Shown here one piece after another: positions 1-64,000 of a stretch of DNA of 64,000 nt. A program made the position numbers and the translations under genes. The notes under the pieces are model-generated. The model ran no database searches and had not been told where the DNA came from. It saw nothing but the letters and a program-made list of their open reading frames with translations. How positions within the stretch are numbered: the first letter of the stretch is position 1; the number at the start of each line of letters is the position of its first letter. Origin of the DNA: an uncultured Bacteroidales bacterium (GTDB taxonomy: Bacteria; Bacteroidota; Bacteroidia; Bacteroidales; Bacteroidaceae); assembly GCA_902801475.1 (NCBI GenBank), contig CADCIO010000012.1, forward strand, positions 1 to 64,000. Reading direction: 5' to 3'.

Positions 1-1
1 C

Positions 2-262
2 CGCATCATCTTCACCCCCGACGTTGACCTGAAGGAGGAGCTCGCCAAGACCGCCGTCAACATCACCTGCTACGACCGCGACGGCAAGGAAGTGAAGCGC
101 GTGACCTCCACCGACGAGGGCAACGTGGAAGACAACGAAGGCGAGAACACCAACACTGGTGAGAACAGTGGTGAGAACACTGGTGAGAACGGTGGCGGCA
201 ACAACGGCGACAACAATGGTGGCGGCAACGGCACGTTGATTGACGACCCTGACGGAGATTAA
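2..262 (+). CDS. HU-like DNA-binding protein, C-terminal part (5' end outside window)
   Basis: The open frame enters from the window edge and ends at TAA 260-262. The visible 86 residues begin RIIFTPDVDLKEELAKT, which resembles the end of the HU/IHF-like fold of the Bacteroidota 'DNA-binding protein, histone-like' family. A tail of Gly/Asn/Glu repeats (TGEN, GGGNNG) and an acidic end (DDPDGD) follows. In this family the core binds DNA; the role of the low-complexity tail is unknown. The small smalltalk gene downstream is its usual neighbour. The family call rests on the C-terminal end only. Confidence 0.65.
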   Translation, partial: RIIFTPDVDLKEELAKTAVNITCYDRDGKEVKRVTSTDEGNVEDNEGENTNTGENSGENTGENGGGNNGDNNGGGNGTLIDDPDGD

Positions 263-265
263 AAG

Positions 266-405
266 ACCCTCTCCCCGACCCTCCCCCGTAAAAGGGGAGG
301 GAGCCATTCGGGGTGTGCCTAACGAGAACCCAAACCAAGTATTAACCTTAACACAAAATGCCCTACAAACCGGACGGCTCTCCCCCTCCACGGGGGAGAT
401 GTCCG
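266..405. repeat. GC-rich REP-like hairpin repeats
   Basis: Two palindromic units lie between the HU-like gene and the smalltalk gene. The first pairs CCCTCCCC (279-286) with GGGGAGGG (294-301). The second pairs CTCCCCC (380-386) with GGGGGAG (392-398), inside an outer CGGAC (371-375)/GTCCG (401-405) stem. Such C-rich and G-rich palindromes are typical of dispersed intergenic REP-type elements. They could stabilise the 3' end of the upstream transcript; neither is followed by a T-run, so they are poor terminators. Confidence 0.6.
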
Positions 406-429
406 AAGGACAGAGAGGGTCTGCTACTT

Positions 430-537
430 ATGAAGAACAAGGATCTATGGCGGAACATCATCCAGGTGGTGGTGTCCATCCTCACGGCAGCACTGACTGC
501 TCTGGGAACTACGAGCTGCATGAGACTGGTCAGTTGA
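430..537 (+). CDS. Smalltalk protein (35 aa)
   Basis: A 35-residue frame runs from ATG 430 to TGA 535-537. It begins MKNKDLWRNIIQVVVSILTA and ends ALGTTSCMRLVS. The basic/aromatic start, single hydrophobic helix (about residues 10-26) and terminal TTSCM motif match the Bacteroidota 'smalltalk' micro-protein family, which typically sits beside an HU-like gene and an N-acetylmuramoyl-alanine amidase. The HU-like gene is present just upstream; no amidase follows before the terminator. The function of the family is unknown. The helix suggests membrane association, and the Cys could be a lipidation site, though it is far from the N-terminus. The stop codon lies in a heptad repeat. Confidence 0.8.
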   Translation: MKNKDLWRNIIQVVVSILTAALTALGTTSCMRLVS

Positions 538-565
538 CAGTTGACAGTTGACAATTGACAGTTGA
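531..565 (+). repeat. Heptanucleotide stop-codon repeat, 5 units
   Basis: Five 7-nt units of CAGTTGA (the fourth is CAATTGA) begin inside the last codons of the smalltalk gene. The first TGA (535-537) is that gene's stop, and each further unit repeats TGA one frame on, so all three frames are closed. Related tracts lie at 1936, 3372, 7545, 10078, 10471, 56289 and 62228. Confidence 0.9.
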
Positions 566-612
566 CCAGCCCACGCGCTGGGCGAAGGTTGAAAGGGACT
601 ACAGGAAATGAG

Positions 613-650
613 AAGGGGAAGGTTGCACTGGTTGCAGCCTTCCCCTTTTT
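613..650 (+). terminator. Rho-independent terminator
   Basis: GGGGAAGGTTGCA (615-627) pairs with TGCAGCCTTCCCC (633-645) with one G-U pair, followed by T646-650. It ends the HU-like/smalltalk transcript before the convergent histidine kinase gene. Confidence 0.85.
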
Positions 651-679
651 AGGCTCTTTTATATAGTTCGATTTTCAAA

Positions 680-1915
680 TTATGGGAACACGATAGTGAA
701 GCGAGTGAGGCCATCGTCGGGGCTGGTGAGGAGGGTGAAGGTGCAGCCGTGTTTGGTGAGGATGTCGCGGATGAGGAGGAGACCAAGTCCTTGACCTTGG
801 GGCTTGGTGGAATAGAAGGGGGTAAAGATGTGTTGGGCGACTTCTGGCGAGATGCCCCGACCGTTGTCAGTGATGGTGAGGGTCTTGGGAACGGTGGTAA
901 TGGTGATTTCGCCTTTGTCGGTGATGCTCTCAATGGCGTTCTTCACGATGTTCACCAGTGCCTGTTGGAAGAGGGTCGTGTCCAGATGCACAGGGATAGC
1001 CTCATCGGTCAGGTGGAAGGTCAGGTGGATATGGTGCGTCTGGCAGAGACCTTCGAGGAAGGAATGACAGGCTTCCACTTCTTCGCTCAGGTCGCAGAGC
1101 GTGAGTTGAGGTTCTGGAATCTTCACCACATTGGCGAAACGGGTGACGAACTCTGCCATCTTCTGGGTACGTTCGCGACTGGCATCCAGCGCCTCTTTCG
1201 AGGTGTCGCTATGAAGTTCTTCCCCAATAAGATCGAGCGTGCTCACAATCCCTGCCACATTGTTGTTCACCTCATGGGCAATCATACGAATCACTTTCTC
1301 GTAAGCCACTTTTTCTGCCTTCATCACCTCAGAGGTCAGCGACTCGATAAGGAAGAAGGGGTGCTGGTAGCCGCGATCGAGGAAGGAGAGGTGGGAGAGG
1401 TGGTAGATTTGGGAGTTGCTCAGTCGGAGGGTTGTGTCTTCGCCCAACGGCAGCGTCTTCATCGCCTCCGAGATGGCAGGCGTGAGCATCTTCTGGGCAG
1501 CAGGGTTCATGGATTTGACATTGCCTGAGAGGTCGCACAGGATGACACCCATCGGCGAAGCATCAATGAGCAGGTTCAGGAACGAGTTCTGTTCGTCCAA
1601 GCGCAGGTGCTCGTTGCGCAATCGGGTGATGAGGGCATTGAAGGTCTTGACAATCTCGTCCGTCTCCTTCTGTCCCGACGGCGCAAGCGTGGTGCTCATG
1701 TCCTGATCGCGCAGCAGTTCCATACCACCGGTCAGCGTGTCGATGGGACGGATGACCTTGCGATAGAAGACCACCAGAAAAATCAGCACTACCACCAGCA
1801 TGCCCTCCGCCACGTAGAAGATGGTGGGGTGAACGTTGAACGTCAGCCTCATCAGCAGGGCAAACAAGCCAACGATGAGGAGGGAGAGCAGGAGGAAGTA
1901 ATACGTTATCTTCAT
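680..1915 (-). CDS. Sensor histidine kinase (NtrB/AtoS-like, HAMP-PAS)
   Basis: This 411-aa inner-membrane sensor kinase has two membrane helices (about residues 5-22 and 31-52), a HAMP segment starting RKVIRPIDTLTGG and a PAS-like domain (about 105-190). The HisKA helix carries IRMIAHEVNNN, with phospho-acceptor His214. The ATPase domain has the N box NIVKNAIESI, G1 DNGRG, F box FTPFYSTKP and G2 GQGLGLLL. The periplasmic loop is only a few residues, so sensing is likely within the membrane or through the PAS domain. It lies 46 bp downstream of a sigma-54-type regulator gene, its probable partner. The kinase-regulator pair follows an efflux adaptor/channel operon that it probably controls. 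Confidence 0.9.
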   Translation of the reverse strand: MKITYYFLLLSLLIVGLFALLMRLTFNVHPTIFYVAEGMLVVVLIFLVVFYRKVIRPIDTLTGGMELLRDQDMSTTLAPSGQKETDEIVKTFNALITRLRNEHLRLDEQNSFLNLLIDASPMGVILCDLSGNVKSMNPAAQKMLTPAISEAMKTLPLGEDTTLRLSNSQIYHLSHLSFLDRGYQHPFFLIESLTSEVMKAEKVAYEKVIRMIAHEVNNNVAGIVSTLDLIGEELHSDTSKEALDASRERTQKMAEFVTRFANVVKIPEPQLTLCDLSEEVEACHSFLEGLCQTHHIHLTFHLTDEAIPVHLDTTLFQQALVNIVKNAIESITDKGEITITTVPKTLTITDNGRGISPEVAQHIFTPFYSTKPQGQGLGLLLIRDILTKHGCTFTLLTSPDDGLTRFTIVFP

Positions 1916-1935
1916 TTCTTCAATTATTCAATCGC

Positions 1936-1966
1936 ATCTTTCAATTTTCAATTTTCAACTTTCAAA
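1936..1966 (-). repeat. Heptanucleotide stop-codon repeat, 4 units
   Basis: On the minus strand the units read GAAAGTT, GAAAATT, GAAAATT, GAAAGAT. The stop TGA of the response regulator (1964-1962) lies at the start of the tract, and a TGA recurs every 7 nt through it. The tract fills most of the gap before the kinase start at 1915. Confidence 0.85.
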
Positions 1967-3338
1967 GTCCATGCTTTTCTATCTTGCGGTAGAGTGCCCC
2001 ACGACTGATGCCCAGTTCCTTCGCCACCAGCGAGAGATTACCGCTGTGCTTCTCGATGGAAGCGGCAATGGAGGCACGTTCAATTTCTTCGAGCGTAGAA
2101 CCCGACGGAACAACCGTTGAGAGACCAACGCCAGAAACGGAACAGGGCTGAGATGCAACGCCAACAGAGGCGGCGAAGTCTGCAGCAGAGAGTTGGGCGT
2201 CGGGGTTAAGGAGGAGCGTGCGTTCCACCAGATTCTTCAGTTCGCGGATGTTCCCAGGGAAGGGTAAGGTCTGCAGGAACTGGATGGCGTCCTGCGATGC
2301 TGTGGCAACGGGGAGTCCATTAGCTGCACAAGTCTGACGGATGAAGTGATCCACCAAGAGAGGGATGTCTTCCTGTCGCTCACGCAGCGGCATGAGGTGC
2401 AGGTTGATGAGGTTGATGCGGTAGAAGAGGTCTTCGCGGAAGGTCTTTTCGTTGACCATTTGACGGAGGTCGGCATTGGTGGCACACACCACACGCACAT
2501 CAGCCCGTCGGGTCACGCTGTCGCCCAGCACTTCGTAGGTCTGGTCTTGGAGCACACGCAGGAGTTTCACCTGACTCGCCAGTTCCAGCTCGCCTATCTC
2601 ATCGAGGAAGATGGTGCCGCCTTCTGCCAGTTCGAAGCGTCCTGTGCGGTCGTTCTTGGCATCGGTGAACGAACCCTTCTTGTGTCCAAACATCTCGCTC
2701 TCGAACAGAGACGTGGAGATGCCACCAAGGTTCACCTTCACAAATGGCTTTCCTGCCCGTCGGCTTTGTTCGTGGATGAATTGAGCAATGAGTTCCTTGC
2801 CCGTACCCGACTCACCCGTAATCAGCACAGGCGCCTTGGTTTGTGCCACACGTTGGGCTGTGGCAAGAACAGAAAGCAGGGAGGGAGAACTACCTATGAT
2901 GGTAGAGGAACATGAGGAGGCTTGATGTTCTGACACCGCTCTTGCCCCTTGCTCCTTACCTCTCGCCCCTAAAAGCGTCAGCGCTGTCTCAATACGATCC
3001 ATCAAGACACCATTGTCCCAGGGTTTGGTGATGAAGTCAAAGGCTCCGTTCCGCATTCCCTGCACAGCGAGGTCGATGGTGCCCCAAGCAGTCATGAGGA
3101 TGACGGGAATGTCGGGTCGAAACACCTTCACCTGTTTCAGCAGCGTGAGTCCTTCCTCACCATCTGTGGCAAGGGTATAGTTCATGTCCATGAGCACCAA
3201 CTCCAGTTCGGGATGGTTGCGCACCACCTCCATCGCTTCTGCAGGATTCTCAGCACGCATCACCTCATAGTTGTTGCGTTCCAGCAACAGGGTCAGCGCC
3301 ACACGGATGGCTCTATCATCGTCAACAATCAGAATCAT
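1962..3338 (-). CDS. Sigma-54-dependent response regulator (NtrC family)
   Basis: 458 aa. The receiver domain (1-120) has the acidic pocket DDD (6-8), phospho-acceptor Asp51 and Lys105. The AAA+ domain (about 148-370) has Walker A GESGTGK (175-181) and Walker B IFLDEIG (243-249). The sigma-54-contacting loop reads GSFTDA (222-227) where the textbook motif is GAFTGA. The C-terminus is a Fis-type helix-turn-helix (SLVAKELGISRGALYRKI). Once phosphorylated by the adjacent kinase it should drive open-complex formation by sigma-54 polymerase. A matching promoter and paired dyads lie upstream of the TolC/HlyD operon at 6184-6280. A TATCTTTG element at 3363-3356 may give the regulator its own transcript. 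Confidence 0.92.
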   Translation of the reverse strand: MILIVDDDRAIRVALTLLLERNNYEVMRAENPAEAMEVVRNHPELELVLMDMNYTLATDGEEGLTLLKQVKVFRPDIPVILMTAWGTIDLAVQGMRNGAFDFITKPWDNGVLMDRIETALTLLGARGKEQGARAVSEHQASSCSSTIIGSSPSLLSVLATAQRVAQTKAPVLITGESGTGKELIAQFIHEQSRRAGKPFVKVNLGGISTSLFESEMFGHKKGSFTDAKNDRTGRFELAEGGTIFLDEIGELELASQVKLLRVLQDQTYEVLGDSVTRRADVRVVCATNADLRQMVNEKTFREDLFYRINLINLHLMPLRERQEDIPLLVDHFIRQTCAANGLPVATASQDAIQFLQTLPFPGNIRELKNLVERTLLLNPDAQLSAADFAASVGVASQPCSVSGVGLSTVVPSGSTLEEIERASIAASIEKHSGNLSLVAKELGISRGALYRKIEKHGL

Positions 3339-3355
3339 ATCGTTGTAATTTTTTG

Positions 3356-3363
3356 CAAAGATA
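3356..3363 (-). promoter_or_regulatory. Candidate -7 element for the regulator/kinase genes
   Basis: TATCTTTG on the minus strand fits the Bacteroidota -7 consensus TAnnTTTG and lies about 17 nt before the regulator ATG. I see no clear -33 TTTG at the right distance, so the call is weak. Confidence 0.35.
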
Positions 3364-3371
3364 AGAAAAAG

Positions 3372-3399
3372 TTTAGAGGTTAGAGGTCAGAGGTTAGAG
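3372..3399 (-). repeat. Heptanucleotide stop-codon repeat, 4 units
   Basis: In the sense of the HlyD-type gene the units read CTCTAAC, CTCTGAC, CTCTAAC, CTCTAAA. They start 5 nt after the gene's stop (3407-3405), and each unit carries TAA or TGA. Confidence 0.85.
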
Positions 3400-3404
3400 A
3401 TTTT

Positions 3405-4676
3405 TCACTCACTAATGCGAATCTTCTCTTTTCCTTTGAATTTCTGCATATCACTCACGACTACGCTGTCTCCCTCTTCCAATCCGCTGATGACCTCCAC
3501 ATAGTCGTAGTTGCATTCGCCCAAGCGGACGGTACGAGGCACGAGGGTCTGAGCATCTTTGTAGATGAACAAGGTATAGTCGCCTGCCCCTGTGTAGTAG
3601 GAGCCGTTGCGGATGCGCAGGATGTCTTCCTTGATGCTGGTGATGACGAAGACCTCAACCTTCAAGCCCGAGCGCAACTTCTTGTGACTGGGGTCATCCA
3701 TCGTGACGGTGAAGGTGATGACACCGTTCTGGCTGAGGGGTGTGACGGTGCTGATGGTGCCGAAGAGACGTTCCTTGCCTATCTTGACAAGCACTCGTCC
3801 ACCAGCCACCACACGGTCGGAGTAGGAGTCGGCAATGTCACAATCCACCTTGAAGTGAGTGAGGTCGCTGATCACAGCCACTTTGGAGCCTGCCCCGACG
3901 ATGCTGCCAATTTCAGAACAGATGTAGGTGAGGGTTGCCTTGCGTGGTGAACGGATATTGGCGCCATCGAGGGTGCGACGGGTCTCAGAGAGTCCCTTCT
4001 CGAAAATGCCGTTCTGGAGCTGCTGCATCCGCAGGTCAGCCTGACGCATACGCACTTCGTTCTCATACTGCTGTTTGAGCTGGTGAAGCTGCAATTGTGC
4101 CGTGCGCAGGGTCGTTTCGGCTTGGCGTACACGGTCTTTGGTGCCTGAACCAAGACTGTCGAGGTATTGCTCATTGCGGAGCTGTGCCTCCAACTGCCCC
4201 AGCTTCATCTCCTCCACTTCTATCTGCATACGTCGGTCACTCAGTTGGGTGGCGATGCTGGTGGAAAGTTGCACCTGTTGCTGATGACGGATCTCCCGTT
4301 CGTCGAGGGCTTTGGAATAGTCGGTCTGTGCAGACTGGAGGTCGAGCCGCAAGAGCGGTGTACCCACATCGACGGTATCGCCGCTATGGGCATAGACTTC
4401 AAGGATTTGTGCGCTGATGGGGGAGATGATGACTTCCTCGAAGGCAGGAACAACCTTGCCTGTAGCGGTCACACTCACATCAATCGTGCCCCTATCCACC
4501 TGCGAAGTGATCAAGCTCTTCTTATCGACTGAGGCCATCATCAGTACGCCCAGCCATATCGCCACACCCAAGACTACTGCCACGATGAGGGCATACTTAC
4601 CTATTCTCACCATTCTTCTTTTGCGTTGCACGCTGACAGGAATGGCTCTGTCCATCGTCTGATTGTCTGTTTTCAT
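3405..4676 (-). CDS. HlyD/MacA-family periplasmic adaptor of an efflux system
   Basis: 423 aa. A membrane anchor (about residues 27-48) is followed by a beta-barrel and lipoyl-like half (VTATGKVVPAFEEVIISP), a long Gln/Arg-rich coiled-coil hairpin (about 105-215) and the returning half (GANIRSPRKATLTYI). This is the order of membrane-fusion proteins that link an inner-membrane pump to TolC. Its ATG overlaps the stop of the TolC gene (4673-4676, ATGA), so the two are translationally coupled. No ABC permease/ATPase or RND pump lies beside them, so the inner-membrane partner must be encoded elsewhere or be absent. MacA-like adaptors serve ABC pumps; which pump this one serves cannot be told here. 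Confidence 0.88.
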   Translation of the reverse strand: MKTDNQTMDRAIPVSVQRKRRMVRIGKYALIVAVVLGVAIWLGVLMMASVDKKSLITSQVDRGTIDVSVTATGKVVPAFEEVIISPISAQILEVYAHSGDTVDVGTPLLRLDLQSAQTDYSKALDEREIRHQQQVQLSTSIATQLSDRRMQIEVEEMKLGQLEAQLRNEQYLDSLGSGTKDRVRQAETTLRTAQLQLHQLKQQYENEVRMRQADLRMQQLQNGIFEKGLSETRRTLDGANIRSPRKATLTYICSEIGSIVGAGSKVAVISDLTHFKVDCDIADSYSDRVVAGGRVLVKIGKERLFGTISTVTPLSQNGVITFTVTMDDPSHKKLRSGLKVEVFVITSIKEDILRIRNGSYYTGAGDYTLFIYKDAQTLVPRTVRLGECNYDYVEVISGLEEGDSVVVSDMQKFKGKEKIRISE

Positions 4677-6157
4677 CTTACAATTTTGTCAAAGTCCACG
4701 TTGATGTTTTGGTTCCGTTCGAAGTCCCATAGGGTGATGGAACGCAACTGATAATAATAGTACCAATAGTTGAAGAGCTGGGCAAGCCGATTCTGGCGTG
4801 CCTCGTCTTTGGCTGTCTGTGCATCGGAGAGTTCGAGGGTGGAGATGCTGCCTATCTTGAAGGTCTCCACATTGGTGTGGTAGCGCCGTTGGGCAATGGT
4901 GTCGGCTTCCTCAGCAATGCGGAGCTGCTGGCGCTGGTGGTTGAACTGCTCGGTCAGCACAAAGAGGTTCTGGTTAAACTCCTGTGACTGCTGCCGCACT
5001 TGGTTGCGCACAATCTCACGGTTGCTCTCTGCCACTTTCACCTGTCCTCGACGTTTGCCCCAATCGAGCAAGGGCAAGGACACACCCACCTGCACCACTT
5101 CCTTGCTCAGCAAGTCACGATAAGCTTCATTCATTCGTGAGGCTGTGCCTGTATAACCCACCTGTGCATAGAGGGTGACACTCCGCTGATTGCCCTTCGC
5201 GTAGGCCACTGAGTAGTCGGCCTCGAGTTGGCGGCGACGCATCGTTGTGGCAAAGGCATTGTTCTCCAAAGCGTGGTTGAGCACGTCCTGATAAACCAAC
5301 GTCACTTCGGGTATCTCTTCGGGTACGATGGGCAGGATGTCTTCCTCCACATCAAGAAAGGCTTTCAGTTCAAACATTCTTGCCTTACGACTGCTCTCAG
5401 TAGAGGTGAGTGACGATTGGGCGTTCAGCATATTGAGTCGCATCTGCAAGACATCGTTCTGGCTGATCGTGCCCATCTCACGCTTCGCTTTCGCCACCTC
5501 ATAAAGTTTCTCTGCATTCTGCAAGTTCTGTTCAGCGATATGTACGTTCTCATTCGCCAACAAGAGGTTGAAGAACAGACTGATGGCACGCATTGCCACC
5601 TGCTCCGTCTCTGCAAGGAACGATGCCTTTGCCTCTCGATAGCGAAGGGGTTCGATGCGGCGGTTCCACTTCACGCTGTTCACGCCAAAAAGGGGTTGAC
5701 TCAATGTCAGCGCAATGGGCATACTCATGAATTGATTCTTGCCTCCACTCGTGTCACCACTCATCTGGCGCAACCAATCCAATGAGGACTCCACCGACAA
5801 CGTACCACCTGTCGGCCAGATTTTCTGGCTCACATAAAGCGACCCGTCCACTTCCATAAAGTCATTTCGTACATACGAATGCGTGCCGTCCTCTCGTTGA
5901 TAGGTGCTGTACCGCTTGTTGTAGGTCGGCACATTGGCTGACAACGACACCTCTGGCAACAAATCCGCCTTGTAGCTTCGCCACTCCCAATAGGCTGACT
6001 TCAACTCGCCCAGTGCCACTGCCGCATCTACACTCTGCCGACGTGCCATCACGATACAATCTTCCAACGTCAGTCGGAGTGTATCTACCTCAGCATGTCC
6101 CACCATCGGAAAGAGGCACATCACGATCCAAATCCATTTTCTCTTCATCATTTCCAT
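4673..6157 (-). CDS. TolC-family outer membrane efflux channel
   Basis: 494 aa with a signal peptide (KRKWIWIVMCLFPMVGHA). The two-fold repeated helical architecture of TolC is visible as two long coiled-coil stretches (about 180-260 and 385-460), each next to short barrel-strand segments; LSQPLFG and VSLPLLDWGKRR are family-typical. It is the first gene of the adaptor/channel operon. ATG 6157 is the first of three close starts (6157, 6151, 6148); AAAGGAGG (6180-6173) lies 15 nt upstream of the first. A candidate sigma-54 promoter sits at 6200-6184. It would form the outer-membrane exit duct of the efflux or secretion machine assembled with the HlyD-type adaptor. Confidence 0.9.
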   Translation of the reverse strand: MEMMKRKWIWIVMCLFPMVGHAEVDTLRLTLEDCIVMARRQSVDAAVALGELKSAYWEWRSYKADLLPEVSLSANVPTYNKRYSTYQREDGTHSYVRNDFMEVDGSLYVSQKIWPTGGTLSVESSLDWLRQMSGDTSGGKNQFMSMPIALTLSQPLFGVNSVKWNRRIEPLRYREAKASFLAETEQVAMRAISLFFNLLLANENVHIAEQNLQNAEKLYEVAKAKREMGTISQNDVLQMRLNMLNAQSSLTSTESSRKARMFELKAFLDVEEDILPIVPEEIPEVTLVYQDVLNHALENNAFATTMRRRQLEADYSVAYAKGNQRSVTLYAQVGYTGTASRMNEAYRDLLSKEVVQVGVSLPLLDWGKRRGQVKVAESNREIVRNQVRQQSQEFNQNLFVLTEQFNHQRQQLRIAEEADTIAQRRYHTNVETFKIGSISTLELSDAQTAKDEARQNRLAQLFNYWYYYYQLRSITLWDFERNQNINVDFDKIVR

Positions 6158-6183
6158 TTTGATTAAAATTTGCCTCCTTTATA

Positions 6184-6200
6184 CAACAAAAAGCGTGCCA
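6184..6200 (-). promoter_or_regulatory. Candidate sigma-54 promoter of the TolC/HlyD operon
   Basis: The minus strand reads TGGCACG (6200-6194), CTTT, TTGTT (6189-6185). This gives GG-N10-GT against the sigma-54 consensus TGGCACG-N4-TTGCW, one mismatch in the -12 element. The predicted start is near 6175, just ahead of the channel gene. A gene for a sigma-54 activator is the next but one downstream, which supports the call. Confidence 0.65.
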
Positions 6201-6243
6201 GCTCTGCAATGTGTTGATTTTCAGTGATGACAACCATAAAAGG

Positions 6244-6280
6244 TGTCCATTTCTGGACAGTGAGTGTCCGAAAATGGACA
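6244..6280. promoter_or_regulatory. Paired dyad operators, likely enhancer sites for the NtrC-type regulator
   Basis: Two copies of TGTCC-N6-GGACA occur at 6244-6259 (spacer ATTTCT) and 6265-6280 (spacer GAAAAT). The centres are 21 bp apart, two helical turns. They lie about 77 and 98 bp upstream of the predicted sigma-54 start, the usual place for activator sites. The site also precedes rmlB on the other strand, which has its own vegetative promoter. Confidence 0.65.
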
Positions 6281-6328
6281 CTATAAGGTACTCTCGTTCG
6301 ACAATAAAAGTGGGAAAAGGGATTTTCT

Positions 6329-6360
6329 TTTGTTTTTTCGCTCGATTTGTGCTAACTTTG
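6329..6360 (+). promoter_or_regulatory. Bacteroidota-type promoter of rmlB
   Basis: TTTG (6329-6332), a 20-bp spacer and TAACTTTG (6353-6360) match the primary-sigma consensus. The predicted start is near 6367, about 30 nt before ATG 6397. Confidence 0.75.
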
Positions 6361-6396
6361 CACCCGAAAATATTAAAAGGAATAGTACTTAACGTT

Positions 6397-7539
6397 ATGG
6401 AATTCAAGAGAAGTATTGTGATTACGGGTGGTGCTGGTTTCATTGGAAGCCATGTGGTGCGCCTGTTTGTGAACAAATATCCTGAGTACAAAATCATCAA
6501 TCTGGACAAGTTGACGTATGCGGGTAACCTGGCGAACTTGAAGGATGTGGAGGACAAGCCCAACTACAAGTTCGTGAAGATGGACATTTGTGACTTTGAT
6601 GCGTTCTACCAGCTGATGCAGGACGAGCAGGTGGATGGCATCATCCACTTGGCAGCTGAGAGTCATGTGGACAGGAGCATCAAGGATCCGTTCACGTTTG
6701 CTCGTACGAACGTGATGGGTACGCTCTCACTCCTGCAGGCTGCGAAGCTCTATTGGGAAAGTCTGCCAGAGAAGTATGAGGGCAAGCGTTTCTACCATAT
6801 CTCAACGGACGAGGTGTATGGTGCCCTGAAACTGACGAACCCTGAGGGTGTGGAATCTCCGTTCACCACTACCGCTTCGAGCGCTGAGCATCATGCAGCC
6901 TACGGTCAGGACTTCTTCTTGGAGACGACAAAGTATAACCCCCACTCTCCTTACAGCGCTTCGAAGGCAAGCAGCGACCACTTCGTGAGGGCTTATCACG
7001 ACACCTACGGGATGCCGACCATCGTGACGAACTGCTCGAACAACTACGGACCTTATCAGTTCCCTGAGAAGCTGATTCCGCTGTTCATCAACAATATCCG
7101 TCATCGCAAGCCACTGCCGGTGTATGGCAAGGGCGAGAATGTGCGCGACTGGCTCTATGTGGTGGATCATGCCCGTGCCATCGACACCATTTTCCACAAC
7201 GGAAAGATTGCAGAGACCTACAATATCGGTGGATTCAACGAGTGGAAGAACATCGACATCATCAAGGTGGTCATCAAGACCGTTGACCGTCTGCTGGGTC
7301 GCCCAGAAGGTGCAGACCTCGACCTCATCACCTACGTGACTGACCGTCTGGGACACGATGCCCGCTATGCCATCGACTCACGCAAGTTGCAGAAGGAACT
7401 GGGTTGGGAACCCAGCCTGCAGTTTGAGGAAGGTATCGAGAAGACGGTGAAGTGGTACTTGGAGAACGAAGCTTGGATGGACAACATCACGAGCGGAGAT
7501 TATGAGAAGTACTACGAGGAGATGTATAAGAACCGTTGA
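6397..7539 (+). CDS. rfbB: dTDP-glucose 4,6-dehydratase
   Basis: 380 aa, a short-chain dehydrogenase/epimerase-type enzyme that converts dTDP-glucose to dTDP-4-keto-6-deoxyglucose with bound NAD in the dTDP-rhamnose and other deoxysugar pathways. The Rossmann motif GGAGFIG is at the N-terminus, HISTDEVYGAL carries the active-site Thr/Asp/Glu, and YSASK supplies the Tyr/Lys pair. The frame is open 62 codons further upstream, but that part overlaps the promoter (6329-6360) and lacks family similarity, so ATG 6397 is chosen. The other rml genes are not in this window. The next gene starts 56 nt on, and that gap is entirely heptad repeats. Confidence 0.95.
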   Translation: MEFKRSIVITGGAGFIGSHVVRLFVNKYPEYKIINLDKLTYAGNLANLKDVEDKPNYKFVKMDICDFDAFYQLMQDEQVDGIIHLAAESHVDRSIKDPFTFARTNVMGTLSLLQAAKLYWESLPEKYEGKRFYHISTDEVYGALKLTNPEGVESPFTTTASSAEHHAAYGQDFFLETTKYNPHSPYSASKASSDHFVRAYHDTYGMPTIVTNCSNNYGPYQFPEKLIPLFINNIRHRKPLPVYGKGENVRDWLYVVDHARAIDTIFHNGKIAETYNIGGFNEWKNIDIIKVVIKTVDRLLGRPEGADLDLITYVTDRLGHDARYAIDSRKLQKELGWEPSLQFEEGIEKTVKWYLENEAWMDNITSGDYEKYYEEMYKNR

Positions 7540-7595
7540 GGAAATTGAAAATTGAAAATTGAAAGTTGAAAATTTAGAGGTAAGAGGTTAGAGAG
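7540..7595 (+). repeat. Compound heptanucleotide stop-codon repeat
   Basis: This tract fills the gap between the rmlB stop (7537-7539) and the next ATG (7596). Units are TTGAAAA (7545, 7552), TTGAAAG (7559) and TTGAAAA (7566), then AGAGGTA (7576), AGAGGTT (7583) and a partial AGAGAG. Two of the unit families seen elsewhere in the window are joined here. TGA, then TAA and TAG, recur every 7 nt. Confidence 0.85.
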
Positions 7596-8081
7596 ATGGA
7601 CACGGAGGAAAGGGTTCGGAAAGGTGTAGCTTACTTCAAGGAGGGCTATAATTGTGCGCAGTCTGTGGTGATGGCATTTGCTGACTACTACGGGTTGGAC
7701 GAGGCTTTTGCGGCTCATATATCGGGTTCCTTTGGTGGGGGCATCGGCAGGATGCGTGAGACCTGCGGAACGGCATGTGGCATGTTCATGTTGGCAGGTC
7801 TGGAGGTGAAGGGTGACTATCCTGACCAGGAACTGAAGAAGAAGAATTATGAGGTGGTGCAGCGACTGGCCGCAGACTTCAAGGCACAGACGGGTTCCAT
7901 CATCTGCAAGGAACTCTTAGGGCTGAATAAGCAACGGGCTGATGGCACCATTCCTGAAATCAGAATCGTTGCCACTCCTGAGCCCCGAACGGATGAATAT
8001 TATAAGAAACGTCCGTGTGTGAGGATGGTGGAAACTGCCATCCGCATCTACTGCAATTATTTAGAAGAGACCAATAAGTAG
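7596..8081 (+). CDS. C_GCAxxG_C_C family protein (putative redox protein)
   Basis: 161 aa, cytosolic. It belongs to the C-GCAxxG-C-C family, named for conserved cysteines. Here they include YNCAQS near residue 20, RETCGTACGMF near 50-58, SIICKELLG in the middle and KRPCVRM near the C-terminus. The family's biochemistry is not settled; the spaced cysteines suggest a metal or redox centre. It is co-directional with rmlB and separated from it only by heptad repeats, so the two may share a transcript, but no functional link is evident. Confidence 0.85.
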   Translation: MDTEERVRKGVAYFKEGYNCAQSVVMAFADYYGLDEAFAAHISGSFGGGIGRMRETCGTACGMFMLAGLEVKGDYPDQELKKKNYEVVQRLAADFKAQTGSIICKELLGLNKQRADGTIPEIRIVATPEPRTDEYYKKRPCVRMVETAIRIYCNYLEETNK

Positions 8082-8109
8082 GGTTTGACACATAATAATA
8101 AGAAAGAAA

Positions 8110-8141
8110 TTTGGTCAAAATGAAAAGAAAACGTAACTTTG
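8110..8141 (+). promoter_or_regulatory. Bacteroidota-type promoter of korAB
   Basis: TTTG (8110-8113), a 20-bp spacer and TAACTTTG (8134-8141). The 5' leader to ATG 8240 would be about 90 nt. Confidence 0.75.
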
Positions 8142-8239
8142 CAGTCGCAAATTGATAGCAAATCGAATGGAACGCTATCAAAAGCACGAAAATATTGTTT
8201 ATTTAGGTAATAAAAAAGAAACATAACTATCATAGGCTT

Positions 8240-10090
8240 ATGGCAGAAAAATTGGAAGTAAAGGAACTGGCCGAAGTGGCGGTTCGTTTCTCAGGTGATT
8301 CTGGCGACGGAATGCAGTTGGCCGGAAACATCTTCTCCACAGTGTCAGCCACTGTGGGTAACAGTATCAGTACTTTCCCAGACTATCCAGCCGACATCCG
8401 TGCCCCCCAAGGTTCGCTGACAGGTGTGAGCGGCTTCCAGGTACATATCGGTGCTGATATGGTTTATACACCAGGTGACAAGTGTGATGTGCTCGTGGCC
8501 ATGAACGCTGCTGCGCTCAAGACCCAGTACAAGTACGCCAAGCCAGGTGCTGCCATCATCATCGATACAGACTCTTTTGGTCCTGCAGACCTGAAGAAGG
8601 CTGCTTTTGCCACTGAGGATTACCTTGGTGAGATGGGCATTGATCCAGACCGTGTCATTGCTTGCCCCATCACCCAGATGGTGAAGGACTGCTTGGCAGA
8701 TTCTGGCATGGATGTGAAGGCTATGCTCAAATGCCGTAATATGTTTGCCCTCGGACTGGTCTGCTGGCTCTTCGACCGCGACCTGAACATTGCGTTCAAT
8801 TTCCTCAAGGACAAGTTCGCCAAGAAACCTGGCATTGCTGAGGCCAATATCAAGGTGATTCAGGCAGGTTATGACTACGGACACAACACTCACTCCAGCG
8901 TTGCCAATGTTTATCGCATTGAGACGAAAAACAAGGTGCCTGGACGCTATATGGACATCACAGGTAACAAGGCTACAGCCTATGGTTTCATTGCTGCTGC
9001 TGAGAAGGCAGGCTTGAAGCTCTACCTTGGTTCTTATCCTATCACTCCAGCTACAGACGTGCTGCATGAACTCTCCAAGCACAAGTCATTGGGTGTTACC
9101 ACAGTTCAGTGTGAGGACGAGATTGCAGGTTGTGCATCAGCTGTAGGTGCTTCCTTCGCTGGTGCTCTGGGTGTCACTTCCACTTCTGGTCCTGGCATCT
9201 GCCTGAAGAGTGAGGCGATGAACTTGGCTGTCATCATGGAGTTGCCATTGGTGGTGCTTGATGTACAGCGTGGTGGTCCTGCTACTGGTCTTCCCACGAA
9301 GTCAGAACAGACAGACCTGTTGCAAGCCCTCTTCGGACGTAATGGTGAAAGTCCAATGCCTGTCATTGCTGCCACCTCACCTACAGACTGTTTTGATGCA
9401 GCATACGCAGCTTCTAAGATGGCACTGGAACACATGACTCCTGTCATCCTCATGACTGATGCTTATGTGGCAAATGGTTCAGCAGCCTTCAAACTCCCTA
9501 ACCTCGCTGACTATCCAGCCATCAATCCTCCATACGTTCCTGAGGAACTGAAGGGTTCTTGGGCACCTTACCTCCGCAATCCAGAGACAGGTGTACGTTA
9601 TTGGGCAGTGCCTGGACGTGAAGGTTTCCAGCACATCCTCGGTGGTTTGGAGAAGGACAACAAGACTGGTGCCATCTCCACAGACCCAGAAAACCACAAC
9701 CTGATGACTCAACTCCGTCAGGAGAAAATCAACAAGATTCAGGTTCCTGACCTCGAAGTGTTGGGTGACAAAGATGATGCCGACCTCCTCATCGTTGGTT
9801 TTGGTGGAACTTACGGACACCTCCACGCTGCGATGGACGAACTTCGTGCCCAAGGCAAGAAGGTGGCACTGGCTCACTTCAAGTACATCAACCCACTGCC
9901 AAAGAATGCAGCAGAGGTGTTGAAGAAGTACCCCAAAGTGGTGGTGGCAGAACAGAACATGGGTCAACTCGCAGGTTGGCTCCGCATGAAGGTCGATAAC
10001 TTCGTACCAGAGCAGTTCAACCAGGTGAAGGGTCAACCCTTCGTGGTGGCAGAACTCGTAGAGGCTTTCAAGGCTTTAATTAAGAATTAA
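8240..10090 (+). CDS. korA: 2-oxoacid:acceptor oxidoreductase, alpha subunit (gamma-alpha fusion)
   Basis: 616 aa. The N-terminal gamma domain (VRFSGDSGDGMQLAGN, residues about 10-190) is fused to the alpha domain, which starts near residue 245 and carries YPITPATDVL. With KorB it forms the thiamine-diphosphate enzyme that oxidatively decarboxylates 2-oxoacids (2-oxoglutarate is the usual assignment) to acyl-CoA while reducing ferredoxin. The arrangement and length are typical for Bacteroidota. The last codons (LIKN) and the stop TAA 10088-10090 lie inside the left 33-bp inverted repeat of the inserted cassette, so that repeat may have replaced or extended the original C-terminus. Confidence 0.93.
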   Translation: MAEKLEVKELAEVAVRFSGDSGDGMQLAGNIFSTVSATVGNSISTFPDYPADIRAPQGSLTGVSGFQVHIGADMVYTPGDKCDVLVAMNAAALKTQYKYAKPGAAIIIDTDSFGPADLKKAAFATEDYLGEMGIDPDRVIACPITQMVKDCLADSGMDVKAMLKCRNMFALGLVCWLFDRDLNIAFNFLKDKFAKKPGIAEANIKVIQAGYDYGHNTHSSVANVYRIETKNKVPGRYMDITGNKATAYGFIAAAEKAGLKLYLGSYPITPATDVLHELSKHKSLGVTTVQCEDEIAGCASAVGASFAGALGVTSTSGPGICLKSEAMNLAVIMELPLVVLDVQRGGPATGLPTKSEQTDLLQALFGRNGESPMPVIAATSPTDCFDAAYAASKMALEHMTPVILMTDAYVANGSAAFKLPNLADYPAINPPYVPEELKGSWAPYLRNPETGVRYWAVPGREGFQHILGGLEKDNKTGAISTDPENHNLMTQLRQEKINKIQVPDLEVLGDKDDADLLIVGFGGTYGHLHAAMDELRAQGKKVALAHFKYINPLPKNAAEVLKKYPKVVVAEQNMGQLAGWLRMKVDNFVPEQFNQVKGQPFVVAELVEAFKALIKN

Positions 10091-10501
10091 GAGTTAAGAA
10101 TTAAGATTTTGTATATGACAGGAATCGATAACATAATATACGACAAATCTTATTCTTTTGCTCTTAGGATTATTAAAGCATACAAATATTTAATAGAGAC
10201 AAAAAAGGATTTTATTCTTGCGAAGCAGATGCTACGAAGTGGTACATCTATAGGTGCAATGGTAAGAGAAGCGAAATTTGCACAAAGTCGTGCTGATTTC
10301 ATTAATAAAATGTCAATTGGATTAAAAGAGGCAAATGAAACTCTCTATTGGCTTGAGCTTCTTCATGATGCAGATTATATTGATGACGCATCGTTTGAAT
10401 CCATTCATCATGATGGAGAAGAAATCACTTCAATACTAGCTTCTATAGTAAAAACTTCCAAGGGAATAAATCTTAATTCTTAACTCGTAATTCTTAATTA
10501 A
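10076..10501. mobile_element. Inverted-repeat cassette carrying a four-helix-bundle gene
   Basis: A 33-bp repeat at 10076-10108 matches the reverse complement of 10469-10501 at 32 of 33 positions. The unit between them is AT-rich, unlike the kor genes, and contains one gene (10115-10483). Each arm is built from heptads (AATTAAG type). The arms would pair in the korA-korB mRNA to form a long stem enclosing the gene, like the intervening sequences in some 23S rRNA genes that carry related four-helix proteins. No target-site duplication was recognised. Calling it mobile is an inference. Confidence 0.6.
10115..10483 (+). CDS. Four-helix-bundle protein (23S rRNA intervening-sequence protein family)
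   Basis: 122 aa from ATG 10115 (MTGIDNIIYDKSYSFALRI); a TTG two codons upstream is a less likely start. The pattern LAKQMLRSGTSIGAMVREA, then KMSIGLKEANETLYWLELL, is the signature of the four-helix-bundle/S23 family found in rRNA intervening sequences and, as the Avd relative, in diversity-generating retroelements. The fold is basic and binds nucleic acid in characterised relatives. No reverse transcriptase or variable repeat lies nearby. It interrupts the korA-korB pair and, with its flanking inverted repeats, looks like a recent insertion that leaves both kor frames intact. Confidence 0.85.
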   Translation: MTGIDNIIYDKSYSFALRIIKAYKYLIETKKDFILAKQMLRSGTSIGAMVREAKFAQSRADFINKMSIGLKEANETLYWLELLHDADYIDDASFESIHHDGEEITSILASIVKTSKGINLNS

Positions 10502-10505
10502 AAAA

Positions 10506-11507
10506 ATGTATACAGCTCAAGATTATAAGAAGGGACAGCCAAGATGGTGTCCTGGATGTGGTGACCACTTTTTCCTTGCCTCGCTTCACAAGGCGATGGC
10601 AGAGATTGGTGTGGAACCTTGGAACACAGCCGTGATTTCAGGTATCGGTTGTTCTTCACGTCTGCCTCACTATATGGCAACGTATGGTATGAACACCATT
10701 CATGGACGTGCTGCCGCTATTGCAACAGGTTGTAAGGTGGCTAACCCAGATTTGACCGTATGGCAGGTTAGTGGTGATGGTGATGGACTCGCCATTGGTG
10801 GTAACCACTTCATCCATGCCAACCGTCGTAACATCAACCTCAACATGATCCTGCTCAACAACCGTATCTATGGTTTGACAAAGGGTCAGTACTCACCTAC
10901 TTCTCCACGTGGATTTGTATCCAAGTCCAGTCCTTATGGAACAGTGGAAGATCCTTTCCGTCCTGCAGAACTCTGTTTTGGTGCTCGCGGCCACTTCTTT
11001 GCCCGTGCAGTGGCAACTGATGCTCCTGGTACAGTAGAAATCCTCAAGGCAGCCTACAACCACAAGGGAGCTGCTGTGTGTGAGATTCTTCAGAACTGTG
11101 TCATCTTCAACAATGGAACCTATGACGCTGTCTATAGCAAGGAAGGACGTGCCAAGAACGCCATCTATGTACAGCATGGAAAGCCCCTCATCTTTGGTGA
11201 GAACAATGAGTTTGGTCTCATGCAGGAAGGCTTTGGCTTGAAGGTGGTGAAGATTGGTGAGAACGGTATCACAGAAAAGGACATCCTTGTACATGATGCG
11301 CACTGTGAGGACAACACCCTCCAGCTCAAACTGGCACTCATGGGCAATGGTGATGGTTTCCCAGTAGCACTGGGTGTCATTCGTGATGTGGATGCTCCAA
11401 CCTACGATGACTGTGTCACTGCTCAGATAGAGGAAGTGAAAGCTCAGAAGAAGTATCACAACTTCGCTGAACTCCTCGAAACTAATGATATCTGGGAAGT
11501 GAAATAA
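10506..11507 (+). CDS. korB: 2-oxoacid:acceptor oxidoreductase, beta subunit
   Basis: 333 aa, the thiamine-diphosphate-binding subunit of the KorAB enzyme. RWCPGCGD (Cys15 and Cys18) is at the N-terminus, the ThDP/Mg motif GDGDGLAIGGNH is near residues 82-93, and NNRIYGLTKGQ follows. The beta subunit itself carries the short cysteine set; no separate ferredoxin-like delta subunit is in this window. It begins only 5 nt after the right arm of the cassette at 10469-10501. Expression therefore probably depends on read-through or processing of the korA transcript. A GC-rich terminator follows at 11529. Confidence 0.93.
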   Translation: MYTAQDYKKGQPRWCPGCGDHFFLASLHKAMAEIGVEPWNTAVISGIGCSSRLPHYMATYGMNTIHGRAAAIATGCKVANPDLTVWQVSGDGDGLAIGGNHFIHANRRNINLNMILLNNRIYGLTKGQYSPTSPRGFVSKSSPYGTVEDPFRPAELCFGARGHFFARAVATDAPGTVEILKAAYNHKGAAVCEILQNCVIFNNGTYDAVYSKEGRAKNAIYVQHGKPLIFGENNEFGLMQEGFGLKVVKIGENGITEKDILVHDAHCEDNTLQLKLALMGNGDGFPVALGVIRDVDAPTYDDCVTAQIEEVKAQKKYHNFAELLETNDIWEVK

Positions 11508-11528
11508 GATTCTTCACATCAACAATAA

Positions 11529-11560
11529 AAGCCCCGCTGCGATTGCAACGGGGCTTATTC
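11529..11560. terminator. Bidirectional terminator between korB and the GH31 gene
   Basis: AAGCCCCGCTGC (11529-11540) pairs with GCAACGGGGCTT (11545-11556) with one mismatch, loop GATT. A-rich sequence on one side and T-rich on the other allow use in both directions between the convergent genes. Confidence 0.8.
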
Positions 11561-11572
11561 TTTTTAAGGGAG

Positions 11573-14074
11573 TTACAGTTTCACACTCACTTTCTTTCCA
11601 TTATACTCCACTTCCTGTTTCTTGCCATCCTTGATGACCACAAAGGTTCTGGTGGCAGGCATACCTTCGTAAGCACCCTTGCGCTTATCAATAGTCAGGC
11701 TCTGGGCGGCATCGTTCCAAGTGAAGGCGATACGGCTGCATTTGCCTTGTTCGTAGTCGTTGGTATGACCATCATCTTCATAAAGGATGAAGGCGGCATC
11801 AGCGCCAGGATAGATGTGCAGTTCGATAGGTGCATCGGCTTTGTCAGCGGCATATTGCTTGTCTGCACCAAGTGGCAGGATGCTTCCACCCTTCACGTAC
11901 ACAGGAATATTGGTACGATTGACTGATGCATCGATGGTCTGTCCACCTGCATAGTACTTGCCTGTGCGGAAGTCATACCATCCGGCCTTGTTGACAGGGA
12001 GATAGGTGCGCCAAGTGGTCACGCCCGCTTCTGTGATAGGATTGACGAGCAGCGTCTTGCCAAACATATACTCATGCTTCTGTGCCAAAGCCTCTGCATC
12101 GTTGGGGAAATCGAAGATGAGTGGACGCATAAGCGTGCTACCTTCGAAAGCGACAGCAGCGGCATTGCTGTAGATGTAAGGAAGGAGACGATAGCGGTCT
12201 TTCAGTGCACCGGCAATGATGCCCTGAGCCTCGCTTCCATAGTTCCAAGGCTCTGTGTTGCTCATGTAACCATGCACACGCATCAGAGGCAGATAGACAG
12301 AAGTTTCAATCCAGCGCAGCATACGTTCGATGTAGGCTTGATCCTGATATTGATTACCGGGACGGAAGAAGCCACCTGCATCATACGTCCACCAAGGGAT
12401 ACCCGCAGCCTGCATACCCAAACCTGCTGAGATCTGACGACGGAACGTCTCCCAATCATTGCCGACATCGCCCGACCACATAGCTGAGCCATAACGCTGA
12501 ATGCCAGGGAAACCACAACGGGTGAGAATCATCGGACGCTTTTCTGGGTCATCCTTTCTCAAACCCTCATACACGGTCTTGTTCACCAACAATGGATAGA
12601 CATTGCGGAACAGTTCGCCAGGATATTTACCATCCACCACACGACGTCCCACCAAATCATCATTCTCTGGCTCTGTAGCATCCTGCCACCATGCATCGAT
12701 GCCCAGTGGCACCAGACGCTTGCTGAAGTTGCTCCAATAGGCATTGGCTGCAGCAGGGTTGAAGAAGTCAATCCAATCGGTGCCAGGAATATAAAAACCC
12801 TCACGAAGCAGCTGCTTGCCCACTTCTGAGTTCTTGTCAATCTTAGACCACACCGACACCATCAGTCGCATGTTCATGGCATGCAGTTCATCTGTCAGTT
12901 GCTTAGGATTAGGATAGTTTGCCTCATCAAAGCGCATGGCATTCCAACCATACTTGCCCCAATACTGCCAGTCCTGCACAATCACATCGGCAGGCAAGTT
13001 CTCGCTACGGAAGCGCTTGGCAGTGTTGATGATTTCGTCCTGAGAGTGGAAACGCTCACGGCAATGAATATAACCCAATGCCCACTGAGGCATCAAAGGT
13101 GAGTCACCCGTCAGTTTGCGATAAGAAGCGATGATGTCGTCAGCATTGCCCACAAACACCGTGTAATCGACCGCCTGCGCCACTGGCGAACGGAACACTG
13201 TCTCGTTCTTCACTTTGCCATAATACACGACAGGCTTGTCACCATTGGAGAGTTCTGCTGACAAGGTGTGAGACCCCTGAGAGAGATGAACAATAGTGGA
13301 AGCCGTTGGAGGCAACCATGTGTTCTGCAACTCGATGACAGTCTTACCGTCAATGACGAGGTTGTGACGACGAGCCATCTTCTGCCCCACATCGAGCAAG
13401 AGCGAATAGTCACCTGCTTCAGCCACATTGATGGTCGCTGCAAACTGGTTGCTTCTTCTCACCTCCTGTTTGCCACCTTCAGTGGAAGTCACATTCACCA
13501 CTTCTGTGCTGCCTACACCGCCACCCTTCGTCATCTCCACCTTCGAATCCATAGGATTGAAATCAGTGAGTCCGTAGTTGTTCCACAAGATGCCATAGCC
13601 ACGGCTCGACAGCATCATGGGGATAGCGATTTGAGTGTTCACCTGTGTGAGTCTTCTGGAGAGACCACGCACATTAGTGTAGCCATCTTGGAACTGTCCC
13701 AGACCATAGAGGAACTCACCTTCTGGTGAAGCAAATGCCAAACGAGCCTCGTATGTCTGCAAGCCAGCCACAGTATTGCTTTTCAATTGATGTTCTGTGG
13801 CTGTGAAAACTACCTTACCGCTCTTGTCCAGCACTTCCACCTGCTGCTTGGCAGCATCCACACGTACGGAAATATCATTGCTTTTCACTTCCTCATTCTT
13901 CACATAGAGCCAGTCGGGCAATTCCTCTTGCGCCTTGTTCTCCACATATTGGATACGCACAGCATTGGTTGCCAGTTTCTTGACTACTAATTTACCCTTT
14001 CCAAACGAATACTCTGTTGCGAGAGCACATTGACAGCAGATAACTGCCAAGCACATAAATAATATCTTTTTCAT
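11573..14074 (-). CDS. Glycoside hydrolase family 31 (alpha-xylosidase/alpha-glucosidase type)
   Basis: 833 aa from ATG 14074, where a signal peptide (KKILFMCLAVICCQCALA) begins; the open frame extends upstream into the GH97 gene but without family similarity. An N-terminal beta-sandwich is interrupted by a PA14/CBM-like insert (about 185-295). The catalytic barrel has the nucleophile motif WWQDATEPE (Asp465) and probable acid/base Asp536 in MWSGDVGND, and a C-terminal DUF5110-type sandwich follows. The inserted module and motif resemble Bacteroides xyloglucan-locus alpha-xylosidases, but substrate cannot be fixed from sequence. It follows the GH97 gene by 37 nt, probably one operon, and acts in the periplasm or at the surface. 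Confidence 0.9.
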   Translation of the reverse strand: MKKILFMCLAVICCQCALATEYSFGKGKLVVKKLATNAVRIQYVENKAQEELPDWLYVKNEEVKSNDISVRVDAAKQQVEVLDKSGKVVFTATEHQLKSNTVAGLQTYEARLAFASPEGEFLYGLGQFQDGYTNVRGLSRRLTQVNTQIAIPMMLSSRGYGILWNNYGLTDFNPMDSKVEMTKGGGVGSTEVVNVTSTEGGKQEVRRSNQFAATINVAEAGDYSLLLDVGQKMARRHNLVIDGKTVIELQNTWLPPTASTIVHLSQGSHTLSAELSNGDKPVVYYGKVKNETVFRSPVAQAVDYTVFVGNADDIIASYRKLTGDSPLMPQWALGYIHCRERFHSQDEIINTAKRFRSENLPADVIVQDWQYWGKYGWNAMRFDEANYPNPKQLTDELHAMNMRLMVSVWSKIDKNSEVGKQLLREGFYIPGTDWIDFFNPAAANAYWSNFSKRLVPLGIDAWWQDATEPENDDLVGRRVVDGKYPGELFRNVYPLLVNKTVYEGLRKDDPEKRPMILTRCGFPGIQRYGSAMWSGDVGNDWETFRRQISAGLGMQAAGIPWWTYDAGGFFRPGNQYQDQAYIERMLRWIETSVYLPLMRVHGYMSNTEPWNYGSEAQGIIAGALKDRYRLLPYIYSNAAAVAFEGSTLMRPLIFDFPNDAEALAQKHEYMFGKTLLVNPITEAGVTTWRTYLPVNKAGWYDFRTGKYYAGGQTIDASVNRTNIPVYVKGGSILPLGADKQYAADKADAPIELHIYPGADAAFILYEDDGHTNDYEQGKCSRIAFTWNDAAQSLTIDKRKGAYEGMPATRTFVVIKDGKKQEVEYNGKKVSVKL

Positions 14075-14111
14075 TTTTTTAGAACTATGAATTAAGCGAA
14101 TTAAACGAATT

Positions 14112-15998
14112 TTATTTGTTGAATTTAATGACATATAGGAAACCACCACGGGGTTGGCAAGCAACGCTGGTGGGGAGACTGCTAAGCGTGCTGATGTTCC
14201 AAGGAGCGGCACTGTTGCCACTGTCGGCAAACGAGAGGATGTTGCATTTAGCCGTCTTGATGAAGCTGGTGTTGAGGGCGATGGTACGAGGTTCGTCTGA
14301 ACCATTGATGCCCGCCACATACCAAGTGTTGCCCTTGCGACGTGCGATGACAGCATACTCGCCTGGAGCACCAGTCACCAGACGTGTATCGTCCCATGCA
14401 GCAGGGAGTTCGCTAAGGAAATCCTGCACCTCCTGGGGCTGAGCCAAGAAACTCTCGGGACGGTCTGCCAGATGCTGCAAACCAGACTCAAAGAGCACGG
14501 TCAATGCCAGTTCGTGGGCATGAGACGTGATGTGCGGATGCTGAGAGTCGGAAAAAGCGCAAGGCGTGTAATCCATCGGACCAATCACATTACGTGTGAA
14601 GGGCAATGTAGCATTATGGGCAGCAGCCTTTTTGGTGAAGGTGGGCACGTTATTGTACCACTCTGCACCATAAACACCTTCTGTAGAAAGCAGGTTGGGA
14701 TAAGTACGTTGCCAACCGCGTGGTATGGGCGCACCATGAAAGTTGATCAAGAGATGATGACGAGCCGCACATTCGAGCAAGTCAATGCAGTAGTCCATAT
14801 TCATTTGGTTGTCGCCTGAGAAGAAGTCAATCTTCACACCAGCCACACCAATCTCCTCACACCAAGCAAACTCCTTCTCACGGTCTTCAGGCTTGTTCAA
14901 ACGATACTTCGGACCTGGAGCACCATTCACCCATCCAACGGATGAGTTGTACCAGATCAGTGGTTTCACGCCTTTCGCCTTGGCATAGTTGACAGCATCC
15001 ACCACAGACTTACCATCCTTCATCTCATCCCATTCAGCGTCAATCAGTACATAAGGAAGATGCAGGGTAGCAGCAAAATCCACATACATCTTGATGATGT
15101 TATAGTCGTTGGAACCATGATTGTAAGCCCAATACACCCATGACACCACGCCTGGCTGAATCCAATCGGTGTCATCCAGTTGGCAAGGCTCCGACACATC
15201 CGTGACCAGCGTTGATTCGACCACATCTGCCAACGAACCAATTATGGCAATGCGCCAAGGAGTGTGCCAGTCACCATCGAGTGCCACCTCGTTTTGGTCA
15301 GGGCACACACGATATTCCTCTGGCTTACCATCGTTAAAGAGGGATGCTGCACTCTGGCGACGCTCGATGTTCGCCTCAGTGAGCAAAACATACATCTCCC
15401 CTGCAGGCTGAATCAGCACAGGGAAGCCCCAACGGGTGTTGAAGGTATTCATGACTTGAGAACCGCCAAAGCCACCCAATGTCTTCACTTGACCCGTCGT
15501 CGTCAGTGGGAAGAAACCCTCATAGCCGTCGCTCCACTGCTGTATCCAGCGGCGCGTACCATCTGGAATGGTATAAACGGTTTGTTCCCCCTTCAGTTGA
15601 TCTCCCTTCAAGCCTGAGAGCTCATAGCGGAATGCCACACCATCGTTATAAAGACGGAACACCAACTGTACAGGCTTGCCGTTCTGGTCGGCATACTCAC
15701 AGACATACTCATTCGCCACATTGGTGGGGTGCAGACGCTTACCTTCCTTCATCTGGTAGTCAGCCTTCACCTTTCCACGCTTCACCATACGCTGGAAAGT
15801 GAGACCTTCACCCACTGTCGAAGTGGTGATGCCTACCTGCGAGATGTTCAATACTTGCTGCCCATTGCAGCTGATTACATAACCATTGCCCTGCTGTTGC
15901 AAGGACAATTTACCATTAGGCGACACAGCACGTACAGGCTTTGCCATTGCCGCAGCCGTACATACCAACAGGAATATCGCCAAAACTAATTTTTTCAT
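14112..15998 (-). CDS. Glycoside hydrolase family 97 (retaining-type, alpha-galactosidase-like)
   Basis: 628 aa from ATG 15998 with signal peptide KKLVLAIFLLVCTAAAMA. An earlier possible start at 16031 falls inside the -7 element (16036-16029) and is rejected. The N-terminal beta-super-sandwich (SPNGKLSLQQ) precedes a TIM barrel. GVAGVKIDFF places Asp391 where retaining GH97 members such as BtGH97b have their nucleophile; inverting SusB-type enzymes lack it and use Glu residues. This favours a retaining alpha-galactosidase-like activity. It sits between the large secreted protein and GH31, and the set probably degrades a plant or host glycan. Confidence 0.9.
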   Translation of the reverse strand: MKKLVLAIFLLVCTAAAMAKPVRAVSPNGKLSLQQQGNGYVISCNGQQVLNISQVGITTSTVGEGLTFQRMVKRGKVKADYQMKEGKRLHPTNVANEYVCEYADQNGKPVQLVFRLYNDGVAFRYELSGLKGDQLKGEQTVYTIPDGTRRWIQQWSDGYEGFFPLTTTGQVKTLGGFGGSQVMNTFNTRWGFPVLIQPAGEMYVLLTEANIERRQSAASLFNDGKPEEYRVCPDQNEVALDGDWHTPWRIAIIGSLADVVESTLVTDVSEPCQLDDTDWIQPGVVSWVYWAYNHGSNDYNIIKMYVDFAATLHLPYVLIDAEWDEMKDGKSVVDAVNYAKAKGVKPLIWYNSSVGWVNGAPGPKYRLNKPEDREKEFAWCEEIGVAGVKIDFFSGDNQMNMDYCIDLLECAARHHLLINFHGAPIPRGWQRTYPNLLSTEGVYGAEWYNNVPTFTKKAAAHNATLPFTRNVIGPMDYTPCAFSDSQHPHITSHAHELALTVLFESGLQHLADRPESFLAQPQEVQDFLSELPAAWDDTRLVTGAPGEYAVIARRKGNTWYVAGINGSDEPRTIALNTSFIKTAKCNILSFADSGNSAAPWNISTLSSLPTSVACQPRGGFLYVIKFNK

Positions 15999-16028
15999 TT
16001 GAAACATGTTATCTATAGGTTTGTCTTG

Positions 16029-16036
16029 CAAATTTA
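16029..16036 (-). promoter_or_regulatory. Candidate -7 element for the GH97-GH31 operon
   Basis: TAAATTTG on the minus strand fits TAnnTTTG and lies 31 nt before ATG 15998. No convincing TTTG -33 box is seen 19-20 bp upstream, which could indicate activator dependence. Confidence 0.45.
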
Positions 16037-16074
16037 AGCATAATAAATGAGAAGGGAAAATAATTGTTCAAAAA

Positions 16075-16117
16075 AGTGCAAAAAACAAAGGGACGTGTCT
16101 CTGCGACACATCCCTTC
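16075..16117 (-). terminator. Terminator after the large secreted-protein gene
   Basis: AAGGGACGTGTC (16088-16099) pairs with GACACATCCCTT (16105-16116) with one mismatch. On the minus strand the hairpin is followed by TTTGTTTTTT. It separates the 1120-aa gene from the GH97-GH31 pair. Confidence 0.75.
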
Positions 16118-16170
16118 GTCCTTGTTAAAGAATTTTTACTTTACCAAATTTATTTAACCAAAAACTTATA

Positions 16171-19100
16171 TTACTGAATGAATACTTTCTTAGTAGTACC
16201 GTCAGCGTACTTCACGATGTTGATACCCTGCTGAGGAGCATCGAACTTCACACCGTTCACGCTGTAGTATTCAACAGCACCTTCAGCTGCTTCAGCAACC
16301 TCGTCGATAGCTGTTGGAGCCTCTTTACCGAGGTAGAAGAGCTGCCAGTCATCCATGATCACCCAGTCACCACCAATAGTAGCAAGCTTGCGGATACCAA
16401 CCTCAACATTGCCTTCCTCAGAGAGGTAGAATGTCAGAGAGTTAGCGTAAGCATTAGCGTCCTTCTTGCAAGCAGCGTAGAAGCCCTGCATAGAAGCTGG
16501 ATAGTAGTAAACAAGCTCCTCAAGCTCTTCCTCGTCAATCTCGCCAGTAGCAATTCTTGAGTCGAGTGGGTAAGAACCTTCGTCGTGACCGCTGTAAGTA
16601 ACACCTTCCTTCTGTTCAGACTCATCAATCGTACCATTCATGTAGTGGATAGCAGTTACGTACTTTGAGCCATCAAGTTCATCAGTCTCCCATGCAGTAC
16701 CACACTGAGTGAATGAGTTTTCTGTAGCGTAGAGTGAGTAGATAGACTTCACAGTGCTTCTCCATTCGTTGTCGCCGCTCTTAGCGAAGAGGACAGCATT
16801 AGCGTCTGGATACTGTTCCTTGTCTTCAGCATCCTCATACTTCTTGCGACCATCGTTGCTTACACCACCACCGTTGCGATAGAGAGCGCGAACACGGAGT
16901 TCGTAAGTACCTGCTGGCAGACCATTCACTGTCTGAGAGAAAGTGAAGTTCTCTCTATTCCAGAGTTCTGCATTGGTCTTGTAACCTTTCTCATCATAAG
17001 CGTATTCGTTGTCGGTAGCAGCACCTGTGCCAGTAGTTGTCCAGCCCTTAGAAGTACCTTCTGAGAATGATGGGTTGATCAACAGGAATGTAGCCTCAAC
17101 AGGGTTGGTGAGTGTAGCCTTATCGATACCCTCAGCAGCAAACTTAGCCTTGTTATAAGGAACACCAAGAGCGAGCTTGAACTCATCGAGCTTCTCTGGA
17201 GTAGCAAATGTAGCTGTCAGATAAGCATTCTGCTCTTCAATTACTGGAGCAACCAAAGCATCCTTGATGTAGTCACCCAGAGACTCACGGTAATCCAGAT
17301 AAGAAACGTATGCCTTGTACTGATTGTCGTTAGCAATAGCGTCAGTGTAAACACTGTTCTCTTCTTCACCCACATTCAGGGTTTCCATGAGAGCTGTGTT
17401 GATGAATGAATTTTCTGCACTTGACTCTTCATACTTAGAAACCAGAGTTGAGAAGTTATCAATACCCTTCCAATTGCCAACAGCAGTCTTTGCAGTATTA
17501 ATGTATGCGTTAGCCTCATTGACAATAGCCTGAGACTCAAGATATGTTTCCTTGTCAGTGATTGTTGCAGGAACCTTAGCCAACATCTCATTAACAATCT
17601 TCTGGTCACCAGCCCACAAAGAGTTCACATCCGTCTTAGCCTGATCAAGTGCTGGCTTCAGCAAAGCATCGAAGTCAGGAGTCTCACCATAGTAGAAGAG
17701 ACGGAAACCTGTCCAAGCAATGAAACCATTATCGTGACCTGCAACAATCAACTCATTGTTTGTAACCTCAACGAAGTCAGTTTCCAATTCTTTCCACTGG
17801 TTGATGTCCTTACCCCACCAGCCACCAAGCTCGAGGTATGGAGACTCAGAAATCATGTCACCAGACTGAAGATAAATGCGGCACTTACAAAGTTTCTCAC
17901 CCTGATCCCAATCGTTTGTCCAAGTCTGACCCAAAGCCTTCAGCTTGTAGAAACCGTTAGGAATACCAGTGACTTTCTGAGCCACTTCGCGTACGCCATC
18001 GTCTGTGTGAGGAGTATCCCACTTCTTTACACATGTAAGATTGTCATTCCAATAAACAACAAGACCGTTGTTTACTTGATACCACTGACCAGGAGTTTCC
18101 TTATCACCAGAAATCTTCACCATGTCAGCAATAGGAGTTGCTGCAGATTGTTTTACAGTCTCACCATCATCATTGTACACAACATCCTTGCCCTTGCCTG
18201 TTCCGTCAACATCGTCCCAGTCTCTCCAACCTGCATCAAGAGCAGCCTGATTGGCCTTCCAGAAACCAGTCTCTTCATCCCATGTTGGCTCGAATTCAGG
18301 ATTACAGAACCAAGGGAAGTTGATGAAGGCTGTGAAGTTCCAAGAACCATCTTCACCCTTTGGAGAAGCTATCAGATAGTCAAGGCGTGCCTTATACAAG
18401 TTTTCAGCCAAAACCTGATAGGTGTTCCATTCTTCTGTTCCCTCATAAACATAATCTTCAGCAATACTTGCCTCAGCAGCCTCAAGCGCAGCAGTAAGAA
18501 CTTCCTTGCCTGCATAATCAGTGCTTGCTGCCAATGCTTCAATAGCAGAAATGGCTGTCTTCATCGTTGCAACATCACTCTGAGCCTGCTGAGCATTTCC
18601 CAACATAGTTGCTAATACTTCCTTAGCTTCAGTGGCAGTCTCTTTGTCCATTGAAGAAGAAGAACCATATGCCCAAGTATACTGCAAGTATTCATCCTCC
18701 AGCTTTCCCTTCAACAAACCATTACTATTATCTATGAGTGCCTCAATTTTAGCGCAGTAGTCATCCACATCTTCCTGTAAAGCCATCAGTTCAGCAGCTT
18801 CACCAGCCTGACCTGCATAATAGAGCTTAAAGTTGGTTACCATGAAAGAGTCAGCGTTTCTTGCAGCTGCTTTTGTAACACCAATTTTCACATAACCGTC
18901 TTCTGTCAAGAAGAAAGTAACGGTATTGTACTTCACACCATCCTCATCGTATGGCTGATACTTGCCAGCAGCAAACCACTTGAGAGAACCTGGAACAGAA
19001 GTTGGACCCCAACCTTTCTCACCATAATCACCATCGGTCATGTCCCAACTGCTTTCATCACCAGCCTCATTCATATCATAAATCTTAGTGGCCTGATAAT

Positions 19101-19533
19101 CGAAAAGACGTGGCATCAAAGGAGTCTTGAAAGTACGAGCGCCTGTGAATTGCTTGCTGTCAACGTTGTATTTACCATTTTGTACATACAACGAAGCTTC
19201 ATCCACCCAGTCATCTGTGCCATAAGTGTTGGGGTCAACATCCCATGACTGACCGATACGGTAGTAACCTTGGCACTCCAACTTGTACATACCAGCTGGA
19301 AGCTCAATGAACTGATAGAGATCAGCATCACTACCATTATACAACTCACACAAACCACCTGTTTCAGTGGTGTTACCTCCAGAATGAGCAAAAGTCCAAG
19401 GAGCTATGGACGCATCAGTAAATGATGGATTACCGATCTTACCTGTAATCTCATCGCCTACCGCCCAATCTTGAGCAAAGGTTGCAACAACACCCATTAT
19501 GAGCATCGATGCAGTAAGTAAAAATTTCTTCAT
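16171..19533 (-). CDS. Large secreted multi-module protein with C-terminal sorting-like domain
   Basis: 1120 aa with signal peptide KKFLLTASMLIMGVVATFA. Three related beta-sandwich modules can be read, each with a 'P-A/N-G-x-Y-x-L' strand and closing on an aromatic strand. The landmarks are PAGMYKLECQGYYR to FKLYYAG (about 75-245), PNGFYKLKALGQ to FRLFYYGE (about 535-640) and PAGTYELRVRALYR to WQLFYLGK (about 885-1075). Ala/Glu-rich helical linkers join them. The C-terminus (VEYYSVNGVKFDAPQQGINI, then KYADGTTKKVFIQ) resembles type IX sorting/Por domains of Prevotella surface proteins. No catalytic domain is recognised; a carbohydrate-binding or adhesive role is an inference from the modules and the glycosidase neighbours. 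Confidence 0.75.
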   Translation of the reverse strand: MKKFLLTASMLIMGVVATFAQDWAVGDEITGKIGNPSFTDASIAPWTFAHSGGNTTETGGLCELYNGSDADLYQFIELPAGMYKLECQGYYRIGQSWDVDPNTYGTDDWVDEASLYVQNGKYNVDSKQFTGARTFKTPLMPRLFDYQATKIYDMNEAGDESSWDMTDGDYGEKGWGPTSVPGSLKWFAAGKYQPYDEDGVKYNTVTFFLTEDGYVKIGVTKAAARNADSFMVTNFKLYYAGQAGEAAELMALQEDVDDYCAKIEALIDNSNGLLKGKLEDEYLQYTWAYGSSSSMDKETATEAKEVLATMLGNAQQAQSDVATMKTAISAIEALAASTDYAGKEVLTAALEAAEASIAEDYVYEGTEEWNTYQVLAENLYKARLDYLIASPKGEDGSWNFTAFINFPWFCNPEFEPTWDEETGFWKANQAALDAGWRDWDDVDGTGKGKDVVYNDDGETVKQSAATPIADMVKISGDKETPGQWYQVNNGLVVYWNDNLTCVKKWDTPHTDDGVREVAQKVTGIPNGFYKLKALGQTWTNDWDQGEKLCKCRIYLQSGDMISESPYLELGGWWGKDINQWKELETDFVEVTNNELIVAGHDNGFIAWTGFRLFYYGETPDFDALLKPALDQAKTDVNSLWAGDQKIVNEMLAKVPATITDKETYLESQAIVNEANAYINTAKTAVGNWKGIDNFSTLVSKYEESSAENSFINTALMETLNVGEEENSVYTDAIANDNQYKAYVSYLDYRESLGDYIKDALVAPVIEEQNAYLTATFATPEKLDEFKLALGVPYNKAKFAAEGIDKATLTNPVEATFLLINPSFSEGTSKGWTTTGTGAATDNEYAYDEKGYKTNAELWNRENFTFSQTVNGLPAGTYELRVRALYRNGGGVSNDGRKKYEDAEDKEQYPDANAVLFAKSGDNEWRSTVKSIYSLYATENSFTQCGTAWETDELDGSKYVTAIHYMNGTIDESEQKEGVTYSGHDEGSYPLDSRIATGEIDEEELEELVYYYPASMQGFYAACKKDANAYANSLTFYLSEEGNVEVGIRKLATIGGDWVIMDDWQLFYLGKEAPTAIDEVAEAAEGAVEYYSVNGVKFDAPQQGINIVKYADGTTKKVFIQ

Positions 19534-19614
19534 AAATGGAAAAAATTTTGAAATTAATAAAAGATTTAGAAATTAGTTAATATAAGTGTTTGCTTTTTCT
19601 CAGAAAAGATGCCG

Positions 19615-19646
19615 CAAAAGTAGGAAGTTTTAAATTAAGATACAAT
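19615..19646 (-). promoter_or_regulatory. Promoter of the 1120-aa secreted protein gene
   Basis: On the minus strand ATTG (19646-19643), a 20-bp spacer and TACTTTTG (19622-19615). The -7 box matches; the -33 box differs from TTTG at one base. The leader would be about 75 nt. Confidence 0.6.
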
Positions 19647-19759
19647 ACCTATTATCAATCACGTAAAAACTTGTTACATTATTTATAGTAATAAAACACG
19701 CATGTTTCATATCCGAAAGAGAATGTTTCGCCATGTAACGCGAAAAAAAATGAAGGCAG

Positions 19760-19793
19760 TTTGTGCTCATGTAACAAAATTGTTGTATCTTTG
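19760..19793 (+). promoter_or_regulatory. Promoter of the hybrid two-component regulator
   Basis: TTTG (19760-19763) and TATCTTTG (19786-19793) with a 22-bp spacer, slightly longer than usual. The predicted start is about 40 nt before ATG 19839. Confidence 0.6.
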
Positions 19794-19838
19794 CCCCGAA
19801 AATAACATTTGACAACTAACTACAAAACATAAAAGGCC

Positions 19839-22800
19839 ATGAAGTATAGATTCATTGGTTTCCTGTTATTAGCCTATCTATGCGTGTCTTCACCATTAAG
19901 GCTTACTGCGCAAGTCATACGACTTTACACAACGCAACACGGACTCAAAACGAACAACTGTCACAGTGTGGATCTTGACTCACGCGGATTCGTGTGGGTG
20001 TCAGGATCGAATGCACTGGGACTTTTCGATGGTACCAAGTTCCAATACCTGCCCACCACTACTGAAGAAGGCAGGCAGCTTTTCCAGATGTCGCATGGCG
20101 TAAGCGAAGCAGGAGACAGCAAGTTCTTGGTCTATACCACGCATGGTCTTTTCTTGTTGGATGCACGTACCATGCACTTTGAGCACATCTTCCTGTCTCA
20201 GCAGGAAGACAGCATCTACGGCTTTTCCAGCAACGATGTCATCGACTACCCAAAGCCAGATTACAAACTGGTGACTACTGATGGTTTTGACTCGTATCTG
20301 CTGAATACAAAGACGATGAAGATTGATGAAGCCACATCCGACAAACTGAACAAGGCGCTTCGTGAATCGTTCATCATCGAACCCGTCATTGATAAGCAAC
20401 AACGCCTCTGGGCGATCGGGCGCAACACCAAATTGGTATGCATCGACCTCAAAACTTTCAAGTCGCACCCCATCAACTATACGCCAGAAGCAGCTGCCAT
20501 CGTGGAGAGAAGTACACTGACCCGTCTGTTGGCGACAGAGGAGGGACTCCTTATCGGTACCAATCACGGTCTACTCATCTACAACCAGAAGACAAATGTT
20601 GTACGTGAATCCAAAGCCAATACAGGTGATTTGTATGTGAGCGCCATTCTGCGCACACATGACAACCGCATTCTTGTAGGTACTGACGGACGTGGCATTT
20701 GGGAATACAAGAAAACAGGAGAGGTGTTTTCTATCGATGCCATCTATGACAGGACGACCGACTTCAATATCACGTATGGCAAGGTGATGGATCTGAAGGA
20801 GGACAAAAAAGGCAACATCATCGCTGCCTTCCTGCAAAAGGGTTTGGTGGTCATTCCTCCACAGAACGACTGCTTCCACTATCATCCCATCTCACCACTC
20901 AACAACATGAACAATGCCACCTGCATCACGTCGATGGCCATCGACAGCCAGGAGAACTACTGGGTGGGAACTGACGGATGTGGCGTATTCACCACCAATG
21001 GTATGCATCTGGCTACTGCCCGTCCCATCAACAACGGGCTGCACTCGCTTTTGGTGCAAGACGTGAAGATTGACAAGCATGGCACTGTGTGGGCTGGTAC
21101 ATACGGAGGTGGTGTACAATGGCTGGAGAACGGACAATGGACCAGCAGAGGACTGGAAGGGATTGGACAAGAGATGGTGATGACGATGTGTTACAACGCC
21201 GATGAAGACAAACTGCTGATCGGCACCAACGGACACGGCATCATCTGCATCAACGTGAAAGACAAGACGTTCAACCGACTGACCTTCCCATTTGCCTACA
21301 ACCAATGGGTCAGCAGTCTGCTGCAAGACTCGCAGGAAACCCTTTGGGTGGGTTCCAGCACAGGCGTCTTCTTCTACAATGCATCCAGTGGAAAACATGA
21401 GGAGATCACCCTCAATGGCAACCGCATCAGCAATTCAAGCGCCATCCAGCAAGACGGGGATGACATCCTTATCGCCACTGATGAAGGACTCATTATCTAT
21501 AATATAAAGAATAAGCAACAGGAGCTTATCGGAAAGGAGCAAGGTCTATCCTGCCCCACCATCAGCACCATCACGACGACTGATGCACACATCTGGTTGG
21601 CTACACGCATCAACATTGCGTCAATAGACAAGAAGACACGCGAGGTGCGCAACTACTCCTCATTCAGCGGATACGATGTAGGCGAGTTCCATCGCAATTC
21701 GTTCGTAAAACCAGGACACGGCTACATCCTCTTTGGTGGCGATAACGGTATCATCTGCTTCACCCCAAAACTCATTGCCAACCGTCCTACGAAGGTGGAA
21801 CCTGTCTATTTCACCAGCTTCTCTACCCCTATGAACACGGAGAAGATGGATGCCAGCATCTTCTATGCCAAAGACATCTGGCTGGAGCACGACAATGCCA
21901 CTTTCAACATCGAGTTCTCATCTATAGAATTGGGTGACCCTGAGCGCATCCACTACGAATATATCTTAGAGGGAATTGAGAAGCAGTGGCATACGGATGT
22001 GACGACGCCATCTGCCCGATACTCAGCCTTGCCTCCTGGCACCTACACCTTCCGTGTACGTGCTTACTTGGAGGATTTACCGTCGGAATGTAAGGAGAAC
22101 TTCATCACCATCCATGTGGCTTCCCCATGGTATGCAACCATCTGGGCATTCCTTATCTATACCCTCATTGTCCTTGCCATCGCCTACTTTATCTACCATC
22201 AGATTCGATTGCGCAAGGAGCAAAAGGAGCAACTTCGTCGTACAGCTGAGCAGAACCACATGAAGGAAGAGAAGTTGAACCTCTTCACTTCCATCACCCA
22301 TGAACTGCGTTCACCACTGACCATGATTGAGTCGCCACTAAAGCAGCTGATGACAGAGGACGACAACCCTGAGCATCAGGAGCTATATGGCGTGATGCAA
22401 CACAACTGCAATCGTCTGTTGGGCATCGTGAAACAAATCACAGACATTCGTAAGATTGACTCCGGACAGATGGTGCTGCATCCAGAGGAACACGACTATG
22501 TGCAATATGCTAACCACGTGTTTGAGCAATTCCAAGGTGTCGCCAAAGTCAAGGACATCACTTTCGAGATTGAACATGGCGAGGAAGAATTGCCAATGAT
22601 GATGGACAAGACCCACTTTGAGAAGATCATCACAAACCTGCTGAGCAACGCCTTCAAGTTCACACCTCAAGGTGGTAAGGTGATTGCCAAGAGCGGCCTG
22701 GAAGACAACAAAGTCGTGCTGCACTTCTACAACAGCGGTCCTCAGTTCTCAGAAGAGGATTTGAAGCACCTTTGGGAACGTTTCTATCAAGGCAGCGCAG

Positions 22801-23759
22801 GTGTGGATTCGAATGGTTCAGGCATAGGACTGAATCTGGTACACGAACTGGTGAAGCTCCATCATGGTAGCATCGAAGCCAGGAATGTGGAGCCCGTAGG
22901 TGTGGAATTCACCCTGTCCTTCCCTTACTTCAATGCACCACAAACCACCAATATCATCCAGACACGTGCCACCATCCTGATTGTAGATGACGACATGGAA
23001 CTCTCGAAATTCATGAGTGACCAGTTGGGTAAGGACTACAACATTATCCAAGCCTATTCTGGTAACAGCGCATGGAAGAAGGTGCTGACACATCGTCCTG
23101 ACGTGGTGATTACCGACTATAATATGCCTGACGGAAACGGTATGGAACTCTGTCAACAGATCAAGTCCAATCCTGAAACCAACAACATACCAGTCATCCT
23201 GCTGACAGGTGAGGGCGATGAGGTATTGCGACTCCAAAGCCTCAACATGCAGGTGGATCACTATCTGGAAAAGCCCGTCAACATCGTCGTGCTGCGTTCT
23301 GCCATCAGTCAGGTGCTGCGTGTGCGTGAAACGCTGCTCAACAAGATGAACCGTACAGAGACCGTGAACGAAATGCCGAGACCTATCTTAGAGAACGCAC
23401 AAGAGAAGTTCTTCGAGCGCGTCAATGAGATCATCAAGAAACATTTGGATGAATCAGACTTCTCCGTACAGCAACTCAGCGAAGAGGTGGGTATCAGCCG
23501 CGTCCATCTGAACCGCAAGATGAAGAACCGTTTTGGTGTATCGCCCAACATCTTCATCCGTTCATTCCGTCTGAAGCAGGCAGCCTATCTGCTGGCATAC
23601 AACAAGGCCAACATCAGCGAGGTAGCCTACGCAGTTGGTTTCTCCAGCCACTCCTACTTCACCACCGCCTTCCACGACTACTTCGGCATGTCGCCCAAGG
23701 AATTCGCCCTCTTCTACTCACAAGAGGAGAACAAGGAATTGCAGAAATTACTGGAATAA
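19839..23759 (+). CDS. Hybrid two-component system regulator (HTCS)
   Basis: 1306 aa. A signal peptide is followed by a periplasmic sensor of repeated Reg_prop blades (VWVSGSNALGLFDG, NYWVGTDGCGVF, TVWAGTYGGGV, TLWVGSSTGVFF), a Y_Y_Y domain (near 690-760) and one membrane helix (about 768-788). The cytoplasmic part has HisKA with ITHELRSPLTM (His821), a HATPase, a receiver with Asp1093 (VVITDYNMPDG) and a C-terminal AraC-type HTH. In Bacteroidota such proteins bind oligosaccharides and switch on polysaccharide utilisation genes. Its divergent neighbours (secreted protein, GH97, GH31) are the likely targets, although no SusC/SusD pair is present. A hairpin at 23795 ends the gene. Confidence 0.95.
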   Translation: MKYRFIGFLLLAYLCVSSPLRLTAQVIRLYTTQHGLKTNNCHSVDLDSRGFVWVSGSNALGLFDGTKFQYLPTTTEEGRQLFQMSHGVSEAGDSKFLVYTTHGLFLLDARTMHFEHIFLSQQEDSIYGFSSNDVIDYPKPDYKLVTTDGFDSYLLNTKTMKIDEATSDKLNKALRESFIIEPVIDKQQRLWAIGRNTKLVCIDLKTFKSHPINYTPEAAAIVERSTLTRLLATEEGLLIGTNHGLLIYNQKTNVVRESKANTGDLYVSAILRTHDNRILVGTDGRGIWEYKKTGEVFSIDAIYDRTTDFNITYGKVMDLKEDKKGNIIAAFLQKGLVVIPPQNDCFHYHPISPLNNMNNATCITSMAIDSQENYWVGTDGCGVFTTNGMHLATARPINNGLHSLLVQDVKIDKHGTVWAGTYGGGVQWLENGQWTSRGLEGIGQEMVMTMCYNADEDKLLIGTNGHGIICINVKDKTFNRLTFPFAYNQWVSSLLQDSQETLWVGSSTGVFFYNASSGKHEEITLNGNRISNSSAIQQDGDDILIATDEGLIIYNIKNKQQELIGKEQGLSCPTISTITTTDAHIWLATRINIASIDKKTREVRNYSSFSGYDVGEFHRNSFVKPGHGYILFGGDNGIICFTPKLIANRPTKVEPVYFTSFSTPMNTEKMDASIFYAKDIWLEHDNATFNIEFSSIELGDPERIHYEYILEGIEKQWHTDVTTPSARYSALPPGTYTFRVRAYLEDLPSECKENFITIHVASPWYATIWAFLIYTLIVLAIAYFIYHQIRLRKEQKEQLRRTAEQNHMKEEKLNLFTSITHELRSPLTMIESPLKQLMTEDDNPEHQELYGVMQHNCNRLLGIVKQITDIRKIDSGQMVLHPEEHDYVQYANHVFEQFQGVAKVKDITFEIEHGEEELPMMMDKTHFEKIITNLLSNAFKFTPQGGKVIAKSGLEDNKVVLHFYNSGPQFSEEDLKHLWERFYQGSAGVDSNGSGIGLNLVHELVKLHHGSIEARNVEPVGVEFTLSFPYFNAPQTTNIIQTRATILIVDDDMELSKFMSDQLGKDYNIIQAYSGNSAWKKVLTHRPDVVITDYNMPDGNGMELCQQIKSNPETNNIPVILLTGEGDEVLRLQSLNMQVDHYLEKPVNIVVLRSAISQVLRVRETLLNKMNRTETVNEMPRPILENAQEKFFERVNEIIKKHLDESDFSVQQLSEEVGISRVHLNRKMKNRFGVSPNIFIRSFRLKQAAYLLAYNKANISEVAYAVGFSSHSYFTTAFHDYFGMSPKEFALFYSQEENKELQKLLE

Positions 23760-23794
23760 ATCAGGGCAACGTCTCTTTCATTGACAACTTCATT

Positions 23795-23835
23795 TGGCTA
23801 AAGGCAAAAGGTCATGCGCCTTTAGCCATTTAATC
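23795..23835 (+). terminator. Terminator-like hairpin after the HTCS gene
   Basis: TGGCTAAAGGC (23795-23805) pairs perfectly with GCCTTTAGCCA (23818-23828). The T-run is weak (TTTAATC). Two more GCCTTTAGGC/GCCTATAGC-like half-sites follow up to 23872, so the region may be a small repeat family instead of a simple terminator. Confidence 0.55.
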
Positions 23836-24163
23836 GTGTGCCTTTAGGCAAATGATGGTGTGCCTATAGCTGGTGTCCGTATTAAATGACTTTTCCTGAT
23901 TTCACTAGACACTTTTTCTCTTCATTAACTGAATCAGTAGACACATTCCTTGATGTCGTACTGAATTGATAGACACAAGCGAAAAAGCCGTGCTGATTTA
24001 CTTGACGCTTTCCTTCAGAGAGACTGGACTTGCAGATCCCAGGCTTGCTTGTTCGGTAAGCCTGATTACCCCTCGATGGGCATTCAGGTTTAAGTAACAG
24101 TCGGGGTTGCTGGCATTCGCTTTCACCCGGACTTGTCGTTCGGCTCGACAAAGATACGACTTC

Positions 24164-24965
24164 TTATCCATTTGTGGCACTTTTTGGCGGATAATTTTTA
24201 TTCTTCCACATCTTTTTCTGCTCTCCCTGCTCCATGTGTACGAGTGCAGGCGGTTTGTTGCCGACACTCATGTGAGGCCGATGATAGTTGTAGAAGTGGA
24301 TGTATCTGCCGATGACATTCCTTGCATGCTCGATGCTGTTGAAACGCCTTCTGGGATAGACTGCCTTACCTTGATTATCCCGTTAACACGCTCTGCAATA
24401 GCATTGTCCGTTGGTTTGTTATCCTCCGTTCATAGAGATGGTGATGTCGTGCGCCCTGAGCATGGCAACATACTCGTCGCAAAATACTATACACCACGGT
24501 CAGAGTGATGGATCAGACCTGTAAGCACGCCTACACAGTCGAGCGCTATATAAGTAATATCTGTCACCCACAGCTGGTTCGCCGCCGTGGGAATGAAGTC
24601 CCTGATAAGGTTCTTCCACTTGTGGTAGCGGTGATTTGAATTCGTTGTGTGACGAGGCTTCGGAGGCGGAAGCATCAGACCGTGGCGGCGCTGGATGACG
24701 AAGAAACGGTCACGTCCTGGCATATAGTCACGTCCGAAAAGGTCTATCAGCATAATCCACAGTTTATAGCAGCCTATGCGTGGATCCTCTTCACGGTTCG
24801 CCCTGACATTCCTCACTATCTCCCGTTCACGGGCTGCCTCTGCCTCAATGTCGCCCTTCGACTGGCAGAAGGACTGACGACAATGGCCAAACAGCCTGCA
24901 TACGAGTGCCACTTTCAGGCAGCACTCGAAGACCAGCTCCGTTGCTACTTGGCTCCAGATTTTTT
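24164..24965 (-). pseudogene. IS3-family transposase OrfB, decayed
   Basis: Pieces of one IS3-type OrfB can be followed on the minus strand: CRLFGHCRQSFCQSKGD, REDP-like REEDPRIGCYKLW, PGRDRFF, HHRYHKW-like NHRYHKWKN and ANQLWVTDITYIALDC with the first catalytic Asp. The frame then jumps to LTGLIHHSDRGV. Roughly 60 residues that normally hold the second Asp are missing. After a stop at 24487 the similarity continues in other frames (NKPTDNAIAERVNGIIK, then NSIEHARNVIGRYIHFYNYH and VHMEQGEQKKMW) to TAA 24166-24164. The deletion, stops and several frameshifts make it inactive. Confidence 0.85.
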
Positions 24966-25584
24966 TCGGATCTGGATGTCAAAATACGCCTCGGCCTTGT
25001 CAATCATCATGTCGCGGGCCAACGTCTCCAGACGGGAGAATTCCAATGCCTTAAAGAAATAATTGTATCTTTGCCCACGATTCGGAACGAGAAGGACGTA
25101 ACCAGGTCAGTGATACTGGCACGAAAGAGTTAACCCATTCAGTTGTAAGAGCAATATGCTGACAACCGATTCAGTCAAACTGACAACTAATATCGTTATA
25201 AGAATCAGAATAGGTAAACGCTTTTAGTGAGATTGTAATTATAGTAATAACCAGTTAAGTTTAACTCTTCTAAAAGTGACAACCTTTTTCAGTTAAGGTC
25301 ACTTCTCCAGTTCACGGATGCGCTTCTTTAGCTGCGCATTCTCGTCCTTGAAACTGTCCTTGCTTCGGTTTGCCATATCCGTTTCTTCGGTTTCTGGCTG
25401 CAAAGGTAACAAATCTTTTTCAGATTTGTACTTCTTTTCCCAATATCTTAGGATTTGAAGTACTCTTGATGCCATGAAGCTTACAAAAAGAATGCTTACC
25501 CATACCTGACATCTTAAACTCACGCAACAGAGACAGACGATCTTCTTCGCTGTAAACCCCGTACTTTCCTTGACTTTTACCCAT
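24945..25584 (-). pseudogene. IS3-family transposase OrfA, frameshifted and interrupted
   Basis: From ATG 25584 the frame reads MGKSQGKYGVYSEEDRLSLL and GKHSFCKLHGIKS. It then shifts frame near 25460 to ILRYWEKKYKSEKDL and ENAQLKKRIRELEK, with a stop at 25299. The missing end of OrfA resumes about 240 bp further on as KALEFSRLETLARDMMIDKA and IQIRKKSGAK, ending at 24945. The gene thus carries a frameshift and an insertion at 25059-25298. It is the N-terminal HTH and leucine-zipper part of an IS3-type transposase. Confidence 0.8.
25059..25298. other. AT-rich insertion inside the decayed OrfA
   Basis: About 240 bp interrupts OrfA between the segments ending RELEK and beginning KALEF. It has no coding frame of note. 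It includes TATCTTTG (25066-25073), a promoter-like -7 box, and two copies of CTGACAAC 22 bp apart near 25159-25188. I could not define terminal repeats or a target duplication, so its origin (MITE, promoter fragment or rearrangement) is open. Confidence 0.5.
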
Positions 25585-25766
25585 AATTACACATTTTATT
25601 GTTCATAAATGCGTCTACCTATATCAGTATAAGTCAAAATCCTCCGTTTTCAATTAGTTTAAATTCCCATTCCATCGGGCTGACTGTCCTTTTTGAGTCG
25701 GGAACATTCTTTTGTCAGTCAAAGATGTGAAGTCAAACAAAGATCAGGGAACCATAAGTAAATGAG

Positions 25767-25804
25767 AGAGGGCTGACGGACGAGATGTCTGCCAGCCCTC
25801 TTGT
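25767..25804. terminator. Terminator downstream of the DUF4419 gene
   Basis: AGAGGGCTG (25767-25775) pairs with CAGCCCTCT (25793-25801), with a partly paired inner stem. A T-rich tract lies on the plus side. It stands 25 nt after the stop of the minus-strand gene and also faces the IS remnant. Confidence 0.65.
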
Positions 25805-25825
25805 TTTGTGCTGTCACATCCTTGA

Positions 25826-27409
25826 TTATTGAAAGTCTTTTGCGTTTAAACTGCTATACCCCGCGAGATGTAAGCCTTCAAACATTCTGATGTCTATACC
25901 GTTCTTGGGAGGTTCCATTCTTCTGATTTTGGCTTTGGGGAATCGCTGCGTCAGCTGGGCTTCTTCCTCATCAGAGAGTGTACCTTCGATGATGAATTTG
26001 TCTATCTCGTTGTTTTCGAGCCATTCAGGGATATTGACAGGAACGCCATAGAACGCGAGGGTGAGGGAACGGATGTGGGGCATCTTGGACAGAACCGCGG
26101 GCACTTTTTCCTCTTCCTGATAGAAGTTAATGGTGATTCCCATGCCGGATTTGTTCATATCTTGTAATCGTGCAAACTGTTCCTTTTCTTTGTTCACTAC
26201 GCGAGCGAACCAACCGATTTGGGGGATGATAGCAGAGGTTTCGGGGTCTTCCTTGAAGCCCACGAATCCTGTCCACAGCTCCATCGGCACTCTCGCCATC
26301 AATTCACGGGTATCGGGATGGTAATACTGATGGATGAAATCTACACGCACCATCTCGGAGGGCATACGGGCGTCCCAAAACACTTCATTCGGGGTTCTAC
26401 CCCATTCAGTGAGGAAGAACTTCAGGAACCAGCCGTCCAGCTTGGTGGTACCATCGAGGGTACTTCCACAAGCTTTCTCGGTGGTCAACTTGCCGACCCT
26501 TCTTTTCTTCACGATGCCCTGCCAGAAGGACTGATTGGGGTTGCCCTCGGAGGCTTTCACAAACTCCTTGAGGATGGGTTCGAGTTCCTTGACCCACGGC
26601 TCCAGCCCGTATTTCGACAAGCCACGTGTCTTGTCCAGCACCTTCTGCCAGTCCTCAGGAGTCCCCTTGAGCGTGATGAAGGGGAAGCCACAGCCTTGAG
26701 CCATATTGAGATAGTTGAAGTATTCCTCGACGACCTTCATCAGCGTAATCTGCGAAGCGACACGTTCCGTTACACCGGTAGTGGTGAAGTTGGCAGTCAT
26801 CATCTCTACCACCTCGCCCTGGGTGTTCTCGGCGATGAGATTGGAGAATTCCTGCATCAGTTTTCCCCAGTCAGCTTCGGGACTCAGCACATCAATGTTG
26901 GAATCGACAACGAGATCCATCTTCCCCTCATGAAAAACGAGTTGATCGCGCAACTCCTCAGCATTCATATTCACGTAACGTGCAAACCCCTGACCAATAA
27001 GGAGCCACACCACATCGGGAGACAGCTCCAGGGGATGATGGTCGGCATACGCGCCCACGATACATTGGAATACATTGTCAACACCCATGTAGCCCATGCG
27101 CTCGTTCTCAAAACTGGTCTTGACCACACTTTTCGCGTGCTCCCCCACCCCAGCCTTGTCCATGATGAAGTAGGTGATTCCCTTCGCGTCATAGGTGGGA
27201 ACATGCTTCTTGGGAGCAGGCAAGTCCTCATCCACCACAAAGGTGATGCTCCCTTGGGACTGGCGCAGGATGATAGACGACGCACCATTCTTTCTCTTCT
27301 TACTCATTTCCGAGGCAGAAACGGCATTGAAAGACACACAGCATAACACGACCATCAGGAGGAATCTCATGATGCTGTTCCATGAAATGATTGTAGTAAC
27401 TTTTTCCAT
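25826..27409 (-). CDS. DUF4419 family exported protein
   Basis: 527 aa (or 514 aa if ATG 27370 is used, which places the signal peptide RFLLMVVLCCVSFNAVSA at the N-terminus). VVWLLIGQGFARYVN, TTTGVTERVASQITLM and FITLKGTPEDWQKVLDKTR are typical of DUF4419, a family of unknown function found in bacteria and fungi. No catalytic motif is evident. The export signal suggests a periplasmic role, unusual for a family often described as cytosolic. It has its own promoter (27470-27438), with two 24-bp direct repeats immediately upstream, so its expression is probably controlled by a specific regulator. Confidence 0.8.
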   Translation of the reverse strand: MEKVTTIISWNSIMRFLLMVVLCCVSFNAVSASEMSKKRKNGASSIILRQSQGSITFVVDEDLPAPKKHVPTYDAKGITYFIMDKAGVGEHAKSVVKTSFENERMGYMGVDNVFQCIVGAYADHHPLELSPDVVWLLIGQGFARYVNMNAEELRDQLVFHEGKMDLVVDSNIDVLSPEADWGKLMQEFSNLIAENTQGEVVEMMTANFTTTGVTERVASQITLMKVVEEYFNYLNMAQGCGFPFITLKGTPEDWQKVLDKTRGLSKYGLEPWVKELEPILKEFVKASEGNPNQSFWQGIVKKRRVGKLTTEKACGSTLDGTTKLDGWFLKFFLTEWGRTPNEVFWDARMPSEMVRVDFIHQYYHPDTRELMARVPMELWTGFVGFKEDPETSAIIPQIGWFARVVNKEKEQFARLQDMNKSGMGITINFYQEEEKVPAVLSKMPHIRSLTLAFYGVPVNIPEWLENNEIDKFIIEGTLSDEEEAQLTQRFPKAKIRRMEPPKNGIDIRMFEGLHLAGYSSLNAKDFQ

Positions 27410-27437
27410 CGTTTTGAGGTTTTTTGGTGAACTGGTG

Positions 27438-27470
27438 CAAAGGTATAGCTTTCTCTACCGAACCTCCAAA
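27438..27470 (-). promoter_or_regulatory. Promoter of the DUF4419 gene
   Basis: On the minus strand TTTG (27470-27467), a 21-bp spacer and TACCTTTG (27445-27438). The transcript would begin about 22 nt before ATG 27409. Confidence 0.65.
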
Positions 27471-27471
27471 A

Positions 27472-27536
27472 AAATGAGTTCACAAAAAATTCACATTTTC
27501 AAGTGTCCCTCGAAATGAGTTCACAAAAAGTTCACA
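27472..27536. promoter_or_regulatory. Two 24-bp direct repeats upstream of the DUF4419 promoter
   Basis: AAATGAGTTCACAAAAAATT plus CACA (27472-27495) recurs at 27513-27536 with one difference in 24. The repeats are 41 bp apart, about four helical turns, and the first abuts the -33 box. Inside each, GTTCACAAAAA-TTCACA itself contains two TTCACA half-sites 11 bp apart. This layout suggests an activator or repressor array. Confidence 0.6.
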
Positions 27537-27611
27537 AGTACAAGGATATGGGTGGAAAATGGGGTGGAAAGTATTTTGATTATCTCATTGTCAATGAATA
27601 GGATAAAATCA

Positions 27612-29261
27612 TCAAATATTTTCAACAACCTGTTCCAACGTGACATTCGGGTCGGAAATATGGAAACCCTGCTTTTTGAGGGTGGATTTACGTTTTTTGA
27701 CTGCCGACTCACCAATTTGATAGATGTTGATGAGGGTGGCATTGGTCACTTTCAGACGCACGAGCATGCACAACCGGATATCTTTTTCCTTGAAGTCGGG
27801 GTGCTGCAGACGCAGGTTCCGCACAAAATCGTGATCCTTCTCATTGATGAATTTCTCCAGTTCCGCCCACGCCCTTTCCACACGCTTCTGCTGTTTGTCA
27901 CCAGAAGATTGTCGATGAACCGTTTCGAGGCGCTGCACCAAACGCTGCTGCATCTGGGCTTGGGCAAGAACCTGCTGAGGGTCGTATGGAGGAAGCGCTG
28001 GCTGCTCCAGCACAAGCGCTGCATCATCCGCATCATCCGGATCATCCTCCACGATTTCTTCGTCAGGCTCTTCTACAGGTTGAGAGACCCGGCGCTTGCG
28101 TACGCGATAAAAATAGAAGATAATGCCTGCGACGAGCAGGAGGATGATGAACACAAGCGCTCCTATCCAGCGGTGCAGTTCGGTCTCATGCTGCACCTCC
28201 ACCTGTTTCTTCTCTTCGATGACGGTGGCATCTTTCACCTTCTGTTCACGCGAGAAACGGTCTTCCAAGCACAGGTAGGCAGAATCGACGTAGGAATAGA
28301 GAGACTCGATGTTGCGTTTCTGCACAGCAATCTCAGACAGGGTGCGCAGAGTGAGGTAACGGCTGAGGTAGTCGTCGGAGTCGCAAGGGATGGTGTCGAG
28401 CACCGCCTTCGCCTTGTCCAGAGAGTCGCTGGCGTAGTAGCATTGCGCCAAAGAAAGCAGGGAGGGCACCAGGGTGGTGCTGTCGGCCGTCTCCACCCCC
28501 ATCTTGGCATATTGGAGTGCTTGCCAGAAGGCACCCATGTAGCAATAGGTGTCAGAAAGTCCCATACACATGCTGTTCTGCGCCTCCCTCAACTGGTGCT
28601 TCTCTGCCAACTCGTAGCCCTTCAGGTAGTATGCCAAAGCGCTGTCGGTCTCTGACTCAGCAAGATAGGAGGCTGCCACATGTCCCATGATGAGCACCTC
28701 GTTGTTGATGTCATCGTTGATGTTGTGGTAAATCTCCAAGGCTTTCAGCGCCTGTCGGGTGGCATCTTGCGGATTGTCGTAACTGGCGGTGAGACTCAGC
28801 AGGGTGTGTGCCAGGTAGCAGGTGTGCCAATCCTCACACATCTCGCTGCCTTCGATGGAATGCTGAAGGAGTTCCCCGCAGCGGTCAATGCTGTCGCTGT
28901 AGGTGTAGAAGGCACACATGTAGTAGCAGCTCTGGGCATAGCGACGCAGGAGGTCGAGGTCGGCAGTCATTCCTGCATCTGTGACTTTGCGGTAGTATTC
29001 ATAGCTCGGCCGAATGAGGGAATCGCTAGTGACCCCATCCCCTTTGTGGTTGGAGATGACGGTGCGCAGCAACCCATACATAGCCCGTTGATCATCGGAA
29101 AGTTCCTCCTGCGGAATGCTGTCCAGACAGACCTCTGCACTATCTGGGTGTGCCGGAAGGTAGCTCTCGGCACGTTCGAGGAGGGTGTCTGTCTGGTGGT
29201 TGCAGCCGCTGAAGAGGAGAATCAGCCCTGCAACCAGTGAAAAGAGGAGAATCTTTCTCAT
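27612..29261 (-). CDS. TPR lipoprotein with transmembrane helix and C-terminal HTH
   Basis: 549 aa. Signal and lipobox LLFSGC place Cys20 as a possible lipidation site. Tetratricopeptide-like helices span about 25-340. A membrane helix (GALVFIILLLVAGIIFYFY, about 364-386) is followed by an acidic linker (EEPDEEIVEDDPDDADD). A cytoplasmic C-terminal region ends with FKEKDIRLCMLVRLKVTNAT and GESAVKKRKSTLKK, a LuxR/HTH-like segment seen in Bacteroidales TPR regulators. This suggests a one-component membrane transcription regulator. Its ATG overlaps the stop of the upstream pseudoprotease gene (29258-29261), implying coupled synthesis. The ligand or partner is unknown. Confidence 0.75.
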   Translation of the reverse strand: MRKILLFSLVAGLILLFSGCNHQTDTLLERAESYLPAHPDSAEVCLDSIPQEELSDDQRAMYGLLRTVISNHKGDGVTSDSLIRPSYEYYRKVTDAGMTADLDLLRRYAQSCYYMCAFYTYSDSIDRCGELLQHSIEGSEMCEDWHTCYLAHTLLSLTASYDNPQDATRQALKALEIYHNINDDINNEVLIMGHVAASYLAESETDSALAYYLKGYELAEKHQLREAQNSMCMGLSDTYCYMGAFWQALQYAKMGVETADSTTLVPSLLSLAQCYYASDSLDKAKAVLDTIPCDSDDYLSRYLTLRTLSEIAVQKRNIESLYSYVDSAYLCLEDRFSREQKVKDATVIEEKKQVEVQHETELHRWIGALVFIILLLVAGIIFYFYRVRKRRVSQPVEEPDEEIVEDDPDDADDAALVLEQPALPPYDPQQVLAQAQMQQRLVQRLETVHRQSSGDKQQKRVERAWAELEKFINEKDHDFVRNLRLQHPDFKEKDIRLCMLVRLKVTNATLINIYQIGESAVKKRKSTLKKQGFHISDPNVTLEQVVENI

Positions 29262-30967
29262 TGAGCAAGGTAAGTATTCATCAGCATACGGGCGGCTTCA
29301 TCGCCCATATCTATGGCTTTCTGGAGGTTTTGACGGGCACTGGTCTTGTCGCCCTTCTGCAACTGGGCATAACCCATGATGCGGTAGGCGTCGATGATGT
29401 CGGGATTGAGACGGAGCGCATTCTGGCAGGACTCGATGCACTCGTCGAACATGCTAACACGAACGGCGAGGGATGCGCGGGTCACATGATAGAGGGGTTC
29501 ACGAGGTTCCTGTTCGATGGCCTTGTTGATGTCGTCCATCGCAGGCTGGTACATACGGGCATTGACTTCAATCTGCGAACGCTCGTAGTAGAAGACGGGG
29601 CTGACCTTCTGGTTCAGCAGGTAGGCATACTGGTTGTAGTCCTGCACCGCCTCACGATACTGGCCATTATTGGCGTAGAGCTGTCCACGACGGATGATGT
29701 AGCTGGCGGCTTCAGACGGCATCGGGGTGCCAAACTTAGCGATCGCGCTGTCGATGGGTTCCATCACCGCCTCGATGGAATCGCCTCTCCCCTCACGTGC
29801 CATACTGATGGCATAGAGATAAGAAGGAGCACCACCACTTTCGCTACTCAGCTCCTCATACACAGCCAAAGCACCATCGTAGTCGGGCTTTTCCATCAGC
29901 AACTGTCCCTTCAGGACACGATACCGCGTCGCCTCCAATTTCTTTTCCTCATCGGGCTTGGAAGCATTGAGGGACAAGGCTTTATCCACATATTGAAGGG
30001 CAACATCCATATTCCATTTCTCATAGGCAGGCTCAGGTTGCAGACGAAGTTTGTCGAAGATGAGCGATGCCACATTGTAGTTACCAACAGCTTTGTCATC
30101 AACCAACGAGAGGTATTGCTGCAAATCTTTGTCAGCCTCGTCGAAACGGGTCAAGTCGATGAGCGGCGTAGCACGACGAAGGTAACCCTCAGCATTCTTG
30201 GGATAGGTGGCCACAAAACGATTGACCATATCCATGTATTCCTCATTGCTGGCAGAGCGGGATTTGGTGTAGAGATACACCAGCGCCTCTTCCTGTGTGT
30301 CCGGCAATGCTTTGGGGATGAAGATGTTGCCCAATGCCACAGAGGCAGAGGTAGAGGGGAATGGCTGTATCTTCAATTCGTTGCGGAAACGGATGTCGAG
30401 CACGTAGTTCTTGTTACCAATCTGCGGATGGAGCATACCCACCAGAGTACCAGACTCATTGAACACAGGCGCACCGATCAGCGTTTCGTCCACAGGCTTG
30501 TCCAAACCATAATAGACGTATTTGCCCTGAATCATAGCGGTGTCGGCAACCGCAGCCTGCGCATCACCCAACTGACCTCCATCCTTGCGTCCCAACACAT
30601 AAACGGTCGATTTCATCGGCTGAGAGGCAGTGACAGAGGGGATGACGGCGTTCCCTTTGGTGTTGACATGAAAGCGCACCATCGAATAGGTATCGTCGGC
30701 ACCCAGGATCACGTCAACATCGAGCTGTTTGCCGCTGGCATCAATGACGGAGGCTTGATAAGCATTCTTGAACAAGCGATAGTCGGCAACAGCCTCACCA
30801 TTGGCACCCACAAAGACAGCTGTACCCTGACGCATGAGATTGCCCTGACGGTCGTAGGTGTTCAAAGAGACAACGCCCTTGCTCACTTTGGCGGCGAACT
30901 TGGGCTGTGAGAAACTGGGAAGTGCGGTCAAGCACAGGAGAAGGGTGTATAGTAGCTTTCTTTTCAT
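29258..30967 (-). CDS. Exported trypsin-fold pseudoprotease with TPR repeats
   Basis: 569 aa with signal peptide KRKLLYTLLLCLTALPSFS. Residues 25-185 follow the DegP/HtrA-type trypsin fold (QGTAVFVGANGEAVADYRLF, LIGAPVFNESGTLVGML). All three catalytic positions are altered: His is Arg64, Asp is Ser95 and the GNSGG serine is Ile164. The rest is helical TPR-like repeats (about 230-565; YLRRATPLIDLTRFDEADKD, YHVTRASLAVRVSMFDECIE). It therefore probably binds peptides or proteins without cutting them. The gene overlaps both recN (ATGA 30964-30967) and the TPR/HTH gene, so it may act as the periplasmic partner of that regulator. Confidence 0.8.
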   Translation of the reverse strand: MKRKLLYTLLLCLTALPSFSQPKFAAKVSKGVVSLNTYDRQGNLMRQGTAVFVGANGEAVADYRLFKNAYQASVIDASGKQLDVDVILGADDTYSMVRFHVNTKGNAVIPSVTASQPMKSTVYVLGRKDGGQLGDAQAAVADTAMIQGKYVYYGLDKPVDETLIGAPVFNESGTLVGMLHPQIGNKNYVLDIRFRNELKIQPFPSTSASVALGNIFIPKALPDTQEEALVYLYTKSRSASNEEYMDMVNRFVATYPKNAEGYLRRATPLIDLTRFDEADKDLQQYLSLVDDKAVGNYNVASLIFDKLRLQPEPAYEKWNMDVALQYVDKALSLNASKPDEEKKLEATRYRVLKGQLLMEKPDYDGALAVYEELSSESGGAPSYLYAISMAREGRGDSIEAVMEPIDSAIAKFGTPMPSEAASYIIRRGQLYANNGQYREAVQDYNQYAYLLNQKVSPVFYYERSQIEVNARMYQPAMDDINKAIEQEPREPLYHVTRASLAVRVSMFDECIESCQNALRLNPDIIDAYRIMGYAQLQKGDKTSARQNLQKAIDMGDEAARMLMNTYLAQ

Positions 30968-32634
30968 TTTCCTAACAGAGTTTTGGCATTGTCGAGGGCT
31001 GCTTGTGTGAGTTGCTCACCACTGAGCATACAAGCAATTTCCTCAATGCGCTGTTCATCGTTCAATGGGATGATATGGGTCAAGGTGGCATCATCGGTAT
31101 CTTCCTTATATACCTTATAATGATGGGCACCTAAGGCAGCAATCTGTGGCAGGTGGGTGATGGAGATGACTTGACGACCTCGCTCGCCCATCTCTTGCAT
31201 CATTCGAGCCATCTTTTCCGCGATGGAACCGCTCACTCCTGTGTCGATTTCATCGAAGATGATGGTAGGGAGTTTGACGGCACCAGCGATAAGCGCCTTA
31301 AGAGACAGCATCACACGTGCGATTTCACCGCCAGAAGCGATTTGACTGACAGGCTTGGGTTCACCGCTCTTATTGGCGTTGAAAAGGAACTGCACCTGGT
31401 CGTAGCCAGTGGATGAAAGTTCCGATGGAATCGCCAAAATGGAGCACTTGAACTGCACGTTGGGCATCCCCAAAGGCAAGAGGCGCTCTTCCATCTCTTT
31501 TTCCACCCTCTTGGCTGTAGTTGTACGTGATTGGGAGAGCTTTTTCGCCAAAACCAAAGCCTTCTCCTTCTGTGCGTCGACTTGTTGATGAAGTTGTTCG
31601 ATGAAATCGTCAGAATTAGTGATTCTCAAGAGCTTTTCTTCCATCTCCTTCTGGAGTGTCAGCAATTCTTCAACACTTTCCACCCCATGTTTCTTCTGCA
31701 AGGTGTAAATAGTATTCAGACGCTCGTTCACCTGTTCCAGACGTTGTGGATTGTACTCCACATCCTCTGCCTGATTCTCCAATTCATTGGCGACATCCTT
31801 TAATTCGATGTAGCAGGAGTCAAGGCGTTCAACCCATTCCTCAGCAGACGAATACACCGATGAAATCGACTGAATCTCTGAAATGCTCTGTTTGAGCAAA
31901 CCCAGCACATCAGCACCCTCATTGGAGGATTGCAGGTGATTGGCTGCCGCATAGAGTGACGATTTGATGTCTTCAGCGTGTTCAAGGGTTTCGGCTTCCT
32001 CTTCCAGCTCCTCTTGTTCCCCTTCCTTCAAGTTTGCATCTGCCAGCTGATTGACTTGGAAACGCAGGTAGTCCTCATCCTCCTTACTGGCTTCCGCCTC
32101 TTCCAATGCCTCTTCCAACTGTTTGGAGAGACGGCGATAGGACTGATATTCGGTCTTGTAGGCATCGAGCGTTTCTTGATGGTTGGCAACAATGTCGAGC
32201 ACGTTCAGTTGGAAGTCCTCCTTGCCCAACAACAGGTTCTTGTGTTGGGAATGTACGTCGAGGAGCTGTTCACCCAATTCTTTCAGTTGCGTCAGAGAGG
32301 CAGGGGTGTCGTTGATAAAGGCACGAGACTTACCCGCCGAGGTGAGTTCACGACGGATGATGCACTCTGCACCATCGAAATCGAGGTCATTCTCCTGAAA
32401 GAACGGTTCCAAAGCGTCTTGGGAGAGGTCGAACGTGGCTTCCACCACACAGCGCTTGGCGTCTGCCTTGATGGAACGGGAGTCGGCACGTTGTCCCAGC
32501 AGCAAGCCTATGGCACCAATGATGATGGATTTACCAGCACCCGTCTCACCCGTGATGACAGAGAAACCTGTGTGGAAATCCATATCCAGATGCTCAATCA
32601 GTGCGTAATTCTCTATGTGCAGATGACGTATCAT
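30964..32634 (-). CDS. recN: DNA repair protein RecN
   Basis: 556 aa, the SMC-like ATPase acting in double-strand-break repair in the cytoplasm. Walker A GETGAGKS is at about residues 29-36. A long coiled coil (about 155-365, LEEALEEAEASKEDED) is broken by a short central hairpin. Near the C-terminus are the signature SGGEIARVMLSLKAL and Walker B TIIFDEIDTGVSG. Length equals that of other RecN proteins. Start and stop both overlap neighbours by 4 nt (ATGA), so it is co-translated with the DUF4835 and pseudoprotease genes. Damage regulation is not evident from the sequence. Confidence 0.95.
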   Translation of the reverse strand: MIRHLHIENYALIEHLDMDFHTGFSVITGETGAGKSIIIGAIGLLLGQRADSRSIKADAKRCVVEATFDLSQDALEPFFQENDLDFDGAECIIRRELTSAGKSRAFINDTPASLTQLKELGEQLLDVHSQHKNLLLGKEDFQLNVLDIVANHQETLDAYKTEYQSYRRLSKQLEEALEEAEASKEDEDYLRFQVNQLADANLKEGEQEELEEEAETLEHAEDIKSSLYAAANHLQSSNEGADVLGLLKQSISEIQSISSVYSSAEEWVERLDSCYIELKDVANELENQAEDVEYNPQRLEQVNERLNTIYTLQKKHGVESVEELLTLQKEMEEKLLRITNSDDFIEQLHQQVDAQKEKALVLAKKLSQSRTTTAKRVEKEMEERLLPLGMPNVQFKCSILAIPSELSSTGYDQVQFLFNANKSGEPKPVSQIASGGEIARVMLSLKALIAGAVKLPTIIFDEIDTGVSGSIAEKMARMMQEMGERGRQVISITHLPQIAALGAHHYKVYKEDTDDATLTHIIPLNDEQRIEEIACMLSGEQLTQAALDNAKTLLGK

Positions 32635-33557
32635 TTCTTAATCTTGTTCCAATAAGTGTTCTGGCTGGCATTGATGTTGGACACGATGTCATAAACCCCC
32701 TGACGCTCCTTCTCAGTCCCGTGTCCTGAATAGATATTGACGATTTCATCGCGCTTGAAATCTGTGAAAATCTGGGGGAGCTGCGAGATGGGCTTGTTGG
32801 TGTGTGCCTCCTTCAGCATCTCCAACGCCTCCGTGATGGCCGTACGCCCACGATCGGCATTCTGCGCCATTTCATCGAGCCCTTGACGATGATATTTGTA
32901 CTGCAACTGACGGAATGGTTCCATCGAAGAGTCCATATAATCGTTGATGATGGCATGACGGTTCTTCGAGTCATCGAAAGCTTTCCATCCTGGCGACGAC
33001 ATCGTTTGGGCATTGTTCACGATGCTTTCCACCACGTGCAAGACATCCGTTCCTCCCATCGGGGAGAAAGTGTCCAAATCCAAGCCGATGAACAGATAAG
33101 CGTAATAGGCCAGCATCGCCGTCAGGTTGCTGTCCATGTTGTTGAGGTTGAAGTCGAGGGCGTCCTGCCGGTTATAAGAAAAGGAGAATTCCGTATCACG
33201 CATGGAAAAGACGGTGGTGCTATAACCCGAATTATAGACAGGACGAGTGACTTGAAAGAGCAGTTCGCAAGAAAACATGTCATTCTTCTCATCGTACTTC
33301 TTGACGGTGATGTTCAGATTGCAATCAACACGTTCGGCTTTCTGATACTGCAATTCCGTCCACGTACGGTTGTTCATGAACTCAGTGATGGCAGTCTCCA
33401 ACGCTTCGAAAACTTCTGTGTTGGTACCTTGTACTTGAGAGTGAACCACCTTCACGGTACAGTTCAGTTCCTGCCCTTCCATCCAAGAGGAGGAAACACC
33501 CCCTAAAACCAAAAATCCAAGGGCTATCAGTCTGTAAAAATATTGACGTATAAGCAT
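32631..33557 (-). CDS. DUF4835 family exported protein
   Basis: 308 aa with an N-terminal hydrophobic export segment (YRLIALGFLVLGGVSS). ELNCTVKVVHSQVQGTNTEV and the strand-rich region to SMRDTEFSFSYN match DUF4835, a Bacteroidota-specific family usually placed between coaBC and recN. Some annotations link the family to type IX secretion (PorD), which I cannot confirm from sequence alone. Here coaBC is separated from it by an inserted plus-strand block (33779-37682). The stop overlaps the recN start. It is probably periplasmic or outer-membrane associated. Confidence 0.8.
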   Translation of the reverse strand: MLIRQYFYRLIALGFLVLGGVSSSWMEGQELNCTVKVVHSQVQGTNTEVFEALETAITEFMNNRTWTELQYQKAERVDCNLNITVKKYDEKNDMFSCELLFQVTRPVYNSGYSTTVFSMRDTEFSFSYNRQDALDFNLNNMDSNLTAMLAYYAYLFIGLDLDTFSPMGGTDVLHVVESIVNNAQTMSSPGWKAFDDSKNRHAIINDYMDSSMEPFRQLQYKYHRQGLDEMAQNADRGRTAITEALEMLKEAHTNKPISQLPQIFTDFKRDEIVNIYSGHGTEKERQGVYDIVSNINASQNTYWNKIKK

Positions 33558-33639
33558 AATGCATGGGCACCCGTGGTGCTATTTTTCGGCAAAAGTAGTA
33601 AAATTGTCCCTTTTATCAAAGATTTTCTTCATTTTTCCT

Positions 33640-33669
33640 TTTGATTAAAGAAAAAAGTTTGTAAATTTG
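33640..33669 (+). promoter_or_regulatory. Promoter of the TM2/caspase block
   Basis: TTTG (33640-33643), an 18-bp spacer and TAAATTTG (33662-33669). It gives a leader of about 100 nt before ATG 33779. It is the only convincing promoter found ahead of the five plus-strand genes. Confidence 0.65.
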
Positions 33670-33778
33670 CGACGAAAAGTGAACTAATCTATTTAAAAAG
33701 GTGTCAGATGGCGGTTCATCTGTTCGCCTAAATAACAACTTAAAAAACTTTCTCAACCGCGAGAAAACATCGACTATT

Positions 33779-33997
33779 ATGAAGAATAAAATGGTTGCAG
33801 GTATTCTTGGAATCCTGGTTGGTGGTTTCGGTATCCACAAGTTCTACATGGAGAACATTATGCCAGGTGTGGTTTATCTCCTTCTCTGCTGGACTGGTAT
33901 TCCAAGCATCCTTGGTCTTATCGAGGGTATCATCTATCTGATGGACACTGACGAGCAGTTCCAGGCACGCGTTGAGGCCAAGAAGTTCTTTATGTAA
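33779..33997 (+). CDS. TM2 domain membrane protein
   Basis: 72 aa from ATG 33779 (MKNKMVAGILGILVGGFGIH). A frame open from 33701 is rejected because the added part is low in hydrophobic character and unlike the family. Two transmembrane helices joined by a short loop with GGFGIHKFYM and PGVVYLLLCWTGIPSILG are the TM2 signature. In other organisms TM2 domains occur in small membrane proteins of unknown role. It is followed by a terminator-like hairpin (34058-34095) and then by the caspase/thioredoxin genes, so it may be transcribed both alone and with them. Confidence 0.88.
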   Translation: MKNKMVAGILGILVGGFGIHKFYMENIMPGVVYLLLCWTGIPSILGLIEGIIYLMDTDEQFQARVEAKKFFM

Positions 33998-34057
33998 TCC
34001 AGATTCTTGCGAATCTCATCTCAGAAATAACGAACAAGGCTATCTGCTTACAATAGG

Positions 34058-34095
34058 AAGTTTGTTTGCTGAAGGGCAAGCAAACTTTCTTTATT
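34058..34095 (+). terminator. Terminator/attenuator between TM2 and the first caspase gene
   Basis: AAGTTTGTTTGC (34058-34069) pairs with GCAAGCAAACTT (34076-34087) with one G-U pair, followed by TCTTTATTT. No new promoter is seen before the next ATG at 34119, so the downstream genes may depend on read-through. Confidence 0.65.
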
Positions 34096-34118
34096 TCGGA
34101 CAATCACTTGATCACTCT

Positions 34119-35498
34119 ATGCGAAGAATACATCTCTTTCTCATGTTGTTGTGCCTTACCCTATCTTCACAGGCACAGACTTTCTACGAAGTCAACTACA
34201 CGGATGACGGGGTAGAGTACCTCGGACTGATGATTTATTATAGTGATGAAAACTGCAAGATGCGTCTCGTCACACCAGAATCACTCGAAGCAGATATGGT
34301 CTTCGAGTCGCAGTACGTGAATATGGTCGAAGAGAAAAGTGATGAGGACGGTGTGGGCATCATGGCCTATTATCCCTTAGAAAAGAGATTCCCCATTTTC
34401 CTGTGGTATTGGGAGGAAGATGATGCCAGCGATATCAGCGAAAAGCCGTTTGTCACCTATGACATCAAGAAAACCAAGAGCTATATCGAAGCAGAGTATT
34501 TCCACGAAATCCCTTTAGAGGAAATGGACGAGGAATACATCTCCCAGTTCTACGGAGAGGACGAACCCGAATACAAGATGCTGCTCAATGGCATCCTGCT
34601 TGTAAAGAATCAAAACTTGCCGCACCAAGACATTGAGGTGACGGTAGATGACCCTATATTTACCGACATCGAGACGGATGATGTCAACGAAGGGGAGAAC
34701 ATCGCTCCTGGAGAAGGCGGAAACACCTTAGGTATAGGAAATGCCGATGAATCCACCCTGCATCTGATTGTCGTTGCCAACACCAACGTGAGTGACATTG
34801 GCTCTGCTTGTGCCAAAGATATGGTCAATCTCAACAGTGAGTTTGGAGGCATCGCAAAAGTGTTGGGCATGAGATATGACCTGCAAGCCATCAGGGGAAA
34901 GAATTATAGCAAAGAAAACTTATCGAAGCTGATGCGCAACTTCCAGCCCAACAGCGATGACGTGGTCGTCTTCGTCTATACAGGACACGGTTTCCGTTTT
35001 GATGACCAACAGGACTACTACCCCAATATGGATCTCTGCCCCACCAGTTATGACGATCCCACGAAGAATTATGTGGCAGTCAGCGATGTGTATAAGGAAC
35101 TTGCTGCGAAAGGCGCACGACTCAACCTCGTGTTCAGCGACTGTTGCAATAATGAAATAGGTGAGACAACACCCATCATCAACACCAGCACGCTGTTCTC
35201 TCGTTCCAACAACAACTTCGATGTCAAGAAACTGGAAAGGCTATTTGTAGATGCCAGCGGCAGTCTAATTGCCACGGCGGCAAGTCCCGGTGAGATGTCT
35301 TGGTGTGGGGTGAATGGAGGATTCTTCACCCTGAGTCTCTTGGAGAGTCTACGTGCCCAGATCAGTGTGCTTTCGACAGGTCTTCCCGACTGGGAGACAT
35401 TGGTGGCTGATGCCCTAACGGCTGCCACCGCGAAATCGCAGAACAACGTCAACACAAAGGCGCAACATGGAATGAAAATGATTCGAATCAAACAATAA
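34119..35498 (+). CDS. Exported caspase-fold (C14/metacaspase-like) protein 1
   Basis: 459 aa from ATG 34119, where the signal peptide RRIHLFLMLLCLTLSSQA begins. The N-terminal 180 residues are a strand-rich acidic region without recognised family. An acidic linker (EGENIAPGEGGN) leads to a caspase-like p20 domain. VVFVYTGHGFRFDD carries the catalytic His290 and LVFSDCCNN the Cys pair 342/343, of which Cys343 aligns with the DxC nucleophile. A p10-like end (LIATAASPGEMSW) follows. Bacterial orthocaspases cleave after Arg/Lys; specificity here is unknown. Export points to the periplasm or surface. It is 13 nt from the thioredoxin gene. Confidence 0.85.
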   Translation: MRRIHLFLMLLCLTLSSQAQTFYEVNYTDDGVEYLGLMIYYSDENCKMRLVTPESLEADMVFESQYVNMVEEKSDEDGVGIMAYYPLEKRFPIFLWYWEEDDASDISEKPFVTYDIKKTKSYIEAEYFHEIPLEEMDEEYISQFYGEDEPEYKMLLNGILLVKNQNLPHQDIEVTVDDPIFTDIETDDVNEGENIAPGEGGNTLGIGNADESTLHLIVVANTNVSDIGSACAKDMVNLNSEFGGIAKVLGMRYDLQAIRGKNYSKENLSKLMRNFQPNSDDVVVFVYTGHGFRFDDQQDYYPNMDLCPTSYDDPTKNYVAVSDVYKELAAKGARLNLVFSDCCNNEIGETTPIINTSTLFSRSNNNFDVKKLERLFVDASGSLIATAASPGEMSWCGVNGGFFTLSLLESLRAQISVLSTGLPDWETLVADALTAATAKSQNNVNTKAQHGMKMIRIKQ

Positions 35499-35510
35499 AA
35501 CAATCATAAT

Positions 35511-36086
35511 ATGAAACTAATCATCAAAATTGCTTTGGGCATCATCTTAGCCCTTTTGATTCTTGTAGGTATCATCACTTGCGTGGGCAGTTGTCTCGAC
35601 GACGATGACGAAGTGCAAACCGAAGAATACGAGGAAGAACGTACAGACGACTATTACGAAGACGCTGACGAAGAAGACAGCGCAGACGGCACGAACATTG
35701 CACCTGGAGAAGAAGTCGTTTCCACCTCATCCAGTTGGGGTGATGGCACTTGCCGCTCTATCAATGCCAAGCAGTTCTATCAATTGGTGGCGTCCAAGAA
35801 ACAGTATGACACCTACATCGGCGAAGGACCTTGTGTCGTTGATTTCTGGGCTGACTGGTGCGGCTACTGCAAGCTCATTGACCCTTATATGAAGGCGCTG
35901 GCAAAGAAGTATAAGGGGAAGGTGCAGTTCTATAAGGTTAATGCCGATGAGAATGAGGAACTGTTGCAGCTCTATGGCATTGATGGGCTTCCCACTTTGT
36001 TCTTCTGTCATGGAGAGGACATCAAGACGACCAGCGGTGCCTCTTCACAAGAAGAATACGAGGAATTGGTACGAGAACTGTTATAG
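35511..36086 (+). CDS. Membrane-anchored thioredoxin-like protein
   Basis: 191 aa. An uncleaved-looking N-terminal helix (IIKIALGIILALLILVGIIT) is followed by an acidic tether (about 30-58, DDDDEVQTEEYEEERTDDYY). A thioredoxin domain follows with the active site WCGYC (Cys117, Cys120) and the cis-Pro loop GLPTLFF. The tether ends in GTNIAPGEEV, matching the linker NIAPGE of the preceding caspase, which suggests they work in one place or complex. As a periplasmic thiol oxidoreductase it could keep the caspase cysteines reduced or handle disulfides. That link is an inference from operon position. Confidence 0.85.
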   Translation: MKLIIKIALGIILALLILVGIITCVGSCLDDDDEVQTEEYEEERTDDYYEDADEEDSADGTNIAPGEEVVSTSSSWGDGTCRSINAKQFYQLVASKKQYDTYIGEGPCVVDFWADWCGYCKLIDPYMKALAKKYKGKVQFYKVNADENEELLQLYGIDGLPTLFFCHGEDIKTTSGASSQEEYEELVRELL

Positions 36087-36098
36087 GTTTAATCAGTT

Positions 36099-37073
36099 AT
36101 GAGGAAGTTTGCTTTCACATTATTTATTATTATAGGAGTCACGATGTTCGCCCAAGAGACGGACACCCTGTCGGCGTTTTCCGATGCGGAGCAGGAGGCT
36201 GAATACCAGTCTTTCTATGCTACCGATGAGGAAGATGACGAAGAGGTGATGGGCAAAACCATTGTGCAGGGAGGAAGCACGGGGAAAGTCAATACACGAC
36301 CAGTCAGCACTCCCAATCAGGAACCATGTAAGATGTGGGCGATTCTCGTGGCAGACACCTACGATGAGAACATTGGCGAAGATGATACTTATGATAATCT
36401 TGCACTCAACAAGGAGCTGAAAGCTATTGCACAATGTTTGGGTATCGAGATCAGCATCACGAACATCACAGCTAACAGAGCCTACAACAAACACAATCTC
36501 GCCAATGCCATCACCAATCTTCGTCCAGCCAAGAACGACATCGTCTTCTTCTGCTTCAATGGGCACGGTTTTCGATGGGATGACCAGAAGGACATGTATC
36601 CGAACATCTGCATGATTGGTCCCAATGATGATGTGTATGGGAATTATGTGGCAACGACGGACATCTACAATGCCATCAAGAACAAAGGTGCGCGCCTGAG
36701 CGTCGTCATCACCGATTGCTGCAATTCCAAATACGGAGAGCGCGGCCCCAGACAGAAAGAGAACACGCTCTTCAGCCGCAGCAACACACGGGTCAGCAAA
36801 AAGCGTATGAGCGAACTCTTCTTGGGCACCAAGGGGATGATTCTCGCTACTGCTGCCAAACCTGGTGAGTATGCGTGGTCTTTCGAGGGGACGGGCAGCG
36901 CCTTTACGCAATCATTCATCTCCCAACTCCGCAAGGAAGTCAGTGCCACTCACACGGAGAGTCCCAGTTGGCAACGTCTCCTCGACAACGCCATCGAATC
37001 TGCACGAAAGAAGACCACTTCCTGCGAGAATACGCAGCACGGCATGCGTTATATGAGCATTTCTAAGCAATAA
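36099..37073 (+). CDS. Exported caspase-fold (C14/metacaspase-like) protein 2
   Basis: 324 aa with signal peptide RKFAFTLFIIIGVTMFAQ. A short acidic segment (ATDEEDDEEV) precedes the caspase domain with CFNGHGFRWDD (His156) and VVITDCCNSKYGE (Cys207/208, Cys208 the probable nucleophile). ILATAAKPGEYAWSFEG closes the small-subunit part. It is a shorter paralogue of the protein at 34119, sharing GHGFRxDDQxDxYPN and the NTLFSRSN loop, but lacks that protein's 180-residue N-terminal region. It begins 12 nt after the thioredoxin gene. Both His/Cys dyads are intact, so both proteins may be active. Confidence 0.87.
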   Translation: MRKFAFTLFIIIGVTMFAQETDTLSAFSDAEQEAEYQSFYATDEEDDEEVMGKTIVQGGSTGKVNTRPVSTPNQEPCKMWAILVADTYDENIGEDDTYDNLALNKELKAIAQCLGIEISITNITANRAYNKHNLANAITNLRPAKNDIVFFCFNGHGFRWDDQKDMYPNICMIGPNDDVYGNYVATTDIYNAIKNKGARLSVVITDCCNSKYGERGPRQKENTLFSRSNTRVSKKRMSELFLGTKGMILATAAKPGEYAWSFEGTGSAFTQSFISQLRKEVSATHTESPSWQRLLDNAIESARKKTTSCENTQHGMRYMSISKQ

Positions 37074-37094
37074 CAACCTTTTATTACAAGCAAT

Positions 37095-37682
37095 ATGGAC
37101 AAGTTTTTTTCAAACAACACATTCGTCATCGACGAGAAGATCGCTGCATTCAAACTCTCCAATGCCTATAAGGTCTATAATGGAGAGGGACAGGAAATTG
37201 GCGCCATTCAGGAGCGCAAACCATTCACGTACATTCTGCTCGAATTCGCTTTGTCCAAGAGGATGGTGCCCTTTGAGCTCGACATTCTGAACGTTGACGG
37301 CAAGTGCATCGCACAACTCAAGCGCGGTCTGACGCTCTTTATGTCGAAGGTGCAGATTCTTAATGAGGCTGGTGCACCCATCGGTTCGTTCAAGCAAAAG
37401 TTCACGCTGCTGAAGCCGAAGTTCACGTTGGTAGACAATCTCGGACAGGAAATCGCTACCATCAAGGGCGACTGGAAGGCTTGGAACTTCGAGATCACGG
37501 ACGCTGCTGGTCAGAAAATTGGTACGATTGACAAGAAATGGAACGGTATGGCAAAGGAACTCTTTACCACAGCCGACAAATACGCTGTCAACATCGACCC
37601 AAGTGTGACCGATGAGAACACGCGCATTGCTGTGGCGTCGGTTGCCGCAGCGATCGATATGATTTTGAAAGAGGGAAATTAA
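37095..37682 (+). CDS. LURP-one/phospholipid-scramblase-like protein
   Basis: 195 aa without signal peptide. Repeated strands such as YKVYNGEGQEIGAI, VQILNEAGAPIGSFKQKFTL and FEITDAAGQKIGTIDKKWNG, then AKELFTTADKYAVNID, match the LURP-one-related (DUF567) beta-barrel fold. That fold is related to Tubby and scramblase C-terminal domains. Prokaryotic members are of unknown function; eukaryotic relatives bind phosphoinositides or move lipids. It is the last gene of the caspase block, 21 nt after caspase 2, and converges on coaBC. Confidence 0.82.
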   Translation: MDKFFSNNTFVIDEKIAAFKLSNAYKVYNGEGQEIGAIQERKPFTYILLEFALSKRMVPFELDILNVDGKCIAQLKRGLTLFMSKVQILNEAGAPIGSFKQKFTLLKPKFTLVDNLGQEIATIKGDWKAWNFEITDAAGQKIGTIDKKWNGMAKELFTTADKYAVNIDPSVTDENTRIAVASVAAAIDMILKEGN

Positions 37683-37715
37683 GGAAACCTCAACATTGAA
37701 GGGGCGCGCATGGGC

Positions 37716-38945
37716 TTAAAGACGTTCCAGCTCGTCCACAATATCTTTGGCTACCTCTTCTTTGGTCTTGAGGGGGTAGTCCTTTTTGTTGGCAGCCGTG
37801 ATGATGGTGATTTTATTGGTGTCGGTACGGAAACCTGCGCCTTCATCCTTGAGGCTGTTGAGCACGATGAAATCGAAGTTTTTCTTCTTCAGTTTGGCTT
37901 GTGCATTCGACTCTTCATCATTCGTTTCGAGGGCAAATCCCACGAGGGTCTGCCCTTGCTTCTTCATTTGACCTAATGAGGCTGCAATGTCAGGATTGGG
38001 TTTCAAACGGATAATCATATCATCGCCCGTTCTCTTGATCTTCTGCTCTGCAGTCGTCTCTGGGGCGAAATCAGCGACAGCAGCACACAGAATGGCCGAA
38101 TCCATCGATGGATATAACTCTTTGCAGGCCACAAACATCTCTTGGGCACTCTCCACATCGATACGATGAATGTTAGGAAACTTTGTCTGCATCAATGCAG
38201 AAACAGGACCGCAAACCAGTTCAACCTGAGCACCACGACGAGCACATTCATTTGCCAAAGCGAAACCCATCTTTCCAGAGGAATAATTGCCGATGAAACG
38301 CACGGGGTCTATCTTTTCATAGGTGGGACCAGCCGTGATGAGCACCTTCTTGCCCTTCATGCTGTCTTGCTGAGTATTCTCCTTCGCACAATTCTGTTGA
38401 GAGAAGAACTGCTCCAGACAAGCCACGATGTTCTCTGGCTCCTCCATTCGTCCTTTGCCCTCCAGTTTCGATGCCAAGAAGCCTGTGCCAGGCTCGATAA
38501 TATGGTTGCCATACGACTGCAAAGTCTTCAGATTCTGCTGCGTGGAAGGATGTGCATACATGTCCAAATCCATTGCCGGAGCAATGAACACAGGCGCCTT
38601 CATCGAAAGATATGTGGTGATGAGCATGTTGTCAGCCACACCGTTTGCCATCTTACCGATAGTAGAAGCCGTAGCTGGAGCTATCAGCATCACGTCTGCC
38701 CACAGACCGAGATCCACGTGAGAGTGCCACGTGCCATCGCGCTGAGCAAAGAATTCGCTGATGACGGGCTTGCTCGTTAGTGCTGAAAGGGTGATGGGGG
38801 TAATGAACTCCTTACCGGCAGGGGTGATGACCACCTGCACCTCCGCACCTTTCTTGATGAGCTGACGGATGATGAGGCATGACTTATAGGCGGCGATGCT
38901 GCCCGTGATGCCAAGCACAATTTTCTTTCCTTGTAGAGAATCCAT
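37716..38945 (-). CDS. coaBC: Bifunctional phosphopantothenoylcysteine decarboxylase / phosphopantothenate-cysteine ligase
   Basis: 409 aa, cytosolic, catalysing two steps of coenzyme A synthesis. The N-terminal flavoprotein CoaC has GSIAAYK, the catalytic His in WHSHVDLGLWADV and PAMDLDMY, with Asp where Escherichia coli has the Asn of PAMN. The CoaB domain begins near residue 200 (KKVLITAGPTYEKIDPVRFI) and includes GNYSSGKMGFALA. It lies 24 nt after dnaN on the same strand, probably one transcript. Its 3' end faces the inserted caspase block, not the DUF4835 gene that I would expect next. Confidence 0.95.
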   Translation of the reverse strand: MDSLQGKKIVLGITGSIAAYKSCLIIRQLIKKGAEVQVVITPAGKEFITPITLSALTSKPVISEFFAQRDGTWHSHVDLGLWADVMLIAPATASTIGKMANGVADNMLITTYLSMKAPVFIAPAMDLDMYAHPSTQQNLKTLQSYGNHIIEPGTGFLASKLEGKGRMEEPENIVACLEQFFSQQNCAKENTQQDSMKGKKVLITAGPTYEKIDPVRFIGNYSSGKMGFALANECARRGAQVELVCGPVSALMQTKFPNIHRIDVESAQEMFVACKELYPSMDSAILCAAVADFAPETTAEQKIKRTGDDMIIRLKPNPDIAASLGQMKKQGQTLVGFALETNDEESNAQAKLKKKNFDFIVLNSLKDEGAGFRTDTNKITIITAANKKDYPLKTKEEVAKDIVDELERL

Positions 38946-38969
38946 AAAATAAAGGCTTGCCGCAACCTA

Positions 38970-40094
38970 TTAATCCTTGAGCATCATTGGCATCAGCAGC
39001 ATGATGAGGTCTTCATTCTCCTCCTGTTCTGCAGGCGTGATGACACCTGCACGACTTGGGTCGGCAAGTTCCAACACGATGTCGCTGCTGGTGATGCTGT
39101 TGAGCACATCGAGAAGGAACGGACCGTTGAAGCCAATGCTCATTGGAGTGCCGTCATAATCGCACATGAGGTGTTCCTCTGCCGATGTGGAGAAATCCAG
39201 ATCCTGTGCAGAAACGGTCAATGTACCTTGATCCACATGAATCTTGATGAGTGCGCTGCTTTGGCTGGCAAAGACGCTCACACGACGCAAGGCGCTGATG
39301 AAAGCCATACGGTCGGCTGTCACACGGAACGGATTGTCGGTTGGAATGACAGAATTATAGTTAGGATAGCGTCCTTCAATCAAACGACAGCTAATGGTGT
39401 AGTCCGTCATCTGAATCTCTGCATTACGATCGTCGAAGCGCACGATTGTATCACCCTCAGCCTTTGGAAGTACGGTCTTCAGCAGAAGAGCTGGCTTCTT
39501 GGGCAAGATGAAAGCTGATGGCTCGTCCACATGAACAGAGAACACACGGTTGCGCACCAGCTTGTGACCATCACTTGCCACAAACGTAGTGCTCTCTGGG
39601 GTCATGTCGAAATACACGCCATTCATCTGAGGGCGGAGTTCATCGTCGGCAGCAGCAAAAAGGCTGCGGCTGATGCCGTTGAACAGCACTTGCGCATCAA
39701 TCGTCAGACTGCGAGCCGAGTCGCTCACGCTACTGGGCACTGGGAACTCATACCCGTTCTGTCCTATCAGATTGTACTTACCGTTTTGGTAGGTAATCTC
39801 GATGGCAGATGAGTTCGGATCCACCTGGAACATGATGGGCTGCTCCGAAATCTCCTTTACAGAGCTGATGAGTTGCTTTGCTCCAATAGCAAACTTTCCC
39901 TCACCTTCAGCATCCATCACCTCCACAGTCGTCACCATCGTGGTTTCACTATCGGATGCCGTCATCTTCAACTCCCCGTTCGCGAGTTCAAAAAGAATAC
40001 AATCGAGTATTGGCAGAGCGTTCTTAGAACTCTGCACTCTGCTTATCGTCTGCAAGCGATTGCTGAGACTGGTACTTGAAACATTAAATCTCAT
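38970..40094 (-). CDS. dnaN: DNA polymerase III beta subunit (sliding clamp)
   Basis: 374 aa from ATG 40094 (RFNVSSTSLSNRLQTISR); a TTG two codons earlier is ignored. The three repeated clamp domains are present, and the hallmark LPILDCILFE lies near the N-terminus. The C-terminus is LLMPMML, where most clamps end in MPMRL. The clamp tethers polymerase III to DNA. A strong promoter (40148-40118) lies 24 nt upstream and overlaps the divergent promoter of the DUF3127 gene. dnaA, the common neighbour in other phyla, is not here. Confidence 0.96.
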   Translation of the reverse strand: MRFNVSSTSLSNRLQTISRVQSSKNALPILDCILFELANGELKMTASDSETTMVTTVEVMDAEGEGKFAIGAKQLISSVKEISEQPIMFQVDPNSSAIEITYQNGKYNLIGQNGYEFPVPSSVSDSARSLTIDAQVLFNGISRSLFAAADDELRPQMNGVYFDMTPESTTFVASDGHKLVRNRVFSVHVDEPSAFILPKKPALLLKTVLPKAEGDTIVRFDDRNAEIQMTDYTISCRLIEGRYPNYNSVIPTDNPFRVTADRMAFISALRRVSVFASQSSALIKIHVDQGTLTVSAQDLDFSTSAEEHLMCDYDGTPMSIGFNGPFLLDVLNSITSSDIVLELADPSRAGVITPAEQEENEDLIMLLMPMMLKD

Positions 40095-40117
40095 GGTCAA
40101 AAATCTTTATTTGAACA

Positions 40118-40148
40118 CAAAGTTATGGAGAAGTTTTGACAATACAAA
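40118..40148 (-). promoter_or_regulatory. Promoter of dnaN
   Basis: On the minus strand TTTG (40148-40145), a 19-bp spacer and TAACTTTG (40125-40118). It overlaps the divergent promoter at 40135-40165 by 14 bp. Confidence 0.8.
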
Positions 40149-40165
40149 AAAAAAGCGTAATTTTG
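40135..40165 (+). promoter_or_regulatory. Promoter of the DUF3127 gene
   Basis: TTTG (40135-40138), a 19-bp spacer and TAATTTTG (40158-40165). The two -33 boxes of this and the dnaN promoter interlock, so polymerase binding at one should exclude the other. Confidence 0.8.
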
Positions 40166-40207
40166 TGGCTGATTTTATAAATAAGTAACATAAATACACA
40201 GAAAAAT

Positions 40208-40636
40208 ATGGAATTTACAGGAAGAATTATCAAGGTGCTTGAACAACGCGGTGGCGTCTCAGCCCGCACAGGCAACCCATGGAAGATGCAAGACTTCGTC
40301 ATCGAGGAAACCATCGGCCAGTTCCCAAAGCGTATGGTCTTTAACGTATTCGGCGAGGAGAACCTCAACCGATTCAACATTCAAGAAGGTCAGGAGCTCA
40401 CTGTCTCCTTCGACATCAACGCACGCGAATACAACGGACGCTGGTATAACGATGTACGTGTCTGGAACGTCGTAGCAGCTACAGCTGCCCAACCCGCCGC
40501 AGTCCAGGCAGCTCCGTTCCCACCAGCAGGTGCACCCGCAGCAGCCCCATTCCCACCAGCTGATCAGCCTGCCGCACAACCTGCCCAAGCTGCCTTCGAA
40601 GCTGCTCCGGACGAGTCCAGCGACCTGCCCTTTTAA
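40208..40636 (+). CDS. DUF3127 OB-fold protein with SSB-like acidic tail
   Basis: 142 aa. Residues 1-85 (EFTGRIIKVLEQRGGVSART, KMQDFVIEET, RWYNDVRVWNV) fit DUF3127, an OB-fold family of Bacteroidota. An Ala/Pro-rich flexible linker (about 88-130, with PFPPAG-type repeats) leads to the end DESSDLPF. This is the architecture of single-stranded-DNA-binding proteins, whose DDDIPF tip docks repair and replication enzymes. A role as an accessory SSB is therefore an inference from domain order, tail and the divergent pairing with dnaN. It could also be an RNA-binding relative. Confidence 0.8.
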   Translation: MEFTGRIIKVLEQRGGVSARTGNPWKMQDFVIEETIGQFPKRMVFNVFGEENLNRFNIQEGQELTVSFDINAREYNGRWYNDVRVWNVVAATAAQPAAVQAAPFPPAGAPAAAPFPPADQPAAQPAQAAFEAAPDESSDLPF

Positions 40637-40663
40637 GTAGTGAAAATTTAAAAACAAAAAATT

Positions 40664-40707
40664 AAAAGTGAAAGTTACCTGCCTGGATGGTGGATACTTT
40701 CACTTTT
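40664..40707. terminator. Bidirectional terminator, DUF3127 / DUF2264 genes
   Basis: AAAAGTGAAAGT (40664-40675) pairs perfectly with ACTTTCACTTTT (40696-40707). The A/T-rich stem gives a T-run in both directions, serving both convergent genes. Confidence 0.8.
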
Positions 40708-40721
40708 AGTTTTAACCCTGC

Positions 40722-42071
40722 TTATTCCCAATAAAGTTTCTGGCTGTTGATGTCCCACTTGTGGTCTTTGGGGAAGTCGTCACCCTCCCACGCCTTCTTA
40801 CTCGTCCATTTTTCAGCAGGGTCGGTCCAGAAAGGATCGGACTCTGGAAGGCCGAGAGGGAGGAAAGCGAGGCTGGTCAGATAAAGTGAACCATTGTTAG
40901 TGTACCAGTCGGCCACATTAGGATGAGGTCCCACAAAACCTATGGTAAGGAAACCGCCATCGTTGTAGTTCTTGCTCATCGCTTTGGCACTCTTGGCTGG
41001 ATTTTCCAGTTGTCCAAAGAACATACGGTTGGCGACAGCGGTGAGGGCTGAACGCACTTGTCCGTTATGCAATTCAGATGGAAGCTGCTTGCGCCATGCG
41101 AGTTGCGCCAATGGCTGCATCGTAGCCATACGGTAAGGAATGCTTCTGCCCACAACAGGGAAAGTTCCCTCAGGCGAGATGAACCGTTCAAGAATGACCG
41201 ACCATTTCTGCATCCGCTTCGTCACCTCCTGCAGACGGTTCTTAGCACCACGTATCTTATCATTGGTCTTGCTAAATATCAAATTCCCATCATTCGGGCG
41301 TCGGGCTGCAATCATTTCCAGACACTCGACATACATCGGCTGGATGACATATGAATTGTAGTAGTCAAACGCAAATGAAGGACCGTCGCTATAAACGCCG
41401 TCGCCTATATACCACTCTTCCACCTTCGCCAGTCCCATCTTGATGCGGTACGCATCGTAGGGGGCACCGACATACATGAGGAAACTCTCCTCCAATGCCA
41501 CAAAGAGCAGCCAGTTGGTATAAGGTGGGTCGTATCGACGCAGGCCTTGAATCTCCTTGATGTAACGGTCTTTCGTTTCCTTCGGCAGCGGCACCCACAA
41601 AGAATCGTAGCCACGATAAAGCCCTTGCACCACGTAGGCGCCATCCACCAGTGTCTGCCCTCCGTTCTCCCATCCGAGACGGTCGGGAGAGTCAGGATCG
41701 ACGGCATTGATAATCGCCTTACGTGTCCATTCTCGCAGCTGCCGACGCTTAGCACATTCGGGCGTGTCATCATCAGGCAGATTGAGCCAAGGAGCCAGTC
41801 CTGCCAACAGACGTCCAAACGCCTCCATGTAGGCGACTTTCTTGTCACGATTATCCCAGGTGGGTGATAGTTCCAGATTCTTGTTGCCACCCGTCGTGTC
41901 CATCACCTGCTGCAACTTCCCCTCTGCCATATTCTTCATGACAGGCTCCGCCATCTGGTACATGATGTCCACCCACACTTCTCGGTCAGTCTTCTGTCCT
42001 ACCTTTGGTGCAGCCCAAACGCACAGGACGGAAGAAAGCAGCACAATCGCTAAGGAAACTTTCTTCATCAT
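40722..42071 (-). CDS. DUF2264 family exported protein
   Basis: 449 aa with signal peptide KKVSLAIVLLSSVLCVWA. GRLLAGLAPWLNLPDDDTPE, YVVQGLYRGYDSLW, YDPPYTNWLLFVALEESFLM and DGPSFAFDYYNSYVIQPMY match DUF2264, an alpha/alpha-barrel family often found in polysaccharide-degradation loci and suspected to be a glycosidase or lyase. No characterised activity can be assigned. It stands alone here, on the minus strand, with no transporter or regulator beside it. MM at the N-terminus leaves two equivalent starts (42071 or 42068). Confidence 0.85.
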   Translation of the reverse strand: MMKKVSLAIVLLSSVLCVWAAPKVGQKTDREVWVDIMYQMAEPVMKNMAEGKLQQVMDTTGGNKNLELSPTWDNRDKKVAYMEAFGRLLAGLAPWLNLPDDDTPECAKRRQLREWTRKAIINAVDPDSPDRLGWENGGQTLVDGAYVVQGLYRGYDSLWVPLPKETKDRYIKEIQGLRRYDPPYTNWLLFVALEESFLMYVGAPYDAYRIKMGLAKVEEWYIGDGVYSDGPSFAFDYYNSYVIQPMYVECLEMIAARRPNDGNLIFSKTNDKIRGAKNRLQEVTKRMQKWSVILERFISPEGTFPVVGRSIPYRMATMQPLAQLAWRKQLPSELHNGQVRSALTAVANRMFFGQLENPAKSAKAMSKNYNDGGFLTIGFVGPHPNVADWYTNNGSLYLTSLAFLPLGLPESDPFWTDPAEKWTSKKAWEGDDFPKDHKWDINSQKLYWE

Positions 42072-42131
42072 AGGTTAATTGGATAGTTAGTTAAAGGATT
42101 AATAAAAAGGAAGGAATGAGTAAAAAACGGA

Positions 42132-42731
42132 TTAGTTGTATCTTCCAAATTCTGTGACGAGGTCACCATTCATCAACACGAGGCTATCTGTAGTCAGCTG
42201 CATGATCTCGAACGTATCAACAATGGCAGGTGTCTCAGAACCAATCTTCCTGGGGCTATGCAACAAGAGCAAGCCATTTTTTACTTCCCACGAATCGTAG
42301 TCAACAGACATATTATATGTGGCGGCACCACCACCAGGATTGAGTTCCAAGCTCTGTTCCCTGCCGTCAGCACCTCGTTGTGACCAGATATGTTGCAGAG
42401 ACGTAAGATTGACTGCCACTGAGGCAAAAACATCCTCCTTCGTGACATTGTAGATGACATCCAGCTCATCACCCACAATCAGTCCACCCATCACATCCTG
42501 CCCGTTCTTGCTGATGTAGAGCGTGTCGCCATCATCATTGATGAACTCTATGACATTCATCGACGATCCATCACCCACCGTTCCATGTGCTTCGCAAATG
42601 CCTGGCATCTCGTGCAAGGGCACCACTTCCACATCAGACTTCTGCTGATCCTGCTGCACTTTTTTCTTATCCTCGCAGGAGAACAGCAACAATGCGGCAA
42701 GAGCCAGCAACATTACATTAATCTTCTTCAT
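42132..42731 (-). CDS. Lipocalin-like lipoprotein
   Basis: 199 aa from ATG 42731, where the lipoprotein signal (MLLALAALLLFSC, lipobox LFSC) begins; an upstream ATG at 42758 would put the promoter inside the gene and is rejected. The mature part opens with charged residues (EDKKKVQQDQQ). It ends in a short repeat of strands (NGLLLLHSP, DTFEIMQLTTDSLVLMNGD) typical of Bacteroidales lipocalin-like lipoproteins. The ligand is unknown. It has its own promoter (42786-42756) and terminates near 42120 without a clear hairpin. Confidence 0.65.
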   Translation of the reverse strand: MKKINVMLLALAALLLFSCEDKKKVQQDQQKSDVEVVPLHEMPGICEAHGTVGDGSSMNVIEFINDDGDTLYISKNGQDVMGGLIVGDELDVIYNVTKEDVFASVAVNLTSLQHIWSQRGADGREQSLELNPGGGAATYNMSVDYDSWEVKNGLLLLHSPRKIGSETPAIVDTFEIMQLTTDSLVLMNGDLVTEFGRYN

Positions 42732-42755
42732 GATTCTTTCGTTTGGTTTTGTTGG

Positions 42756-42786
42756 CAAAGTTAGTGTAATTTAAAGACAATACAAA
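42756..42786 (-). promoter_or_regulatory. Promoter of the lipocalin-like lipoprotein
   Basis: On the minus strand TTTG (42786-42783), a 19-bp spacer and TAACTTTG (42763-42756), about 25 nt before ATG 42731. Confidence 0.75.
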
Positions 42787-42796
42787 ATAAATAAGA

Positions 42797-42836
42797 AAAA
42801 AAGCGTTGCAGTTCTTCTTCTGCAACGCCTTTTTCC
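42797..42836 (-). terminator. Terminator of ddh
   Basis: GCGTTGCAG (42803-42811) pairs perfectly with CTGCAACGC (42820-42828), flanked by A-run and T-run. It ends the minus-strand ddh transcript ahead of the lipoprotein promoter. Confidence 0.85.
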
Positions 42837-42865
42837 GTATATGGATGTATGTTTATTCCAATCGT

Positions 42866-43765
42866 TTACACCAAATGACGAATCAGCTCTTCCTTATCGC
42901 CACAAAGCATATCGATAACAGGAATCTCAATCATCGTGTATGCACCTGGCTGCTGCTTCATGGATGCACGAGCCACATTCACCAATACCTGAGCCGTGAG
43001 GGCTGGGTTGTTGATCTTCATGTCGAACTCAAACAATTGGTTGTGCGTCTTACCTGACACACCCTTGCGAACGAGGTTCACACCGTGACCCACATCGTTG
43101 AGGGCATCCACGCAAGGAACCTGCTGCACGTGAGTCTCATCATTGACAAAATATGGGTCAGCCTTGATGGCAGCCTCGACAGTCTTGAAGTCTGCACCCT
43201 CTTCCAACTCCACATAAACCATGCGGCGATGGATGCCAGTGCCAACAGGAATGGTCATAGACAAAGCGTCCTTCACACCCTCAATAGCACGTACGGCTAC
43301 AGAATGCCCCATCGAACGACCAGGACCGAAGTTGGTGTAGCTCACACCCTTTGGTGCCAGGCTTTCCATCAAAGAGCGAACGATGGAATCAGAACCTGGA
43401 TCCCAACCGGCTGAAATGACGGAAACTGCGTTGTTTGCCTTTGCCACAGCGTCGAGTGAACGGCGAAGGTCAACAATCTGTGTGTGTATATCAAATGAAT
43501 CCACCGTGTTGATGCCGAGTGCAAGACACTGCTTAGCGTATTCTTCCACCTTACGAGTAGGAGTAGCAAGAATAGCCACTTGCACATCCTTCAACTCAGA
43601 GATGTTCTTCACGACAGGATAATTAGCGAGTTCAGCAGGCTTGTTGGCCTCACCATTACGACGAACCACGCCTACGCACTCTACGTCCTGAGAAGCTTCA
43701 ATAGCTTCGAGCGCGTACTTTCCGATGTTGCCATATCCAACAATGGCTACACGAATCTTATTCAT
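42866..43765 (-). CDS. ddh: meso-Diaminopimelate dehydrogenase
   Basis: 299 aa, cytosolic. The NADP-binding motif [14 protein letters not shown] is N-terminal. [15 protein letters not shown] and [16 protein letters not shown] are hallmark segments of the family, lining the substrate pocket. The enzyme makes meso-diaminopimelate directly from tetrahydrodipicolinate, NADPH and ammonia, feeding lysine and peptidoglycan synthesis in one step. It lies between two strong terminators, so it is a single-gene transcript. The promoter was not clearly resolved in the 70 bp upstream. Confidence 0.95.
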
Positions 43766-43786
43766 AATCTTGTGTTGTTTTTAAGC

Positions 43787-43822
43787 AATAAGGCAGCAAC
43801 ACGTTAGCGCTGCTGCCTTATT
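43787..43822 (-). terminator. Terminator of secDF
   Basis: AATAAGGCAGCA (43787-43798) pairs perfectly over 12 bp with TGCTGCCTTATT (43811-43822); the minus strand continues T-rich past the stem. Confidence 0.85.
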
Positions 43823-43835
43823 ATATAATAATGTG

Positions 43836-46800
43836 TTATTTTGCAGGTTCTGTTTCTTCTTCAGCTTCCTTGATGCGAGCACCCATCACGAGGTATGCCG
43901 TTGGAGCTGCGATGAAGAGTGAAGAACTTGTTCCGATGATGACACCCAGCATCATGGCGAAGGCAAAAGCACGGATGCTATCACCACCGAGCACGAAGAT
44001 CACCAACAGCACGATGAACGTAGATACTGACGTGTTGATGGTACGTGCGAGGGTGCTGTTCAAGGCATCGTTGAAGATGCGCTGACGATCACGCTTCGGA
44101 TAGTTCTTGAAGACTTCACGGATACGGTCGAAGATGACCACCTTGTCGTTGATAGAGTAACCGATCACCGTCAAGATTGCACCAATGAAGGTCTGGTCAA
44201 CCTCAAGAGAGAATCCAATCCAACCGTAGCAAAGTGAGAACATACCGATAACAAGTACGGTATCAAGCGTCAAAGCTACGATAGAACCGACTGAATATGC
44301 CACGTTGCGGAAACGGATGAGGATATAGACGAAGATGACTACGATAGCGAAGAGCACTGAAAGCACAGCACCACGCAGAATATCAGATGCAATGGCTGGA
44401 CCTACCTTCTGAGAAGAAACGATAGAACCACCAGCACGGTTGTCGCGGTCGAGGAATGCCTCTTCAGTCACAGTCTTGTCAACCATACCGCCATCTACGA
44501 ATGCCTGATAGAGCAATGACTCAATCTTAGCATCAGCTGCAGAGCTGTTGTCGTTGATGTTGAAGTTAGTAGATACGCGCACGTTGTTGCCCTCAGTACC
44601 GATAGCGATCACGGTCACGTTGATAGCTTCGCCATCCTGATTGTTTGCCTCGAACTGCTTCACAATAGCAGCCTTCACAGCCTCAGGTTCAACCTGCTTC
44701 ACAAACTCAACCTTATAGTTGCGACCACCTGTGAAGTCAATAGACTGGCTCAAACCACGAATACCAAAGCTTGCAAGAACGATCGCGAGGAAGATACCGA
44801 AACCAATGAACGACTTCTTGTAGTTGCCCATGAAGTTGAACTTCGTGTCCTTCATCATGTTCTGAGAGAACTTCGTAGTGAACTTGAGGTCTTGCCACTT
44901 ACCACGATTGAGGAAGTGCTCGTAAGCGATACGAGTCAACCAAACTGCGGTGAAGAATGAGCAGACGATACCGATGATAAGGGTTGTTGCGAAACCCTTG
45001 ATAGGACCAGTACCGAAATTATAGAGGATCACACCCGTGAGGATGGTTGTTACGTTTGAGTCGAAGATAGCCGAGAAGGCGTTGCTGTATCCAGCTGCTA
45101 CAGCGGCACTGATGTTCTTGCCACTACGCATCTCCTCCTTCGTACGTTCATAGATGAGCACGTTAGCATCCACCGCCATACCGAGGGTCAGCACCATACC
45201 GGCAATACCCGACATTGTCAAGGCTGCACCCAGTGAAGTGAGGATACCGAATGAGAAGAAGAAGTTGAGAATCAAGGCGCAGTTGGCCACCATACCTTCA
45301 CGCACACCGTACATAAGCACCATGTAGAACATCAGCACGATGAAAGCAACGATACAAGAAATGAAACCAGCCTGAATAGACTGAGCACCGAGGGTTGGAC
45401 CAACGATATCCTCCTGGATGATGCTTGCAGGAGCAGGCATCTTACCTGACTGGAGCACGTTCGCCAAGTCCTTCGTCTCGGTCGTAGTGAAGTTACCAGA
45501 AATCTGGGTGTTGCCACCATCAATCTTGTTCATCACATTTGGTGCACTATATACGAGGTTATCGAGCACGACAGCCACACAGTGGTTAACATTTGCCTCA
45601 GTGATGGCAGCCCACTTACGAGCACCTTCCGTGTTCATCTTCATGGTCACGATAGGATTGCCATACTGGTCGAATTCATCCTTTGCGTCTGTCACCACTT
45701 CACCCTCCAGCGGAGCGCGTCCGTTAGGACCTGTGGTGCGGATGGCATAGAGCACAAAGACTTTACCTGTTTTATCATAGGCCTTCACACCCCATTTGAG
45801 TGAGAGGTCTGCTGGGAAAATCTGCTTAGCCACATCAGAGCTGAGGAGGCTGTTGATCTCGGCAGTATCAAGTGCCTGAGCAAAGCCCACCGTACAACCA
45901 CTTTGTGCGCCTGAAGGTTGCAACATTGCGAAGAGAGGATTCTCTTTCTTGGCTGCTTCTGTAGCCTTGTTTGCTGCGACTGCATCTTCACCCTTGTTCA
46001 CCTGAGCCAGCACACTGGTAGCACTCTTGCTGGAATCAGCCTCCTCTGCTACAGGCTCAGCCTCAGCCACAGCCGTAGTGTCTGCCTGAACAGTATCAGC
46101 TGCCACAGTACCGCCATTGCGGAGAGCAGCATTCAACTGTGAAAGGTAAGGAGCAACCTGTGGAGCATCGTATGTCTCCCAGAACTCAAGGTTTGCACTA
46201 CCCTGAAGGAGTTTACGTACACGCTCAGGCTCCTTGATACCAGGGAGTTCCACCATGATACGACCGCTCTGTCCTTCAATCTTCTGAATGTTAGGCTGAA
46301 CGACACCGAATCGGTCGATACGGGTGCGGAGCACGAGGAATGAGTTGTCAACTGCCTCGTCAACGCTTTCACGAAGAACCTTCTCCACCTCAGCATCGCT
46401 ACTGTTTGTGTTCACCTTGCCCTTCAACTGCTGAGTGGCGAAGATGCCCGCAAGTGGCTTACCTGGAGCGTTCTTTTTATAAGCCTTGACAAAAAGTGTG
46501 ATAAAATCGCTCTGACTCTCTTGCGCTTCCTTAGCTGCCTCGCTGACAGACTTGAGGAAAGCTTCGTCAGTCTTGTGGTCTGCCAACGCCTTTACTACAT
46601 CTGGCACACTTACTTCGAGGATCACGTTCATACCGCCTTTCAGGTCAAGACCCAAACCGATACCAGTCTCACGACAATCCTTCAGCGTGTAGTTACCCAG
46701 ATAGAATGGAGTCGAATTCAACGAATCCAAGTAAAGCTCAGCTTCCTTTTCTTCCATCTTCGCAGCCTTGTCCTCCACATACTTGGTGACAAAGCCGAAA

Positions 46801-46868
46801 GAAAGGTAGAAGAGGCAGATGAGGGTCAACGCCACTGCTAAAAACTTTACAAATCCTTTGTTTTGCAT
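43836..46868 (-). CDS. secDF: Protein translocase subunit SecDF (fusion)
   Basis: 1010 aa. The SecD half begins with one membrane helix (FLAVALTLICLFYLSFGFV), the P1 periplasmic domain (GLGLDLKGGMNVILEV) and five helices near 500-660. The SecF half starts near 690 (KFNFMGNYKKSFIGFGI, SIDFTGGRNYKVEF) and adds six helices. It uses the proton gradient to pull exported proteins after SecA-driven translocation. An Ala/Glu/Thr-rich insert (about 255-305, with VAEAEPVAEEADSSKS) lies in P1, a low-complexity loop common in Bacteroidota SecDF. Fusion of SecD and SecF is typical of the phylum. Confidence 0.96.
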   Translation of the reverse strand: MQNKGFVKFLAVALTLICLFYLSFGFVTKYVEDKAAKMEEKEAELYLDSLNSTPFYLGNYTLKDCRETGIGLGLDLKGGMNVILEVSVPDVVKALADHKTDEAFLKSVSEAAKEAQESQSDFITLFVKAYKKNAPGKPLAGIFATQQLKGKVNTNSSDAEVEKVLRESVDEAVDNSFLVLRTRIDRFGVVQPNIQKIEGQSGRIMVELPGIKEPERVRKLLQGSANLEFWETYDAPQVAPYLSQLNAALRNGGTVAADTVQADTTAVAEAEPVAEEADSSKSATSVLAQVNKGEDAVAANKATEAAKKENPLFAMLQPSGAQSGCTVGFAQALDTAEINSLLSSDVAKQIFPADLSLKWGVKAYDKTGKVFVLYAIRTTGPNGRAPLEGEVVTDAKDEFDQYGNPIVTMKMNTEGARKWAAITEANVNHCVAVVLDNLVYSAPNVMNKIDGGNTQISGNFTTTETKDLANVLQSGKMPAPASIIQEDIVGPTLGAQSIQAGFISCIVAFIVLMFYMVLMYGVREGMVANCALILNFFFSFGILTSLGAALTMSGIAGMVLTLGMAVDANVLIYERTKEEMRSGKNISAAVAAGYSNAFSAIFDSNVTTILTGVILYNFGTGPIKGFATTLIIGIVCSFFTAVWLTRIAYEHFLNRGKWQDLKFTTKFSQNMMKDTKFNFMGNYKKSFIGFGIFLAIVLASFGIRGLSQSIDFTGGRNYKVEFVKQVEPEAVKAAIVKQFEANNQDGEAINVTVIAIGTEGNNVRVSTNFNINDNSSAADAKIESLLYQAFVDGGMVDKTVTEEAFLDRDNRAGGSIVSSQKVGPAIASDILRGAVLSVLFAIVVIFVYILIRFRNVAYSVGSIVALTLDTVLVIGMFSLCYGWIGFSLEVDQTFIGAILTVIGYSINDKVVIFDRIREVFKNYPKRDRQRIFNDALNSTLARTINTSVSTFIVLLVIFVLGGDSIRAFAFAMMLGVIIGTSSSLFIAAPTAYLVMGARIKEAEEETEPAK

Positions 46869-47070
46869 TTTTTTGAATGATTAATTATTTTGATTGTTAT
46901 ATTGCTTTATTCTCTCATTTTCAGTCCAAAAAAGACCTCAAAAACTCGCGCGTCACACATATTTTATATATAACGCACGATGATTCAAGGTGCAAAGGTA
47001 GATATTTTTTTACAAATAGAAAGAAAAATACGGTAAAAATATTCATCGGAGAGGTCTTTGTGCGTCACTT

Positions 47071-48141
47071 TTACTCCAATTTGACAAAACAACTGATAGG
47101 ATAATGGTCGCTATGCTTAATGGTATTGTCCACTTTGGCACCATACGCCTTGACATTGGGACTCACCAAAATATGATCAAGTCGGAAGTACATACGACTC
47201 ATATTGTAACTGATGCCAGGACCATTACCACTACGTGTGTAGGCATCGTCCAAATATTTCGTCAAGCGATGATGCACATACGAGACAGGAGTTGCATTCA
47301 AGTCACCACATAACACGGCGTGCCTTCCCTGATTCCGCAACATGAAATCCGCCACCGAATCCACCTGAAGTCCTCTGATGGAATCGTGTAAAGCAATCTT
47401 CTCTGTTAAACTCAAATACTTTGTTTCCGAGTCATTCTCTTCAGGATGCTTATAATTCTTGAGGATAGAATTGTAGTCATCCTTGTCTTCTGGACTCAAC
47501 TTATAAGATTCCAGATGGTTGTTAATGACCAGTAACGTATCCTCCCCCACCAGCACCTCATACGCATAGGAATGATTCGTGGTGGTGGGATATTCTATCT
47601 TCGTCACCGATTCAATCGGAAACTTTGAAAAAAAAGCGATATAGTTATCCGTTTCCAACTCATAGTGATAATACGGGTAGATTTTTGATATGCTGTCCAA
47701 AGCATTATCCACCACCGCTTTCATGGCCTCTTGCAAGCAAATGACATCCGCGTCGCTTTCCAACAAATATTTCATGATGGGATTCTCCTCCCACGACGTT
47801 GACTTGTCACCAAAAGCCATTACATTGTACGACAAGACCTTGATGCTACCCGCTGGAGGTTCACTTGGAAGGTTGAGGGGGAAATAAGCCCTAATGCTGC
47901 TGGCACAAAAAGCCATACCCACCAACGGAAGAAGCACAAACTTCCACTTAAAAATCAGCCAGAAAAGAATGAATAACACATTGACCACCAAGAAAACAGG
48001 GAACATCAGTCCAAAATACGACCATTTTGAATAGTCCTGAGGGGGGAGATAAGACGTATAAGCACAAAAATTCATTGCCACAATCATCAGCAGATTGATG
48101 GCAATGAAAATCAGTAGCGGTATGGTCTTCAACAACCTCAT
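47071..48141 (-). CDS. Membrane-bound endonuclease/exonuclease/phosphatase-family protein
   Basis: 356 aa. Three N-terminal membrane helices (residues about 9-28, 41-65 and 68-88) precede an EEP-fold domain: VLSYNVMAFG, ICLQEAMK (metal-binding Glu), LCGDLNATPVS and the final SDHYPISC (catalytic His). The family includes DNases, sphingomyelinases and inositol phosphatases; substrate cannot be named. Its ATG overlaps the stop of the rhomboid gene (48138-48141), so the two are co-translated, an arrangement I recall as common in Bacteroidales. The catalytic domain is predicted to face the periplasm or the cytoplasm depending on helix number. Confidence 0.88.
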   Translation of the reverse strand: MRLLKTIPLLIFIAINLLMIVAMNFCAYTSYLPPQDYSKWSYFGLMFPVFLVVNVLFILFWLIFKWKFVLLPLVGMAFCASSIRAYFPLNLPSEPPAGSIKVLSYNVMAFGDKSTSWEENPIMKYLLESDADVICLQEAMKAVVDNALDSISKIYPYYHYELETDNYIAFFSKFPIESVTKIEYPTTTNHSYAYEVLVGEDTLLVINNHLESYKLSPEDKDDYNSILKNYKHPEENDSETKYLSLTEKIALHDSIRGLQVDSVADFMLRNQGRHAVLCGDLNATPVSYVHHRLTKYLDDAYTRSGNGPGISYNMSRMYFRLDHILVSPNVKAYGAKVDNTIKHSDHYPISCFVKLE

Positions 48142-49046
48142 TCTTCACCCCTCATTTTCTTGCTTGCATTGAAAAGCGTCGCCTTTTCACTCTCCGACAA
48201 ATTCTGATAGCCATTCTTTCGAATCTTGTCCAAAATACGATCTATCTCCTCATTGTCCTGACGCTTTTGTTCATTATACTGATGATCAGCATAGTTTGTC
48301 TCGCGTACATTCGTCACACGCATCTTAGGGGTACGTTTGCCACCAAAACCCTTCTTCATTTTATCCCAAAATCCTTCATCCTTGTCGTAGTTGGAGCCGC
48401 GCGTGGAAGAAGAATAATAGTAATTGTTCCTTTGACCGCGCTGCTTTTCCTGCATCTTCCAGATGAAAAGGATGATAGCACCCACCAAAATACCACCTAA
48501 ATGGGCAAAGTGTGCCACACCGTCAATTGATGTAATGCCCATATACATCTCCACCAAAGTGTAGAAACCTACCAGATACTTCAACTTGATGGGGAAAGGA
48601 ATTGGAATGATAAACAGTTTGGCATTGGGGAAGAAGAATGCCGCAGCGGCCATCACACCATAGATGGCACCAGAAGCACCCACAAGTTGCGCAGGATTTA
48701 TGATGCCCATCCATGTGATCAATTGGTTTACCAGAGCGGCACCCACACCACACAACAGATAATAAATCCAAAAGCGCTTCGTGCCGATTTGCTGCTCCAC
48801 AGCATTGCCAAAAATCATCAGCGACCACATGTTGAAGAACAGATGCCACCAACCTCCATGCATGAACATATATGTAAGGTATTGATAGATGGCAAAGCCC
48901 TTACTCCCTATTGGATGTAAGGCATTAAAGTTCAGGAACCAATCGCCATGTCCATCCAAAGGAATAGCTGGAGTAACCCAATAGGCCAAAATATACAAAA
49001 CGATATTGATAATCAAGATTACCTTGACAGCTGGAGTCGTTCTCAT
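48138..49046 (-). CDS. Rhomboid family intramembrane serine protease
   Basis: 302 aa. Six membrane helices carry the rhomboid motifs MFMHGGWWHLFFNMW, the nucleophile in VGASGAIYG (Ser125) and the dyad His182 in AHFAHLGG. The enzyme cuts membrane-embedded substrates. A basic, Tyr/Ser/Gly-rich cytosolic tail (about 215-302, YYYSSSTRGSNYDKDEGF) ends in a charged helix. It is the first gene of a two-gene unit with the EEP protein. It is divergent from HU, 260 bp away. Confidence 0.93.
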   Translation of the reverse strand: MRTTPAVKVILIINIVLYILAYWVTPAIPLDGHGDWFLNFNALHPIGSKGFAIYQYLTYMFMHGGWWHLFFNMWSLMIFGNAVEQQIGTKRFWIYYLLCGVGAALVNQLITWMGIINPAQLVGASGAIYGVMAAAAFFFPNAKLFIIPIPFPIKLKYLVGFYTLVEMYMGITSIDGVAHFAHLGGILVGAIILFIWKMQEKQRGQRNNYYYSSSTRGSNYDKDEGFWDKMKKGFGGKRTPKMRVTNVRETNYADHQYNEQKRQDNEEIDRILDKIRKNGYQNLSESEKATLFNASKKMRGEE

Positions 49047-49162
49047 ACAATCTCACTTTTTAAATTCGGGTGCAAAATTAGAGTTTTTCTTCCTATTAAA
49101 GGGCAAAAAGCCTGAAAAACAAAGTTTTTTTTGCTTTTTTCAACATTTTTTTGAGAAAATTG

Positions 49163-49193
49163 TTTGTTCGCGAAAATATATCTCATATATTTG
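49163..49193 (+). promoter_or_regulatory. Promoter of the HU gene
   Basis: TTTG (49163-49166), a 19-bp spacer and TATATTTG (49186-49193). It gives a leader of about 105 nt before ATG 49306. Confidence 0.8.
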
Positions 49194-49305
49194 CAACGAA
49201 GTTTTATCTGGAAAACCCTCCAGACAAACGGAAATGGCAAGAATTCCCTATGGATTTTTTTACCAAATACAACTTTATTTTATAAAACCTAAATTATTTA
49301 CACTT

Positions 49306-49578
49306 ATGAACAAATCAGAACTCGTTAGCTCTATCGCTGCAAAGTCAGGTTTGAGCAAGGCTGATGCAAAAAAGGCAGTCGATGCTTGTGTTGAGTCAAT
49401 CGTAGAAGCTCTCAAGGGCGGCGACAAGGTTTCACTCATTGGTTTCGGCACATTTGCTGTTATCGAGCGTCCAGCACGTCAGGGTATGAACCCATTAACT
49501 AAGAAGCCTATCAGCATCGCTGCTAAGAAGGTTGCCAAGTTCAAGGCTGGCTCTGAAATCGACAATGCTATCAACTAA
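49306..49578 (+). CDS. hup: HU-type nucleoid protein
   Basis: 90 aa from ATG 49306 (NKSELVSSIAAKSGLSKADA). An in-frame extension upstream to 49006 is rejected because it runs through the promoter and is unlike HU. The core KVSLIGFGTFAVIERPARQG and NPLTKKPISIAAKK holds the beta-arms with the Pro that intercalates into bent DNA. Length and sequence are those of a canonical HU homodimer subunit. The long AT-rich leader and a terminator at 49599 make this a single-gene unit. Confidence 0.95.
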   Translation: MNKSELVSSIAAKSGLSKADAKKAVDACVESIVEALKGGDKVSLIGFGTFAVIERPARQGMNPLTKKPISIAAKKVAKFKAGSEIDNAIN

Positions 49579-49598
49579 TCTTTTTGTTCCAAACAATG

Positions 49599-49630
49599 AA
49601 GGGGATGCAATCGCACCCCCTTTTCTTTTG
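49599..49630 (+). terminator. Terminator of the HU gene
   Basis: GGGGATGC (49601-49608) pairs with GCACCCC (49613-49619) around loop AATC with one bulge, followed by TTTTCTTTTG. Confidence 0.75.
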
Positions 49631-49731
49631 CCCATACCCTACTTCACCACATCTTTCTTTCCGTTTACAATGTTCAAAACATAAATCATGTTATATATTG
49701 TTAATATTGAGGATAATAGAAGAAAATTATT

Positions 49732-49739
49732 TATCTTTG
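49732..49739 (+). promoter_or_regulatory. Candidate -7 element for the TPR/barrel pair
   Basis: TATCTTTG, with ATTG at 49706-49709 as a possible -33 box (22-bp spacer). It lies 28 nt before ATG 49768. Confidence 0.55.
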
Positions 49740-49767
49740 CAACAAAATTTCTAATTGGGAAAGTGAA

Positions 49768-51777
49768 ATGAGGAAAAAAAGAATGTTGTTGTCGTGGCTG
49801 ATGGCTGGTGCAGTTTTATGCATACAGGCGCAGCAGACGGCAATAAAGATGGTGGCAGACGGTCACTATCAAGGTGCAAGACAGCAGTTTGAGCGTTTCT
49901 TGGATAACGCTGACGAAGGGGAAAAGGGCTACGAAGATGCGGGGGCTCTCTCATTGGTGTGCGATTATGTGTTGGGGACTCCTGGCACAGCAGATCGCTT
50001 GGGAGAATGGACGGAAGAATATCCCTTGTCGCAGTATGCAGAGGTCTTGCGCGTGTTCAGGCGTAATTTATTGGTGAAGGAGCAACGTTTCGACGAGGCC
50101 CTGGAATCATTCTTTGAGGATGAAGCGAAGGGCGTATCTGTTGAAACGCCACTGCCCTATCCGTTGACAATCCTAAGCGATGAAGTCAGCAGTTATAACA
50201 ATGTACTCTATCGTCTGGCCGGTGAGAAGCTGTATGACGAGGGACGTTATGAGAAGGCTGTGGGCTATCTGGAAGCAGGTGAGAAGACACGCACTTCACG
50301 ATATAAGCAAGGAATGTGCTATTACAATATGGGCAAGTTTGACCCAGCCTACAATACATTGGTGGAATCTGCCAGCATTGATCAGGACGAAATGGCACAG
50401 AATGCTTGGCTGCACGCAGGTATTGCAGCTTTGCAATTGAACAAGAAAGCAGAGGCACAGAAAGCTTTCCTCACGGCCTCACAGATGAAGGACAATACTA
50501 AAGTTCGTGAACAGGCACTTTACAATTACGCCTTAACCCTGCATGAGCAGAGTGCACCCACTACAGTATCGGTGATGGAGCAGTTCCTAAAGGAATTTTC
50601 CACTTCTCAATATGCTACCGCCGTCTCAAAGTGTCTGACGGAGGTGTATATGCAAAAGAAGGACTACTCAAAGGCACTCAGCGCCATCAACAAGGTACAG
50701 ACACCCAATGCAGACACTCAGGCAGACAAGCAGAAGGTGTTGTATAACCTCGCTTTCCAGCAACTGAACCAGAACCACTTGCAAGATGCGCTCACTTATG
50801 CCACGCAAGCTGTAGCACTGGGTAAACAGGACGCAGAGACCTATGCCGAGTCGTTCTACATCAAGGGGGACTGCAACTATCGTTTGGGCAACTACGAACA
50901 AGCTGCCAACGACCTGAACACAGCACTTAATCTGGGTCAGCAACTGGCTGGCAGAAAACTGAAGAATCAGGACTTTGCCGTTTATAGTTTGGGTTATGCG
51001 TACTTTAAGCAGCAGAAGTATAATGCCGCTATCACACAGTTCCAGCGTGTATTGGCAACGGTTGAGGACACCTCCACAGGCAAATCCATGAAAGCTGACA
51101 CATACAACCGCCTCGGCGACTGCTTCCTCAATACCCGAAATTACGGTGAGGCAAACGCGAACTACGAGCTGGCCAAGAAGATTTATTATAGCTATGGCGA
51201 CTACTCGATATTACAACAGGCCTATATCGAGGGTCTGAACGGCAATTACGACAAAAAGATTCAAATGATTGAGCAGATGCTGGCAGAATACCCCACTTCA
51301 AGTTTGGTGCCCAAGGCACTCTACGAACAGGGACGTGCTTATGTGCTGTCGGGCAAGGAAGACGAGGCATCGACGATATTCTCCTCCATCGCTCGCCGAT
51401 ACCCCCAAAGTGAATATGCCCAAAAGGCGCGTGAGGAAATCGTGAATATGGCGACCAACATCGCCATTCAGGATTCCATCGCTGCTGCACAAGATTCGAT
51501 TGCCAATGAAGTAGCGAAGGCGCCTGTGGTAGCTGCCCAACAACTGTACAACGAAGGCCAATATCAGCAGGCGGAAGAGTTGTTGAACAAAGCGATTGAC
51601 GAGGGCATCGCCAAACCGTATTGGTTGGCTAAGGCTTTCATCCTGATGAGCGACATCTACAGGGCCGAGGATCGTGCGGTGGAGGCGAAGCAGACGTTGG
51701 AATCATTGAAAGCCAACTATAAGGAGGATGACGATGTGAAAACATTGATAGAAGAACGCTTAAAGTTATACGAATAA
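49768..51777 (+). CDS. Exported tetratricopeptide-repeat protein
   Basis: 669 aa with signal peptide KKRMLLSWLMAGAVLCIQA. TPR units run through most of the length (for example YNNVLYRLAGEKLYDEGRYE, AYNTLVESASIDQDEMAQNA, YFKQQKYNAAITQFQRVLAT, LVPKALYEQGRAYVLSGKED). YbgF/BamD-like repeats of this kind scaffold envelope complexes. It ends two nt before the outer-membrane barrel gene, so the two are coupled and probably interact. Such TPR-barrel pairs are widespread in Bacteroidales, but I know of no defined function. It is predicted to be periplasmic. Confidence 0.85.
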   Translation: MRKKRMLLSWLMAGAVLCIQAQQTAIKMVADGHYQGARQQFERFLDNADEGEKGYEDAGALSLVCDYVLGTPGTADRLGEWTEEYPLSQYAEVLRVFRRNLLVKEQRFDEALESFFEDEAKGVSVETPLPYPLTILSDEVSSYNNVLYRLAGEKLYDEGRYEKAVGYLEAGEKTRTSRYKQGMCYYNMGKFDPAYNTLVESASIDQDEMAQNAWLHAGIAALQLNKKAEAQKAFLTASQMKDNTKVREQALYNYALTLHEQSAPTTVSVMEQFLKEFSTSQYATAVSKCLTEVYMQKKDYSKALSAINKVQTPNADTQADKQKVLYNLAFQQLNQNHLQDALTYATQAVALGKQDAETYAESFYIKGDCNYRLGNYEQAANDLNTALNLGQQLAGRKLKNQDFAVYSLGYAYFKQQKYNAAITQFQRVLATVEDTSTGKSMKADTYNRLGDCFLNTRNYGEANANYELAKKIYYSYGDYSILQQAYIEGLNGNYDKKIQMIEQMLAEYPTSSLVPKALYEQGRAYVLSGKEDEASTIFSSIARRYPQSEYAQKAREEIVNMATNIAIQDSIAAAQDSIANEVAKAPVVAAQQLYNEGQYQQAEELLNKAIDEGIAKPYWLAKAFILMSDIYRAEDRAVEAKQTLESLKANYKEDDDVKTLIEERLKLYE

Positions 51778-51779
51778 AT

Positions 51780-53444
51780 ATGAAAAGGATATTATCACTT
51801 TTAGTTTTGAGTTCCTCGTTTTTGGCTTCCTTTGCGCAGTTGGACAACACAGTGGAGGTGACCAACGAGGTAAAACCTGTCATGACAGACGCCAAGAAGG
51901 TGGATGTGAAGACCCAAGTCGCCGAGACGAAAGTGACACACTACACAATGCAGTATGCTGTGGAGGGACAACCTCTGAGCAACTATGTGCCAGAGCCTCT
52001 AGGCGACTACGAGAGCGAGGCTGTGTGGAAAGGCAATAAGAAGGGATACGTACATCTGGCTGGTGGTGTGCTGGGGAAGTTGGACGGACAAGCTGTCTAT
52101 CAGTTCGATTTGACGGAAAACGACGCGTTGACGTTGGATTTCTCGCTGAAGGGTTTCAATGGAAAGACACGCAAGAACGAGTTTTTCCATCCGACAAACT
52201 GGAAGAGCCGCGACTACCAGAACCGAACAGCTTTGAAGTATAACCACCGTTTCGACAACGGTATGGACTTCTTTGCGAAGGGTGCATTTGAAAACCGCCT
52301 TTATAATTATATGTACACGGGTACTACAGGCACCACAGACAAGCAACACGATGTGCTGGCGAATGCCGTTGTGGGCTTCACTCCTTACGAAGTGGGCAAT
52401 TTCAGCATTAGCGCCACAGCTGGTATCGACTTCTTCAGCCAGAACTATCGTACCACCTTAGCTGACAAGTTAGGCGAGACCCTGCTCCATGCTGATGTCG
52501 ATGCCGCCTACCAGTTCAGCGACGAGCACGGCGTGGACTTGGGCATCGGGGCCTTCCATTCCGCTTATGGGAACGACGAGTTGAAAGGCATCTCACGCTT
52601 ACGCTTCACTCCTCATTATACCTATAGTGCAGACTTGATGGACTTGCAACTTGGCTTGTTTGTCAGCACCAAAGGGAACGTGGCACCTGACGCATCGTTC
52701 ACCTACCACCTAAACCCAAAGAGCGACGTGTTTGTAGAAGTGACGGGTGAAGAGGAAGACAACACCTTCCGTGCTTTCTCTGCAGAACATCCCTACTTTG
52801 CCATGTTGAACGATGCCCCTGGCGAAAAACAGAAAATGGAGTCAGCCTTCTACCAGTTGGAAACCAGCATCGGCTACAGATTCAAGGACTTCTATGGCCT
52901 CAACGGTCAAATCAGCGCCACCTATGAGCAGGGAAAGAATGAACTGGCTACAGAGTGGATAGACACAGATGCATTGGGACATCAGGTGTGCTTTGTAGAG
53001 TTCTACAAGTGTCACGATTTTATGATTGACGCCGACTTCTCCTATGCTTTCGGAGACATTCTGAAGCTGGAGACCAAACACGAATTGTGCATTGAACGTT
53101 GGAAGGACGAGGAAGCGAACAAATGGGTGAAAGGCAACTATTCCACCCCCATCTTCTCAATGGATTGGAAAGCAGATGTGAAACTGATGAAAAGCTTCTA
53201 TCTGGGTCTTGACTGGCAATACAAGACATTCTATCAAGAAGACTTGGGCACCGCAGAAGATCCTCAATACAAGCGTCCTGACATCGTGAATCTGGGAGCA
53301 AGCCTACGATACACATTGCCCATCAAGCAACCGCTCACCATATTCGTAAAGGGTGATAATCTGCTCAACCACAACCACGACCTTTATTACGGCTATCGCA
53401 ACATCGGAGCGAACTTCTTGGGTGGTTTTGCGCTGAGTTTTTAA
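51780..53444 (+). CDS. TonB-receptor-like outer membrane beta-barrel protein without plug
   Basis: 554 aa with signal peptide KRILSLLVLSSSFLASFA. The mature protein is made of alternating amphipathic strands (TLDFSLKGFNGKTRKNEFF, FSISATAGIDFF, LGLDWQYKTFY) and ends in GANFLGGFALSF, whose terminal Phe is typical of BAM substrates. The barrel resembles the C-terminal part of TonB-dependent receptors, but no TonB box or plug is visible and the length is short for that family. An N-terminal region (EVTNEVKPVMTDAKKVDVKT) may contact the TPR protein encoded two nt upstream. Transport specificity is unknown. Confidence 0.8.
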   Translation: MKRILSLLVLSSSFLASFAQLDNTVEVTNEVKPVMTDAKKVDVKTQVAETKVTHYTMQYAVEGQPLSNYVPEPLGDYESEAVWKGNKKGYVHLAGGVLGKLDGQAVYQFDLTENDALTLDFSLKGFNGKTRKNEFFHPTNWKSRDYQNRTALKYNHRFDNGMDFFAKGAFENRLYNYMYTGTTGTTDKQHDVLANAVVGFTPYEVGNFSISATAGIDFFSQNYRTTLADKLGETLLHADVDAAYQFSDEHGVDLGIGAFHSAYGNDELKGISRLRFTPHYTYSADLMDLQLGLFVSTKGNVAPDASFTYHLNPKSDVFVEVTGEEEDNTFRAFSAEHPYFAMLNDAPGEKQKMESAFYQLETSIGYRFKDFYGLNGQISATYEQGKNELATEWIDTDALGHQVCFVEFYKCHDFMIDADFSYAFGDILKLETKHELCIERWKDEEANKWVKGNYSTPIFSMDWKADVKLMKSFYLGLDWQYKTFYQEDLGTAEDPQYKRPDIVNLGASLRYTLPIKQPLTIFVKGDNLLNHNHDLYYGYRNIGANFLGGFALSF

Positions 53445-53460
53445 TTTAATTGACGAAAAA

Positions 53461-53492
53461 TTTGGTAGAATAAAGGAAAAGCCGTACCTTTG
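53461..53492 (+). promoter_or_regulatory. Promoter of greA
   Basis: TTTG (53461-53464), a 20-bp spacer and TACCTTTG (53485-53492). The start near 53499 lies upstream of the hairpin at 53512, so the hairpin is in the greA leader. Confidence 0.8.
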
Positions 53493-53511
53493 CAGCGGTA
53501 AAAGATATTTA

Positions 53512-53550
53512 GGGTTCCGACATGAAGAGTGTCGGGATTCTTTTTTCTTT
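53512..53550 (+). terminator. Leader terminator/attenuator of greA
   Basis: GGGTTCCGACA (53512-53522) pairs with TGTCGGGATTC (53530-53540) using G-U pairs at the base, loop TGAAGAG, then TTTTTTCTTTTT. The stem lies between the greA promoter and the ATG at 53606. It could end a short leader RNA of about 50 nt or be read through to greA. It also serves any read-through from the barrel gene. Confidence 0.8.
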
Positions 53551-53605
53551 TTATCATTCGAGAAACAGATTCTAATAACGACTAAACCAAAACAGAAATA
53601 GCATT

Positions 53606-54076
53606 ATGGCTTATATGTCACAAGAGGGCTACGACAAACTTCGTGCCCAAATCAAGCAACTGGAAGAAGTGGAGCGCCCTGAGGTGATCCGCCAGATTGC
53701 CGAGGCTCGTGAAAAAGGCGACCTCTCAGAAAATGCAGAGTATGATGCCGCCAAGGAGGCACAGGGAAAATTGGAAACAAAGATTGCCGAACTGAAGGCT
53801 GTCCTTGCCGACACAAAGATTCTTGACCCTTCGAAACTGACGAAGAAGGATGAGGTGCAGATTCTTTCGAAGGTGGAACTGAAAAACGTGGACAACGGCA
53901 TGAAGCTTACCTACACCATCGTGAGCGAGGGTGAAGCCAACCTGCGTGAGAACAAGATTTCCATCAAGACTCCTATTGCACAAGGTCTGCTTGGCAAGAA
54001 AGTGGGTGACGTGGCTGAGGTCACTGTACCACGTGGCGTGATGAAGTTCGAAATCATGAGCATTAACTTCGGATAA
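53606..54076 (+). CDS. greA: Transcription elongation factor GreA
   Basis: 156 aa. The N-terminal coiled coil carries the catalytic tip in EKGDLSENAEYDAAKE (the Asp and Glu that stimulate RNA cleavage), and the C-terminal FKBP-like domain starts near residue 85. GreA enters the secondary channel of RNA polymerase and restarts backtracked complexes. The gene is preceded by a promoter and a strong leader terminator. The HIT-protein start is 2 nt after its stop, so greA, the HIT gene and the thioesterase gene probably form one operon. Confidence 0.96.
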   Translation: MAYMSQEGYDKLRAQIKQLEEVERPEVIRQIAEAREKGDLSENAEYDAAKEAQGKLETKIAELKAVLADTKILDPSKLTKKDEVQILSKVELKNVDNGMKLTYTIVSEGEANLRENKISIKTPIAQGLLGKKVGDVAEVTVPRGVMKFEIMSINFG

Positions 54077-54078
54077 TT

Positions 54079-54474
54079 ATGGGTATTTTTGCTAAGATTG
54101 CAGCTGGGGAGATTCCTTCCTACAAGTGTGCAGAGAACGATGAATTCTATGCGTTCCTCGACATCAATCCCCTCGTAAAGGGTCACACGTTGGTCATTCC
54201 ACGTCGTGAAGTGGATTACATCTTCGATATGGAAGATGACGAGTTGGCACGTTTCGAAGTGTTTGCCAAGAAAGTGGCAGTAGCCATCAAGGCTGCCTTC
54301 CCTTGCGTGAAAGTGGGTCAGGCTGTGCTGGGTCTTGAAGTGCCCCACGCACATATCCACCTCATCCCTATGCAGAGCGAGAAGGACATGAACTTCGCCA
54401 ATCCCAAGCTCAGCCTTTCCGCTGAGGAGATGCAGGAGATTGCCTGCAAGATTTATCAGGAGTTCTCCAAGTAA
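54079..54474 (+). CDS. HIT family nucleotide-binding hydrolase
   Basis: 131 aa. FLDINPLVKGHTLVIPRREV and the C-terminal HAHIHLIP give the histidine-triad signature (HxHxH), where the middle His attacks the alpha-phosphate. Bacterial members hydrolyse adenosine phosphoramidates or dinucleotides; substrate is not set by the sequence. It starts 2 nt after greA and is followed 15 nt later by a thioesterase gene. Cytosolic, usual length for the family. Confidence 0.93.
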   Translation: MGIFAKIAAGEIPSYKCAENDEFYAFLDINPLVKGHTLVIPRREVDYIFDMEDDELARFEVFAKKVAVAIKAAFPCVKVGQAVLGLEVPHAHIHLIPMQSEKDMNFANPKLSLSAEEMQEIACKIYQEFSK

Positions 54475-54489
54475 GCAGGACGCAGCAAG

Positions 54490-54912
54490 ATGTTGACGCA
54501 GCAAGAATGTGACTTCCTTCACTCGCGAATGCAGGGCACCATCATCGAAACCTTGGGCATTCGTTTTGTGCCCACCGACGATGAGTTTGCTGTGGCAGAA
54601 ATGCCCATCTCTCCTCAGACGCGTCAATATCTGGGTGTATTACATGGAGGTGCTTCTCTTACTTTGGCTGAAACCATTGCAGGTGTGGGGTCTCTTCACT
54701 TGACCAACTATGATGAGTCCCTCGCCGTATGCGGTACAGAGGTGAATGCCAGCCACGTGGCGATGTCTGCCACAGAAGGCAAAGTCTTTGGCAAGGCAAA
54801 GCTCATCTATGCCGGCAAGAGCACTCATGTATGGAACGTGGACATTGTGGGTGAAGATGGCACCATCATCTCAGCAGAACGAGTGACCAATCGCATCATT
54901 CAACGCAAATAA
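54490..54912 (+). CDS. Hotdog-fold acyl-CoA thioesterase (PaaI/MenI-like)
   Basis: 140 aa. VLHGGASLTLAETIAGVGS is the hotdog helix motif, with the catalytic acidic residue (Glu in LAET) of the YdiI/MenI type. SHVAMSATEGKVFGKAKLIY and VWNVDIVGEDGTIIS complete the fold. Close relatives hydrolyse 1,4-dihydroxy-2-naphthoyl-CoA in menaquinone synthesis or phenylacetyl-type CoA esters. No men genes lie next to it, so MenI is only one option. It is the last gene of the greA operon, before a terminator. Confidence 0.87.
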   Translation: MLTQQECDFLHSRMQGTIIETLGIRFVPTDDEFAVAEMPISPQTRQYLGVLHGGASLTLAETIAGVGSLHLTNYDESLAVCGTEVNASHVAMSATEGKVFGKAKLIYAGKSTHVWNVDIVGEDGTIISAERVTNRIIQRK

Positions 54913-54927
54913 AAAACCCGCAGAAGA

Positions 54928-54967
54928 AAAAAAGGGGGCACCTCTTCGTTGAGATGTCCCTTTTTTC
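54928..54967 (+). terminator. Terminator of the greA operon
   Basis: An A-run, GGGGGCACCTC (54935-54945) paired with GAGATGTCCC (54951-54960) with one bulge, and TTTTTT. The tail also reads as a terminator in the opposite direction. Confidence 0.75.
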
Positions 54968-55215
54968 GTGCCAAAAGCACGAAGTTGGTTTTAGAGAATT
55001 GAACCTTTTGTTCAATCTTTTTGGCTCCGTAGAGTCGTGTTTTTGCCGTAGAGAATCCTCTTTTGGCGGAAGGTGCTGGGCTTCACAGCTTCACCCTCAT
55101 AATTTTGGTTTAGTTAAGCATTAATTGTTTTATTATAAGTAAAAGCAAAAGTTCTAGCGTTAAACCTTTATGCGTCAATCCACAAAAAGTAGAGAGTACA
55201 CAAGAGCGTGCGCTC
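54968..55215. other. Intergenic region between convergent operons
   Basis: About 250 bp without a coding frame. ATTGAAC (54998-55004) pairs with GTTCAAT (55010-55016) ahead of CTTTTT, a second small terminator. The rest holds no recognisable gene or RNA. Confidence 0.55.
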
Positions 55216-55725
55216 TTACTGGATCTCGTCTTCCCTGGTGAGGCTGATGATGGAGTCGTTCGTTGCCTTCATCTCGGCTTGACTCACATCCTTCACGTGA
55301 ATGGCCTGACGTACATCGCTTGACTTAATGTAGGGGTCAACCGCCACCACATGGCTATTTTCCTCCGTTTCCTGCTCACCAATGGCGTGTTCAGCTGCGC
55401 GTCCGATGGTCAATGCCATCGCCACCACTGCTGCGGCCTTGAAGAATGGAGCGATGTGGCGAGTCGTCAACTTGACGATATGTGCCTTGGCTTGCATAGG
55501 TTTTAGCTCAGTAGCTTCAATTTGTGCCATCATCCGCTCGTCGAAATCCTCACCCAACGTTTCTGCCTTCGCCCCTGTTTCGTAGTTGAAGAGGTCGGCG
55601 TACTGCGCCAAATGTCCTGGTACATCCTCTTGAGAGAAGAACGAACGAAGAATCTGCTCTTCCTGCAATGTCGTTGTGCAGGAGAAATAGCTCTCTATCA
55701 GTTGTTCTATGTACTTGTAATCCAT
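55216..55725 (-). CDS. Anti-sigma-factor-like membrane protein
   Basis: 169 aa. A soluble N-terminal half (DYKYIEQLIESYFSCTTTLQ, EEQILRSFFSQEDVPGHLAQ) is followed by one membrane helix (APFFKAAAVVAMALTIGRAA, about 92-111) and a short charged end (NDSIISLTREDEIQ). This arrangement, directly downstream of an ECF sigma factor gene, is that of Bacteroidota anti-sigma-like proteins. Similar proteins are sometimes mislabelled as oxidoreductases. It probably binds and holds the sigma factor encoded at 55781. The signal that releases it is unknown. Confidence 0.65.
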   Translation of the reverse strand: MDYKYIEQLIESYFSCTTTLQEEQILRSFFSQEDVPGHLAQYADLFNYETGAKAETLGEDFDERMMAQIEATELKPMQAKAHIVKLTTRHIAPFFKAAAVVAMALTIGRAAEHAIGEQETEENSHVVAVDPYIKSSDVRQAIHVKDVSQAEMKATNDSIISLTREDEIQ

Positions 55726-55780
55726 TTACGGGTGATTTTTTTGTACTCTCTACTTAAACGACGGGTGAGAAACGAAAAAG

Positions 55781-56287
55781 TTACAAGAAAAGTGATTTTT
55801 TTTGCAAAATTTTTTCCTTCATCTCGTTTCTCGCACGGAAGAGTGTTACTTTTACGTCTGATTCTGAAATGCTTAACACATCTGCTATCTCTTTATAAGA
55901 TTTTCCTTCAATGTCCCTCAATTGCAAGACAGTGCGCTGTTTTTCGGGCAACGCATTGATGATGTCGGCAATGAAACTGGTCGTTTCCTGATGCATCAGA
56001 GACGAATCGGTACCTCCCAGTCCTTCGTCCATACGGTCGTGCACTTCATCATCGAACGACACGTGCTGGTTGTCCATCTTCTCCTTCCTGTCGATGGCAA
56101 GGTTCCGAGCCATTGTCAAGGCAAACGCTTCCAAGTTCTCCACCTTCTGCAGTTCATCACGTCGTTCCCACAGCTTCATAAGGGTATCCTGCACAATGTC
56201 CTCCGCCTCCTCCCTATTCAGGATGATGCGTAATGCCGTTCTGAAGATGATGTTCTTCAACGGTAGGATATCGTGCTTGAAATCCAT
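55781..56287 (-). CDS. ECF-type RNA polymerase sigma factor
   Basis: 168 aa. Region 2 (ILNREEAEDIVQDTLMKLWE) and region 4 (ALPEKQRTVLQLRDIEGKSY, EIADVLSISESDVKVTLFRA) are joined by a short linker, without regions 1.1 or 3. The gene follows argB by 31 nt and precedes its probable anti-sigma gene by 55 nt. The argB-sigma-anti-sigma order is one I recall from other Bacteroidales. Regulation probably includes the argB transcript. The heptad repeats at 56289-56323 fill the gap. Confidence 0.9.
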   Translation of the reverse strand: MDFKHDILPLKNIIFRTALRIILNREEAEDIVQDTLMKLWERRDELQKVENLEAFALTMARNLAIDRKEKMDNQHVSFDDEVHDRMDEGLGGTDSSLMHQETTSFIADIINALPEKQRTVLQLRDIEGKSYKEIADVLSISESDVKVTLFRARNEMKEKILQKKSLFL

Positions 56288-56288
56288 C

Positions 56289-56323
56289 TCTTAACTGTCA
56301 ATTGTCAACTCTCAACTGTCAAC
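56289..56323 (-). repeat. Heptanucleotide stop-codon repeat, 5 units
   Basis: In argB sense the units are GTTGACA, GTTGAGA, GTTGACA, ATTGACA and GTTAAGA. The argB stop TGA (56321-56319) is in the first unit, and each later unit gives TGA or TAA one frame on. The tract fills the gap to the sigma-factor ATG at 56287. Confidence 0.9.
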
Positions 56324-57116
56324 TAATCATCGTTCCTTGTTTTCCGTCAATCGCGTCAGCCTTCGTGATGATCACTCTTTTCACACCAGCCTTGACGGCT
56401 TCGAGGGCATTCTCAATCTTCGGAATCATACCACCACTCACAGTGCCGTCCGCCTTCAACTGCTCGAAACTCTCAGCTGTGATGTGAGGAATGACCGATG
56501 CCTCATCCTCCGGGTCAGTCAGCACACCAGCGTGTTCGAAACTGTAGATGAGCGTCACATCGAAATAAGGAGCCAATGCCTTAGCCGTCTCACCAGCAAT
56601 AGTGTCCGCATTGGTGTTCAGGAGATTGCCCTGCTTGTCGTGCGTCAATGGAGCCATCACAGGCACCACACCCTCACCAATCAGCGTGGCAAGCATACGG
56701 CCGTCACAGGCATCCACATCGCCCACAAAGCCAAAATCCACCATCTGCTCTGTGCCGTCATCCATCTTCACCTTCTTCAGCGGACGCTTGTGCGACAGCA
56801 TCACGTTCATGTCGGCACCCGTCAGTCCCAAAGCGTTGATGCCACAAGCCTGCAGACGAGCCACGATGTTCTTGTTCACCAAGCCACCATACACCATCGT
56901 CACCACTTTCAGCATCTCCGCATCCGTCACACGACGGCCACCAATCATCGTACTCTCGATGCCCAGCTGAGCCGCCACTTTCGTAGCCGACCTGCCGCCA
57001 CCATGTACCAGCACCTTCGCACCCTCGATGGCACTGAAATCTCGGAGCAACTGCTGGAGGCTCTCTTCGTCCTCCACAATCTTGCCCCCCACTTTCACTA
57101 CTGTCAGTTCTTTCAT
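56319..57116 (-). CDS. argB: Acetylglutamate kinase
   Basis: 265 aa, an amino-acid-kinase fold protein that phosphorylates N-acetylglutamate in the cyclic arginine pathway. VVKVGGKIVEDEE and VLVHGGGRSATKVA bind ATP and substrate, NTNADTIAGETAKAL and GGMIPKIENALEAV close the active site. The last residues (TMIS) and stop lie in a heptad repeat. The gene directly follows a Dabb-domain gene (6-nt gap) and precedes the ECF sigma gene. No other arginine genes are in the window. Confidence 0.95.
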   Translation of the reverse strand: MKELTVVKVGGKIVEDEESLQQLLRDFSAIEGAKVLVHGGGRSATKVAAQLGIESTMIGGRRVTDAEMLKVVTMVYGGLVNKNIVARLQACGINALGLTGADMNVMLSHKRPLKKVKMDDGTEQMVDFGFVGDVDACDGRMLATLIGEGVVPVMAPLTHDKQGNLLNTNADTIAGETAKALAPYFDVTLIYSFEHAGVLTDPEDEASVIPHITAESFEQLKADGTVSGGMIPKIENALEAVKAGVKRVIITKADAIDGKQGTMIS

Positions 57117-57122
57117 TTTCTC

Positions 57123-57428
57123 TTAAATTTCAAAGTCCAGACAACTTCTCTGCACCGTGTAAGGGCGCACTTTTCCATTTGCCACAGCCACATGTTCAGG
57201 GTGCTGCGCATAGCCCTTCAGCGCCTCTTCCGATTCCAGCGTGCTGTCGAGCATCACGTCTGCATTCGACGAAGCCAGCCGTCCGTCAATATGTACCTTC
57301 ACGTCAAGGAGTCCAGGCACCTTGCCCACCAGTCCTTCAAGACCCTCCTTGATACCGCATTTCACTTCTTTCTTCTCGTTCTCCGAGAGTTCCGGATTCA
57401 ATGTCCAGAGAATAATGTGCTTAACCAT
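57123..57428 (-). CDS. Dabb-domain (stress-responsive alpha/beta barrel) protein
   Basis: 101 aa. MVKHIILWTLNPELSENEKK and LEGLVGKVPGLLDVKV, followed by DVMLDSTLESEEALKGYA and QHPEHVAVANGKVRPYTVQR, match the dimeric Dabb fold. Members are small, with a ligand cavity between subunits; most have no assigned function. It is the first gene of the argB-sigma unit. TAACTTTG at 57465-57458 is a possible -7 box about 30 nt upstream. A catalytic role is not evident. Confidence 0.82.
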   Translation of the reverse strand: MVKHIILWTLNPELSENEKKEVKCGIKEGLEGLVGKVPGLLDVKVHIDGRLASSNADVMLDSTLESEEALKGYAQHPEHVAVANGKVRPYTVQRSCLDFEI

Positions 57429-57457
57429 TGCTTTCTTGTTTTTAATTTATTCGGCTA

Positions 57458-57465
57458 CAAAGTTA
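57458..57465 (-). promoter_or_regulatory. Candidate -7 element of the Dabb-argB-sigma operon
   Basis: TAACTTTG on the minus strand, about 30 nt before ATG 57428. The -33 position is T-rich but not TTTG. Confidence 0.55.
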
Positions 57466-57571
57466 CATCTTTTCATTGACATAAAAAACCGAAAACAGAA
57501 AAATAACAATTATTTCCATATATCATATAAAATAGGGGAGATTGTTTTACCTTGAAGTTTTGCGGAGCAAC

Positions 57572-57613
57572 TAGGAAAATTTTTTTCTCTAACTAGAGCG
57601 TAAAATTTTCCTA
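57572..57613. promoter_or_regulatory. Long inverted repeat upstream of the second ECF sigma gene
   Basis: TAGGAAAATTTT (57572-57583) pairs perfectly with AAAATTTTCCTA (57602-57613), and an inner CTCT/AGAG stem (57587-57590/57595-57598) lies within it. It ends 28 bp upstream of TAACTTTG (57642-57649), the probable -7 box of the sigma gene. It is an operator candidate, or the fold of an RNA if transcribed from further upstream. The rest of the 320-bp gap 57429-57748 shows no gene. Confidence 0.6.
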
Positions 57614-57641
57614 ACAGTAACAAACTGTGCTTACAGAATCG

Positions 57642-57649
57642 TAACTTTG
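57642..57649 (+). promoter_or_regulatory. Candidate -7 element of the ECF sigma gene at 57749
   Basis: TAACTTTG fits TAnnTTTG. No TTTG is seen at 19-20 bp upstream. The leader to ATG 57749 would be about 95 nt. Confidence 0.45.
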
Positions 57650-57748
57650 CAATCTAAATGATTAAAATTCACCTTTTATGTAAAAAAAGTTGCTGAAATA
57701 TTATAGATTCCTCGAAAAAGTGGGAATATAATAGTAGAAAGCAGTAAG

Positions 57749-58348
57749 ATGGAGCGACAGACTGACAATCGACAGACAGCAATAGCAGAAGTAGATGCAC
57801 GGCTGGTGAAGAGCATTCTGGACGGAAACAGAGTGGGTTTCCGTATGCTCATCAATCGCCATGCAACAACTGTGCGAATGTTTGTGGCACGTTTCATTCC
57901 ATTGCTGGAAGATGAAGAGGAAGTGACACAGGATGTGTTCATGAAGGCATATGAAAGCCTGCAACGCTTTGATGGAGATAAAGCGAATTTCAAGACTTGG
58001 TTGTTGCGCATAGCTTACCACGCTGTACTGAAACATCTTCGGCATGAACCACGTCTGGAGTTTGTGGAACTGGAAGGATTGGATATTGAAACCATCTCCG
58101 ATGATGCAACAAATACTTTGTTAGGTGATACTTCCTCCCATCGCCTTATGCTGCTCAAAAAGGCTGTGAGCCTGCTCGCTTCCGATGACCAAATGCTCAT
58201 CAGTCTCTACTATTACGATGGGCATCCCCTAAGAGAGATTGCTTACATTGTTGACCGATCCGACAGTTATCTGAGTTCACGCCTTCAATGGCTCCGAAAG
58301 AAGATTTATCAAACCGTCATTCAACTCGAAAGAAATGAAAAAGACTGA
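57749..58348 (+). CDS. ECF-type RNA polymerase sigma factor
   Basis: 199 aa. Region 2 (FIPLLEDEEEVTQDVFMKAY, FKTWLLRIAYHAVLKHLRHE) and region 4 (LLASDDQMLISLYYYDGHPL, EIAYIVDRSDSYLSSRLQWL) are clear. The stop overlaps the start of the next gene by 14 nt, so the anti-sigma-like partner is co-translated. The two exported paralogues downstream (58974 and 59946) are the probable output. A large inverted repeat at 57572 may control it. Confidence 0.9.
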   Translation: MERQTDNRQTAIAEVDARLVKSILDGNRVGFRMLINRHATTVRMFVARFIPLLEDEEEVTQDVFMKAYESLQRFDGDKANFKTWLLRIAYHAVLKHLRHEPRLEFVELEGLDIETISDDATNTLLGDTSSHRLMLLKKAVSLLASDDQMLISLYYYDGHPLREIAYIVDRSDSYLSSRLQWLRKKIYQTVIQLERNEKD

Positions 58349-58946
58349 AACCTATCACGATGAAGCGCTACGCATCATCATGCGCCAACAAGCAGAGAAT
58401 GCCCAACAGATGGAATTCCCTGAAGACTTGGCAGACAAGCTGATGCAACGCATTGAACGAAAAGAAGCCCTACAACAGAAAGCCCAGCAACGCAAACGCA
58501 GATGGATTGCTGTGGGCATTGCAGCTGCTTTGGCACTCTTGGTGGGTGTTGCCCTCCATGTGTTCCATCAAGACGATGAAAAACCTCAGCAGCAAGTGGC
58601 GAAAAAGGTGGAGATACAAAACGACTCCATCCCTGAGAAGGAGACGGAAGAGGTGACAAAAGATTCTGCCAATGTCATAAAGGAAATCGAACGACTTCAA
58701 TACGAGGTACCTCGATTGCCTGTGGCGCAAACGACTATGTCCAAAGATTCTATGATAGAAATAACAGATGAGCCTCCGATGACAGACGTCATGCTGGCAG
58801 AGAATGAAGAAGACAGCATCAGCTATCCTCATTATGTCAGGAATTGGGAGGTTTACATCCAGCAGATGGAGGCGCAGATGCAGGCTCATATCGAGACTGT
58901 GGACAAAGAATACAACGAAATGATGACTTTCTATAAAGATTATTAA
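58335..58946 (+). CDS. Anti-sigma-factor-like membrane protein
   Basis: 203 aa. A cytoplasmic N-terminus with a helical segment (EDLADKLMQRIERKEALQQK) is followed by one membrane helix (WIAVGIAAALALLVGVALHV, about 56-75). A polar periplasmic part (DEKPQQQVAKKVEIQNDS) ends with EAQMQAHIETVDKEYNEM. Overlap with the sigma gene, topology and size fit an anti-sigma regulator with a periplasmic sensor. It lacks the zinc-binding HxxxCxxC motif of ZAS-type anti-sigma factors, so it is a different class. It probably restrains the sigma factor at 57749. Confidence 0.7.
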   Translation: MKKTETYHDEALRIIMRQQAENAQQMEFPEDLADKLMQRIERKEALQQKAQQRKRRWIAVGIAAALALLVGVALHVFHQDDEKPQQQVAKKVEIQNDSIPEKETEEVTKDSANVIKEIERLQYEVPRLPVAQTTMSKDSMIEITDEPPMTDVMLAENEEDSISYPHYVRNWEVYIQQMEAQMQAHIETVDKEYNEMMTFYKDY

Positions 58947-58973
58947 CCTTCATCACAGATAAGAAGAAAGCGT

Positions 58974-59933
58974 ATGAAAAAGATATTGGTATTCATCATC
59001 GGGTGGCAGATTGCCCTTTCGATGTCTGCACAATTTAATTTTTTCGATTATAAGGACACGCTCAATCTAATCGGAAATAAGGGCGGTTATTCTCAATTGC
59101 TAATAAATTATGGTGTCGGTGTCAACGGTAAGGATGTAGCCGGATGTATGATTGAACACATGTTTTATCATGATGTTCCCAAAGAAAAGATACAGAGTAT
59201 CAAAAGCATTTTCATGGAGGGGATGACGAAAAGTAAGAGATCCCTTCATGGCGAAATTCATCAGGATGGTTTAGATTCTGTTAGAATGGTTGTTTCCGAC
59301 ACCATAATGATTGCCAAAGAAGACAATTATCAGGTGATGGGCAGGAATGTGGAAGGACTTTGCTATCTCCATGCTCAATTCGAGGATATAGATGATAAGT
59401 GGGGAAAGAGCACATTTTTATTATTCCATTATTTTCAAGACGATGCATCGTTTGAGCACGTGAAGGAGAGTTCCCTGCGGATGGATAAGACATTGACGAC
59501 CATTCTGAAAGAACTCCCACACAAAACCCATCATGTGGTGTTCAAACCCCGATCCGAAAAAGAAGGCTACACATGGGAGGTTCCCAATCCGTTTGTGAAG
59601 AAAGAAACAAAGGCTGTCATCTATCAAGTTGAGAATAAAGAAATCATTACAGACCTCTATCAACAGCTGCTTGCTACAGCCTACACACATCTTGATTACC
59701 AAGAGAGATTCGCTTTGCAAATATTTGCCAAATACAACCAACGTGATCATATTGTGTTCAGCGTCCTGCGTCCCCAAAAGCCTGGCTACATCACTTGGGC
59801 GATATGTTTGGACAGGCGGAAACTTTCCATTCTTCGTGCAGAGGGCGATGAGGGCATTAACATCGATAACAATTGGTTTGCTGATGATGTGATCCAATCC
59901 CATTCAACCGACAAGTCAAAATCCTCCAACTAA
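58974..59933 (+). CDS. Uncharacterised exported protein, paralogue A
   Basis: 319 aa with signal peptide KKILVFIIGWQIALSMSA. I do not recognise a family. Segments that recur in the next gene include LLINYGVG, a central metal-free stretch (VMGRNVEGLCYLHAQFED) and the C-terminal block PGYITWAICLDRRKLSILRA. It is 27 nt after the anti-sigma gene, so it is probably part of the same ECF regulon. Predicted to be periplasmic. No catalytic signature is visible. Confidence 0.75.
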   Translation: MKKILVFIIGWQIALSMSAQFNFFDYKDTLNLIGNKGGYSQLLINYGVGVNGKDVAGCMIEHMFYHDVPKEKIQSIKSIFMEGMTKSKRSLHGEIHQDGLDSVRMVVSDTIMIAKEDNYQVMGRNVEGLCYLHAQFEDIDDKWGKSTFLLFHYFQDDASFEHVKESSLRMDKTLTTILKELPHKTHHVVFKPRSEKEGYTWEVPNPFVKKETKAVIYQVENKEIITDLYQQLLATAYTHLDYQERFALQIFAKYNQRDHIVFSVLRPQKPGYITWAICLDRRKLSILRAEGDEGINIDNNWFADDVIQSHSTDKSKSSN

Positions 59934-59945
59934 CACTCCCATCTT

Positions 59946-60869
59946 ATGAAAAAGTATATTCTTCTTATTATCACATTATGTGCGAACTTGATGGCACATG
60001 CACAATATAGTCTTCTGGAACGGGCAGATGAACTGAAATCAATCATGGATGTATATCAATCAGGTTCCTACGAACTGATGATTGATTATGGTTGCATTGC
60101 CCGAGTCCCCCACTGGAAAATGGAATTTACCCTCCCTCAACATCTCTCTATTGAGAAGATTCAACAACTGAAAAAGCTCTTCTACGATAAAATGGAACAC
60201 AGTGAGAAGTCGTACCATAATGAAATCCATAATGAGAAAAGAGACGAGTGTGTCGTACGAATCGATTCCCGCTTCAACATCCAGCCGAAGGAAGGATATG
60301 AGATAATGGGATGTCCTGTCAGTGGTAAATGTTGGACACACGAAGGACTGACTGTCCAGAGATTTCCAGGCACAGAGAATGAGGACATCTGGTGCGACAT
60401 ATCTTTCGCTCAACAGGACACCATCATCAAGAAGGGAAATCCTAAAACGCTCAGCAAGACAGACAAGGCACTGAGACGAATCGTGAAGAAGGGAAAGCGG
60501 AAAAGTCACAAAGTGGTCATCGATGACCCTAAGAACTACGAAATGACACTCATCCTGCGGCAGCCAGATTTGCTCAAGAATACAGAAGGCATCATCTATG
60601 AGTATGAAACGGAGGATACTTTGCTTCTTCAGCAGTTTGAGGAAACTATTTATCAGCATCTCTACACTGGAGGATGGTTCTACCTCAGGCATAATAAGCC
60701 AATCTTCAACCCAAACGTAAGCCAATGGCAAGGAATGGAACAAATAGATTTTGTGATAGGGCATCCCACGGAACCCGGATATATCATCTGGTCCATCAAC
60801 ACGAGCGGAAGGAAATTACATGTGCTTCGTGCCACAGGAAAAGAAAGCTCTTTTGTCCCTGCTTGGTGA
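59946..60869 (+). CDS. Uncharacterised exported protein, paralogue B
   Basis: 307 aa with signal peptide KKYILLIITLCANLMAHA. It starts 12 nt after paralogue A and aligns with it along the length: LMIDYGCIARV against LLINYGVGVNG, GYEIMGCPVSGKCWTHEG against NYQVMGRNVEGLCYLHA, and PGYIIWSINTSGRKLHVLRA against PGYITWAICLDRRKLSILRA. It is therefore a diverged tandem duplicate. Family and function are unknown. The rest of the transcript before the next operon is non-coding. Confidence 0.75.
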   Translation: MKKYILLIITLCANLMAHAQYSLLERADELKSIMDVYQSGSYELMIDYGCIARVPHWKMEFTLPQHLSIEKIQQLKKLFYDKMEHSEKSYHNEIHNEKRDECVVRIDSRFNIQPKEGYEIMGCPVSGKCWTHEGLTVQRFPGTENEDIWCDISFAQQDTIIKKGNPKTLSKTDKALRRIVKKGKRKSHKVVIDDPKNYEMTLILRQPDLLKNTEGIIYEYETEDTLLLQQFEETIYQHLYTGGWFYLRHNKPIFNPNVSQWQGMEQIDFVIGHPTEPGYIIWSINTSGRKLHVLRATGKESSFVPAW

Positions 60870-60960
60870 GAGAACCGCTTCTTGTCCATATTTCAATAAC
60901 GCACGCTTATTTCTCAGCAGAGGCAGGTTATTGGGCAATAAGGGTGCGTTTTAAATTGCT

Positions 60961-61030
60961 GACGGCAAAGCATCAAAGAGGTGACGGCAATCCATTGCTT
61001 TGCCGACGGCAAAAGGCAAGAGAGCCGTCG
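60961..61030 (+). repeat. 22-bp tandem array with GACGGCAA core
   Basis: GACGGCAA occurs at 60961, 60983 and 61005, exactly 22 bp apart, with differing spacers; GGCAAAGCA (60964-60972) also pairs with TGCTTTGCC (60996-61004) within the array. It lies in the 435-bp gap 60870-61304, which has no coding frame of note. Confidence 0.6.
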
Positions 61031-61106
61031 GGTCTTTTGGGGAGAGAGGTGACCTGGGACAATTCGGACAAAGGGCAGGACAGCTGTAGGCTTTTCATCG
61101 CTCGAT

Positions 61107-61175
61107 GAGTGGGGCATTGTTATACGAATGAGCGAGGCATTGTCTTCGCTATCACTGGGGCATTGTCGGCACGGG
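61107..61175 (+). repeat. 23-bp tandem array with GGCATTGT core
   Basis: GGGGCATTGT (61111), GAGGCATTGT (61134) and GGGGCATTGT (61157) are spaced by exactly 23 bp. With the 22-bp array just upstream it makes an unusual repeat block ahead of panE. The spacers differ between copies. Confidence 0.65.
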
Positions 61176-61184
61176 TTGCTTCGC

Positions 61185-61221
61185 GTTTCCAAAAAATGAG
61201 AAAAAATGGAAACTGTTTCCA
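61185..61221. promoter_or_regulatory. GTTTCCA palindromes upstream of panE
   Basis: GTTTCCA (61185-61191) faces TGGAAAC (61207-61213), which joins GTTTCCA (61215-61221) as the perfect palindrome TGGAAAC-T-GTTTCCA. The palindrome ends 26 bp before the -33 box at 61248. This is a likely operator of the panE operon; the regulator is not identified. Confidence 0.55.
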
Positions 61222-61247
61222 AAAAAACAGATTTTTTGGAATACTTT

Positions 61248-61279
61248 TTTGCAAATGTCCCCTTTTGTATGTAACTTTG
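61248..61279 (+). promoter_or_regulatory. Promoter of panE
   Basis: TTTG (61248-61251), a 20-bp spacer and TAACTTTG (61272-61279), about 25 nt before ATG 61305. Confidence 0.8.
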
Positions 61280-61304
61280 CCACTCAAAACTTGTTGAAAG
61301 ACGT

Positions 61305-62234
61305 ATGAGATACGGAGTGATTGGAATGGGTGCCATTGGTGGCTTCTATGGAGCGAAACTGGCACATGCGGGCAAGGAGGTGCATTTCCTTTCCCACAGT
61401 GACTATCAATATGTGAAGGAGCGTGGTTTGCAGGTGGATTCGTGCGACGGCAGTTTTCATCTGCCACAGATAAATGCTTACGGAGCGGCGAGCGACATGC
61501 CGAAGTGTGATGTGGTGTTGATTGGCTTGAAGACGGTGAACAACCATCTGTTGCCCGAACTCTTGCCACCACTCCTGAAAGAGGACACGTTGGTGGTGCT
61601 GATCCAGAACGGCATCGGCGTGGAGGAGGATGTGCAGAAGATTTTCCCAGAGGTGCAACTAGCAGCAGGATTGGCATTCATTTGTAGCGCGAAGACTGAG
61701 CCTGGCAGGGTGAATCATCAATGCTACGGCTATATCAACATCGGCAACTACTCGTGCAAGCAGCAGGAGAAGATTGATGAGGTGGTAGATGACTTCCGCA
61801 AGGCTGGTGTGGATGCGAACGAGGTAGAGTATCTGGAGGCACGTTGGAAGAAGGCGGTATGGAATATGCCGTTCAACGGAATGACGGTGGCGCTGAACAC
61901 GCAAACGGACATTCTCTTGCAGCATCCCAGTACCCTACAACTCATTAAAGACCAGATGATGGAGGTGATTGAGGCGGCACAGGCGTGTGGGGTCAAGAAC
62001 ATCGACGAGTCGTTTGCCGAGAAGATGATCTACAACACCGTCCACATGACGCCCTACTCGCCCAGCATGAAACTGGACTTCGATTTCAAGCGTCCGATGG
62101 AGATCAACTACATCTACACTCGTCCCATCGAGAAGGCAAGGGAAGCGGGTTATCAGATGAGGAAGCTGGAGATGTTGGAGCAGGAACTGAGATTTCTGGA
62201 GAGCAAGCGGTTAGAGGGGAAAAGTGAGAGGTAA
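61305..62234 (+). CDS. panE: 2-Dehydropantoate 2-reductase
   Basis: 309 aa, cytosolic, reducing ketopantoate to pantoate with NADPH for pantothenate and CoA synthesis. GMGAIGGFYGAKLAHAGKEV is the N-terminal Rossmann motif; ARWKKAVWNMPFNGMTVALN carries the catalytic Lys and Asn positions. The C-terminal helical part starts near 175. The last codons (SER) and the stop are in a heptad repeat, and a HAD phosphatase gene follows at 33 nt. The related coaBC gene is 22 kb away, so the pathway is not clustered here. Confidence 0.9.
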   Translation: MRYGVIGMGAIGGFYGAKLAHAGKEVHFLSHSDYQYVKERGLQVDSCDGSFHLPQINAYGAASDMPKCDVVLIGLKTVNNHLLPELLPPLLKEDTLVVLIQNGIGVEEDVQKIFPEVQLAAGLAFICSAKTEPGRVNHQCYGYINIGNYSCKQQEKIDEVVDDFRKAGVDANEVEYLEARWKKAVWNMPFNGMTVALNTQTDILLQHPSTLQLIKDQMMEVIEAAQACGVKNIDESFAEKMIYNTVHMTPYSPSMKLDFDFKRPMEINYIYTRPIEKAREAGYQMRKLEMLEQELRFLESKRLEGKSER

Positions 62235-62262
62235 GAGGTAAGAGATTAGAGGTTAGAGGAAG
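62228..62262 (+). repeat. Heptanucleotide stop-codon repeat, 5 units
   Basis: GAGGTAA, GAGGTAA, GAGATTA, GAGGTTA and GAGGAAG lie end to end. The panE stop TAA (62232-62234) is in the first unit, and TAA or TAG recurs every 7 nt. The phosphatase ATG follows at 62268. Confidence 0.9.
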
Positions 62263-62267
62263 AAAGA

Positions 62268-62936
62268 ATGATTACAACCATCATATTCGACTTGGACGGC
62301 ACGCTGATGAACACGCTGGACGACTTGCACGACAGCGTCTCTTATGCCTTGCGTGAAGCGGGGTTGGAGCCAAATCCGAAGCAGGACACACGTCGTTATC
62401 TAGGTAATGGCATCAGGAACTTGGTGAACAAGAGTGTGGCACAAACCTGTCCTAAGGCGGATGAAGCATTGAAGGAGCATGTGTTCCAGACCTTCCGAGC
62501 CTATTATGTGGCACACTCAATGGACAAGACGGCTCCGTATGAGGGAGTGGAGGAGATGTTGAAAGAGTGCAAGAAGAGAGGATTCCATACTGCCATCGTG
62601 AGCAACAAACTTGACCCTGCCGTAAAGGACTTGCACAAGGCATTCTTTGCTGACAAAATCGATGTGGCGATAGGGGAGACAGAAATGGTCAAGAGGAAGC
62701 CTGCGCCAGATATGGTGAACGAAGCCATCCGCCAACTCTCGCAGCTGCATGGGGAGAAGATTGAGAAGTCGGCGTGCATCTATATTGGTGATAGTGAGGT
62801 GGATTTGAAGACCGCTGAGAATTCAGAACTTCCTTGCATCGCTGTCAGTTGGGGATTTCGCGATAGGGATTTCCTCATTGAACGAGGTGCGGAAGTTATC
62901 ATTGACAGTCCTGACGAACTTTTTGAATATCTATAA
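62268..62936 (+). CDS. HAD-family hydrolase (phosphoglycolate-phosphatase-like)
   Basis: 222 aa. Motif I FDLDGTLMNT (nucleophile Asp8), motif II in AIVSNKLD, motif III Lys in KRKPAPDMV and motif IV YIGDSEVDLKTAENS are all present, with a four-helix cap between I and II. The set and length match phosphoglycolate phosphatases and PpaX-like enzymes, but cap class alone does not fix the substrate. It is co-directional with panE, 33 nt apart, joined by heptad repeats. Confidence 0.9.
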   Translation: MITTIIFDLDGTLMNTLDDLHDSVSYALREAGLEPNPKQDTRRYLGNGIRNLVNKSVAQTCPKADEALKEHVFQTFRAYYVAHSMDKTAPYEGVEEMLKECKKRGFHTAIVSNKLDPAVKDLHKAFFADKIDVAIGETEMVKRKPAPDMVNEAIRQLSQLHGEKIEKSACIYIGDSEVDLKTAENSELPCIAVSWGFRDRDFLIERGAEVIIDSPDELFEYL

Positions 62937-62968
62937 TTTTTTATTAACCACTTAAAAACCAAACAACA

Positions 62969-63511
62969 ATGAGAAAACTGACATCCATTCTGACCATCGC
63001 CTTTCTGGCAATCAGCGTAAGCGTTTGTGCACAAAATGCTAAAAAGGGAAAGGCACTTGTGGCTTATTTCTCTGCCTCTGGTAATACGGAAGCAGCTGCC
63101 AAGAAGATTCAGGAGGCAGCAGGTGCTGACCTCTACAAGATTGAACCTGAAAAGCCTTACACGAAGGAAGACCTCGATTTCCGCAATCGTCAGGCTCGTT
63201 CTGTCGTGGAGATGGGCAATCCAAGCTTCAGGGAAAAGTTGGGCGGCAAGCCTGTTGACATCAAGAAATATGACGTCATTTATCTGGGCTTCCCCATCTG
63301 GGCAAACAAGGCACCCAGCATCATCCTGTCTTTCCTCGAGTCGCAGAACTTCAAAGGCAAGACCATCATTCCTTTTGCCACATCAGGCAGCAGCCCCATC
63401 GACAACTCGGTCAACCAGCTCAAAGCCGCTTACCCAGAATTGACCATTCAATCAGGCAAGCGAATGAACAACGCGACCGATGCCGACATCAAGGCCTTTG
63501 TGGGGAAATAA
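62969..63511 (+). CDS. Exported flavodoxin-family protein
   Basis: 180 aa. A hydrophobic signal (RKLTSILTIAFLAISVSVCA) precedes a flavodoxin_4-type fold. AYFSASGNTEAAAKKI is the FMN phosphate loop, YDVIYLGFPIWANKAPSIIL the second flavin contact, and FATSGSSPIDNS the third. Exported or lipid-anchored flavodoxins (SVCA could be read as a lipobox only weakly) are seen in Bacteroidales and may act as periplasmic redox partners. It is 32 nt after the phosphatase gene. The electron donor is unknown. Confidence 0.82.
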   Translation: MRKLTSILTIAFLAISVSVCAQNAKKGKALVAYFSASGNTEAAAKKIQEAAGADLYKIEPEKPYTKEDLDFRNRQARSVVEMGNPSFREKLGGKPVDIKKYDVIYLGFPIWANKAPSIILSFLESQNFKGKTIIPFATSGSSPIDNSVNQLKAAYPELTIQSGKRMNNATDADIKAFVGK

Positions 63512-63531
63512 ATAACCTAAATTTGATACTT

Positions 63532-64000
63532 ATGAGAAAAATCATTCGTTTGATGGCATTTGCTGCCACAATGCTGCTGGCAATTCCTGCTGGTGCACAA
63601 GACAGCCAAATCTTCAATCATCTGTCCATCGGTGCCGAAGTGGGAACCACAGGATGGGGCTTTGAAGCAGCTGTGCCGTTGACTCATTTTGTCACTTTCC
63701 GCACAGGATTCACCACCCTTCCTCGTTTTGATGTTAAATTTGATATTAACTACACCACTAAGGGACAAGAAAAGAATGTGGATGTTCGTGGACGTGTTCA
63801 CATGTCGGACTTCAAGCTTTTGGCAGACATCTATCCTTTCAAGCACAGCTCCTTCCACCTAACAGGAGGTTTCTATGCAGGCTTGCCAGACCTTGGCACG
63901 GTGCACAACACAGGACTTGTGGATGTGGATGAAGGCGAAGGTCTGGAAATCGGTGATGTATTTGTCCGCCCAGATGAAAATGGCACAGTTAGGCTAAAAC
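63532..64000 (+). CDS. Outer-membrane beta-barrel protein, N-terminal part (3' end outside window)
   Basis: 156 codons from ATG 63532 to the window edge without a stop. The signal peptide RKIIRLMAFAATMLLAIPAGA is followed by strands with alternating aromatic residues (HLSIGAEVGTTGWGFEAAVP, FKLLADIYPFKHSSFHLTGG). They resemble the OmpA-like or porin-type outer-membrane barrels of Bacteroidales. The family cannot be fixed from the N-terminus. It lies 20 nt after the exported flavodoxin gene, so the two may be co-expressed. Confidence 0.75.
   Translation, partial: MRKIIRLMAFAATMLLAIPAGAQDSQIFNHLSIGAEVGTTGWGFEAAVPLTHFVTFRTGFTTLPRFDVKFDINYTTKGQEKNVDVRGRVHMSDFKLLADIYPFKHSSFHLTGGFYAGLPDLGTVHNTGLVDVDEGEGLEIGDVFVRPDENGTVRLK

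Follow-up and report, generated by a model that had tools for sequence, protein, structure and literature searches.

The locus considered here raises the question of whether five adjacent genes of unlike domain content constitute one envelope system and, if they do not, which of them belong together and what they may do. In the 64,000-nucleotide stretch of DNA that was analysed (the window), the five genes lie on the forward strand between coaBC (37716-38945; TIGR00521, 447 bits) and porD-recN, all of which are on the reverse strand. The DUF4835 gene at 32631-33557 is porD, a type IX secretion gene by its match to NCBIfam NF052317 (368 bits, cut-off 170). The first of the five genes, TM2 (33779-33997), encodes a 72-residue membrane protein with a TM2 domain (PF05154, 57 bits). 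It is followed by CASP1 (34119-35498), encoding a caspase-fold protease of 459 residues that is predicted to be exported (Peptidase_C14, PF00656, 56 bits); TRX (35511-36086), encoding a thioredoxin of 191 residues with an acidic linker and a predicted membrane anchor (PF00085, 87 bits); CASP2 (36099-37073), encoding another predicted exported caspase-fold protease of 324 residues (PF00656, 51 bits); and SCR (37095-37682), encoding a scramblase/LURP-one-related protein of 195 residues. SCR belongs to the scramblase/LOR domain family (PF03803, 81 bits). TM2 and CASP1 are separated by 121 nt, while the gaps after CASP1 are 12, 12, and 21 nt. The five co-directional genes and these short gaps had been reported in the initial annotation, and both were reproduced. 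The dN/dS values of the gene set (0.04-0.13) indicate strong purifying selection, and thus it is not a chance collection of open reading frames. Foreign origin by composition was considered and rejected, as the GC content of the block (0.476) is ordinary for the window (0.484).

Gene content at this site was compared among 45 genomes of the genus, with branch depth taken from a four-gene tree. In ten genomes on deeper branches, no gene separates coaBC from porD-recN, and coaBC and porD are also side by side in two genomes (G010 and G011) placed among those with extra genes at the site. The adjacency in both positions indicates that genes entered this site after the genus arose, perhaps with later losses, and bears out the earlier suggestion that the block was inserted. 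TM2 and SCR occupy the site without caspases in five genomes, and only G018 has TM2-TRX-SCR. All five genes were found in seven genomes and also in G005 and G022, which lack porD as the other flank; in G012 the same order can be followed until the contig breaks off within CASP1. With G012 counted, ten genomes of two clades thus have CASP1-TRX-CASP2 flanked by TM2 and SCR. The same three genes were found elsewhere, with neither TM2 nor SCR, in G030, G061, and Horse_feces95, in the last of which CASP1 is divergently oriented. G033 has CASP1-CASP2 with a lipoprotein gene and no TRX, and G021 has the two caspases on separate contigs and no TRX. A small lipoprotein gene, TM2, and SCR occur at the site in varying combinations.

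CASP2 orthologues are present in 13 of the 45 genomes and anchored TRX orthologues in 12; 11 genomes have both, 1 has only TRX, 2 have only CASP2, and 31 have neither (Fisher p 9e-8, uncorrected for common descent). The anchored TRX orthologues are limited to the genomes with the three genes and G018, and the remaining thioredoxin matches in the 45 genomes are short proteins that align over the domain only. In the tree of CASP1, TRX, and CASP2, G066 is grouped with G005 (98/97), whereas the trees of the flanking genes group G066 with G000 (93/99 and 83/82) and G005 with G022 (97/95). The flank pairings were rejected when forced on the cassette data (AU p 5e-47 and 9e-12), and the cassette pairing was rejected when forced on coaBC-dnaN (AU p 2e-6); the tested clades were chosen after a quick tree, which makes these p-values optimistic, and the margins are large, from 105 to 302 log units. 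This conflict indicates that the cassette was swapped as a block between species inside an otherwise vertical locus. The tree of SCR agrees with the flanking genes. CASP1-TRX-CASP2 (34119-37073) is thus a three-gene, horizontally exchanged unit, and TM2 and SCR are older neighbours outside it. The association across genomes is non-random for the caspase-thioredoxin-caspase set, but TM2 and SCR are not bound to it.

A terminator-like hairpin with a U-rich tail lies just 5' of CASP1 on the forward strand (34055-34090; 16 pairs, -20.6 kcal/mol; followed by TTATTTCGGA). A similar strong hairpin with a U-rich tail is located 20-50 nt before CASP1 in most five-gene loci, and in G018 one precedes TRX. 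Pairing is kept in 95% of the pair cells of the hairpin alignment, and the covariation is no higher than in shuffles. The short distance leaves little space for a promoter between the hairpin and CASP1, and the hairpin could act between TM2 and the cassette as an attenuator or a leaky terminator.

The window is derived from an uncultured rumen-type gut bacterium. The named carriers of the cassette are metagenome-assembled Bacteroidaceae/Prevotellaceae, including Candidatus Minthosoma, from yak omasum, sheep rumen, water-buffalo rumen, and horse faeces. Among 399 genomes of the family, no additional CASP2 orthologue of comparable score was found beyond the genus, and the nearest relatives there are caspases of a paralogous type. 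An origin from a plasmid or phage was rejected: no phage or viral relatives were found, and plasmid caspases are only distant, the best one being from Bernardetia with no adjacent thioredoxin. No account of this cluster turned up in the literature that was searched.

CASP1 is composed of an N-terminal domain and a C14 domain. The catalytic dyads, H290/C343 in CASP1 and H156/C208 in CASP2, are invariant across 12 homologues each, so that the intact dyads listed in the initial annotation were confirmed, as was the WCGYC active site of TRX (residues 116-120). Both catalytic Cys residues directly follow an invariant Asp-Cys, constituting a DCC motif (D341-C342-C343 and D206-C207-C208). The Asp at Cys-2 is the acidic S1 residue in Arg/Lys-specific caspase relatives such as metacaspases and MALT1, an Arg-specific paracaspase. 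D341 and D206 thus suggest, from sequence, a preference for basic (Arg/Lys) residues at P1 in both proteins. An invariant Arg is located exactly 19 residues past the catalytic Cys in both (R362 and R227), in or beside low-confidence loops of the models (343-365 in CASP1 and 210-230 in CASP2). It is in this region, between the large and the small subunit, that caspases are cut, and R362 and R227 are candidate positions after which activation cleavage may take place. The N-termini of both proteins, MRRIHLFLMLLCLTLSSQAQ in the case of CASP1, read as cleavable signal peptides, which would mean export. Other conserved Cys residues are C46, C231, C342, and C396 in CASP1 and C152, C207, and C309 in CASP2. 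The structure models are weak (mean pLDDT 52 for CASP1, too poor for a fold search, and 66 for CASP2); with the CASP2 model, the best Foldseek matches in the PDB were MALT1 (E 5e-8) and caspase-9 (E 2e-7), which corresponds to a caspase fold. Two helices and one strand follow the p20 part of this model at moderate confidence.

The closest known counterparts are orthocaspases, the prokaryotic C14 peptidases such as MaOC1 of Microcystis, which are without a p10 domain (PMC5756287). CASP1 and CASP2 share with them the caspase p20 fold, the His-Cys dyad, and the Asp at Cys-2 expected for basic P1, and differ from them in being a predicted exported pair with the DCC motif, an N-terminal domain in CASP1, and an adjacent anchored thioredoxin. 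A paralogous Peptidase_C10-caspase-Lcl_C locus is present in the same genomes (L085, G000:C23). Its caspase shares the N-terminal domain of CASP1 (42-46% identity), and here too an exported caspase adjoins another exported cysteine protease; however, this locus has neither a thioredoxin nor the linker peptide described below, and the protease next to the caspase is of the streptopain type (C10) and carries an I69 inhibitor domain. The C-terminal DFYGN was rejected, since its matches in the genus are all C10 peptidases beside the paralogous caspase and other matches in the family look like chance.

TRX scores 84.4 bits against the NCBIfam thioredoxin equivalog, below the cut-off of 96.8. Its N-terminus has a long hydrophobic stretch and then an acidic linker; in the window it includes CVGSC followed by LDDDDE, which resembles a Bacteroides export signal. 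TRX as a surface lipoprotein was rejected, as the orthologues do not keep the second Cys and position -1 relative to C24 is occupied by Thr. A membrane anchor is therefore preferred, short of proof, as the reading of this N-terminus. In G021, a TRX-type anchor with an acidic linker is fused straight to the catalytic domain of CASP2 with no thioredoxin domain, which argues that CASP2 shares the compartment of TRX. The genome encodes one protein of the DsbD transmembrane family, a plausible source of electrons for TRX. Two known systems resemble this arrangement in part. TrxP of Bacteroides fragilis is likewise an exported thioredoxin of an anaerobic member of Bacteroidota, with an unsettled role, but its operon includes doxDA and no caspases (PMC6158253). 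The metacaspase M33 locus of Nodularia spumigena has a gene for a DsbA-like thioredoxin near the metacaspase gene, but it is cyanobacterial, the thioredoxin is of another family, and there is one metacaspase (PMC4933709).

CASP1 and TRX have a peptide in common, NIAPGE, right before the catalytic domain in each. In CASP1 it is part of NIAPGEGGNTL, directly N-terminal of the caspase domain (34698-34729, forward strand, degenerate pattern search), and in TRX it is directly N-terminal of the thioredoxin domain (35694-35711, forward strand, genome-wide pattern search). CASP2 of the window is without it. Because the peptide was first spotted by eye in the window, it is tested only by where else it occurs. 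In 16 genomes, a search with a degenerate DNA pattern of N[IV]APGE produced 14 matches, 12 of them within cassette loci (in CASP1, TRX, or the lipoprotein beside CASP2 in G033), and the other two in one orthologous porin-like gene. The pattern gave no match in five cassette-free genomes, and its reversed control gave none in the 16 genomes. The extended form N-x-x-PGE-x-x-NTL was found in 10 of the 45 genomes of the genus, always in CASP1, with no match of the reversed control. Codons differ among the copies of N[IV]APGE, which indicates that the peptide itself is conserved. Versions of the peptide are present at the extreme C-terminus of CASP1 in Horse_feces95 (DNVAPGEGGNTLDL) and G061 (NIAPSSGGSTLDL), the lipoprotein adjoining the caspases in G033 ends with NNVAPGE, and DDDNILPGE is the end of a C10 peptidase that neighbours a caspase in another genus. 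As a guess, the peptide may serve in docking or tethering.

These features lead to a reading of the cassette as a unit of redox-controlled envelope proteolysis, with zymogen activation, coupling to TRX, and a peptide tether, which is favoured tentatively, with slightly less confidence than doubt. CASP1 and CASP2 would leave the cytoplasm as caspase-fold zymogens, would prefer a basic residue (Arg/Lys) at P1, and would be activated by self- or cross-cleavage after R362 and R227. TRX would be tethered to the inner membrane, the thioredoxin domain facing outwards, and would keep the catalytic Cys, or the neighbouring one of the DCC motif, reduced with electrons drawn from the DsbD-type protein. 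The activity of the caspases would thus track the redox state of the envelope, and N[IV]APGE would probably contribute to the binding of CASP1 and TRX to each other or to a common partner. Redox control of the caspases is plausible. The DCC motif is also present in related caspases with no adjacent thioredoxin (L097, L098), and so it is by itself no sign of a thioredoxin switch. The caspases without TRX in G021 and G033, and TRX at the site without caspases in G018, indicate that there is no strict mutual need.

TRX may instead be a dedicated folding catalyst, a disulfide isomerase or reductase for Cys-rich exported caspases that act as constitutive envelope or extracellular proteases. The conserved non-catalytic Cys residues in both caspases fit this explanation, as does the complementation of an Escherichia coli dsbC mutant by the exported TrxP of B. 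fragilis (PMC6158253); the caspases that occur without TRX speak against it, and it is considered unlikely, though it survives best among the rivals. A more specific version of redox control, in which a redox-gated complex of paired orthocaspases is assembled in the envelope through an N[IV]xPGE peptide that marks its components and is common to the tails of other exported cysteine proteases, is somewhat more doubtful again. It is improbable that TRX and the two exported caspases are merely co-located at a variable site, selected separately and with no action on each other. The genomes with TRX alone (G018) or with caspases minus TRX (G021 and G033) and the changing combinations of TM2, SCR, and the small lipoprotein gene would suit such a site, but the order and adjacency recur in unrelated contexts (the coaBC site, G030, G061, and Horse_feces95), the three genes are exchanged as one block, and a rare peptide is common to CASP1 and TRX.

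The proposal that all five genes form one envelope system, including a lipid-scramblase step, draws on the order conserved in the ten genomes of two clades. It is very unlikely, since five genomes have the TM2-SCR pair and no caspases and one has it around TRX alone, the cassette occurs elsewhere without TM2 or SCR, the hairpin splits TM2 from CASP1, and SCR follows the history of the flanks rather than that of the cassette; the mechanism therefore need not involve a scramblase. Caspase-fold proteases work in known defence systems, and the cassette has a patchy distribution and a history of horizontal exchange, but the anti-phage or programmed-death module triggered by envelope perturbation that the initial annotation also suggested gained no positive evidence and is the least probable of all: the best PADLOC match was partial and weak (15 bits, E 0.0027, about 85 residues) with no match to a sensor or effector partner, the unit is without a sensor or pore partner, the proteases have export-like N-termini, the neighbours are housekeeping genes, and phage or viral relatives are absent from the matches found.

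The defensible finding is an exchanged three-gene cassette that encodes two caspase relatives, exported as judged from their N-termini, and an anchored thioredoxin; two of its products have a rare peptide in common. The redox-controlled envelope protease model is its best explanation, reached by inference and held with some reserve. Discussion of caspase relatives in bacteria has mostly centred on cytoplasmic proteases with roles in death or defence. Here, a caspase pair appears to be exported, is accompanied by its own membrane thioredoxin, and is mobile between species as a block. The common peptide offers a handle for finding partners, and thiol-controlled caspase activity outside the cytoplasm becomes a concrete hypothesis that can be tested cheaply.

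A paralogous exported caspase is flanked by a Peptidase_C10 protein and an Lcl_C-type protein at L085:9005-12760 (G000:C23), and counterparts of this arrangement are located at L086-L094 and L166. The Peptidase_C10 protein at these loci carries an I69 inhibitor domain, and in most genomes its C-terminus is NDFYGN or DDFYGN. Outside the C10 proteins, the linker of the membrane-anchored thioredoxin TRX of G018 and a lipoprotein of G033 also contain DFYG.

Caspase genes are also accompanied by C10 peptidases outside the window's genus. In G154, the C10 peptidase immediately follows the caspase gene (L170:1030-2805), and its tail contains two N[IV]xPGE motifs, a looser form of the linker peptide common to CASP1 and TRX; the last motif is the extreme C-terminus (DDDNILPGE). 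At L171:1507-7370 and L172:8633-15110, likewise from outside the window's genus, the caspase near the C10 peptidase has a lipoprotein-type N-terminus, the C10 peptidase ends in two dockerin-like repeats, and small lipoproteins are encoded between or beside the two.

G000:C7 encodes an additional caspase with the classical DACHAG motif (L095:7306-9548); its neighbours are a DUF3379-like protein and a protein with a weak sigma-70-like match. In G021, the CASP2 catalytic domain is joined directly to a TRX-type anchor and acidic linker, without the thioredoxin domain (L074:8163-9287).

Several relatives (L066, L067, L068, L069, L076, L081, and L192) have a small lipoprotein gene (MKKILFA..SFASCNGC..) between TM2 and the terminator-like hairpin; this lipoprotein gene is absent from the window at 33998-34118. 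The coaBC-porD junction of G032 is filled by two unrelated genes on the + strand (L079:10047-11569), and therefore this junction takes different inserts.
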